A DNA stretch of 35,949 nt from an uncultured Porphyromonadaceae bacterium. GTDB lineage: Bacteria > Bacteroidota > Bacteroidia > Bacteroidales > Muribaculaceae. Under the pieces are notes generated by a model. It did not search any database. It was given only the letters and a program-made list of their open reading frames with translations, and was not told where the DNA came from. A program made the position numbers and the translations under genes. The stretch lies in the NCBI GenBank assembly GCA_947649495.1, contig CANSRU010000018.1, positions 1 through 35,949 of the forward strand. The letters run 5' to 3'. Within the stretch, counting starts at the first letter, position 1, and each line of letters begins with the position of its first letter. Of the stretch, positions 1 to 35,949 are shown piece after piece.

Positions 1-55
1 AACCCAGGACCCCAACATTAAAAGTGTTGTGCTCTACCAGCTGAGCTAGCGAATC
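1..55 (-). tRNA. tRNA-Lys (TTT), 3' part cut by window edge
   Basis: The reverse complement reads as a tRNA from the acceptor strand GATTCGC (5' end at base 55), through a D-arm with GCTC and GAGC, to an anticodon arm CAACA-CTTTTAA-TGTTG. The loop carries anticodon TTT, hence lysine. The T-arm begins (CTGGG then TT) and the window ends there, so the T-loop and 3' acceptor strand are missing because of the window edge, not because of gene decay. A Bacteroidota promoter sits just upstream (78-108). Confidence 0.93.
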
Positions 56-77
56 GTGCTTTCCTTCAAAAGCGATG

Positions 78-108
78 CAAAGGTAGAGTTTTTTTTTGAA
101 GTATGCAA
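78..108 (-). promoter_or_regulatory. Bacteroidota-type promoter of tRNA-Lys
   Basis: On the minus strand a TTG (106-108) is followed by a 20-base spacer and TACCTTTG (78-85), matching the Bacteroidota -33/-7 consensus TTTG and TAnnTTTG. Transcription would start near base 71, about 16 bases before the mature tRNA 5' end. The spacer includes a run of T on the plus strand (A on the template side). Confidence 0.75.
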
Positions 109-181
109 CTGTTTTAGGGAAAAATTTAGTTGGTTTTTTGTGGTGTCGTTGAAAATGAGTTGATTGTATGGTGTTTAGGTG

Positions 182-946
182 TTATGTGGGATTATCGGCA
201 TCGTAATATGGATATGTTATGTCCCATAGGTATAGTGCTTGTGGTGGCATTGATGTTCCGGCTGAGCATCGGTTGCGGGCTGCAATTATGTTGCGGAAGT
301 CGTCTATTGTGATTTTTCCGCGGCCTACGTCTACGAGTGTTCCTACGACGGCCCGAACCATGTTGCGCAGAAATCTGTCGGCTGTTATGATGAATACGTG
401 ACCGTCGCCGTTGGCTATTTCATGCCAGTGGGCGTGTGTCACTTTGCAGATATTTGTTTTGTTGTCGGTGTGGAGTTTGGCAAATGATGTGAAGTCGTCG
501 GTTTCAAGAAGCAGTTCGGCGGCTTTGTTCATTGCTTCGTAGTCCAATGCCGGTGGCGCTTGCCATGAAAGAGGGTGGAAGAATGGTGATTTGCAATGGG
601 TGGTGTAGTAGTGGTATGTTCGTGATGTCGCGTCGAATCGGGCATGAGCCTCGGCATGGACGGGGGTGATGGAGTATACCGCTACGTTTTTCCCAAGTAA
701 GGAGTTGAGCGCGTTAATCAGATTGCCGGTATGGTTGATCGGGCTTTCAAGGTCGAAGTGAGCTATCATGCGCCGTGCGCTCACGCCGGTATCCGTACGC
801 CCGGCCCCGGTTATTTTCACCGGGGTGCGTAGGATGGTGGACATGGCTTGTTCAATTGTGGACTGTACGCTTATGGCGTTAGGTTGTGATTGCCAGCCAT
901 GGAATGGGGTGCCGTTGTAGGCCAGATTCATGAAGTAGCGTTGCAT
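182..946 (-). CDS. truA: tRNA pseudouridine(38-40) synthase TruA
   Basis: This 254-residue protein has the expected TruA length and sequence. It opens with a typical RYFMNLAYNGTPFHGWQ segment and has the catalytic GRTDTGV loop at residues 49-55, with Asp52 as the expected nucleophile that isomerises uridines 38-40 in the anticodon stem-loop of several tRNAs. The C-terminal half has the family-typical FLRNMVRAVVGTL stretch. It acts in the cytoplasm, probably as a homodimer. It lies 13 bases after the stop of speA on the same strand and has no obvious promoter of its own, so the two are probably co-transcribed. No clear terminator hairpin is visible between its stop and the tRNA-Lys promoter. 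Confidence 0.95.
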   Translation of the reverse strand: MQRYFMNLAYNGTPFHGWQSQPNAISVQSTIEQAMSTILRTPVKITGAGRTDTGVSARRMIAHFDLESPINHTGNLINALNSLLGKNVAVYSITPVHAEAHARFDATSRTYHYYTTHCKSPFFHPLSWQAPPALDYEAMNKAAELLLETDDFTSFAKLHTDNKTNICKVTHAHWHEIANGDGHVFIITADRFLRNMVRAVVGTLVDVGRGKITIDDFRNIIAARNRCSAGTSMPPQALYLWDITYPYYDADNPT

Positions 947-959
947 GGGGCGCTCGGTG

Positions 960-2858
960 TCAATCTTTTTCGAGATAGGTGTAGCCGTAGAGCCCGGAGC
1001 GGTAGTTGCTTAGGAATTCGCGGCCTTCTTCGGGGGATATGTGCCCGGCTTTCATGGCGGATGTAACCCATGTTTCTACGTTGCGAACGAGTTTCTTGGG
1101 GTTGAACTGCACGTAATCGAGCACTTCGGCCACGGTCTCGCCGTCGATGATCCGGTCAATTTCGTAGCGGTCTTTGTACACGCTGATGTGTACGGCATTG
1201 GTGTCGCCGAATAGATTGTGCATGTCGCCGAGTATCTCCTGATATGCTCCGACAAGGAAGACTCCAAGGTAATATGGTTCGCCTTGTCGCACTGTGTGGA
1301 CGGGAAGTGACGATGATGTGCCGTGGTTAGTTATGAAGTTGGCTATTTTTCCATCGGAATCGCATGTTATGTCCTGTATGGTGCATGTGCGGTCGGGGCG
1401 TTCGTCAAGTCGGCTGATGGGGATTATTGGAAATACCTGGTCGATGGCCCATGAGTCGGTGAGCGACTGGAATAGGGAGAAGTTGCAGAAGTATTTGTCG
1501 GGGAGCATGCGCGATATCTTGCGCAGTTCCTCGGGAGCATGCTTCATGCCGGCGGCAAGTTCGCCAACTTCGCGTGCTATTGACCAAAAGAGTTTCTCTA
1601 TCTGGGCGCGAGTCTTGAGGTCGAGCATGCCGAGACTGAATAGGTCGAGGGCTTCTTCACGTATCTGCAGAGCGTCGTGCCAGCTTTCAAACAGGCGCGG
1701 CTGGTTGAGCCGGTCCCATATATCGTAAAGTTCCCGAGTGAGTTCGTGGGCGTTCTCGGGTAGCTCTTCGCTATCTTTCCATAAGGGCAGGGAAGTGGTT
1801 TCGAGGACCTCAAACACCAGCACGGAGTGGTGGGCGGCGAGCGAGCGTCCGCTTTCGGTGATAATGTTGGGTTGTTTCAGGTCGTTTTTCACACATGCAT
1901 CCACGAGTGCCGACACGGAGTCGTTGGCATACTCTTGTATCGAGTAGTTCATGGAGCTTTCGGATGCTGCGTTGCGAGTGCCATCGTAGTCCACACCAAG
2001 GCCACCGCCAATGTCGACAAAGTCTATGTCAAATCCGAGTTTGGATAATTGTACATAATATTGTGTGGCCTCGCGCAGGGCGTTTTTTATACGGCGTATT
2101 TTGGTTACCTGACTGCCGATGTGGAAATGAATCAGCTTGAGGCTTTCCTGCATTTTCTGCTTGTTCAGGAAGTCGATGGCTTCAAGCAGTTCGCTTGAGT
2201 TCAGTCCGAATTTCGATTGGTCGCCGCCTGATTCTTCCCATTTTCCGGAACCAGACGAGGATAGTTTTATTCTGATACCTATGTTGGGTACTATTTTCAA
2301 TCTCTTGGCCACTTCTGCAATAAGGCGCAGCTCGTTTAGCTTTTCGGCCACGAGAAATATTCGTCTGCCCATTTTTTGCGCCAGCAAGGCCAGTTCAATG
2401 AAGTTCTCGTCCTTATAGCCGTTGCATATTATGAGTGCGTTGTCGGCTATGTTTGTGGCCAAAACCGCATGAAGTTCCGGCTTAGAACCTGCTTCAAGAC
2501 CGATGTTGAATTTCCGGCCGTGGCTCACGAGCTCTTCCACCACGGGGCGCATCTGATTTACCTTTATCGGGTATATAAGGAAGTTCTGAGCCTGATAGTT
2601 GTATTCTTTAGCGGCCTGACGGAAGCAGTTGGATATTTTTTCGATACGGTTGTCGAGTATGTCGGGAAACCGGAGAAGTACCGGAGAAGTCACATCACGT
2701 ACCTGAAGCTCGTCCATAACTTCTTTAAGGTCGACGGCAGCGTATCCCTCGCGAGGGGTCACGGCAACGTGTCCTTTGTCGTTGATGGAAAAATATTTAA
2801 GCCCCCATCCGTTGATGTTGTACAGCTCTGCGCTGTCGTCAATGCGCCATTTTCTCAT
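960..2858 (-). CDS. speA: Biosynthetic arginine decarboxylase SpeA
   Basis: This PLP-dependent enzyme converts arginine to agmatine, the first step of the agmatine route to polyamines. From the start chosen here it has 632 residues, normal for SpeA. The PLP lysine is Lys99 in the YPIKVNQ motif. Further on are the IGGGLGVDYDG glycine-rich segment, a GRSLAAHH motif, the CTIQDITCDSDG active-site segment and a C-terminal tail rich in Gly/Tyr. The reading frame is open to 2894, but the promoter at 2900-2930 would start transcription at about 2893. The Met at 2858 (MRKWRIDD, the form I recall for Bacteroidales homologues) is therefore the better start. It is the first gene of a probable speA-truA operon. 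Confidence 0.95.
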   Translation of the reverse strand: MRKWRIDDSAELYNINGWGLKYFSINDKGHVAVTPREGYAAVDLKEVMDELQVRDVTSPVLLRFPDILDNRIEKISNCFRQAAKEYNYQAQNFLIYPIKVNQMRPVVEELVSHGRKFNIGLEAGSKPELHAVLATNIADNALIICNGYKDENFIELALLAQKMGRRIFLVAEKLNELRLIAEVAKRLKIVPNIGIRIKLSSSGSGKWEESGGDQSKFGLNSSELLEAIDFLNKQKMQESLKLIHFHIGSQVTKIRRIKNALREATQYYVQLSKLGFDIDFVDIGGGLGVDYDGTRNAASESSMNYSIQEYANDSVSALVDACVKNDLKQPNIITESGRSLAAHHSVLVFEVLETTSLPLWKDSEELPENAHELTRELYDIWDRLNQPRLFESWHDALQIREEALDLFSLGMLDLKTRAQIEKLFWSIAREVGELAAGMKHAPEELRKISRMLPDKYFCNFSLFQSLTDSWAIDQVFPIIPISRLDERPDRTCTIQDITCDSDGKIANFITNHGTSSSLPVHTVRQGEPYYLGVFLVGAYQEILGDMHNLFGDTNAVHISVYKDRYEIDRIIDGETVAEVLDYVQFNPKKLVRNVETWVTSAMKAGHISPEEGREFLSNYRSGLYGYTYLEKD

Positions 2859-2899
2859 TTCTTGATATTGATTATGAAATAATGTTGTAGTCAAAAGCG

Positions 2900-2930
2900 C
2901 AAAGTTAGCGAAAAATTATACTATCTGCAA
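2900..2930 (-). promoter_or_regulatory. Bacteroidota-type promoter of speA-truA
   Basis: On the minus strand TTG (2928-2930) is separated by exactly 20 bases from TAACTTTG (2900-2907). The predicted transcript start near 2893 falls at the first in-frame ATG of the open frame. This argues for the internal ATG at 2858 as the speA start, with a leader of about 35 nt. Confidence 0.75.
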
Positions 2931-3051
2931 TGCGGTATTTTTCAAATGCACCATCATTGAATCAGCGTGTGTTGGACTTTACAAACCCCTGCAAAAATTT
3001 TGCCAATGTAAATTTATTTGGCCACGCGATGTATATATTGAAAAAATAGCG

Positions 3052-3059
3052 TATATTTG
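3052..3059 (+). promoter_or_regulatory. Putative -7 box of the lipoprotein gene
   Basis: TATATTTG matches TAnnTTTG and lies 58 bases before the ATG at 3118. I could not find a TTG or TTTG at the usual 19-21 base spacing upstream, so only half of the promoter is supported. Confidence 0.45.
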
Positions 3060-3117
3060 CGGTATTCATCGCATAAGAACAAACGATTATAACATACCAA
3101 AATTATTCATTACATTT

Positions 3118-4806
3118 ATGAGAAAGTCAATTCCCGTTTCAATGACTCTCGGTGGACTTTTGGTTCTGGCAAGCTGTAACAGCAACATGAACCAGTTCAA
3201 ATCCGATTATTTCTCCACAAATCCCAATCCGCTTGAGGTGGTTGGAAACAATGTTCCTGCAACCGTTACAGGTAATGTTCCTGCCAAGTTCTTCAAAAAG
3301 AACGCACAGGTTACAATTACTCCGACATTGGTTTATGCCGGCACTGAGCAGGCAGGCACTCCCATGACCTATCAGGGTGAGAAGGTACGTGGCAACAATC
3401 CCGTGATTAACTACAACAACGGTGGTACTGTCACTATTCCCGTAAACTACGTTTACACTCCCGAGATGATGAAGAGCGAACTCTATCTTGCCTTTGATGT
3501 AAAGCAGGGCAACAAGCAGTATGCACTTCCCCGTGTCAAGGTGGCTGATGGCGTTGTTGCTACAGCTGCTCTTGCCGATGCCGCTACTGTAAATCCTGCA
3601 GCTGCAGCCGACAAGTTCCAGCGCATAATCAATGAAAAATACAGCGCTGACATCCGCTTCCTCATCAATCAGGCCACTATCCGCAAGAATCAGCTTGATT
3701 CCAAGGAAATGGTTGAATTCAAGCAGAAGGTGCGCAATGCCGCAAATGCCGATAGCCTCGTGATTGAAGAAATCAACATATCATCATACGCTTCTCCCGA
3801 AGGTACTGTTGAATTCAACACCCGTCTTGCCGAGAATCGTGAGAAGAACACATCTTCTTATTTAAAGGATCAGCTTAAGAAGGATAAAATCACCGAATTC
3901 GGCGAACTTACAGCTCAGTTCACTCCTGAGGATTGGGAAGGTTTCCAGAAACTTGTTGCCGCAAGCGACATTCAGGACAAGGAATTGATTCTTTCTGTAC
4001 TTTCAATGTACAAGGATCCTGAGGAACGTGAGGCTGAAATCCGCAAACTTTCAACTGTGTTTGAAGCTCTCGCCGACGAGATTCTTCCCCAGCTCCGTTA
4101 CTCACGTCTTACCGCATCGGTAAATGTAATCGGTAAGAGCGATGAAGAGATCAACAAACTTGTTGACACCGATCCCACCCAGTTGAGCGCTGACGAACTT
4201 CTCTATGCAGCAACTCTTACAGACGACAATAACCGTCGCATGAAGATTTATGAAGCTGTGGTTCGCCAGTATCCCGATGATTTCCGCGGTTACAACAACC
4301 TTGGCAAGACCCAGTATGTGGCTAAGGACTATACTTCAGCTGCCGCTAACTTTGCCAAAGCTGCCAAGCTTGCTCCGCAGAGCTCAGAAGTGGCTATGAA
4401 CCAGGGTCTCCTCTCGCTTATCAACAAGGACTATTCTGCTGCCAACCGTTCGTTCAGCAATGCTTCCGGTCTTGAAGGTCTTGGTGATGCGCTCGGCGTT
4501 TATTACCTGAACCAGGGTGACAATGCAGCCGCTGTAAAGGCATTTGGTAACAGCAAGACAAACAACGCTGCTCTTGCACAGATCCTTACCAAGAACTACA
4601 ACTCGGCTAAAACTACACTCGGTGCTATCCAGAATCCCGATGCCACCACTTATTATCTGACTGCTGTGTTGGGCGCCCGCACCAACAATCCTCAGATGGT
4701 GACTTCGAATCTTCAGAAAGCTATCAAGCTTGACGATTCTCTTGCATCTAAGGCTATGAACGACCTTGAGTTTGCCAAGTTCAATCTCAGCGAGGTAATT
4801 CGTTAA
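3118..4806 (+). CDS. Lipoprotein with OmpA-like domain and TPR region
   Basis: The 562-residue product starts with a lipoprotein signal peptide ending in a lipobox, LASC with Cys20, so it should be lipidated and exported, probably to the outer membrane. Residues about 40-150 form a beta-rich, Val/Thr/Pro-rich region. Residues about 175-340 resemble an OmpA C-terminal (peptidoglycan-associating) domain: an FLINQATIR strand, then ISSYASPEGTVEFN followed by an LAENREKN helix. Residues about 360-550 contain TPR-like helical repeats, clearest at YNNLGKTQYVAKDYTSAAA. Codon use is strongly biased, as in a highly expressed gene (inference). It stands alone, with a strong terminator behind it. A role in envelope structure or protein assembly is likely, but the exact function is unknown. 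Confidence 0.8.
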   Translation: MRKSIPVSMTLGGLLVLASCNSNMNQFKSDYFSTNPNPLEVVGNNVPATVTGNVPAKFFKKNAQVTITPTLVYAGTEQAGTPMTYQGEKVRGNNPVINYNNGGTVTIPVNYVYTPEMMKSELYLAFDVKQGNKQYALPRVKVADGVVATAALADAATVNPAAAADKFQRIINEKYSADIRFLINQATIRKNQLDSKEMVEFKQKVRNAANADSLVIEEINISSYASPEGTVEFNTRLAENREKNTSSYLKDQLKKDKITEFGELTAQFTPEDWEGFQKLVAASDIQDKELILSVLSMYKDPEEREAEIRKLSTVFEALADEILPQLRYSRLTASVNVIGKSDEEINKLVDTDPTQLSADELLYAATLTDDNNRRMKIYEAVVRQYPDDFRGYNNLGKTQYVAKDYTSAAANFAKAAKLAPQSSEVAMNQGLLSLINKDYSAANRSFSNASGLEGLGDALGVYYLNQGDNAAAVKAFGNSKTNNAALAQILTKNYNSAKTTLGAIQNPDATTYYLTAVLGARTNNPQMVTSNLQKAIKLDDSLASKAMNDLEFAKFNLSEVIR

Positions 4807-4830
4807 ACCTGTAAATATAACAGTTTTCAT

Positions 4831-4870
4831 AAAAAGGACAGGCATCCGATTTCGGATGCCTGTCCTTTTT
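4831..4870. terminator. Strong bidirectional intrinsic terminator
   Basis: Two 19-base arms (4831-4849 and 4852-4870) are perfect reverse complements around a two-base centre. The arms begin with AAAAAGGACAGG and end with CCTGTCCTTTTT, so there is a T-run on both strands. It lies 24 bases after the lipoprotein stop and also faces the convergent acetyltransferase gene. Confidence 0.93.
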
Positions 4871-5033
4871 ATGATTTGCCCGGCCAGGTTATATATGGTG
4901 TGCTGCAGAATGTGGGGTATGGATTATTTAATGGAATGTGCTGTAAGTCACACTGGGCTACGGGCTGTCGATTAAATTATATTGCTGTGTGCTGAATTTG
5001 AGCCGCCGATTGAGAAACGACAGGGTGAATCCA

Positions 5034-5543
5034 TTAAATAAGTGTAAGGCGGTAGGCGAGATTGGCTGTGCCATCAATCTCGCATTGGGCAAACTGAGTG
5101 AATCCGCATTTCTCGGCAACTCGCTGAGAGCCTTTGTTGAGTATACCGGTGGTTATTATCAATGATTTGATGCCGAGGCAATCTTTACAATATGGCAGAA
5201 ATGCTTTCAGCGCCTCCGTGGTAAACCCTTTGCCCCAGAAGGGATAGCCAATCCAATATCCAACTTCCCGCTCAGACGTTGATACAACAGGATAGTTTTC
5301 TTGTCCCTGAGGTACAAGTCCGATGCATCCGACCACTTCTCCGGTATGTTGCAATGAAATGGCAAATGAATTTTTGTTGGGGATAAAAATCTGCCGTATA
5401 ACTTCCAGGCTCATGGCTTCAGAAGTGTGGCAAGGCCATAAAGCCATCCCGCTAACCCTTTTGTCTGAAGCATAACGAAAAAGGTCGTGGGCATCAGTCT
5501 CCTGCCACGGCCTTAGTGTAAGACGATCTGTGTCAATAATCAT
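5034..5543 (-). CDS. GNAT family N-acetyltransferase (RimJ/RimL type)
   Basis: A 169-residue protein opening with TDRLTLRPWQETDAHDLF, the usual start of the RimJ/RimL-like acetyltransferase family. The acetyl-CoA binding region is the YWIGYPFWGKGFTTEAL segment near residues 92-108, and the C-terminal GSQRVAEKCGFTQ segment fits the family fold. It would transfer an acetyl group from acetyl-CoA to an amine of a protein, small molecule or drug; the sequence does not say which. The gene is single, convergent with the lipoprotein gene and separated from it by the terminator. About 160 bases between its stop and that terminator hold nothing I recognise. Confidence 0.85.
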   Translation of the reverse strand: MIIDTDRLTLRPWQETDAHDLFRYASDKRVSGMALWPCHTSEAMSLEVIRQIFIPNKNSFAISLQHTGEVVGCIGLVPQGQENYPVVSTSEREVGYWIGYPFWGKGFTTEALKAFLPYCKDCLGIKSLIITTGILNKGSQRVAEKCGFTQFAQCEIDGTANLAYRLTLI

Positions 5544-5598
5544 TTGTAGGGGATAGTGTTGGAACAGCCGATATGTTCAGCCATGATGGCTCGATTGT

Positions 5599-6570
5599 TC
5601 AATATCTCAGTTTCCGCGGTATGGTAGTGGTGTAGGGGCGTAGTTTCAGCTCCTTGCCCGGAAAATCAATGAGCACATCCTGATTGTAGATGTTGATGGG
5701 GTTCAGGGCGTAATCTTCTTCATCGTTGTCGTAATAAAACGCGTAGTACACACCCTCGCGGTCGCCTATCGAAATCCAGGCATCAGTATCGGTATATGCC
5801 GGATATTTACCCCTCAATGAGGTCACAGTGTCATTGTAAAGTTGGTTGCGGGTTATGCTCTTCTTGTTTTCAGGCATTTTTATCATGGCTTTGTATAAGC
5901 CTGTGTCGATGAAAAAGTTGTTGGGATGCCGTTCAACTGCCGCTTTGATATAGTATCGGTTGCCAAGCCATAGCAGTTTGTCGGGAGCGTAGGATATGTT
6001 CAGCTTTGCGCAGGGTATGTAGCCTTCCGGTTCTTCAAAGTGAAGGGCTATCATTCGCTTGTCGCATTTGAATTCCATTTTGAATTTCTCCAGAAAGTCT
6101 ACCCCAAGCACGGAAAATTCGGTCAAAGCCGGAACAAAATCCACATTGTGCAGTACATTCAGGGTTCCCTCGATAGGGGTGTAGAGTGTGTTGCCTAATG
6201 AATCCTTGCTTGTCGTGTAACGGTATGTTGGTATAGATACGCGGTAACGTTTGGTGTGGAATGCCAAGTCTCCTCGACCGTTTCGTCCGAACACCGGATA
6301 GGTCAGTTCTTCTATTTTATAACCTAATGAGTCGAGGTAAGCCAGATCGCGCTTGGTTATCGCGCTGAAATCAGCGCCGGTATCCATCTTGAACTGTAGA
6401 CCAGGGGCTGCCATCACGTATACCGGCTCATTGATTATGGGAAGGTCGCAGAGCTGTCCATGATTGCGGTCGGCGGTAAGTTCAGTCTGGGATGAGAGGA
6501 GGCAAATGCCGAAAAATGCTATGAGAGCGACAACAATTACAATACTTATGGAGATAATGAGTTTTTTCAT
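5599..6570 (-). CDS. Membrane-anchored aspartic protease-like protein with two DTG motifs
   Basis: The product (323 residues from the Met at 6570) begins MKKLIIS followed by one hydrophobic helix, residues about 3-26, so it is probably anchored in the inner membrane or exported. Residues 63-65 form DTG within FKMDTGADFSAI, the signature of retropepsin-like aspartic proteases, followed by the matching LGVDFL strand at 155-160. A second DTG lies at 222-224 (FFIDTGLYKA), with a tail that has no LGxDF match. This suggests a pseudo-dimeric protease or a duplicated fold. The substrate is unknown. The frame is open to 6582 (MHGL), but that ATG would be only about 11 nt from the predicted transcript start, so 6570 is preferred. 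It has its own promoter. Confidence 0.72.
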   Translation of the reverse strand: MKKLIISISIVIVVALIAFFGICLLSSQTELTADRNHGQLCDLPIINEPVYVMAAPGLQFKMDTGADFSAITKRDLAYLDSLGYKIEELTYPVFGRNGRGDLAFHTKRYRVSIPTYRYTTSKDSLGNTLYTPIEGTLNVLHNVDFVPALTEFSVLGVDFLEKFKMEFKCDKRMIALHFEEPEGYIPCAKLNISYAPDKLLWLGNRYYIKAAVERHPNNFFIDTGLYKAMIKMPENKKSITRNQLYNDTVTSLRGKYPAYTDTDAWISIGDREGVYYAFYYDNDEEDYALNPINIYNQDVLIDFPGKELKLRPYTTTIPRKLRY

Positions 6571-6599
6571 CAAACCGTGCACATATTTTTGTTCTTGTG

Positions 6600-6631
6600 C
6601 AAAGATACTTCAAATATGCGTGGTCTGTCAA
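6600..6631 (-). promoter_or_regulatory. Bacteroidota-type promoter of the DTG protein gene
   Basis: Minus-strand TTG (6629-6631), a 21-base spacer and TATCTTTG (6600-6607). The transcript would start near 6593, leaving about 20 nt before the ATG at 6570. Confidence 0.6.
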
Positions 6632-6709
6632 CTCTTCATACTGTATTGTAACAGGTTTCACATCCGGGTTACAATGATGTGGCTTATGGATGTAAATAAC
6701 GCTACTAAA

Positions 6710-7615
6710 CTATTTCAACCGCACCATTACCGGATAATGGTCTGATGGCAGACGTCGTTTCGCTTTATGGAAATCTATTTGTTGAGGAGCGTCGGAGCCT
6801 TTCATCGCATCAGATACGACAGGTGTCCAATAGCCATTTGTCAGTATGCCGTAACGGTCCACCGACAGCCACGGTGATACAAACACATGGTCTATGCGGC
6901 TGTCTGTCCGCAAATCGGGGTCAAAAGAATTGAATGTACCGTTTTCGGCAAATCGCAGACGCGCATTTTCATAAGAGTCCTTGAGTATGCCGCTATCAGT
7001 GAATATGGCATACGTCTCATCGTGTTGGTCCACGTTGAAGTCACCTGTGAGTATGACTGGAGAGTCACCGGCAATCTGACGAATACGGTCTACAACAAGT
7101 TTTGCAGCTTCACGGCGTGCGGTGACACCGACGTGGTCTGTGTGCAGATTAAAGAAATAGAAAGTGCTGTCGGTGCGTAAATCGCGGAATCTGCCCCATG
7201 TGCATATTCTTATGCATGCGGCATCCCAGCCTAATCCGGGGTGGTCGGGCGTTTCAGAAAGCCAGAAGTGCCCCGATTTATCAAGTGCAATATTGGCTTT
7301 ATCGTAGAATATGGCTGCATATTCCCCCTCTTCTTTTCCATCATCACGACCTACACCTATATATCCATACCCGTCAAGACGCTTGAGCATGTCGCCAAGT
7401 TGGTGGTGCAGCACCTCCTGAGCGCCGAATATGTCGGGGTGTTCGAAGTTTATCTGATCGCATATCACCTGACAGCGTTTTGACCATAAGTCGCCATTGT
7501 TGTCGTCCTCCTGATTGTGGTAACGGATGTTGTAGGAACCAACATATAGTTCGAGACCGAATATATATGGTATGGCCATGAACCATACAGATATTAATGA
7601 AATCAGTTTTTTCAT
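6710..7615 (-). CDS. Secreted endonuclease/exonuclease/phosphatase family protein
   Basis: This 301-residue protein has a hydrophobic N-terminal segment (about residues 1-20) that looks like a signal peptide. The EEP (DNase I-like) fold signature is complete: SYNIR with Asn29, FGAQEV with Glu67, LTGDFNVD with Asp192 and Asn194, SRIDHVFVS with Asp242, and SDHYPVMV with His293. Such enzymes cut phosphodiester or phosphomonoester bonds using a divalent metal. Known substrates range from nucleic acids to phospholipids and inositol phosphates, and the sequence does not decide between them. It overlaps the stop of the upstream macrodomain-like gene by 4 bases (ATGA), so translation is probably coupled. 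Confidence 0.87.
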   Translation of the reverse strand: MKKLISLISVWFMAIPYIFGLELYVGSYNIRYHNQEDDNNGDLWSKRCQVICDQINFEHPDIFGAQEVLHHQLGDMLKRLDGYGYIGVGRDDGKEEGEYAAIFYDKANIALDKSGHFWLSETPDHPGLGWDAACIRICTWGRFRDLRTDSTFYFFNLHTDHVGVTARREAAKLVVDRIRQIAGDSPVILTGDFNVDQHDETYAIFTDSGILKDSYENARLRFAENGTFNSFDPDLRTDSRIDHVFVSPWLSVDRYGILTNGYWTPVVSDAMKGSDAPQQIDFHKAKRRLPSDHYPVMVRLK

Positions 7616-8028
7616 TTGGATTGGTGTTTACTCCTATTGCGCAATATTATTTTTACAAAAGATTCAGGCAGCCGGACATTGTAGAGGTCGAGTGCCTTGT
7701 CGAACAGAGGGGCTATCTCCTCATCGGTAAAACCGGCTATGCCGCATCCTATCCTTGTTACATAGAAAGTGTTTTGATCCCACTCCCGGGCAAGGTCAAT
7801 GAATTGGTCTACGTAAGGTTTTATAGTCTCAACCCCGCCTTGCATGGTAGGGATGGCATAGGATTGTCCCTGTATACCGACACCTTGTCCCATTATGGCT
7901 CCGAAGTGGCGCAGCGCGGTCAGCGCAGCCCCGCCACAATGCTGGCCGGCAAGGTTGCTGCCGAACACGAATATGTCGTCGCGTCCGAGGTGTGTGATAT
8001 GTTCAGGAGTATATTTCAGTCCGTCCAT
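7612..8028 (-). CDS. Small macrodomain-like protein (A1S_2505-like)
   Basis: The 138-residue product has the pattern DIFVFGSNLAGQHCGGAA, then GQGVGIQGQSYAIPT, then VTRIGCGIAGF. The glycine-rich loops and the order of strands resemble macrodomains, which bind or hydrolyse ADP-ribose derivatives. I recall this particular family being annotated as A1S_2505-type, often phage-associated. The assignment rests on motif resemblance only. It lacks a signal peptide, so it should be cytoplasmic, unlike its exported operon partner at 6710-7615, with which it shares an ATGA overlap. No clear promoter is visible upstream. Confidence 0.65.
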   Translation of the reverse strand: MDGLKYTPEHITHLGRDDIFVFGSNLAGQHCGGAALTALRHFGAIMGQGVGIQGQSYAIPTMQGGVETIKPYVDQFIDLAREWDQNTFYVTRIGCGIAGFTDEEIAPLFDKALDLYNVRLPESFVKIILRNRSKHQSK

Positions 8029-8144
8029 TCGCTGATTGATGTTGTGTCGCGAAAATAGGATATTATTTTCTAATGTGAAAATCTCCTGATGCTAAAAAAC
8101 GATATCTTTCAAAAAAACAGTGTGGCGTAAAGGGGGACGTGATA

Positions 8145-9410
8145 TCAATATTGTATATTGTTCTTGATTGTTTCAACGATATAGCGAACATCGTCGTCTG
8201 TGACGTAGGGGCCGGCCGGGAGGCAGATGCCTACGGCAAACAGGGATTCGCTTACACCATTGATGTAGGCCGGGGCGTTTTTGTAGACCGGCTGTCTGTG
8301 CATCGGTTTCCAGAGAGGTCGGGCTTCAATGTTGGCTGCATCAAGAGCTATACGCAGGGCCTCCACATTGGCATTTGGCTGGCAGTCGGTGGTGGCGGTA
8401 GTTGCTGCATGAGTTACGCCTGCGGCACCACCCACAGCTCCGTCAATAATGTGTTTATAGGCATTTTCCTGTCCTTTTATTTTCAGTTCAGGGCTAAGCG
8501 TGGCGGTGCATAGCCAGAAGTTGGAGTCGAATGCGGGTGTGGGGTTTATGTGCATTGTTATGCCATCGACATCTTTCAACAACTCGCAATATAACTCCTG
8601 AACGTGTTTGTGATGAGCGATGTGGTCGTCAATTATGGTCATCTGTCCGCGGCCTATACCTGCACATATATTGCTCATGCGGTAGTTATAGCCTATGTGT
8701 TCATGCTGATAATAGGGATAGCTTTCGCGGGCTTGTGTGGCATAAAACAGAATCTCCTTGGCTTCTTCCGTGTCTTGACATATCAGCGCACCACCGCCGG
8801 AGGTAGTAATCATTTTATTGCCGTTGAACGACAGGACACCGTATCTGCCGAATGTGCCGAGCATCTGTCCATTATAGCGTGAGCCAAGGCCTTCGGCGGC
8901 ATCTTCAATTACCGGTATGCCATATCTGTCGGCTATCTCCATTATGCGGTCTATCCGGTATGGCATGCCATATAGAGCTACCGGGATGATGGCTTTCGGT
9001 TTTTTACCGGTTTGGGCGATGCGGTCGTTGATTGCTTCTTCAAGCAGGTCGGGATCCATGTTCCATGTGTCCTTTTCGGAATCGATGAACACGGGTGTGG
9101 CTCCAAGATATGTTATAGGATGTGATGAAGCGCAGAATGTGAATGACTGGACGAGCACCTCATCGCCAGGTCCTACACCACATCCAATCAGGGCAAGATG
9201 AACGGCTGCCGTACCGGCCGATAGTCCGACGACTTTTTTTGTCAGAGGTGTGTTGTCGAAGCGGTTGTTGACAAATGCTTCAAGATCGGCTTCAAATCCG
9301 TTGACATTAGGTCCCATGGGGACCACCCAATTGGAGTCGAAGGCCTCCTTTATAAAATCTTGTTCCTTGCCGCTCATGTGAGCCAGACAAAGTAAAATCC
9401 GTTGTCTCAT
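8145..9410 (-). CDS. DegT/DnrJ/EryC1/StrS family nucleotide-sugar aminotransferase
   Basis: A 421-residue PLP enzyme that would convert a UDP- or dTDP-linked 4-keto sugar to the 4-amino sugar, as PglE and WecE do. It begins RQRILLCLAHMSGKEQDFI and carries WVVPMGPNVNGFE (substrate entry), ED-AAEGLGS with Asp170 (PLP ring nitrogen), and SFNGNKMITTSGGG with the Schiff-base Lys199. An Ala/Gly-rich stretch at about 327-345 lengthens it slightly. It is the last gene of the polysaccharide operon, 36 bases after the acyltransferase. With the PglC-like and PglA-like enzymes it suggests a diamino-trideoxy or 4-amino sugar as first residue of the repeat. The 4,6-dehydratase needed to feed it is not in the window. 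The following 116 bases hold no gene. Confidence 0.92.
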   Translation of the reverse strand: MRQRILLCLAHMSGKEQDFIKEAFDSNWVVPMGPNVNGFEADLEAFVNNRFDNTPLTKKVVGLSAGTAAVHLALIGCGVGPGDEVLVQSFTFCASSHPITYLGATPVFIDSEKDTWNMDPDLLEEAINDRIAQTGKKPKAIIPVALYGMPYRIDRIMEIADRYGIPVIEDAAEGLGSRYNGQMLGTFGRYGVLSFNGNKMITTSGGGALICQDTEEAKEILFYATQARESYPYYQHEHIGYNYRMSNICAGIGRGQMTIIDDHIAHHKHVQELYCELLKDVDGITMHINPTPAFDSNFWLCTATLSPELKIKGQENAYKHIIDGAVGGAAGVTHAATTATTDCQPNANVEALRIALDAANIEARPLWKPMHRQPVYKNAPAYINGVSESLFAVGICLPAGPYVTDDDVRYIVETIKNNIQY

Positions 9411-9446
9411 ATATAAATAAAAAGGTTGGGTTTAAGCCCCATTGCT

Positions 9447-10484
9447 TTATGATGCATGGGCCGGTTGTTTGTTATTTTTTATTGTTGGGAATATAAAGTT
9501 TGAAATATTGAATAAATGCAGGGCTTTCGCTATGCCTATACATGTTATTGCAATCAGAATACTGATTGTGAAGTAGACAGGAAACTCGAGCCACATTCCG
9601 CATATATGTTCTATAACTGACCTTAGATGCTCATATTTAAGAATCTCAATAATAAAATAGTGAATCAGATATATCTCCAAAGTTGATTTTCCTATAACTT
9701 CCAGTAATCGTGCTGTTCTCGTACCGGAAAAGGTGGTGCGTGTATATAATATACTATATAAGGCTATTACTAAAATGATTCCCGCGCAGGATGTGAGCAG
9801 GGATATAATCGGGTTGCCCTGTATACATAGGAACGCTGTAAAACATATTGCTGCGGTCAATAATGTACGGATACTATTTATCTTTGCGTATATCCGGGGG
9901 TAAATCATCCGGAATATAATTCCTCCAAGAAAGAATATCAGGTAATGGAAATATTGAAAGGCGGAGAAAAATGACAATGATGGCCAATCAATGGCGAATT
10001 TAGAAATAACCAGACTCAACATGCGGGAGAGAATTCCCAAAATAGCGAGAATTGCGATACATCTGATAGTCCTTGTCTTTTTTATGTTGAGATAATATAG
10101 TAAAGGAGCTATGGTAAAGAACATCTCGACGGCAACTATGGTAAACCAGTAACCACCTTTGTTCTGATTATACCACATCCCGATAAAGTTTGCATCATAG
10201 AAGAATGTGCAAAAAATTGCTCCAATCAGGAGCGTGGGGTATAGCTGCCGCAGTAATCTGTTTTTGGAGCGTTGCTTTAATAGGCCGGAGGTGTAGGTGG
10301 AACTATAAACGAAAAACCCGCTTATGAAAAAGAAAAGGGGCATTCTGAAGATTAGGAAAATATTGTTAATATAACTTAAACGGGGGGGGGTAGAATGTAT
10401 TCCTAACAAACAGATATGGCTGTATATCACTAACAGCATTGTGAACCCTCTTACTCCGTCAATATAATTAATGCGTCTATCCAT
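9447..10484 (-). CDS. Membrane acyltransferase 3 (polysaccharide O-acyltransferase-like), putatively phase variable
   Basis: A 345-residue integral membrane protein with about ten hydrophobic segments and the acyltransferase 3 N-terminus INYIDGVRGFTMLLVIYSH. Arg12 and His23 are the conserved positions of that family. Proteins of this type move acetyl or other acyl groups across the membrane onto cell-surface polysaccharide. The gene is 5 bases after the PglC-like transferase. Codons for residues 32-35 (Thr-Pro-Pro-Arg) contain nine consecutive C on the coding strand. Losing one base gives a stop two codons after the tract; gaining one gives a stop about five codons later. The version here is in frame (ON). 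The acyl donor and acceptor sugar cannot be read from the sequence. Confidence 0.87.
   Translation of the reverse strand: MDRRINYIDGVRGFTMLLVIYSHICLLGIHSTPPRLSYINNIFLIFRMPLFFFISGFFVYSSTYTSGLLKQRSKNRLLRQLYPTLLIGAIFCTFFYDANFIGMWYNQNKGGYWFTIVAVEMFFTIAPLLYYLNIKKTRTIRCIAILAILGILSRMLSLVISKFAIDWPSLSFFSAFQYFHYLIFFLGGIIFRMIYPRIYAKINSIRTLLTAAICFTAFLCIQGNPIISLLTSCAGIILVIALYSILYTRTTFSGTRTARLLEVIGKSTLEIYLIHYFIIEILKYEHLRSVIEHICGMWLEFPVYFTISILIAITCIGIAKALHLFNISNFIFPTIKNNKQPAHAS
10382..10390 (-). repeat. C9 homopolymer tract in the acyltransferase gene
   Basis: Nine G on the plus strand (nine C on the coding strand) within ACC CCC CCC CGT. With eight C the frame reads Thr-Pro-Pro-Val-stop (TAA). With ten C it reads through Phe-Lys-Leu-Tyr to TAA. 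It is one of only three runs of nine or more G/C that I see in the window. Confidence 0.9.
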
Positions 10485-10489
10485 TGGGG

Positions 10490-11101
10490 TCAGATATATT
10501 CATTATTATAGTACATGCGCCGTCCAAGTATAGTGCAGAATATCATCTTGATATCGTTGATGAAACTGTAGTGGTGAAGATAATATCGGTTGATTCTGAC
10601 CTTGTCAGGGAAAATGACCTCATCATTATATTTTTTCGGATCAGCCTGTTCGGCAAGAAGTTCCTCTTCATCGCGGTATTTAAGGGATGCAGGGCCGGTT
10701 ATGCCCGGGCGAAGCCTAAGCACTTCGCGGTCGTCACCGCTGAGCTGGTCGGCATAACCCGGAACATCAGGACGAGGCCCGACAAAACTCATATCACCTA
10801 TGAGCACGTTCCATAATTCAGGCAGTTCATCCAGCTTGTAGCGCCGGAGGGTGGCTCCAAAAGGCGTGATACGGCTTTCTCCGGCCACTGATACAGAATT
10901 GCCTTCATGCCCTACGGTCATGGACCTGAATTTATACATGGTGAATATCCGGCCGTCCCGTCCAACACGTTTCTGTTTGAAGATTGCAGGACCGTCAGGC
11001 ATTTTTATGCGTATCAAAATAAGTAGAATCAGCAATACAGGCCATAGGACAAGCAGTCCTATCATAGCCATAAGCCGGTCAAAAATGAATTTGAGTGTCA
11101 T
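10490..11101 (-). CDS. PglC-like initiating sugar phosphate transferase
   Basis: This 203-residue protein is the short, catalytic-core form of the bacterial sugar transferase family (monotopic phosphoglycosyl transferases such as PglC and the C-terminal half of WcaJ). It has one hydrophobic membrane-dipping segment at about 10-30, then the VGRDGRIFTMYKFRSM segment, the catalytic Asp91-Glu92 pair in KLDELPELWN, and GDMSFVGPRP. It should move a sugar-1-phosphate from a nucleotide sugar to undecaprenyl phosphate at the inner membrane, starting repeat-unit assembly. Neighbours (PglA-like GT4 upstream, DegT aminotransferase downstream) suggest an amino sugar as substrate. The gap to the ATP-grasp gene is 29 bases. 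Confidence 0.92.
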   Translation of the reverse strand: MTLKFIFDRLMAMIGLLVLWPVLLILLILIRIKMPDGPAIFKQKRVGRDGRIFTMYKFRSMTVGHEGNSVSVAGESRITPFGATLRRYKLDELPELWNVLIGDMSFVGPRPDVPGYADQLSGDDREVLRLRPGITGPASLKYRDEEELLAEQADPKKYNDEVIFPDKVRINRYYLHHYSFINDIKMIFCTILGRRMYYNNEYI

Positions 11102-11130
11102 GAGTGGAGTAGGGTAGTGTTTTTACTTAA

Positions 11131-12264
11131 TCAAGGATTCAGTTTCCTGTTTTTGATGAGCTTTGTAATGTAATACATCATTTCGCCTATAATGGCACGT
11201 TTATCGTCAGGCCGGAAATCATCGAATGCGTTGAAACCTCGAAACCGGAAAACCTGTCTTATTTCACTCGGCTTGATTTTCAATGAGACTATGCGACCTA
11301 CCATAGTTATTATGTCGCCAAGAATCCACTTGGTGGAGGTGCCAATCCGTGCATCAGACCGGTGTTCATATTTCCCTTCTGTGGATAAACAGTACAGGAT
11401 ATATGGTATGTCAAATCCAGCGGCAATGGGGGTGGCAAGTCCTCCGGTGAAGCGGGCATTCATTTCGATGAATGCTATTCGGTTATGTTTTTTGTCAACT
11501 CTGAAATCAAGACCACATACACCATTATAATCGACAGCGTTAAGGAAGTTACGGGCATATTCCACAAGTGCCGGCATAGAGATTATCTGGCGCTGTGTGG
11601 TTGTGCCCCCTCCATCTGTTTTTGTGACAATAGCTTTATAGACAGATGCCTGAAAGAAATCGCCATATCTTATACAGTCAACGCAAACATCGCCTCCGCC
11701 TATCCATTCTTCAATAAGGGTTTCGACATTTTCGAATTTGTCGACTAATTTTGACAGCTCTTCTTTGTTTTTGGGAAAGAACACTCCTTTTGCTGAATTG
11801 CCTATCACAGTTTTGAATACCACAGGGTACGCGGGTATATCATCGATTGATGAAAAGACTTCGGGCACCGGTACGCCAGCTTTACGGGCAAGGTCTGTGG
11901 CGATTTTTTTGTTGGAAAGTTGCTTTAGTTTACTTTCCGTTTCGATTGGAATAATTAAATCTTTAGGGAAGCGGTTGCGATGACGAGCTATTACAATTCC
12001 TTCATCGTGGGTAGGCATAAGTACCTTTGGCTTGAGTTCGTGTATCTTCTCTAAAAGGCAGCAGATGAATGCCTCCTCTTTAGTGAAAGGGTCGGGATAT
12101 GTAAAACTTCCAGCGCAGAATTTCGACATGCTGCAAATATTGTGTTTTGAGGTATCTGCTGCCCATACTCCAAGACCTTTGTCGGCAAGACTGCGCAGGA
12201 TGTTATATCCGACACGATTCCAACAATAGGTCACAATAACGTCGCATTTTGATTTGTGGGCCAT
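11131..12264 (-). CDS. ATP-grasp ligase in the polysaccharide operon
   Basis: The 377-residue product matches carbamoyl-phosphate-synthase-like ATP-grasp proteins. It has an N-terminal Rossmann-like part (DVIVTYCWNRVGYNILRSL) and a central nucleotide-binding part with VVFKTVIGNSAKGVFF and LIEEWIGGGDVCVD. A C-terminal metal-binding part reads FIEMNARFTGG, with the Glu and Asn expected to hold Mg. Such enzymes activate a carboxylate with ATP and join it to an amine or another nucleophile. Sitting between a FemAB/GNAT-like gene and the initiating transferase, it could add an amino acid or other acid to a sugar of the polysaccharide, or make such a precursor. The substrate is unknown. It begins 14 bases after the upstream stop. 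Confidence 0.85.
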   Translation of the reverse strand: MAHKSKCDVIVTYCWNRVGYNILRSLADKGLGVWAADTSKHNICSMSKFCAGSFTYPDPFTKEEAFICCLLEKIHELKPKVLMPTHDEGIVIARHRNRFPKDLIIPIETESKLKQLSNKKIATDLARKAGVPVPEVFSSIDDIPAYPVVFKTVIGNSAKGVFFPKNKEELSKLVDKFENVETLIEEWIGGGDVCVDCIRYGDFFQASVYKAIVTKTDGGGTTTQRQIISMPALVEYARNFLNAVDYNGVCGLDFRVDKKHNRIAFIEMNARFTGGLATPIAAGFDIPYILYCLSTEGKYEHRSDARIGTSTKWILGDIITMVGRIVSLKIKPSEIRQVFRFRGFNAFDDFRPDDKRAIIGEMMYYITKLIKNRKLNP

Positions 12265-12278
12265 CTATCTATACGTTT

Positions 12279-13238
12279 TTAGAGTGTGAAACGATAAGCA
12301 TGGTGGAGAGTGCCTCCCAATTGATATTTGTAAGGTTCTTCGCCGAGACTTAAGTCAAGAATGTTTATGGATGTGTCTGCAATGAAGTGCTTTATCGTTT
12401 CATTGACGAGAATCATTCCCGGCGAATAACGTCGGTATTCATTGTTTATGGAAAGACGTGGCACAATAATTCTATTGTCAGTGCAAAGTCCGCTTAAAAA
12501 GGCTGCCGGCTTTCCATCTATATATATTATGACGGTTTTTGCGTTAGGCGCGAACCGATAAAGGCGTGTTGCAAAATTCTGATGCTTTAAAAACCATTTC
12601 TTTAAAACAGAAGTCTTCACACCATAACGTTCATTATGTCTGCGGCAGTATAGGTCAATGATATGATTCAACGGATATCCATCATTCCGGTCTGTAACTA
12701 TTCTGGTTTCGAGAGCGAGATTGTCCTTGTTCAATCTGTTGTAGGCTGTGCGTATGTTTTGTCTGACAGATGATGACAGCGACTTGAACCAATCATCGTA
12801 ATTGTTACCGAAATGTATGGCTACGTTGTTTGATACTGTTACATTATTTCTGGCAAAATTTACCAGGGGACTACGTTCGTCTATTTTCTGGAATTCAATT
12901 GATCCGAATTGTTTTAGCAAAAGGGATATGCACTCGGGTAGTACCGAGGAGTCTTCATAAAGCATACCACACTCGTTAAATCCATTGTATGCTCCAAATA
13001 ACCGATAAACACCATCGCGACAGCGTAAAAGAGGTGCTATGGCAACCACTCTATCGTCCTCCTTGAATATACATAATGTAGGAAAATGACGTTCGATGAT
13101 ATAATATGGATAAAAATACCTGTATGCAATTTCAAATGCCTCAGGTGCAAGAAATGGAGATACTTCCGGAGTCAGGGCGTATAACCGGCTCCAGATGTCT
13201 TTTATGGATTTGAAGTTGTGAGATGTTAATAATTGCAT
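12279..13238 (-). CDS. FemAB/GNAT-like acyltransferase
   Basis: A 319-residue soluble protein that I read as a two-half GNAT of the FemAB / BioF2-like type. The N-terminal half has CIFKEDDRVVAIAPLL and FGAYNGFNECGMLYED. The middle has SSSVRQNIRTAYNRL, a typical basic segment. The C-terminal half has VIIYIDGKPAAFLSGL and RRYSPGMILVNETIKHF, followed by LDLSLGEEPYKYQLGG, a common ending of this family. Such proteins transfer aminoacyl or acyl groups, often on cell-surface polymers. It lies directly before the ATP-grasp gene, 14 bases apart, and the two may act in the same modification. The exact reaction is not known. Confidence 0.75.
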   Translation of the reverse strand: MQLLTSHNFKSIKDIWSRLYALTPEVSPFLAPEAFEIAYRYFYPYYIIERHFPTLCIFKEDDRVVAIAPLLRCRDGVYRLFGAYNGFNECGMLYEDSSVLPECISLLLKQFGSIEFQKIDERSPLVNFARNNVTVSNNVAIHFGNNYDDWFKSLSSSVRQNIRTAYNRLNKDNLALETRIVTDRNDGYPLNHIIDLYCRRHNERYGVKTSVLKKWFLKHQNFATRLYRFAPNAKTVIIYIDGKPAAFLSGLCTDNRIIVPRLSINNEYRRYSPGMILVNETIKHFIADTSINILDLSLGEEPYKYQLGGTLHHAYRFTL

Positions 13239-13252
13239 TACTTACAGTTGTA

Positions 13253-14395
13253 TTAATGGCATATTTCAACGTAAAAATTCTTCAGGCATTGGCGGACATA
13301 AGATTGCTCGAAACGGGAGGCTATCAGTGGACGGGCATTTGAGGCAAGTGTTTTTCGCCAACCGGTATCTGATATGATACGCAGCATGGCTGATAAGAGA
13401 GCGCCGGTATCTTTCGGAGGTACTATGGTGCCGTTGCGTCCCTCAATGATTATCTCGCGGGAGCCATTGATGTCAGTAACGATGGCGGGTAAAGACATGG
13501 CTCCGGCTTCAATCACCACATTGGGAAAGCCTTCGCGATAGCTGGGGAAAACGAATGCGTCGGAGGCTGCTAACCAAGGACGGACATCGTCTTGTGGCCC
13601 TACGGTTTCTATGCCGGGACATTCGTGTATGATGCGTTGCGCTTCTGGAGAGATTGGGTCGAGGTCGTTTTCGTGCGGGCCGACAAGGATGAGGCGAACA
13701 TCGTTACGTTCCTTATAAAGTTTTTCAAATGCTTCTGTGAGTTCGTTTATGCCCTTGTCCTGAACTATGCGTCCGATGAAGATGAATGTGAATATTCCCG
13801 ACTTGCGGAGTTTCGCTGCCGAATATTTTATATCGGGATTTTCCGGATTGAAACGGTCAAGGTCTATACCACGGCAGTTGCCGTAACCGAGCACTTTCAG
13901 TGGCTTTCGGGTAATCCGATTCCGGAGCAGATCGTTTTTCACTCCTTCACCCTCGGGTATGACATGGGTGGCACATGCGCATGTGAGCCAGTCGGTGGCC
14001 ATCAGTATACGGCGTTTGATTCCGGTGGATGTGGGGAATACAAGACCGGTGAAGGTATGTATGCGTACCGGAACATGTGTGAACCATGCCGCAATCATGC
14101 ACAGCAAACCGGCTTTAGGAGTCATGGAGTGCACCATTGCCGGCTTTTCCTTGCGCAGAACCTTTATCAGTTGACACAGGCTCTTTATGTCCTTGAACAG
14201 GGAGATGTGTCTTGCCATCTCCACTGTTACAACCCGGGCTCCGGCATGTCTGACCGCTTCGAGTTCCGGGCCGTCAGACGAAAGGGACACAACCTCGTAG
14301 CCATCGGCCATCAACTCCGGAATCAATCCTGTGAAAAATCCAACAGACTGAGCCACCGTCACGGCTCTGATTATCTTGCGGTTCGTGTTAGACAT
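13253..14395 (-). CDS. PglA-like GT4 glycosyltransferase
   Basis: A 380-residue retaining glycosyltransferase of the GT-B fold. It contains HSMTPKAGLLCMIAAW and RIHTFTGLVFPT, which I associate with PglA/CapM-type enzymes that add the second sugar to undecaprenyl-linked amino sugars. The C-terminal half has FIGRIVQDKGINEL and the EX7E pair Glu288 and Glu296 in SYREGFPNVVIEAG. The open frame reaches 14461, but the ATG at 14395 overlaps the stop of the preceding gene as TAATG and starts MSNTNRKIIRAVTVA, so it is preferred. It should act on the cytoplasmic face of the inner membrane. Confidence 0.9.
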   Translation of the reverse strand: MSNTNRKIIRAVTVAQSVGFFTGLIPELMADGYEVVSLSSDGPELEAVRHAGARVVTVEMARHISLFKDIKSLCQLIKVLRKEKPAMVHSMTPKAGLLCMIAAWFTHVPVRIHTFTGLVFPTSTGIKRRILMATDWLTCACATHVIPEGEGVKNDLLRNRITRKPLKVLGYGNCRGIDLDRFNPENPDIKYSAAKLRKSGIFTFIFIGRIVQDKGINELTEAFEKLYKERNDVRLILVGPHENDLDPISPEAQRIIHECPGIETVGPQDDVRPWLAASDAFVFPSYREGFPNVVIEAGAMSLPAIVTDINGSREIIIEGRNGTIVPPKDTGALLSAMLRIISDTGWRKTLASNARPLIASRFEQSYVRQCLKNFYVEICH

Positions 14396-15393
14396 TATCG
14401 TGTCAGCCAATTGCTGAATATGTTTTTCAATTTGAAAAGTATGATAAATATGGGAGCACAATTGTAACGTGTAAAGTAAAAGCGGACTTTACCTTTTGTG
14501 GAAAATGCATTGACATCCAACTCGGATACAATCTTATCGCTTTCAGGAAATATCTGCCTGAATCTACGTAAGTTTCCAAAAGAATCCGTGATAAGGTTCA
14601 ATTTGGCGAGGTATTTGAATGCATTCAGTGTCTTTTCAAAATCAGTGTAATCCGGTTTTGACTTGAAGAACAATGACAGGTTTTCAGCTATGGCAATCAT
14701 CTGGTTGACTTGTTTCAGTCCATAGCCTGCTGTTATGGCATTATCATTATATCTATTGTAATGGTATGCCGGACCTGTTATTTGTCCAACAGACTGGGCA
14801 TAGTATAACAATCGGGTTAAAAGGCCATTGTCTTCCCACATGTTAAGCCCAATCCAAGGTAATACGTCATGGTGGGAATATAGGGAGCGTCTGACAAGTT
14901 TATTGGAACACGACATGTGGATAGTTCCTTTGTACCAATTTTTTACAATATCTTTTCCGGTAGAGTGTTTAATTGTTGGAGTATGTCGGATGGATTTTCC
15001 GATATATTCGTATACGAAACCGCATATCACAATATCGAGGTTGTTGCCTATGGCCTTATTATACATCGCCTGATATAATTCTTTGTCCACCCAGTCGTCT
15101 CCATCACAATGGATGACAAAATCGCCTGTGGCCTCTAAAATGCCGCGTTTGCGGGCACCGGCCACGCCAACATTTTCAGTCAACCGGATTATCCGCGTCT
15201 GTTCCTTTCTGTGCGGATATGCCATTAGGGTTTGTTGTATGATTTCTACAGAATTGTCGGGTGAGCAATCATCTATGAAAAGTATCTCAAGGCTATCGAG
15301 AGTCTGCTCAAAGATACTTTTCGCACACTTTCCGATATGTCCCGATACATTGTGGACCGGAACAATTACTGTGACATAAGGGTGAGTTGTCAT
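14395..15393 (-). CDS. GT2 glycosyltransferase
   Basis: A 332-residue GT-A fold enzyme starting MTTHPYVTVIVPVHN. The nucleotide-sugar site is marked by DDCSPDNS (about 41-48) and the DGDD metal-binding motif at 97-100 in VIHCDGDDW. The C-terminal half has amphipathic and basic stretches, ending in a hydrophobic FIILFKLKNIF segment that may touch the membrane. The frame is open to 15582, but the extra 63 residues overlap the preceding gene and do not look like GT2 sequence, so the ATG at 15393, 20 bases after the upstream stop, is chosen. Donor and acceptor sugars are unknown. Confidence 0.9.
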   Translation of the reverse strand: MTTHPYVTVIVPVHNVSGHIGKCAKSIFEQTLDSLEILFIDDCSPDNSVEIIQQTLMAYPHRKEQTRIIRLTENVGVAGARKRGILEATGDFVIHCDGDDWVDKELYQAMYNKAIGNNLDIVICGFVYEYIGKSIRHTPTIKHSTGKDIVKNWYKGTIHMSCSNKLVRRSLYSHHDVLPWIGLNMWEDNGLLTRLLYYAQSVGQITGPAYHYNRYNDNAITAGYGLKQVNQMIAIAENLSLFFKSKPDYTDFEKTLNAFKYLAKLNLITDSFGNLRRFRQIFPESDKIVSELDVNAFSTKGKVRFYFTRYNCAPIFIILFKLKNIFSNWLTR

Positions 15394-15413
15394 ATTATCG
15401 AATGGTCTCTTAA

Positions 15414-16226
15414 TTATTTCCGGTAACGATTTCGAAGCATACTGTACAATGAGTACGGAAGAATCTGTCCTAAGGTGCCTGCGATAAAATGAAATAGGGG
15501 ATAGGTATATGGCGACGGGAGATTTAACCCTTTGAGTATTTCGATATCTGTTTTCAGCCCGTTCCATCGATTTCGGAAACATGTTCTACGTGCGCGTGCA
15601 TTTCTATCGTCGCGCATCTTGTATAGCGGTACATCGAGATTGTATCCACGGAATCCAGCTCTGTGAATCTTGTACCAAAGGTAATAGTCTTCCATTCTCT
15701 CTGTACGTTCGTTGGCGGTGTATCCGTCAACTGCTTTATATACAGATGTGCGAACCAGTACGGGAGCATGGCAATAAGGAGTTCCCTTACGGAAATCCTC
15801 ATTACTCGGCTCCGGCTTAGCCGCGCCTGTGCGATAGTCTCCGTTTTCATCAAAATATATCATTGGGCAGCTTACAAGAGAGTATTCGGAATGCGAATCG
15901 AGAAAAGATATCTGGGTCTCAAACCGTTCCGGAAGTGAAATGTCGTCACCATCCATCCGGGCGGTGTACTCAGTGTCTGCCAGTTCGAGACAACGGTTGA
16001 GGGTGGTGGCGAGTTTCAGATTGCGTTCGTTTTTAATCAGAATGAATTTTTCCGGATAATTGTCGACATACCGCCGGGCAACATCACAGGTGTTATCGGA
16101 TGATCCGTCATCGCACATTATTACTTTGAAATCCTGGTATGTCTGGGCCAAGAGGGAGTCGAGGGCTTCAGCCAGTGTCGGAGCACAATTGTATATGCCC
16201 ATTATGACGGAGATACGTGGGTTCAT
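15414..16226 (-). CDS. GT2 glycosyltransferase
   Basis: A 270-residue GT-A enzyme starting MNPRISVIMGIYN, with DDGSSDNT at 39-46 and the metal-binding DGDD at 92-95 in ARMDGDDISLP. The downstream RTERMEDYYLWYKI segment contains the ED-Y motif typical of the family's catalytic base region. The open frame extends to 16376 but runs back into the polymerase gene without GT2 character. The ATG at 16226 is 11 bases after that gene's stop and gives the standard GT2 N-terminus. It should add one sugar to the lipid-linked repeat unit. Confidence 0.9.
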   Translation of the reverse strand: MNPRISVIMGIYNCAPTLAEALDSLLAQTYQDFKVIMCDDGSSDNTCDVARRYVDNYPEKFILIKNERNLKLATTLNRCLELADTEYTARMDGDDISLPERFETQISFLDSHSEYSLVSCPMIYFDENGDYRTGAAKPEPSNEDFRKGTPYCHAPVLVRTSVYKAVDGYTANERTERMEDYYLWYKIHRAGFRGYNLDVPLYKMRDDRNARARRTCFRNRWNGLKTDIEILKGLNLPSPYTYPLFHFIAGTLGQILPYSLYSMLRNRYRK

Positions 16227-16237
16227 ACTTCTAAGGT

Positions 16238-17335
16238 TTAGTAATATATGGTTTTCATAAACCATGTAAAGAATAATTGTGCAAGCATGATTCTTGAAAG
16301 AAATTTGCCTTGCTGTTCGCCCCAGATGTTCATTCGCAAAACCGGATAAGCCAGTACCATCGGGAACATGAACCACGACAGATAGGCGAAACGGTTGGAG
16401 AAACTTGCACGGATCACCATTATCCAGAATGCATTTGACAGGGTATAGGTGTTCAATAAGAATTCGTAGGTTGCGTTACGGATGCCACGTTTTATAATAA
16501 CGTAATAGCCAAGCAGTATCGGCATCATCGAATAACAGAGGAAATCCCACCGGAAACCGGTTCGGGAGAATCCATCCGATGCGTTGCCGGATAGATAGGA
16601 CAGGCGATCGTCAAAGCCTAATGTGGCAAAGAATAAGGAGACTGAGTTTCCGGCGACAAGGGATATTATAATTGACAATATCCAGAAAATATATGCGGTT
16701 TTAAATGATTTGATAAAGAATGTGGATATAAGCGCTATTCCGATGGGGAGCATAGTGGTGCGATGGATGTTGATGGCGATAAATCCCAATGCCGCACCTA
16801 TTATTTTATCCCTCTTGTTGCCTGTGAGGTAAGATAAGGCAACGAGTACTATGCTGCATGCCAGGCCATTGCGTATGCCATTGACTCCATACGAGTAAAA
16901 GGAAAATGCTCCCAGATTGAACAGAAGTCCGGCCAATGGGTTGTTGGGGAAGAATCGCCGGCATGCCCATAAGGTGAACCCGAAATACATTATATCAACT
17001 ATGGAGAAAAATCCATGGACATCCATTATAGCCGAGCAAGACTGCATAAATTGGTTGAATAGGAATTCACCGTCATGTGGCGCGGTCCAAGCTCCGCTGG
17101 CATACATTCTGTAAAATTGGGCATAGTTGGCGGTATCAACGAAATAATATCCGTTGATAGGGCGCATTCCAAGAAATATAGCCATTGACATGGCAAGCAC
17201 CAAAGCCGGTGCGAAATTGGAATCATCGTGTAAAATCCGTTTATAGGATTTTGACGATAATTTGGCGCAAAGCAGTAATGACAGAATCACTACCGTATAA
17301 AGAAATATCGGAGCGTAATAAGAAGCTGGTATCAT
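16238..17335 (-). CDS. EpsG/Wzy-like polysaccharide polymerase
   Basis: A 365-residue integral membrane protein with roughly ten hydrophobic helices. It has the EpsG-family features of an early DTANYAQFYRMY segment after the first helices and a FYSYGVNGIRNGLACS motif (G-x-R-x-G) in the middle. Proteins of this family polymerise undecaprenyl-linked repeat units on the periplasmic face. With the Wzx-type flippase at 21381-22904 this indicates a Wzx/Wzy-dependent pathway. The frame is open to 17431, but the ATG at 17335 overlaps the upstream stop by 4 bases (ATGA) and leads straight into the first helix, so it is preferred. Confidence 0.85.
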   Translation of the reverse strand: MIPASYYAPIFLYTVVILSLLLCAKLSSKSYKRILHDDSNFAPALVLAMSMAIFLGMRPINGYYFVDTANYAQFYRMYASGAWTAPHDGEFLFNQFMQSCSAIMDVHGFFSIVDIMYFGFTLWACRRFFPNNPLAGLLFNLGAFSFYSYGVNGIRNGLACSIVLVALSYLTGNKRDKIIGAALGFIAINIHRTTMLPIGIALISTFFIKSFKTAYIFWILSIIISLVAGNSVSLFFATLGFDDRLSYLSGNASDGFSRTGFRWDFLCYSMMPILLGYYVIIKRGIRNATYEFLLNTYTLSNAFWIMVIRASFSNRFAYLSWFMFPMVLAYPVLRMNIWGEQQGKFLSRIMLAQLFFTWFMKTIYY

Positions 17336-18069
17336 TTCAGCATGCTGCGGATACGGGATGTAAAGTCTGTGCCCAGAATGCGGTGGGCCAGTCGGGATAT
17401 CTTGACACGCCACGGCGATACACCGCACCATGATTTGGCAAACCAGTGTATGGTACGGGTGTTGTCAGTGATGTGTAGCCGGCCGGTGGCATCGTCCAAT
17501 GGGTTGAAGTAGTCGGCCGGATAGATATATGTGCCGGCTACGTATTGAATGCCGGAGGTGGGCTTGAGTCCATGCCCGGCCAGAATCTCAGTGGTATACT
17601 TTACTATGGTTTTAAGATTAAGTGAACCATCCGGATTGAGAAAACTGAAGGTTGAGTATGTATCGAGAATTTCTTTGTATAATCCGTTTCCCGGATTTAC
17701 ACCCAGACCGAGTCCGGGAGCCACATTCCCGATATCTTTGCCATCGGCAGGATTTATCTCAAATCCCATGAAAGGGCCTTTGGCAATAATGTCGTCTATC
17801 GGGCGTATAACCTCAACATCGGTATCGAAGTAAAGTCCTCCGTGGTCATACAAGATCTTGAACCGGGCATAGTCGCTTACGAAGGCGTATTTCTTAGCTT
17901 CGTAAGCCTGAGCGGTATACGTGATGGCATTTACATCGAAGTTGTCTTCATTCCATTCTATTATCTCATAGCCGGGCAGATATTTTCGCCATGATGCAAT
18001 GCACTTCAATGCAGATTCCGGTAATGGATTTCGTCCGAACCAGCAATAATGTATCTTCTTTGGAATCAT
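17332..18069 (-). CDS. GT32-like glycosyltransferase
   Basis: A 245-residue protein starting MIPKKIHYCWFGRNPLPE, the classic N-terminus of the Gly_transf_sug / capsular polysaccharide family (GT32-like). The DXD metal-nucleotide motif is Asp82-Thr-Asp84 in GGLYFDTDVEV. Near the C-terminus, IHWFAKSW is the conserved His/Trp-rich ending common in this family. It has no membrane segment. Overlaps of 4 bases at both ends (18066-18069 and 17332-17335) tie it into the operon. Sugar specificity cannot be read. Confidence 0.9.
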   Translation of the reverse strand: MIPKKIHYCWFGRNPLPESALKCIASWRKYLPGYEIIEWNEDNFDVNAITYTAQAYEAKKYAFVSDYARFKILYDHGGLYFDTDVEVIRPIDDIIAKGPFMGFEINPADGKDIGNVAPGLGLGVNPGNGLYKEILDTYSTFSFLNPDGSLNLKTIVKYTTEILAGHGLKPTSGIQYVAGTYIYPADYFNPLDDATGRLHITDNTRTIHWFAKSWCGVSPWRVKISRLAHRILGTDFTSRIRSMLK

Positions 18070-19268
18070 TTTAGTAAGTTGTAGATTTTTTCAACTTCTG
18101 CGGCATTGGCATAATCGCCGCGCCGCAGATTCTCGATAATCTGTTGCCGAAGGTGGGTGTTATTAATGAATTCAGCTATGCCATGGGCACATCCTTCATT
18201 GTCGAGAGGAACAATTATGCCGTCGACACCGTTATTGATTTGCGATGGAGCGGTGGGATAATTGGTTACGACGACCGGTTTGCCGAGAATCTGGGCTTCG
18301 CGCACTGTAATGGATTTACCTTCGTAGCGTGAGGGTTGCACATATATGTCGCATGTTTTTATGTAGGGATAAGGATTGTCCTTTTTACCAAGCAGGATGA
18401 CATGTTGCTCCATCCCGGTCTCCTGTATTTTTTTGCGGATAAGTTCCTCGTCGCTGCCATAGCCTATTATGTACCATTTCAGTCCCTTAACGCCACAGTC
18501 AAGCATAAGGCTTGCAATGGCCGGCACGTTGTCGTAGTTCTTGGCTGTGCAATATCTGCCAATCGAAAGCAATCTGACCTCACCGCTGTCCATCCCTTCA
18601 GCATTGTCTTGTTGGCTTCTCTCCTGAATTATAGCTTTCGGCATTATGTTTTCAATCTGTATTATCTTTGGGGCGAGCGATGGAAAGACAGAAAGAAATC
18701 CATGGGTGACATCAGACGAAATAGATGCGATGTGATCGTAAGCATTCCACACGGGAAGTTCCTGGCTGGCATTTATGCTGACGGTGGAATAATCGGTATG
18801 AATCCAAGCGAGACGTTTGCGAGCCTTTACTTTGTCACGACCAATATTGTGGGGTGTAAGGAAACTGATACATAGGTCGTATTCTACATCCTGATTTATT
18901 TCAGGTAGATGTGGCGTCACGCAATCGCCTATGTATTGCATTATGGATGAATCATCCATTTCGGCCGGACGCCCTTTGCGGTACAGGCGATGTTTTAATT
19001 TTGCCAATAACCGTCCGGTGACTACCCCAAAGGCGCCTGCTCTTAAAGCCTCGGTCATAGGACGTTCAATCATCGAGTAAGCTTTGACCTGCGGCAATAT
19101 ATTCACCCACTCGGGAATATACTGCATGAGAGGCCCGCGATGGTCGTAGATAAACAAATCCACCTCCACTCTTTTCGGAGCAAGAGCTCCAAGCAGCCCG
19201 ATAAGCGCTGACTCCGCACCCCCCAGCTCAAGATAATGCATCAGTATGATGATACGTGGCTTAGCCAT
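18066..19268 (-). CDS. GT4 glycosyltransferase
   Basis: A 400-residue GT-B enzyme. The N-terminal half has the ILMHYLELGGAESALIGLL loop, in which the double glycine lines the acceptor/nucleotide cleft. The C-terminal half has RLLSIGRYCTAKNYDNVP and the EX7E-type segment SRYEGKSITVREAQILGKP. It begins 26 bases after the stop of the next GT4 (19295-20404), to which it is related in layout, and it overlaps the GT32-like gene by 4 bases. It should transfer a sugar with retention of configuration on the cytoplasmic side. Confidence 0.9.
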   Translation of the reverse strand: MAKPRIIILMHYLELGGAESALIGLLGALAPKRVEVDLFIYDHRGPLMQYIPEWVNILPQVKAYSMIERPMTEALRAGAFGVVTGRLLAKLKHRLYRKGRPAEMDDSSIMQYIGDCVTPHLPEINQDVEYDLCISFLTPHNIGRDKVKARKRLAWIHTDYSTVSINASQELPVWNAYDHIASISSDVTHGFLSVFPSLAPKIIQIENIMPKAIIQERSQQDNAEGMDSGEVRLLSIGRYCTAKNYDNVPAIASLMLDCGVKGLKWYIIGYGSDEELIRKKIQETGMEQHVILLGKKDNPYPYIKTCDIYVQPSRYEGKSITVREAQILGKPVVVTNYPTAPSQINNGVDGIIVPLDNEGCAHGIAEFINNTHLRQQIIENLRRGDYANAAEVEKIYNLLK

Positions 19269-19294
19269 TTTTATTATCTGGATTTTTCGTCGGA

Positions 19295-20404
19295 TTATCC
19301 GTCTATTGTTTTGTAGATTTGATCAAGTATATCTTGTGGTTTGAACTTCTGAGCCCGATGGGTGGCCGATGTTTCGTACTGTTTAAGACGATCTGGATTG
19401 ATAATCAGCGATTCAATGGCATCAGCCATCGCTTTTACTGTGAAATCGGTCAGTATGCCGGCATTATCGTCTAACAATTCTGTTGGTCCGGTACATTTGG
19501 TTGATATTACCGGTTTACCTAATGCCAACGCTTCTGCTACGACAAGTGAAAATCCTTCACTGTCTGACGATAACATAAAGACATCTGAATCTTTGATAAA
19601 TGGCATTGGATTTTTTCTGAAGCCAAGAAATTCGATTATCCCGGGTGTCGTAACTCTTTTTTCAAGGTCGGGTTTCAGTGAGCCGTCGCCCAATATCCAT
19701 GCATGGACGTTGTGCCCTTGGTTGCGTACCTCTAAAATAGCGTCAATGAATCTGTCAAATCGTTTTTGCTCTGTAAGTCTGCCGCATCCACTAATCAGGA
19801 ATCCGTCAGGACGTGTCATTCCTGTTACTTCGGTTGCCTTGCGATTGATATCTTCAGGGTCAATTAGATTGTATATCGTCTTTACCCCGGATAAATTGGG
19901 AAACAGCTTATTCAATGCATCCTGAGCTTGCCGGGATACACAGACTATATTATCCATCTTAAGATATGCCTTGTGTTCTTCGTCTTTATCCCAAAAATAT
20001 TTCCTGCTCCAATGATTCTTATATAAGTCTATGTGTACCCACGAAATGTTGCGTTTGGCTTTAGATGTAATCAGTGAGTGGTAGAACAGGGATTCCCCTT
20101 CCATAAAGGAAATTATGGTGTCATATTTATGGAACTTAAGGTTGAGGAGCAACAGGAATTTTCTTACCGATTTGCGCAGATAGCGACTGTTCGTAAATGA
20201 TGGGAGTTTGTATCCTGCTTTGAAAAGACTTATTATCTTAACATCCTTCGGTATATTCTGGAGATATACACCAACGCGTTCAATCAGTAATAACGTGACA
20301 TCATAACGGTTATAATCAAATTGAGCGAGTATGTCAGTCAATACTTTTTCGGCACCTCCGCCTTTAAGCTCCTGCATTATAAATAATACTTTACGTTTTT
20401 TCAT
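19295..20404 (-). CDS. GT4 glycosyltransferase
   Basis: A 369-residue GT-B enzyme beginning MKKRKVLFIMQELKGGGAEK, with the GGGAEK loop typical of GT4. The C-terminal half has SGCGRLTEQKRFDRFID and SSDSEGFSLVVAEALALGKP, which holds the EX7E glutamates. The start at 20404 overlaps the upstream stop by 4 bases (ATGA), like several other junctions in this operon. An ATG two codons further upstream (20410) is possible. It acts on a nucleotide sugar of unknown identity. Confidence 0.9.
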   Translation of the reverse strand: MKKRKVLFIMQELKGGGAEKVLTDILAQFDYNRYDVTLLLIERVGVYLQNIPKDVKIISLFKAGYKLPSFTNSRYLRKSVRKFLLLLNLKFHKYDTIISFMEGESLFYHSLITSKAKRNISWVHIDLYKNHWSRKYFWDKDEEHKAYLKMDNIVCVSRQAQDALNKLFPNLSGVKTIYNLIDPEDINRKATEVTGMTRPDGFLISGCGRLTEQKRFDRFIDAILEVRNQGHNVHAWILGDGSLKPDLEKRVTTPGIIEFLGFRKNPMPFIKDSDVFMLSSDSEGFSLVVAEALALGKPVISTKCTGPTELLDDNAGILTDFTVKAMADAIESLIINPDRLKQYETSATHRAQKFKPQDILDQIYKTIDG

Positions 20405-21384
20405 GGGCATAGCATTGACTTTATGCGTAAAAATATTCTGTAAATATATTGCGATGGTTGGTTTTTAATAATGGCATCCTGAGTCCGAAGTTCTAATGAC
20501 AGCCCGTTTAACCGCTTAAGTGCCTTATAGCTGTTGGAATAATACTTCATGTTGCGAAATTGTAGTGAAATGTATATCACGCGGTTATGATATGCAATTT
20601 CGCATTTGTTCAGTATGTTGGTATCTGTGATATCGAGTAGCGAGAGCATGCGGCGGCGTATGTTCCAGTATCCATCCAGATTATCAAGCTGTTTCTCAAA
20701 TGAGGGTTGGTTACTGTGAGAGCCTGTGTAACGGATATATTTGAACAGTGGTTTATCTATAAAGCCGGCATCGTTACTGAGTGTAAGCGGTAATAGAAAT
20801 TGAAGATTCTGTCCATAACGAGATATCGGAAACTCCTTGTTGCTGTAAAATTCACGTATTTTATCAGCGCGGATCATATATGAGCCGGCCCAATTATTTG
20901 TTGTTCCGGTTAATAGTTCCATAAATATGTTTCCCGAGGTTTTACTTTCTGTAGGCTTTACGATGGGATTACTTGTGTCATCAAGATTGTCGGAGGGCAC
21001 TATATAACCATTGGTGCGAACCACATTGCACTCAGGATGCTTTACGAGGTACTCAACTTGCAATGAACAGGAATCGGGGAAAATGTAGTCGTCCACATCC
21101 AGCAGTTGAATGAACTCGCCGCTTGATTTGTAGAATGCTGAAACTACAGCTGCACAGAACCCACCGTTCTTTTGACGGTGAATCACAAGTTTATATCCTT
21201 TGGTATTGAATCGTTCTGTATAAGCGGATGCTATTACCGAAGAGTCGTCTGTCGAGCCGTCGTCAACAAAAATCAACTCAACCGATGGATAGGACTGTGC
21301 CAGAATGGATTCAAAAGACCGCTCTATGTATTGACTGCCGTTAAAGCAGGGCATGAGAATTGAAACCTTTGGCGAATTGTTCAT
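20401..21384 (-). CDS. GT2 glycosyltransferase
   Basis: A 327-residue GT-A enzyme starting NSPKVSILMPCFNGSQYI. It has VDDGSTDDS at about 40-48 and the metal-binding DVDD at 96-99 in LLDVDDYIFP. It overlaps the flippase gene by 4 bases (21381-21384) and the next GT4 by 4 bases, so the three are probably translationally coupled. No transmembrane segment is clear. Sugar specificity is unknown. Confidence 0.9.
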   Translation of the reverse strand: MNNSPKVSILMPCFNGSQYIERSFESILAQSYPSVELIFVDDGSTDDSSVIASAYTERFNTKGYKLVIHRQKNGGFCAAVVSAFYKSSGEFIQLLDVDDYIFPDSCSLQVEYLVKHPECNVVRTNGYIVPSDNLDDTSNPIVKPTESKTSGNIFMELLTGTTNNWAGSYMIRADKIREFYSNKEFPISRYGQNLQFLLPLTLSNDAGFIDKPLFKYIRYTGSHSNQPSFEKQLDNLDGYWNIRRRMLSLLDITDTNILNKCEIAYHNRVIYISLQFRNMKYYSNSYKALKRLNGLSLELRTQDAIIKNQPSQYIYRIFLRIKSMLCP

Positions 21385-22904
21385 TTACGATTACGTATAA
21401 GGTTTGAAATTATCAGTTGTCCATATTTCCATTCCGATGTATGTCGGAATAGCAGGAAATATATTGAAACAACCATTACGGTATCCATAAGCCATAGTGA
21501 TATCATAGAGATAATGGTATGGGTGTCAGGAAAAACTATCCGGTTTAGATGGTGACATACATAGCACATACCGGCTGTGATGAGGATATATAATAGATAT
21601 TTACGGTAATAAAGCATAGGTGACTTATGAAACAGATTCTTGAAAATCAGACGTGGCCAATTCCAGCTGTTTGTTGTCAAAAATGCTATGGAGGTACCTA
21701 ACAATATGCCTGCAAGACCTAAATACTTCACTAACACTAATGAGACAGTAAGATTTACAATTCCGGTAATTAAGGCCACATAACGATCCTGGACAAAAAT
21801 TCCTGAAACCATCTTGAATGTCAAGGCTGAGCTTCTAATCATGTCGACATAAAGGTTCAGGCATATAATCGCCACAATCCATGTTTCAAATATATATTTT
21901 CCGCCAAGCCACCATTCTATAAACGGATTCAATAGGCAGAACAATAATACTGATATATAGGATATAACCACAAAGTTTACTAAGAAAAGCATGTTGAACA
22001 CTTCATATTGTTTCTCCCGGCTTTCAGATGAAACGAGATTCCCAACGCTGTCTTTTACTCCAGACATCAATGGTGTGACCAATGATTTCACCTGATAAAC
22101 AATAAGGGTATAGTTGGAATACATTCCGACTATACCAAGTCCGACAAACGAAGATATCAGGATATTGTCGGTGCTGTGAACCATATATCCACCGATTGAA
22201 GTCAGGAATAATGCCTTGACGTTTGTTATGATGTTTTTTCTGATTTCAACCGGCACAGTATATTTTTCTTTAGTGGCTATGTATGGATATAATGAATAGA
22301 CCTTATGGCGTATTAGTAGATTATATAGGCCGTTAAACAGCAAGTCTATTGCAAGAAATAATATATAATTGCGCAAATAGGTGAGAATTAGTATCTTTAT
22401 GCCGTACATAGCAATTTGGTACCCGAGATTGTATCCTGCGATTTTATATTGCTTCTGGTCGGAGTTTATAAGGGATAGTTTGTCGGCCATCAGATATCCT
22501 ATCATGGAATTTCCTACAAAAATGAAATATACTATAGATATATATCCCATATCTGCGTCACCATGAATAAGATATTTCAAAAACGGAAATAGAATTAATG
22601 ATAGTAGCAGGATGCCGAGTGCGATATATCGGTAAATACGACGGTATAGTTGCACAAGAGCTATTATTTCCGGCTTGTTGCCCTCGGCGAGAGGTTTATA
22701 GAGGTTATATACAATGCTGACGCCGACACCGCTTTCCACAAGGCTCAACATTCCTATGACATTGGTGAGCAGGCCGTTCAAACCGAGCAGCTCCTCACCA
22801 AGAATATCGACAAATAGTTTGCGTGTAACAAAACCCAGCACTGAAATAACAAGCATTATCCCTACGCTGGAGGCAATGTTCTTGAAAGAATTAAGGCTTC
22901 GCAT
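21381..22904 (-). CDS. Wzx-type polysaccharide flippase
   Basis: A 507-residue, very hydrophobic protein with about 12-14 predicted membrane helices. The N-terminal NIASSVGIMLVISVLGFVTRKLFVDILG and GLNGLLTNVIGMLSLVESGVG segments are typical of the MATE/MOP oligosaccharide flippase superfamily. It should move undecaprenyl-linked repeat units from the cytoplasmic to the periplasmic face for the EpsG/Wzy-like polymerase encoded at 16238-17335. Its 5' end overlaps the FrhB-like gene by 14 bases and its 3' end overlaps the GT2 gene by 4 bases. Confidence 0.92.
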   Translation of the reverse strand: MRSLNSFKNIASSVGIMLVISVLGFVTRKLFVDILGEELLGLNGLLTNVIGMLSLVESGVGVSIVYNLYKPLAEGNKPEIIALVQLYRRIYRYIALGILLLSLILFPFLKYLIHGDADMGYISIVYFIFVGNSMIGYLMADKLSLINSDQKQYKIAGYNLGYQIAMYGIKILILTYLRNYILFLAIDLLFNGLYNLLIRHKVYSLYPYIATKEKYTVPVEIRKNIITNVKALFLTSIGGYMVHSTDNILISSFVGLGIVGMYSNYTLIVYQVKSLVTPLMSGVKDSVGNLVSSESREKQYEVFNMLFLVNFVVISYISVLLFCLLNPFIEWWLGGKYIFETWIVAIICLNLYVDMIRSSALTFKMVSGIFVQDRYVALITGIVNLTVSLVLVKYLGLAGILLGTSIAFLTTNSWNWPRLIFKNLFHKSPMLYYRKYLLYILITAGMCYVCHHLNRIVFPDTHTIISMISLWLMDTVMVVSIYFLLFRHTSEWKYGQLIISNLIRNRK

Positions 22905-24063
22905 GAAATATTACTCCAAGACGGTACTTGAATGAACGTATTGCTAAATCTGTGAAAGTATCTTTTTGTGCTAATTCAACAGATTTGGCTACGGTATTTT
23001 TCTTGAGAAATTTATAAAACCGTTTGGTACGCGGATTATACGATGTAGAAGTTGTTATACATCTGTTTTTTCTTATGGCGTTTTCAGCATCAGTTTCAAA
23101 GATATCTTTTAAAGACGGCTTTATTTCTTGAAAGGTTTGGTTGCCCTTGTCAGTGTTTATTATGGCAAGCGACACCCCTTTGTCATCTGAATAATTGACA
23201 TGGATATTCTCGGCGCCCCAAAAGTCACCGATAGTGATATCGGCAAAGCTATTGTTATTCTTAAATTTGCAGGAAGTGCAGCATTGACGGATGTACAGGT
23301 TATCAATGAATCCATTTACATAAGCATTTTTGTGGCCATCCATTGATAGCTCCGATCCATTGACAAAAGTAGCTTTGAAATTGTATGACAGCCAACCGCT
23401 TGCCTTATCCCGGAAATTCAATAGTTTCAGCGAGGAATTGTCCATCTGGAGTTCCTTGATATATCGGGTGTATACACCCGGCGAAGGGACTCCATGACAA
23501 ACTACCTCTATAAATAGTTGATTCGCTGTATTGTATTTGCTTAATATCTTACGTGCACCCGCTACTTGACAGGGGGTGCCGACAAACAAAAGCGGGATTT
23601 TGTTTCTATTGAGTTTTATTAGTTCTTTCAGTGCGTTGTGTGTGGTGCTTTGTACATATTTTGAGCCACGGAGAATATGTAATTCTTCAGAATTGGTAAT
23701 GACTTTGTGTATAACATTGAAATCATTGTCGAATGCTGCTCCACAAACCACACCACCTTTTTTTAGGATATTATCGGCAATTACAGAAAATAACCCTCCT
23801 GAGGAACTGTTATCTATAATGTTATCATCTTTGGCCCGACAACCGATGTATCTGCGTGCCGGATTATCAGAATTGATTTTGGTATTGATTACTGGACACG
23901 CTTTAATGCAGGCATTACAGTTAACACATCGCGTAGTATCGACCATCGGATAATAGAATCCTCGTTTGTCAGGATGCATCTCAATACATGAAATAGAGCA
24001 TGCGGTTACGCAGCTTTCGCAGCCAGTGCAATCTTTTTTATCTATGAATTTTATCGGTTTCAT
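22891..24063 (-). CDS. 4Fe-4S FrhB-like protein (F420 hydrogenase beta-subunit family) of the polysaccharide operon
   Basis: A 390-residue protein with two N-terminal ferredoxin-type clusters: Cys12, 15, 18 and 22, then Cys46, 49, 52 and 56 followed by Pro. The rest matches the FrhB/FdhB C-terminal family, with SSSGGLFSVIADNIL, FVGTPCQVAGARKIL, VVCHGVPSPGVY and ITIGDFWGAE. In methanogens this family handles F420 or flavin electron transfer. Polysaccharide-locus members are often found beside pyruvyl transferases, where their role is uncertain; a redox modification of a sugar is possible. A CxxC pair in the middle (RQCCTSCKF) may bind another metal. Its ATG overlaps the stop of the pyruvyl transferase as TAATG. 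Confidence 0.87.
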   Translation of the reverse strand: MKPIKFIDKKDCTGCESCVTACSISCIEMHPDKRGFYYPMVDTTRCVNCNACIKACPVINTKINSDNPARRYIGCRAKDDNIIDNSSSGGLFSVIADNILKKGGVVCGAAFDNDFNVIHKVITNSEELHILRGSKYVQSTTHNALKELIKLNRNKIPLLFVGTPCQVAGARKILSKYNTANQLFIEVVCHGVPSPGVYTRYIKELQMDNSSLKLLNFRDKASGWLSYNFKATFVNGSELSMDGHKNAYVNGFIDNLYIRQCCTSCKFKNNNSFADITIGDFWGAENIHVNYSDDKGVSLAIINTDKGNQTFQEIKPSLKDIFETDAENAIRKNRCITTSTSYNPRTKRFYKFLKKNTVAKSVELAQKDTFTDLAIRSFKYRLGVIFHAKP

Positions 24064-25214
24064 TATATTAGGTTTTTCATTGCCAAAGCACCTAATTTCA
24101 ATCCATTGCTTTTGGATTTCAGAATTTTAATGATATCGATTTCCTGATTTTGAATCTTTATGAATGCATTGAGCAGGTCGTCCTCAGAAGTCAGATTCTG
24201 AACCGGAACAACAAAATCATCATGTGTTCCGAATAGATCTACGGCTATACCTTTTGCTTTGATTGAATATCCCAATACTAATGTCGGTACACCTGTGGAG
24301 TATGCCGCAATTGATGCATGTGTCCGGGCTGTTACAATGAATCTGCACTGAGAAATCAAATATTTTAGTTGCTCACAGTTGCAGTCGTACACCATGCTGA
24401 TGCGTCCGGTATGATGATACTTTTCAAATAATTGTGTAAGAGGTTCGCGGTCATCATTGTCGCTCCATACCACATGTGGAATAAGGGCTATGTTCATTTC
24501 TGTTGAGCCAATGATGTAATCTATTAGTTTAATATAGTTTTCAAGTACGGTGGCGTTGTCGGCAGAATAGCTTAAAGCCATTGGCGATAGATTCAGTCCA
24601 ACGGTGTTACCCGGAATAAATCCCGCCGGTAATTTTATGGAGTTATCCGAATCAAGTGCAAATGCTGGATCCGGGGCCATCTTTACGTTTGTAATACCAC
24701 GTTGTATAAGTGCGTTGTACGTTTCAGGCTCGCGTACTATTATCAAATTATATCCACGCAGATCATCAATCATTTCAGTGTCTATATTTGATGGTTCAAT
24801 AGAGCATCCCCAAAGAATTGTTTTGGCGCCACGTTCTCTGAACAACCGGTTCATTATATAAATATATGTCGGCTTGCCGTAACAATAATTGTCGCCGCCA
24901 AACGACAGACAGATGGTATTGCTGTCTACATGACGGAGTATGTCGCGGTAGGTGTTGCGCTCGTATGCCAGCTTATCACCAAGTATACGGTATTTAACAG
25001 ATGTCCATAGACGTTTAATTAAGCTCGGACTATCGGAGTTCTGTGGTACGATTGTGCAAATTTTTTCAAGACCGTATCTGATGTCTTGCTCAGGTGATTT
25101 CGATGCAAGATATATATCGTTGTTGTCCCCGAGAATTTTTATTGTGGCACGGACAAGAGCCTCGCATCCATGATTGCCGCTACCTCCGTGCGGATATAGT
25201 ATTATCTTTGACAT
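24063..25214 (-). CDS. Polysaccharide pyruvyl transferase family protein
   Basis: A 383-residue protein of the PS_pyruv_trans family. The N-terminus carries GSGNHGCEAL at residues 11-20, the usual glycine-rich opening. The middle has ILWGCSIEP and VREPETYNALIQRGI. The C-terminal half has FIVTARTHASIAAYSTGVP with the conserved Arg-x-His. Members transfer pyruvate from phosphoenolpyruvate to make a ketal on a sugar, giving the polysaccharide a negative charge. It is coupled to the FrhB-like gene (TAATG) and overlaps the upstream GT2 by 13 bases. Some family members in polysaccharide loci are not proven to be ketal transferases, so activity is inferred. Confidence 0.87.
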   Translation of the reverse strand: MSKIILYPHGGSGNHGCEALVRATIKILGDNNDIYLASKSPEQDIRYGLEKICTIVPQNSDSPSLIKRLWTSVKYRILGDKLAYERNTYRDILRHVDSNTICLSFGGDNYCYGKPTYIYIMNRLFRERGAKTILWGCSIEPSNIDTEMIDDLRGYNLIIVREPETYNALIQRGITNVKMAPDPAFALDSDNSIKLPAGFIPGNTVGLNLSPMALSYSADNATVLENYIKLIDYIIGSTEMNIALIPHVVWSDNDDREPLTQLFEKYHHTGRISMVYDCNCEQLKYLISQCRFIVTARTHASIAAYSTGVPTLVLGYSIKAKGIAVDLFGTHDDFVVPVQNLTSEDDLLNAFIKIQNQEIDIIKILKSKSNGLKLGALAMKNLI

Positions 25215-26182
25215 ATACTCAATAGCTTGTAATAGAGAATTATTCTTATTGCGCTCCTGTTTAGAATCGCAGATTTGATAAATCGGTTGGTGTTGATGTC
25301 CGGCGAATATCGCTTGAGATTAAATATCTCCGGCTTGTCTAATATCGGTTCTAATTTCCCTCGTGAAAGTTGATGTGTCTGTGCCAGATGTGCTATCTCA
25401 TCATTTATCATCCAGAACAATTCGGTATATAAATCTTTTTTTGCGCGTCTGGATAATACATTCAGTTGCTCATATACCTTGTATAATCGTTTCCATTGGT
25501 CATACTCCAGATAGAATATATCCGGACGGTATATTGTGGATAACGAGTTGCCATCCTGTATCAGATAGTCGTAGTGGGTGGTATTGGTTCCTGTGAAATT
25601 TTTGCAATAACGTAGATATTCAAAACAGAAAAGCCGATCCTCTCCGTAGTCGAGTCCTTCGGGAAATTGGATTCTGTGATGGTGAATAATTTCCGTTTTG
25701 AATAATTTGTTGCATGGTCCAAATACTAATCTGCTATGAATCAACTGGTGAAATACAACGGCATCAGACATGTTGAAGCATCCCTCCGGAGCCTGATATT
25801 TCTTCTGTTTACCGTTGTTCCAATATTGAATCATGCCACATACCACTAAATCGGTATGGTTCGATATCTTGACCAACTTTTCGATATATTGTTTTTCTAT
25901 AATATCGTCACTGTCTATGAATGTGATGAATTCGCCGCATGCTATGGATATGCCGGCATTACGGGCAGTACTTACTCCCCCGTTTTTTTTGTCTATTAAT
26001 TTAATTCGGTTGTCTATGGAGGTGAATTGTCGGCAGATGGTTAATGAATCATCCGTGGAACCATCATTTATTATAATGAGTTCGAAGTCGCTGAACGATT
26101 GGGCTAATACTGAATCGATACAATCGTTCAGCCCTTTGCTCGCGGAATTATATACTGGTATTATAATGCTTACTTTAGGCAT
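25202..26182 (-). CDS. GT2 glycosyltransferase (third of a tandem trio)
   Basis: A 326-residue GT-A enzyme starting MPKVSIIIPVYNSASKGL, with INDGSTDDS at 38-46 and the metal motif DSDD at 90-93 in FIDSDDIIE. Its N-terminal domain is clearly similar to the two genes before it (NGGVSTARNAGI against NHGVSTARNIGI), which suggests descent by duplication. It overlaps its upstream neighbour by 13 bases. An A8 run followed by G5 in the codons for Asp-Lys-Lys-Asn-Gly-Gly is short and ordinary in this AT-rich gene. Sugar specificity is unknown. Confidence 0.9.
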   Translation of the reverse strand: MPKVSIIIPVYNSASKGLNDCIDSVLAQSFSDFELIIINDGSTDDSLTICRQFTSIDNRIKLIDKKNGGVSTARNAGISIACGEFITFIDSDDIIEKQYIEKLVKISNHTDLVVCGMIQYWNNGKQKKYQAPEGCFNMSDAVVFHQLIHSRLVFGPCNKLFKTEIIHHHRIQFPEGLDYGEDRLFCFEYLRYCKNFTGTNTTHYDYLIQDGNSLSTIYRPDIFYLEYDQWKRLYKVYEQLNVLSRRAKKDLYTELFWMINDEIAHLAQTHQLSRGKLEPILDKPEIFNLKRYSPDINTNRFIKSAILNRSAIRIILYYKLLSICQR

Positions 26183-27162
26183 GACCTCAATTTATGATAG
26201 ATGTAACGCAAGTTAAGATATAAGTAAGCGCAAGGTAAAGGATAATTCCAGAATAGATTCTGCAATATAGAGGACGTGTTTGTTTTTAGTGACGGTTTTA
26301 TATCCTCAAGTTGATGGGATATTTGATTTTTATATTTCCTTATTGTTGAGTATATCGGTTTTGGTAAATCCAGACAATAAGCTTCAACATACCCGTTAAT
26401 TCGTTTAAAAGCGATCTGGTTCCCTGATAATGGGTCGGTAGCGTAATTTTTAAGGATGTTGTACCAGATGCCAATTTGCGATATGTGTTGCCCCGTCGTG
26501 TTTATGCCCGAGTTTTCCACCTCTTGACGGTACATATATCCGGAATGTTCTGATATTGAGATTCTATCGGTATGCAAGTATACGTTGGACCAAAAATCCA
26601 GATCCTCGGCAAGTTTCAATTCTTTGCGGAATCTAAGGTCGTATCGATTCAGTAGTTCGCGCTTTACGAATTTCGCAGCGACATAACCGAAAATACCTTC
26701 ATGTTCAGCCAATTCGTTTACGTAATTTCTTTTGAAATGGTTTAACGGTACCGCCCCCGTTTTTAATGAGCATCTTACTATTCTTTTATTGCCATCGGGA
26801 GTATATTTTGTTAGACCTCCTATAAGTACGTCACAATCGGAGGTTTCGATGTCGGTCGCGAATAATTCGAGATAGTTGTATTGCAGGTAGTCGTCTGCAT
26901 CTACAAAAGTGATATATTCATTTCTTGAATTCGCTATGCCGATATTCCGTGCGGTTGAAACTCCATGGTTCTTGAACGAGAATATCCGTATTCTCGAGTC
27001 GTTGTATGTATTGAGTATCTCCAAAGAGTTGTCTTGCGAACCATCATTTACAACTATTACCTCAAAGTCGCGGTAGGATTGTTTCAGGATTGAATCAATA
27101 CACGCCGCGATATATTTTCCCTTGTTATATACAGGTATTATTATGCTGAACGAAATTGCCAT
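26170..27162 (-). CDS. GT2 glycosyltransferase (second of a tandem trio)
   Basis: A 330-residue GT-A enzyme starting MAISFSIIIPVYNKGKYIA, with VNDGSQDNS at 38-46 and the metal-binding DADD at 88-91 in FVDADDYLQ. The downstream KELKLAEDLDFWSNVY segment supplies the ED motif expected near the catalytic base. It begins 18 bases after the stop of the first operon gene and overlaps the next by 13 bases. It shares its N-terminal domain pattern with both neighbours. Confidence 0.9.
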   Translation of the reverse strand: MAISFSIIIPVYNKGKYIAACIDSILKQSYRDFEVIVVNDGSQDNSLEILNTYNDSRIRIFSFKNHGVSTARNIGIANSRNEYITFVDADDYLQYNYLELFATDIETSDCDVLIGGLTKYTPDGNKRIVRCSLKTGAVPLNHFKRNYVNELAEHEGIFGYVAAKFVKRELLNRYDLRFRKELKLAEDLDFWSNVYLHTDRISISEHSGYMYRQEVENSGINTTGQHISQIGIWYNILKNYATDPLSGNQIAFKRINGYVEAYCLDLPKPIYSTIRKYKNQISHQLEDIKPSLKTNTSSILQNLFWNYPLPCAYLYLNLRYIYHKLRSCLK

Positions 27163-27180
27163 TATAAGAACGGTTGAAGA

Positions 27181-28128
27181 TTAAAACCGCAGTAAATTTT
27201 GTAACAGTTTTATTTTGATTTTCCACAGGAAATGTGGATTCATAATGATTCCTGTCAGATTGTTTTTGACGAAAGCGCGAATTCGTCTTTCATATTCTGA
27301 AAAGGAGTTGTCACCACACCGTCTAAGCTTCCCAAGAAATTTACTCGATACCTCCGACAGGATTGCAAGTGCGTGTTCTTTGAATTCCGGTTTGTGCGCT
27401 GAGATATATTGCCATGTAGCGTATGCATTGTCAAATTCCCCGAGAGCTCTTAGCGAAAGTTTTTGTGTTGAGAGGCCTCCGGGGTGAAGTTCATATATGT
27501 AAAGCGCTTGTGGGCAATAAGCTACCGAATTAATTTTGGCGAATATCTGAGCTTTTACAAAATAGTCTTCGTAAACGGTGTGTTCTGGGTATATTATATT
27601 GTTGAACAGTGATTTATGATACATTCCGCCCCAGTACCCCCAGAATTCGTATTTAAAGAAACGTTTGAATATATCATGTTGAGACAACGTTATTGAATCG
27701 GCGTTGGGATTTGTGTCAAAAGCGTGTTTCGGTTGAGTATGCTTATCTTCAGGAAAAATCTTTTTGAAAAGACTCACTGATATCAATGTGTTGTGATTTC
27801 GAATAGCTTGATACATTGACGATATATAGCCTGGAAGGGCATAATCGTCGCTGTCAATGAATGTGAGATATTCTCCTCTTGAATTTTCAATACCTGTTTT
27901 ACGGGCAATGGAAGCTCCTGAATTCTCCTGATGGATAACTCTTATCACATCAGGTTTTTCATCCATCCAACGCGAACATATCCGTGGTGAACTGTCTGTC
28001 GAGCCATCATTCACAAGAATAATCTCGATGTTATCGTAATTTTGATTAATTATGGATTTTATACATCGGTCAAGATATAATTCGGTATTGTATACCGGAA
28101 TTATTATAGAAATCAGGTCTTTTTCCAT
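27181..28128 (-). CDS. GT2 glycosyltransferase, first gene of the polysaccharide operon
   Basis: A 315-residue GT-A enzyme starting MEKDLISIIIPVYNTEL, with VNDGSTDSS at 39-47 and the metal motif DSDD at 92-95 in FIDSDDYAL. YWGGMYHKSLF and TVYEDYFVKAQIF fit the acceptor and catalytic base regions. The frame is open to 28185, adding 19 residues (MEPHIWPN and so on) without family character, so 28128 is preferred; no strong ribosome binding site decides this. It follows a leader of about 430 nt from the promoter at 28569-28600. Its base composition is AT-rich, like the next several genes and unlike mltG or the MFS gene. Confidence 0.88.
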   Translation of the reverse strand: MEKDLISIIIPVYNTELYLDRCIKSIINQNYDNIEIILVNDGSTDSSPRICSRWMDEKPDVIRVIHQENSGASIARKTGIENSRGEYLTFIDSDDYALPGYISSMYQAIRNHNTLISVSLFKKIFPEDKHTQPKHAFDTNPNADSITLSQHDIFKRFFKYEFWGYWGGMYHKSLFNNIIYPEHTVYEDYFVKAQIFAKINSVAYCPQALYIYELHPGGLSTQKLSLRALGEFDNAYATWQYISAHKPEFKEHALAILSEVSSKFLGKLRRCGDNSFSEYERRIRAFVKNNLTGIIMNPHFLWKIKIKLLQNLLRF

Positions 28129-28568
28129 GAGTGAAATGTCTGTCAGATAGTGCTTTCCTCGGTTCGGCCATATATGCGGTTCCATAATTTAAGAACCGGG
28201 CTAACAGTATAGCATTCGGAATCGACTATTGAAGTTTCGATTTCATATTAGGTGTAACGTCGCTTTGTATTTAAAGTGACGAAAGGAATTTATAATTACC
28301 GATAAATCTAATTGGATTGATTAACATGTACTTGGAACGTCAACTCTTTTTGCGCATCTTCTGGTTGGGTAATTCTTCTTATCCCCCTGTCGTGGCATTT
28401 ATGGCCTGACAGAGATTCCGTAATGTGGATTTTGTGACAGCCGTAGCTCCAAACTGTATACGCGAAAAACCTTGACTTGGAATCCCCTGTCTATAAGAGT
28501 TAAATAGGCTCTATGGCCTGGATGAACTTAGCTTGATCCCTCGTCGTGATAACATAGCTTTCCGCATG
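28129..28568 (-). promoter_or_regulatory. Long structured 5' leader of the polysaccharide operon
   Basis: About 430 bases lie between the predicted transcript start (near 28562) and the first gene, with no credible gene in any frame. Minus-strand RNA would form a stem between GACAGGGGATTCC (28479-28491) and GGAATCTCTGTC (28408-28419), with one bulge and one G-U pair, enclosing 59 nt. A short hairpin GGC-CATAGA-GCC (28507-28518), followed by GACAGGGG, recurs as GGC-CATAAAT-GCC (28394-28406), followed by GACAGGGGG (28383-28391). The layout resembles leaders acted on by antiterminators of UpxY/NusG type in Bacteroides capsule loci, but no such gene is present here. Regulation is an inference. 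Confidence 0.55.
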
Positions 28569-28600
28569 CAAAGTTATTAATTATTGTTGAATTAGGCAAA
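28569..28600 (-). promoter_or_regulatory. Promoter of the polysaccharide operon
   Basis: Minus-strand TTTG (28597-28600), a 20-base spacer and TAACTTTG (28569-28576) form a full match to the Bacteroidota consensus. No other candidate of this quality was seen on the minus strand before the first glycosyltransferase. I did not find a clear inverted repeat flanking it, so there is no sign of a DNA-invertible promoter. Confidence 0.75.
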
Positions 28601-28844
28601 TGCCACCCATTCACGGATGTGATTGTGCATTTCTTTTAAATCAATAATTTTGGCGCAATATTATTAGGTCTGACAACTGGATTGGCTTTTATGTAGCAGT
28701 TTTTTTAGGGCAATACTTTGATGTGTTTTGAAAATGTACAATAAAATAGTAAATTGCAGAACAAACAGGTATGGGAGGAATAGGGCATGTAGGCGTAATA
28801 CGGCAGGTCTCCACCTCCTAACTCATTACCGAATTTTTAACTAA
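28601..28844. other. Intergenic stretch upstream of the polysaccharide promoter
   Basis: About 240 AT-rich bases between two divergent units. I see no gene, tRNA or long repeat. A short minus-strand frame running up to the promoter -33 element could be a remnant but has no recognisable family. I found no good promoter for the plus-strand gene at 28845. Confidence 0.5.
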
Positions 28845-29660
28845 ATGACTTGTACGATGAATCGAAAGTATCTTTATTGGACAATATGTATTATGACTTA
28901 TTTTCTGTCTGCGGGGATTATAGGTATATATTTTATTCACGATTTTATGGCAGCACTTATAGGAGGGATTCCATGTATTCTAATTGGAATTTTTATAAGT
29001 GCTGGTGCTGACGGCTATCTAAGCTCTCGTTATCCAGGCTTTTTGTATACACCTTATGAGGACAAGGCTAAATTGGTTATAGAACGGAAAGAGAGACGAG
29101 ATGTTGAACAGGCCAAGGTATTAAATATAATAGAAAATGAGCTATTGTATCCATATACATCTTTAAGTTGGAAATACAAGCTCATAGGCGATTTCTGTTT
29201 TGAACATCCTAATTTAATAAATAGGCTGAAAAAAAGCGAAAAATACATTATATGGCGTACCGATGTTATCGATTGGGCTAAATCCAATTCCTATCGTCTT
29301 GAAAGTTTTTATTTCAACGACGGTGTGGTAAATTATGTGTTTGATTCGGACTTTCAAACTGATGGACTAATAGACCTTATCGATAAATATAAATATCAGC
29401 AAGACGTTGGTTACGAGGTTATTTGCAACGTGGATTTCAAAAGTAAGCACTTGCCGGAAGATTACTTTGAGTACCCCGGTCTTGTTTGGGAGAGCGAAGA
29501 TATAGATTACGATGAATATTTTGTCAATAAAAAGCGTACAACAGTGGCTGAAGCATTATCATTCGGGGTTGGCTTGGGAGCAGGTCTGGAACTCGCCGGA
29601 GACAATGGCTCTAACATCTATGGGGGAAACGATGCTGGCGGTTGTGATGGTCTATGCTGA
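28845..29660 (+). CDS. Unrecognised membrane protein with Gly/Cys-rich tail
   Basis: This 271-residue protein is not one I recognise. Two hydrophobic helices span about residues 10-55, separated by a short turn (YFIHDFMAAL), so it is probably an inner-membrane protein with a large soluble part. Residues 70-230 are charged and aromatic, with no known motif. Near the end an Ala/Gly-rich segment (ALSFGVGLGAGLELAG) leads to a tail GGNDAGGCDGLC with two cysteines in the last five residues. A second ATG four codons in (28857) is possible. It is AT-rich and stands alone, divergent from the polysaccharide operon. It may have been acquired by transfer. Confidence 0.6.
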   Translation: MTCTMNRKYLYWTICIMTYFLSAGIIGIYFIHDFMAALIGGIPCILIGIFISAGADGYLSSRYPGFLYTPYEDKAKLVIERKERRDVEQAKVLNIIENELLYPYTSLSWKYKLIGDFCFEHPNLINRLKKSEKYIIWRTDVIDWAKSNSYRLESFYFNDGVVNYVFDSDFQTDGLIDLIDKYKYQQDVGYEVICNVDFKSKHLPEDYFEYPGLVWESEDIDYDEYFVNKKRTTVAEALSFGVGLGAGLELAGDNGSNIYGGNDAGGCDGLC

Positions 29661-30118
29661 TTTGAGGCTGTCTTTCACAGAATAACACGAGAGAGTGGTT
29701 TTGTCGTTTTAATTCAAAAACGAAATTCGAAAAACAATCATCTGAATGGAAAAATATGTTCCGAATTATGCGAACTTCGATGGGCCAATTGCCACAAATG
29801 GCCCATGAAAAGAACGACTTTTTGGGGGCAGACATTTGAAGTAAAGGATATTACAGTGCTAACTTGTAAAATTGGGGTGTAAATTAGGGGCGTGTTTGCG
29901 ACAATGGTTTAATATTCAGGTTCCGATACGGTAATGTTGGTTCTGCATTGGTACGAAAATGCTATGCGATAACGAACTGGGCTAATTGCAAAAAAAAGTA
30001 GGCTGAAAATAGTTGAATGTTCCTAATATTCGTGTATTTACATATATTCAAAAACTTTCCGTGTTGAGAATTGACCTTTGAACTCTTTTATTCACATTTT
30101 CAAAGTTTATAAAACGAC
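29661..30118. other. Gene-free stretch of about 460 bases
   Basis: No convincing coding frame is visible on either strand. A small hairpin TGGGCCA/TGGCCCA (29781-29787 with 29799-29805, 11-base loop) lies about 120 bases past the membrane protein stop, but it lacks a directly adjacent T-run. The rest is AT-rich sequence without repeats that I can recognise. Confidence 0.5.
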
Positions 30119-30146
30119 GATAGCCAAGCAATTGTGCTTGACTATC
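30119..30146 (-). terminator. Probable terminator after tRNA-Ser
   Basis: GATAG-C-CAAGCA, loop ATTG, TGCTTG-A-CTATC forms an 11-bp stem with one mismatch. On the minus strand it lies 8 bases after the tRNA CCA end and is followed, after a few bases, by a short TTTT run. Confidence 0.6.
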
Positions 30147-30154
30147 TTACATTT

Positions 30155-30246
30155 TGGCGGAGAGGACGAGATTCGAACTCGTGGACAGGATTGCTCCCGT
30201 CGTCGGTTTAGCAAACCGGTGGTTTCAGCCACTCACCCACCTCTCC
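30155..30246 (-). tRNA. tRNA-Ser (GCT)
   Basis: The minus strand folds as a class II tRNA. The acceptor strand GGAGAGG (5' end at 30246) pairs with CCTCTCC, the anticodon loop TTGCTAA carries GCT, a long variable arm is typical of serine, the T-arm contains GTTCGAATC, and the discriminator is G. The three bases after the discriminator are CCA, so the CCA end appears to be encoded. It reads AGC/AGT codons. Its promoter is at 30278-30308. Confidence 0.96.
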
Positions 30247-30277
30247 AGTTGGCTTCTCATAGCCTTTATTTGCGGTG

Positions 30278-30308
30278 CAAAGTTAAGGTTTATGTTTTGA
30301 TTGTGCAA
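30278..30308 (-). promoter_or_regulatory. Bacteroidota-type promoter of tRNA-Ser
   Basis: Minus-strand TTG (30306-30308), a 20-base spacer and TAACTTTG (30278-30285). The transcript would start near 30271, about 25 bases before the tRNA. Confidence 0.75.
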
Positions 30309-30334
30309 GAGCGAGCGCTATTTTTCTTTATTTT

Positions 30335-30366
30335 TTTGTCATCACCCTGATTTCTGTGTATTTTTG
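30335..30366 (+). promoter_or_regulatory. Bacteroidota-type promoter of mltG
   Basis: TTTG (30335-30338), a 20-base spacer and TATTTTTG (30359-30366). The transcript would start near 30373, leaving about 15 nt before the ATG at 30388. This fits an ATG start there rather than the TTG at 30379. Confidence 0.75.
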
Positions 30367-30387
30367 TGATAGTAACAATTGAATCTA

Positions 30388-31437
30388 ATGGAAAAGAATA
30401 GCCCTGAAATGCAGTCTGTCGAAAAACGGCCAAAGCGCCGCAGACACATTATTTATATTGCTATCTGTGTGCTCTTGCTGCTTGTGGCCGCAGCCGGAGC
30501 AATAGTTGCTTTCAGTGCTCATAAGGGTGAGGATGTGTGGATATATATTCCCGCTGATGCTACCGAAGAGTCGGTTGCCGATACGCTCAATTCAAATCTC
30601 GGGGCTGCCGAGGGTGGCCGTGTGCTGTTGATGTGGCGTATGTTTGGAGGGGATGCCGCGCAATCCCACGGAGCTTATAAAGTGTCCAAAGGGCAGAAGG
30701 CGGTGGTCACGGCGAGACGTATGGCCAAGGGTATGCAGTCGCCGGTGCGTGTGTCGTGGAATAATGTGCGCACATTGCCGCAGCTTGCCGACCGACTTGC
30801 CGACCGCCTCGAGTTTTCTTCCGATGAATTTTTAGAAGCGGTGTCTGTCAGCTTGCCATCCCATGGATATAAGCCGGCGGAATTTGTCGCGGCATTTCTT
30901 CCCGACACCTATGAATTTTACTGGACTGCATCGCCTCAGACGGTTATTGACCGCATGGTGGATACATCTGATAAGTTTTGGAGTGCGAGGAGCGGGCAAC
31001 TTAAATCTATCGGCCTGACTCCGGTTGAGGTAGCCACTCTCGCATCGATAGTCGAGGAGGAGACCTCAAAGGCCGACGAGTATGGCAAGATTGCGCGTCT
31101 GTACATGAACCGGCTTGAACGCGGTATGCCCTTGCAAGCCGACCCGACCGTGAAATTTGCCATCGGTGATTTTTCCCTTCGCCGCATAACCCATGCCCAC
31201 CTCGGGGTAGAGTCGCCATACAACACCTATCGCAATAAGGGATTGCCCCCAGGCCCGATAAGGGTGGCATCGCCGAGAGCTATAGATGCGGTGCTGTCGG
31301 CTCCGAGACACAATTATATCTATATGTGTGCCGACGATAAATTCTCGGGCTATCACAATTTTGCCGCCGATTATGCCTCGCATCTTGCCAATGCGCGTCG
31401 CTATCAGGCTGAGTTGAACCGGCGTGGCATCAGGTGA
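30388..31437 (+). CDS. mltG: Endolytic murein transglycosylase MltG
   Basis: A 349-residue protein with a basic cytoplasmic N-terminus, one transmembrane helix at about 21-42 and a periplasmic YceG/MltG domain. Diagnostic segments are FLPDTYEFYW (171-179), LASIVEEETSKADEYGKIARLYMNRL (from 218; the Glu cluster at 223-225 includes the expected catalytic residue), MPLQADPTVKFAIG and the final LPPGPI and YHNFAADYASH parts. The enzyme cuts nascent glycan strands and is thought to end peptidoglycan chain elongation. An in-frame TTG at 30379 exists, but the ATG at 30388 fits the promoter. It is convergent with the AI-2E family gene, with 16 bases between stops. Confidence 0.94.
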   Translation: MEKNSPEMQSVEKRPKRRRHIIYIAICVLLLLVAAAGAIVAFSAHKGEDVWIYIPADATEESVADTLNSNLGAAEGGRVLLMWRMFGGDAAQSHGAYKVSKGQKAVVTARRMAKGMQSPVRVSWNNVRTLPQLADRLADRLEFSSDEFLEAVSVSLPSHGYKPAEFVAAFLPDTYEFYWTASPQTVIDRMVDTSDKFWSARSGQLKSIGLTPVEVATLASIVEEETSKADEYGKIARLYMNRLERGMPLQADPTVKFAIGDFSLRRITHAHLGVESPYNTYRNKGLPPGPIRVASPRAIDAVLSAPRHNYIYMCADDKFSGYHNFAADYASHLANARRYQAELNRRGIR

Positions 31438-31453
31438 CACCTGCCGGTCCGGG

Positions 31454-32557
31454 CTATTTTCCTGACGTGGAATTGAGGTTACGTTCCCCCTCGATAATGA
31501 AATGATTGTAATAGGATAGCAGTAGAGTTGTGAGCGGCAGCGCTATTATCAGGCCTATAAGACCGAGCAACGTGCCCCATACTGATAGGGACAACAGTAT
31601 TATTGCAGGATTCAGCCCCATGGCTTTACCCATGATTTTCGGGGTGAGAAACAGATCCTGAATGGCTTGGACTATACAGTAAACGGCGATACATTTGGCG
31701 AATATTATCCAGAAATCGCCACCTCCGCCAACAGCATAGACCAGACACAGCACCGCCGCAGGCACTATCGATATCAGCTGCAGGTATGGCACCATGTTAA
31801 GCACACCTATGAACAGACCGAGAATTATGGCCATCGGAAGACCGATTATTGAGAATCCGATGGCAAACAGCACTCCCACTATGGAGGCCACAAGAGCCTG
31901 CCCACGGAAATAGTGGTTCATGCTTGTCTTGACATCGTGGGCTATTCCGAACACCGTCTTGCGATATTTCGGCGGCACCATGTGGCGGAATCCGCGGCCG
32001 AGACGTTCATAGTCGATCATAATGAATACAACATAAAGCACCACAATGAACCAGTTGAAAATGCCCATAATCACAGCTAATCCACCAGTTATGAGCGACC
32101 AGGATGCCTTTAGCGCCTCCTCTATCATTTTCATCCAGTCCTGAGAGGTAAGCATGTCTGAGATATGATTGAAATCTACCACACGCCGCAGAAAACGGTG
32201 TATGTCCTGAGGCAGGAAGCTGACATTGCCCTCCGTGGCGGCATAATTGCGCATCACCACAGCCATCTGCTGCATCTCCTCCATAACCATCGGTATGACG
32301 ATGTATCCGAACAGTCCTACGAAAAACAATGCTTCGAAGAGAGTGACGAATATGGCCACGAGGCGCCCGCGGAGATTGAGCAACCTGCGGTTGAACTGCA
32401 CGAACGGTTCAAATATATAGGCTATCAGGCAGGCCACAAAAAATGGCAGCAGCACACCTTTGAGCACATTTATGAGCCACAATGCACCAAACACCAGTAT
32501 TGCGGTGATCACCATGCGCACAACCCGGTCGAGGGTATAGGGTTTTCTGTCGGGCAT
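31454..32557 (-). CDS. AI-2E family transporter (UPF0118/PerM-like)
   Basis: A 367-residue membrane protein of the AI-2E exporter superfamily. It has the paired N-terminal helices (VVRMVITAILVFGALWLI and LLPFFVACLIAYIFEPF), a central soluble part, and the C-terminal GVLFAIGFSIIGLPMAIILGLFIGVLNMVPYL and PAIILLSLSVWGTLLGLIGLIIALP segments, which are the family hallmarks. About seven or eight helices are visible. Family members include TqsA, a proposed autoinducer-2 exporter, and Na+/H+ antiporters; substrate is not predictable here. It is divergent from the MFS gene and shares the 126-base region between them, in which I saw no good minus-strand promoter. Confidence 0.9.
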   Translation of the reverse strand: MPDRKPYTLDRVVRMVITAILVFGALWLINVLKGVLLPFFVACLIAYIFEPFVQFNRRLLNLRGRLVAIFVTLFEALFFVGLFGYIVIPMVMEEMQQMAVVMRNYAATEGNVSFLPQDIHRFLRRVVDFNHISDMLTSQDWMKMIEEALKASWSLITGGLAVIMGIFNWFIVVLYVVFIMIDYERLGRGFRHMVPPKYRKTVFGIAHDVKTSMNHYFRGQALVASIVGVLFAIGFSIIGLPMAIILGLFIGVLNMVPYLQLISIVPAAVLCLVYAVGGGGDFWIIFAKCIAVYCIVQAIQDLFLTPKIMGKAMGLNPAIILLSLSVWGTLLGLIGLIIALPLTTLLLSYYNHFIIEGERNLNSTSGK

Positions 32558-32606
32558 GTCGTTTTCTGATTAAAATGTTAAGTATTGGCTACGAAATTAG
32601 AAAAAG

Positions 32607-32640
32607 TTGGGTAAATACCCCCGAAAAATGTGTATTTTTG
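32607..32640 (+). promoter_or_regulatory. Probable promoter of the MFS gene, with a palindrome in the spacer
   Basis: TTG (32607-32609) and TATTTTTG (32633-32640) are 23 bases apart, slightly longer than the other promoters here. The spacer contains the palindrome GGGTA-AA-TACCC (32609-32620), which could be an operator. Transcription from near 32647 excludes the more upstream in-frame ATG at 32630 as the start. Confidence 0.55.
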
Positions 32641-32683
32641 TCGCATAATTAATAAATATCACATTTTAATACAAACAATAAGT

Positions 32684-34396
32684 ATGACAGACCAACTAAA
32701 ACAGGCCCTTAACGACAAGTCGTGGGCCAGATGGACGGCTCTGGGACTATTGGCGTTTGCTATGTTCTGTTCGTATATCTTCATGGATATACTGTCGCCT
32801 ATCAAGGACCTTCTACAGTCAACCCGCGGATGGGATTCGACGGCGTTCGGCACCATGCAGGGTTCGGAGACATTTCTCAACGTGTTTATTTTCTTCCTTA
32901 TATTTGCCGGTATCATCCTGGACAAGATGGGAGTGCGTTTCACCGCGCTTCTTTCCGGATTTGTTATGCTGGTGGGTGCGGTCATAAACTGGTATGCGCT
33001 GACCGACGGATTTATTGGCAGCGGTCTTGACCGGTGGTTCACCGACCATCTCAATTACATTCCGGTGTTTGATGAACTTGGCATATCGCCCTTCTATGAG
33101 GGAATGCCGGCATCGGCAAAATTCTCGGCCGTAGGCTTTATGATATTCGGTTGCGGCGTGGAAATGGCGGGTATAACCGTGAGTCGCGGCATAGTGAAAT
33201 GGTTCAAAGGGCGCGAGATGGCTTTGGCCATGGGTTCGGAGATGGCTTTGGCGCGTCTCGGTGTCGCCACATGTATGATATTCTCACCGATGTTTGCCGA
33301 ACTTGGCGGAGAGGTGAGCGTATCGCGTTCGGTGGCTTTCGGCGTGGTCCTTCTTATGATTGCCCTCATAATGTTCGTGGTGTATTTCTTCATGGATAAG
33401 AAACTCGACGAGCAGACTCACGCCGAGGAGGAAAAGGACGATCCGTTCCGTCTGCGTGATCTCGGCAAGATTCTGTCGAGCAGCGGATTCTGGATTGTGG
33501 CATTGCTTTGCGTGCTTTATTATTCGGCTATATTCCCCTTCCAGAAGTATGCCGTCAATATGCTTCAGTGCAATCTGACATTTACAGAGGTTGAGTCGTT
33601 CTGGGCCTCCGACACAGTTACAGTCCTTCAGTATGTTATTATGATAGTGGTGGCCATAGCAGCTTTTGCAAGCAATTTCTCCACCAGAAAAGTCCTGAAG
33701 TATGGTTTGATGCTTGTTGCCATAGCCGCCTTGGCAGTATATTGTTACATGGGCTACAAGCGCCAGTCGGCAAGCGCCATATTCGCGGTGTTCCCGCTTC
33801 TTGCCGTAGGTATCACACCCATCCTCGGCAAGTATGTGGACTATAAAGGCAAGGCCGCATCCATGCTCGTTATCGGCTCGCTGCTGCTTATTGCCTGTCA
33901 CCTCACATTCGCGTTCATCCTTCCCATGTTCAAGGGCAGTCCGGTAGGAGGCGTATGTATAGCCTATCTCACCATCCTTGTGCTCGGAGCCTCATTCTCA
34001 TTGGTTCCCGCATCGCTTTGGCCGAGTGTGCCGAAGTTGGTCGATGCCAAGATTATCGGTTCGGCCTATGCCATGATATTCTGGATTCAGAACATCGGTC
34101 TCTGGCTCTTCCCGCTTTTGATAGGAAAGGTGCTTGACAATACCAATCCGCAGATAGTGCAGGGGCTCGCCGATGGGACATTGACTCCCGAAGAAGCAGC
34201 TGTGAGCTACAACTACACCGTGCCGTTGGTGATGCTCGCGTGCCTTGGAGTGGCCGCCCTGGTGCTCGGCGTTGTACTCAAGGCCATTGACCGCAAGAAG
34301 CATTACGGTCTTGAAGAGCCCAATGTAAAACCGGCCGAAGCCGTCAAAGCCGAAATCGAGACCGACGAAGCCGAAATTGAAGGCAACCTGCTGTAA
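32684..34396 (+). CDS. Major facilitator superfamily transporter
   Basis: A 570-residue protein with about twelve membrane helices and an MFS layout. The first helices are WTALGLLAFAMFCSYIFMDI and FLNVFIFFLIFAGIILDKMGVRFTALLSG, where DKMGVR is the family's loop 2-3 motif. The middle loop is charged (MDKKLDEQTHAEEEKDD), and a second loop of the same type reads ILGKYVDYKGKAA. A hydrophilic extension lies between helices 3 and 4, and the C-terminal tail is acidic and repetitive (Lys/Ala/Glu). The substrate is unknown. The ATG at 32684 is chosen because the upstream Met at 32630 lies before the promoter -7 box. Confidence 0.9.
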   Translation: MTDQLKQALNDKSWARWTALGLLAFAMFCSYIFMDILSPIKDLLQSTRGWDSTAFGTMQGSETFLNVFIFFLIFAGIILDKMGVRFTALLSGFVMLVGAVINWYALTDGFIGSGLDRWFTDHLNYIPVFDELGISPFYEGMPASAKFSAVGFMIFGCGVEMAGITVSRGIVKWFKGREMALAMGSEMALARLGVATCMIFSPMFAELGGEVSVSRSVAFGVVLLMIALIMFVVYFFMDKKLDEQTHAEEEKDDPFRLRDLGKILSSSGFWIVALLCVLYYSAIFPFQKYAVNMLQCNLTFTEVESFWASDTVTVLQYVIMIVVAIAAFASNFSTRKVLKYGLMLVAIAALAVYCYMGYKRQSASAIFAVFPLLAVGITPILGKYVDYKGKAASMLVIGSLLLIACHLTFAFILPMFKGSPVGGVCIAYLTILVLGASFSLVPASLWPSVPKLVDAKIIGSAYAMIFWIQNIGLWLFPLLIGKVLDNTNPQIVQGLADGTLTPEEAAVSYNYTVPLVMLACLGVAALVLGVVLKAIDRKKHYGLEEPNVKPAEAVKAEIETDEAEIEGNLL

Positions 34397-34424
34397 CAAC
34401 ACAATATACCCTAAGATTAAAAAA

Positions 34425-34461
34425 TTAACCCGCTATTGTTTTTCGAATGATAGCGGGTTAA
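34425..34461 (-). terminator. Intrinsic terminator of the hsdS gene
   Basis: A 12-bp perfect stem, TTAACCCGCTAT (34425-34436) with ATAGCGGGTTAA (34450-34461), and a 13-base loop. On the minus strand the stem is followed by TTTTT, so it serves hsdS best. It lies 29 bases after the MFS stop and may also end that transcript. Confidence 0.85.
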
Positions 34462-34469
34462 ATTATAGG

Positions 34470-35949
34470 TTATTTCCGGCGGTATATAAAATGTAGGTAT
34501 TTCAGAATATGCTCACTTTCGATATTACGCATATAGCTTTCCATGTATGCCCAGTCGGGCGAACCATTTGAATCTATGGGAAGTGTAATAATTTCTTTGG
34601 ATAAGCGGGTGGCACTTCGCTTATATCCGAAATTATACTTACCCCTAATACGGTCAGCTATGGTTGTGATAAATGTTCCGGTATATCTATTGATGTGGTT
34701 ATTATAACCTAAAGTCATATCTGAAGTTGCTATAAAATCTTCAGCCTTGTATACAGAGTAGCCCATAGAACCCTCCCCATTACGGATAAACGCAATGCAA
34801 TTCCCTTTTTGAATGGTGCTTATGTCTCTATTTACAAAGCATAACACTCCATTGTTTTGATTGGTTGCTCCAAGATAACTTATGCCATTGTCTGATTTTT
34901 TGATGTGGTTAAGTCCTTTGGATTTACCGGCAACAAGTGTCGGGAACAAGTCACGTAACAGGAAGTTCTTCCAATTTACCCCCCCCCATTTAGATTTGTT
35001 AACACTTGTCCGTCCTTTAAAGATTTTTAGGGTGGTATTGAGTATATTATTCTCTACATCTTTCATAAATGCCGACATAAAGGCAAAATCAATCTCCCCA
35101 TTATCAGTGGCTGGTAGATATATACGGCTTTTTCTTAATCTTGATAGAGTTGCACCGTAACTTCCCCAACTAAACTTTTCCACGAGTTTTTTTATCGTAA
35201 CAATTAAGAACATTGCATTATATTTGTCTAATTTTGCATGTCTTATAATTTGTATATTCTGACCTGTATAAAATGAGGTGGGCTGATAAAACACCGTTTG
35301 AGTATCCAACCCAATCGTAATTACATTACCTTCATCAACCTTGTAACGTAATGGTTGTTCCGTTACAAACATATCCATTCCATTATTCAAGTCAGACCGA
35401 GTAACATATGGTATATTTCCTGGTTTTTGATTGAGTTTGTTCTTGTCTATGCCACTATTTGTGGATTGAATAGAAAATTCATTACCAAAAACAAACTCTT
35501 TCCATTGTGAACATAATGATTCACCCCCCCCCAGTATGTGGTTGGTTATCAGTTTCTTGCATAATTGATTTATCGTTGGTTTTAAAATTTGTTGTTCTTT
35601 TTGTTTTATATAGGCTTCCATAAAAGCCCAATCTGGATTATTATTGGTATCTACAGGAAGTAAAATTCGTTGTCTTTTTAAACGCCCTGTTCCCATTTTA
35701 TAACCATAGCCATATTTTTCCCGCTGTTTCGAGATACACATAGAAATGAATAATGAAATGTAACGGTTGTTCTTTTTAAGACGCAATTTGCGAGTATCAT
35801 TTCCGAATAGAGCTTTATATGGATGATAAAAACAATAACCTACCGAACCATTCCTATTTACAGAAAGGCATCCACATTCAAGTGTGTAATTTTTATACGG
35901 GCATAAAAACGAAGCGAGCAACGGTGTGAATGTCGGTCGGCGGCTTAAT
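34470..35949 (-). CDS. hsdS: Type I restriction specificity subunit (HsdS-like), at least three modules, 5' end beyond window
   Basis: The frame is open from the right edge to 34470, so the N-terminus is outside the window. The first in-frame start inside (TTG at 35921) is unlikely to be real. The protein has modules of about 180 residues, each ending in a common motif of the form RL-x-K-x-x-I-x-LP, D, D-W/F-A-F/Y-M: RLKRQRILLP (about 35683), RLRKSRIYLP (about 35141) and RLSKEIITLP (about 34607). Target-recognition features precede each: GSVGYCFYHPYKALFGND; IPYVTRSDLNNGM with WKEFVFGNEF; ISYLGATNQNNGV with NWKNFLLRDLF. S subunits direct methylase and nuclease subunits to a DNA site. Two G9 tracts lie at the module junctions. 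HsdM and HsdR are not in the window. Confidence 0.87.
   Translation of the reverse strand, partial: LSRRPTFTPLLASFLCPYKNYTLECGCLSVNRNGSVGYCFYHPYKALFGNDTRKLRLKKNNRYISLFISMCISKQREKYGYGYKMGTGRLKRQRILLPVDTNNNPDWAFMEAYIKQKEQQILKPTINQLCKKLITNHILGGGESLCSQWKEFVFGNEFSIQSTNSGIDKNKLNQKPGNIPYVTRSDLNNGMDMFVTEQPLRYKVDEGNVITIGLDTQTVFYQPTSFYTGQNIQIIRHAKLDKYNAMFLIVTIKKLVEKFSWGSYGATLSRLRKSRIYLPATDNGEIDFAFMSAFMKDVENNILNTTLKIFKGRTSVNKSKWGGVNWKNFLLRDLFPTLVAGKSKGLNHIKKSDNGISYLGATNQNNGVLCFVNRDISTIQKGNCIAFIRNGEGSMGYSVYKAEDFIATSDMTLGYNNHINRYTGTFITTIADRIRGKYNFGYKRSATRLSKEIITLPIDSNGSPDWAYMESYMRNIESEHILKYLHFIYRRK
34979..34987 (-). repeat. G9 homopolymer tract at second module junction of hsdS
   Basis: Nine G on the coding strand in TGG GGG GGG GTA, just before NWKNFLLRDLF. 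With eight G the next codon is TAA, an immediate stop. With ten G the frame ends at TGA about ten codons later. Confidence 0.9.
35524..35532 (-). repeat. G9 homopolymer tract at first module junction of hsdS
   Basis: Nine G on the coding strand in CTG GGG GGG GGT GAA, just before QWKEFVFGNEF. With ten G the codon after the tract is TGA, an immediate stop. With eight G the frame ends at TAG within about 25 codons. Confidence 0.9.

Follow-up and report, generated by a model that had tools for sequence, protein, structure and literature searches.

Length switching of a specificity (S) subunit by a homopolymer tract has been described for HpyUM032XIII of Helicobacter pylori UM032, in which, according to the accessible parts of its report, a tract of 12 G yields S1 alone with the target CYAN7TRG, and a tract of 11 G yields a fused S1-S2 protein with the target CYAN7TTC (PMC4450513). 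The catalytic residues of BcgI are given, in the available sections of PMC9159934, as PE-x12-ExK. For BsaXI, the available portions of two reports describe TRD1-CR1 alone as active on a new palindromic target, and TRD2-CR2 alone as not expressed (PMC9159934, PMC11997821). An excerpt of PMC6211672 lists BcgI-like systems of Haemophilus parasuis in which the S gene is split, and according to a survey cited in the accessible text of PMC7394358, 7.9% of type I hsdS genes contain repeats.

The window analyzed here, 35,949 nucleotides in length, is an entire contig (C18), one of the 34 contigs of its genome, which its relatives place in the order Bacteroidales; contigs are designated C and loci L. 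On its minus strand, an uninterrupted frame of 492 codons (34470-35948; ORF list) extends from the end of the contig to a stop codon, and Pfam Methylase_S recognizes three stretches within the 492-residue translation (E 9.4e-36; Table 1). An earlier note on this DNA had placed a second module junction at a G9 tract, and both its coordinates and the coding-strand reading TGG GGG GGG GTA proved exact: the tract at the TRD2-CR2/TRD3 joint (J2) consists of nine C on the plus strand and nine G on the minus strand, where the frame reads AAA TGG GGG GGG GTA AAT TGG. As had been predicted, loss of one G brings TAA into frame right behind the tract, and gain of one G leads, 12 residues from the tract start, to TGA. 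The companion tract expected at the equivalent junction is the second G9, located at the TRD1-CR1/TRD2 joint (J1); here gain of one G gives a stop right behind the tract, and loss of one gives a stop after 28 residues from the tract start. The frame effects of both tracts support the proposed existence of three possible lengths, each ending after a whole module. Read from the back part of TRD1 on, the window is in the state J1 ON / J2 ON.

Table 1. Features of the S gene and of the element within TRD1 (positions in the window unless a contig is named)
Feature	Position	Strand	Basis or remark
S gene, distal part (TRD1 end, TRD2, TRD3)	34470..35949	-	492-aa open frame; Pfam Methylase_S
TRD1, back part	35586..35897	-	Pfam PF01420, profile positions 52-162
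J1 tract, G9 on coding strand, TRD1-CR1/TRD2 joint	35524..35532	-	in frame as sequenced
TRD2 module	35037..35504	-	Pfam PF01420, E 2.3e-16
J2 tract, G9 on coding strand, TRD2-CR2/TRD3 joint	34979..34987	-	in frame as sequenced
TRD3 module	34509..34978	-	Pfam PF01420, E 5.5e-9; match ends at 34979, the first base of the tract
Putative end of repeated element inside TRD1, not S coding	35898..35949	-	boundaries by eye; TTGCTCGYTTCGTTTT motif
Putative other end of the element	start of C25 (L005, about 1-49)		boundaries by eye

The back part of TRD1 is 80% identical over 116 amino acids to TRD1 of L014-L016, and window TRD2 and TRD3 are 90% and approximately 90% identical to modules 2 and 3 of L011, respectively, with a dN/dS of 0.03 for TRD2. 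L011 comes from Phocaeicola faecicola, L015 from Bacteroides mediterraneensis and L016 from Mediterranea massiliensis. Runs of eight G or C gave six matches in the window (arising from three nine-base tracts), compared to a shuffle mean of 0.45, and at least six matches were reached in 0 of 100 shuffles. The 2.45-Mb genome contains 14 exact nine-G runs, three of which lie in the 36-kb window.

A T follows all 14 nine-G runs of this genome, read on the G strand, and the same base follows in 33 of the 37 polyG S-gene junctions of relatives. The window also contains a tract at 10382-10390, which is C9 on the coding strand at approximately codon 31 of a minus-strand gene (9447-10484) that appears acyltransferase-like by eye; a one-base change in this tract stops the frame within 8 codons, and the gene looks like a phase-variable surface-glycan gene. 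A C9 tract is also present in a second ORF of the same genome that is acyltransferase-like by eye (L138, about 1502). Seven of the 11 other G9 runs (L133, L135, L137, L139, L140, L141 and L142) share a TTAA located a few bases upstream and, in most cases, a TA immediately behind the tract; in five (L133, L137, L139, L140 and L142) the G9 is followed, within roughly 100 nt, by the start of an ORF whose product looks secreted by eye, and for L135 and L141 no secreted-looking ORF is listed downstream. The -7 box of Bacteroidales promoters is TAnnTTTG; since the sequence after the G9 can resemble it, the tract may set promoter spacing.

The S gene extends past the end of C18, and the front of TRD1 lies together with the partner gene on contig C25 (locus L005). 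A search for Methylase_S elsewhere in the genome (E 0.001) found only the start of C25 besides the window modules, and the front and the back of TRD1, from C25 and C18, both have their best match in TRD1 of L014-L016. By eye, recognizable TRD1 identity ends approximately 50 bases before each contig end, and TTGCTCGYTTCGTTTT occurs at the ends of C18 and C25 in inverted orientation, with the same sequences at contig ends of C4 and C24 (L112, L114). Among 34 genomes of the same genus, one matches the right end of the element, and 12 bases of the left end recur in it roughly 0.5 kb off (L130, about 1001-1523). The simplest reading of these sequences is that TRD1 is probably interrupted by a repeated, probably mobile element, in which case the switch may be idle, or the system off, in this genome.

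The partner gene comprises 639 codons on C25, and its end overlaps the start of the S gene. Residues 302-584 of the 639-residue protein match N6_Mtase (PF02384, E 8.8e-32), and its N terminus carries P51-E52-x12-E65-x-K67, which is invariant in all 32 aligned homologues and conserved at the 97% level among 94 sequences. An AlphaFold model of the partner (mean pLDDT 79.7) yielded Foldseek matches to type I M subunits and to the BsaXI RM chain. The PE-x12-ExK motif and an N6-adenine methyltransferase domain are thus found on one chain, next to a separate, overlapping S gene with three TRD-CR modules, and we conclude from the sequence that the partner is a BcgI-like type IIB RM fusion (predicted nuclease plus methylase). 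The earlier note had named HsdM, a type I subunit, as the partner, and this was wrong; the nuclease motif of the partner itself rules out a type I HsdM/HsdS reading. No HsdR was recognized by eye in the translated ORF lists around S and RM, nor among ten flanking ORFs run through Pfam (three of L015, three of L011 and four of L041). In six Streptococcus loci a 342-codon ORF lies between RM and S, and the L041 copy (7964-8986) matches RhuM (PF13310).

Named genomes were scanned with the RM protein, and the best 80 of 216 relatives (68-88% identity; Bacteroidota, Bacillota and Pseudomonadota, as judged from organism names) were combined with 24 further loci from viral contigs and whole-genome searches, giving 104 loci whose modules were read with a profile built in this analysis. 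The main scan yielded three modules in 34 loci, two in 56, four in one, one in five and none in eight, with several loci stopping at contig ends; three of the eight (L092, L093 and L125, on the minus strand) had been misread and were later re-read, and they stand outside the 34. Each species is represented by one genome, and tract lengths were taken from assemblies, where homopolymer lengths may err by one base, most of all in MAGs. L089 and L091, which lie on the contigs of L009 and L021, were left uncounted, as were L095-L099 and L008 (29-34% identity). The table of J1/J2 frames excludes L106 (four modules) and the near-duplicates L067, L126 and L087, and retains the near-identical L014-L016 and L101/L110; alignment A1 excludes L124, L127-L129 and L092.

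The system is uncommon. Within the family, 12 of 397 genomes, including the present one, match at E 1e-60, five of the 12 at 32-34% identity, and a search of 34 genomes of the genus for the RM gene gave, besides its own genome, a single match at 29% identity. Viral contigs contained 12 loci, and plasmids gave 21 records with a best identity of 68.6%. L106, from a viral contig, has four TRD modules, the third of which contains an AG repeat close to its end, and possibly represents two S genes.

In order to be counted, a repeat had to reach at least 7 G or C, at least 9 A or T, at least 6 two-base units, or at least 3 or 4 longer units; these thresholds were chosen after the junction sequences had been seen, and the controls were scanned under identical thresholds. 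Across the 104 loci, 62 repeats were found in 8,907 junction bases, compared to 2 in 101,613 module-body bases (one of them near a module end, in L106) and 1 in 194,331 bases of RM genes. The repeat unit varies by lineage (G, C, AT, GA or AGCCG), being G in 27 cases and GA in one at J1, and AT/TA in 16, G in 10, C in six and AGCCG in two at J2. A J2 repeat is present in every one of the 34 three-module loci of the main scan. Of the two-module loci, 41 have 1.7 kb or more of sequence after RM, and 9 of these contain a J1 repeat. On a quick tree, built from the RM protein and not from S, the presence of the J1 repeat changes at least 9 times and the type of the J2 repeat at least 4 times; changes in module number were counted but set aside, since the count includes loci cut by contig ends. 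The re-read locus L092 has three modules, a G8 at J1 that is out of frame, a broken J2 (GGAGGG) and a frameshifted third module, indicating that the third module can be lost.

When junctions are compared at J1, 7 of the 28 loci with a repeat are in frame (7 of 29 if L092 is included) versus 56 of the 58 without (Fisher p 4e-12, with relatedness ignored). At J2, 12 of the 34 repeats are in frame, close to the one third that random tract lengths would give; among three-module loci, 19 have a repeat at J2 only, and 7 of these are in frame. States at the two junctions combine, as had been surmised: the 15 relatives with both repeats are distributed over OFF/OFF (8), OFF/ON (5) and ON/OFF (2) for J1/J2, placing 13 of 15 in the one-unit state. 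With repeats at both junctions, the three-unit state is seen in the window only, in the copy that is interrupted in TRD1.

The repeats lie inside the reading frame and shift it, and relatives provide length differences between otherwise identical alleles at both junctions. L015 and L016 are one G apart at J2, with 0 mismatches in 1,749 bases; L014 and L015 are one G apart at J1, with 0 mismatches in 817 bases; and L101 and L110 are four AT units apart at J2, with 2 mismatches in 1,742 bases. Independent translation of the downstream modules past an out-of-frame tract was weakly disfavoured by a scan for start codons and Shine-Dalgarno-like words: an in-frame ATG is found within 60 nt at 14 of the 43 out-of-frame repeat junctions, and by a simple rule such a word accompanies none of these ATGs, although it does accompany three GTG/TTG codons (L016, L101 and L110).

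A single frame covers at least 150 of the 164 profile positions in 101 of the 102 modules of three-module loci. Module pairs that are at least 70% identical have dN/dS values of 0.02-0.14, apart from a single pair that reaches 0.36; dS is above 1 in many of these comparisons, which makes the corresponding ratios uncertain. This set includes pairs in which neither member is in frame, such as TRD2 of L035/L039 (0.028) and TRD3 of L009/L011 (0.05). When window modules 2 and 3 were compared to those of L009/L011, dN/dS was 0.03-0.05 in three of four comparisons, and the fourth was saturated. Low dN/dS values, together with intact modules, indicate that the out-of-frame modules are maintained by purifying selection. 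Third modules of the Bacteroidales and of a Bacillota-like set share approximately 29% mean identity, and some are approximately 60% identical to TRD1 or TRD2 elsewhere. A special, non-TRD role for TRD3 was dropped, because its families resemble TRD1 and TRD2 of other loci; this resemblance suggests that TRD3 is an ordinary TRD.

The model of a natural three-unit S protein (L027; mean pLDDT 84.2) resembles type I S subunits and the BsaXI S subunit; with its pTM of 0.48, the model does not fix how the units are placed relative to one another. Along the chain, it shows TRD1, a helix at 150-180, TRD2, a helix at 328-370, TRD3 and a helix at 509-534. In L025, L028 and L029, which are out of frame at J2, the C-terminus of S is encoded by the AT repeat and corresponds to the region of the second long helix in the L027 model, which places the tracts at TRD-CR boundaries. 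Since the tracts lie in or just after the CR helix, every product would be a whole number of TRD-CR units; that each stop leaves such a number is indicated by alignment for the G tracts of the window and by the model for L027.

Our main reading, to which we assign a probability of roughly 0.8, is that the gene encodes the S subunit of a BcgI-like type IIB enzyme with three TRD-CR units, in which a slippage repeat at each boundary sets the number of units, so that S probably switches among one, two and three. Replication strand slippage would alter the length of the tracts at J1 and J2. With J1 out of frame, S would stop after unit 1; with J1 in frame and J2 out of frame, it would stop after unit 2; and with both in frame, it would run through unit 3. 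A single unit should pair with itself and specify a palindromic bipartite target (1.1), and two units would specify the canonical asymmetric target (1.2). With three units, the target would be changed, or two would be recognized together (1.2 plus a pair that uses TRD3). J1 would thereby choose between 1.1 and 1.2, and J2 would add a target that uses TRD3 or replace one. The benefit would presumably be a varied restriction barrier to phages and incoming DNA, and a varied methylome. In relatives, one-unit and two-unit forms are active with different targets, going by the accessible accounts of HpyUM032XIII, the BsaXI constructs and the type I system NgoAV, and the data that come nearest to a three-unit S are those on the type I protein JHP1422, with its three TRDs and two methylated targets. 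We infer that switching occurs in the window species and that the three-unit form is active, with a target of the kind outlined above.

The number of junctions out of frame (21 of 28 at J1 and 22 of 34 at J2, among those with a repeat) would also be expected if the gene had become a pseudogene in the majority of carriers, with the tracts as frameshift accidents, and both the interruption of TRD1 in the window copy and L092, with its broken tract and frameshifted TRD3, fit such decay. However, the modules of three-module loci are intact in all but one case, those out of frame have low dN/dS values, and repeat-free junctions are almost always in frame; we rejected the pseudogene reading on dN/dS and module integrity, and decay appears quite improbable to us. 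That the repeats are kept for their amino acids, as a flexible Gly hinge between modules, is hardly credible: the in-frame G9 does encode Gly at both the TRD1/TRD2 and the TRD2/TRD3 joint, but relatives have C runs, AT repeats (Tyr-Ile) and AGCCG repeats at the same place, and most tract lengths are out of frame. Recombination between identical J1 and J2 tracts would allow a module to be swapped or deleted, and in L017 TRD1 is joined at a G8 tract to a TRD3-type module (88% identical to window TRD3), as though a deletion between the tracts had removed TRD2; the contig ends within that module. Against this, the J1 and J2 repeats differ (G and C) in six loci, 19 three-module loci have a repeat at J2 alone, nine matching bases are few for homologous recombination, and near-identical alleles differ in unit number. 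We regard recombination as a rather improbable alternative, although it could act beside slippage.

It is also conceivable, if in our view unlikely, that a single length is active and all others are off, giving a plain ON/OFF switch with no grading of specificity. HP1471/HP1472, for which the available text reports no activity even after correction (PMC3936762), would agree with this, as would HpyUM032XIII, whose S2 is described in part of its report as inactive without S1 (PMC4450513). The same enzyme argues in the other direction, since its one-unit and two-unit S proteins are both given as active, on different targets, as does TRD1-CR1 of BsaXI, which was active with a new target in the sections consulted.

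The switching of S among one, two and three units, as we read it, leads to a broader proposal, for and against which we consider the chances to be evenly balanced: that two independent tracts form a specificity register, setting one, two or three units, each length with its own methylome and target; that the third unit is nearly always controlled in this way, in several phyla and by unrelated repeats; and that the third TRD is a switchable alternative and not a fixed part of the enzyme. Different lineages place unrelated slippery repeats at the same protein boundary, which is a strong sign that changing specificity is selected. If the proposal is true, a clone would obtain three sets of targets, for both methylation and cutting, from a single gene and with no recombinase, in an enzyme class where the switches described in the papers searched have two states, and the function of a three-TRD S subunit could be tested in a natural system.

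Among known systems, HpyUM032XIII shares with the present one a BcgI-like type IIG/IIB architecture, with an RM fusion and an S subunit whose TRD1/TRD2 G tract equals the J1 switch; as far as its accessible description goes, it has two TRDs and one tract, and neither a third module nor a J2. Hpy99XXII (JHP1364/JHP1365) and HP1471/HP1472 of H. pylori likewise carry a tract of 13 or 14 G in the S gene of a BcgI-like system, but a single one, and full and truncated forms alone are described in the parts of PMC3936762 available. NgoAV of Neisseria gonorrhoeae resembles the present system in the polyG of its hsdS, which yields truncated or full-length S with different targets, and differs in being type I, with separate HsdM and HsdR and one tract (PMC9577141, PMC6789123, both in part). 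For JHP1422/JHP1423 of H. pylori J99, the consulted sections of PMC3936762 describe three TRDs in one S and two methylated targets, as well as tests of single and paired TRDs in which TRD1 alone was inactive; this system is type I, and its allele length is ascribed to duplication or recombination at repeats and not to junction slippage. Three TRDs via recombination also appear in the portion of PMC3077401 consulted. The type IIG enzymes JHP1272 and HP1353-HP1354 of H. pylori have two homopolymers per gene, the first of which switches activity while the second adds a domain and changes specificity, but methyltransferase, nuclease and recognition reside in one gene, and the added part resembles a portion of a TRD and not a whole TRD-CR unit (PMC3936762, accessible text). 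BsaXI is a type IIB (RM)2S enzyme whose structures are matched by our RM and S models; its truncations were made in the laboratory, and junction repeats are absent from the parts of its descriptions consulted (PMC9159934, PMC11997821).

The earlier note knew of no description of such a graded switch. Three whole-unit states set by two tracts, recurring with unrelated repeats, were not found in the open-access papers searched (REBASE lay outside the search); the one-tract form is published for the BcgI-like HpyUM032XIII (PMC4450513). The interpretation in that note was, overall, partly supported. Thus, going by the accessible accounts of HpyUM032XIII and NgoAV, the step between one and two units is known, and the two-tract, three-unit register and its recurrence are what the papers searched did not contain.
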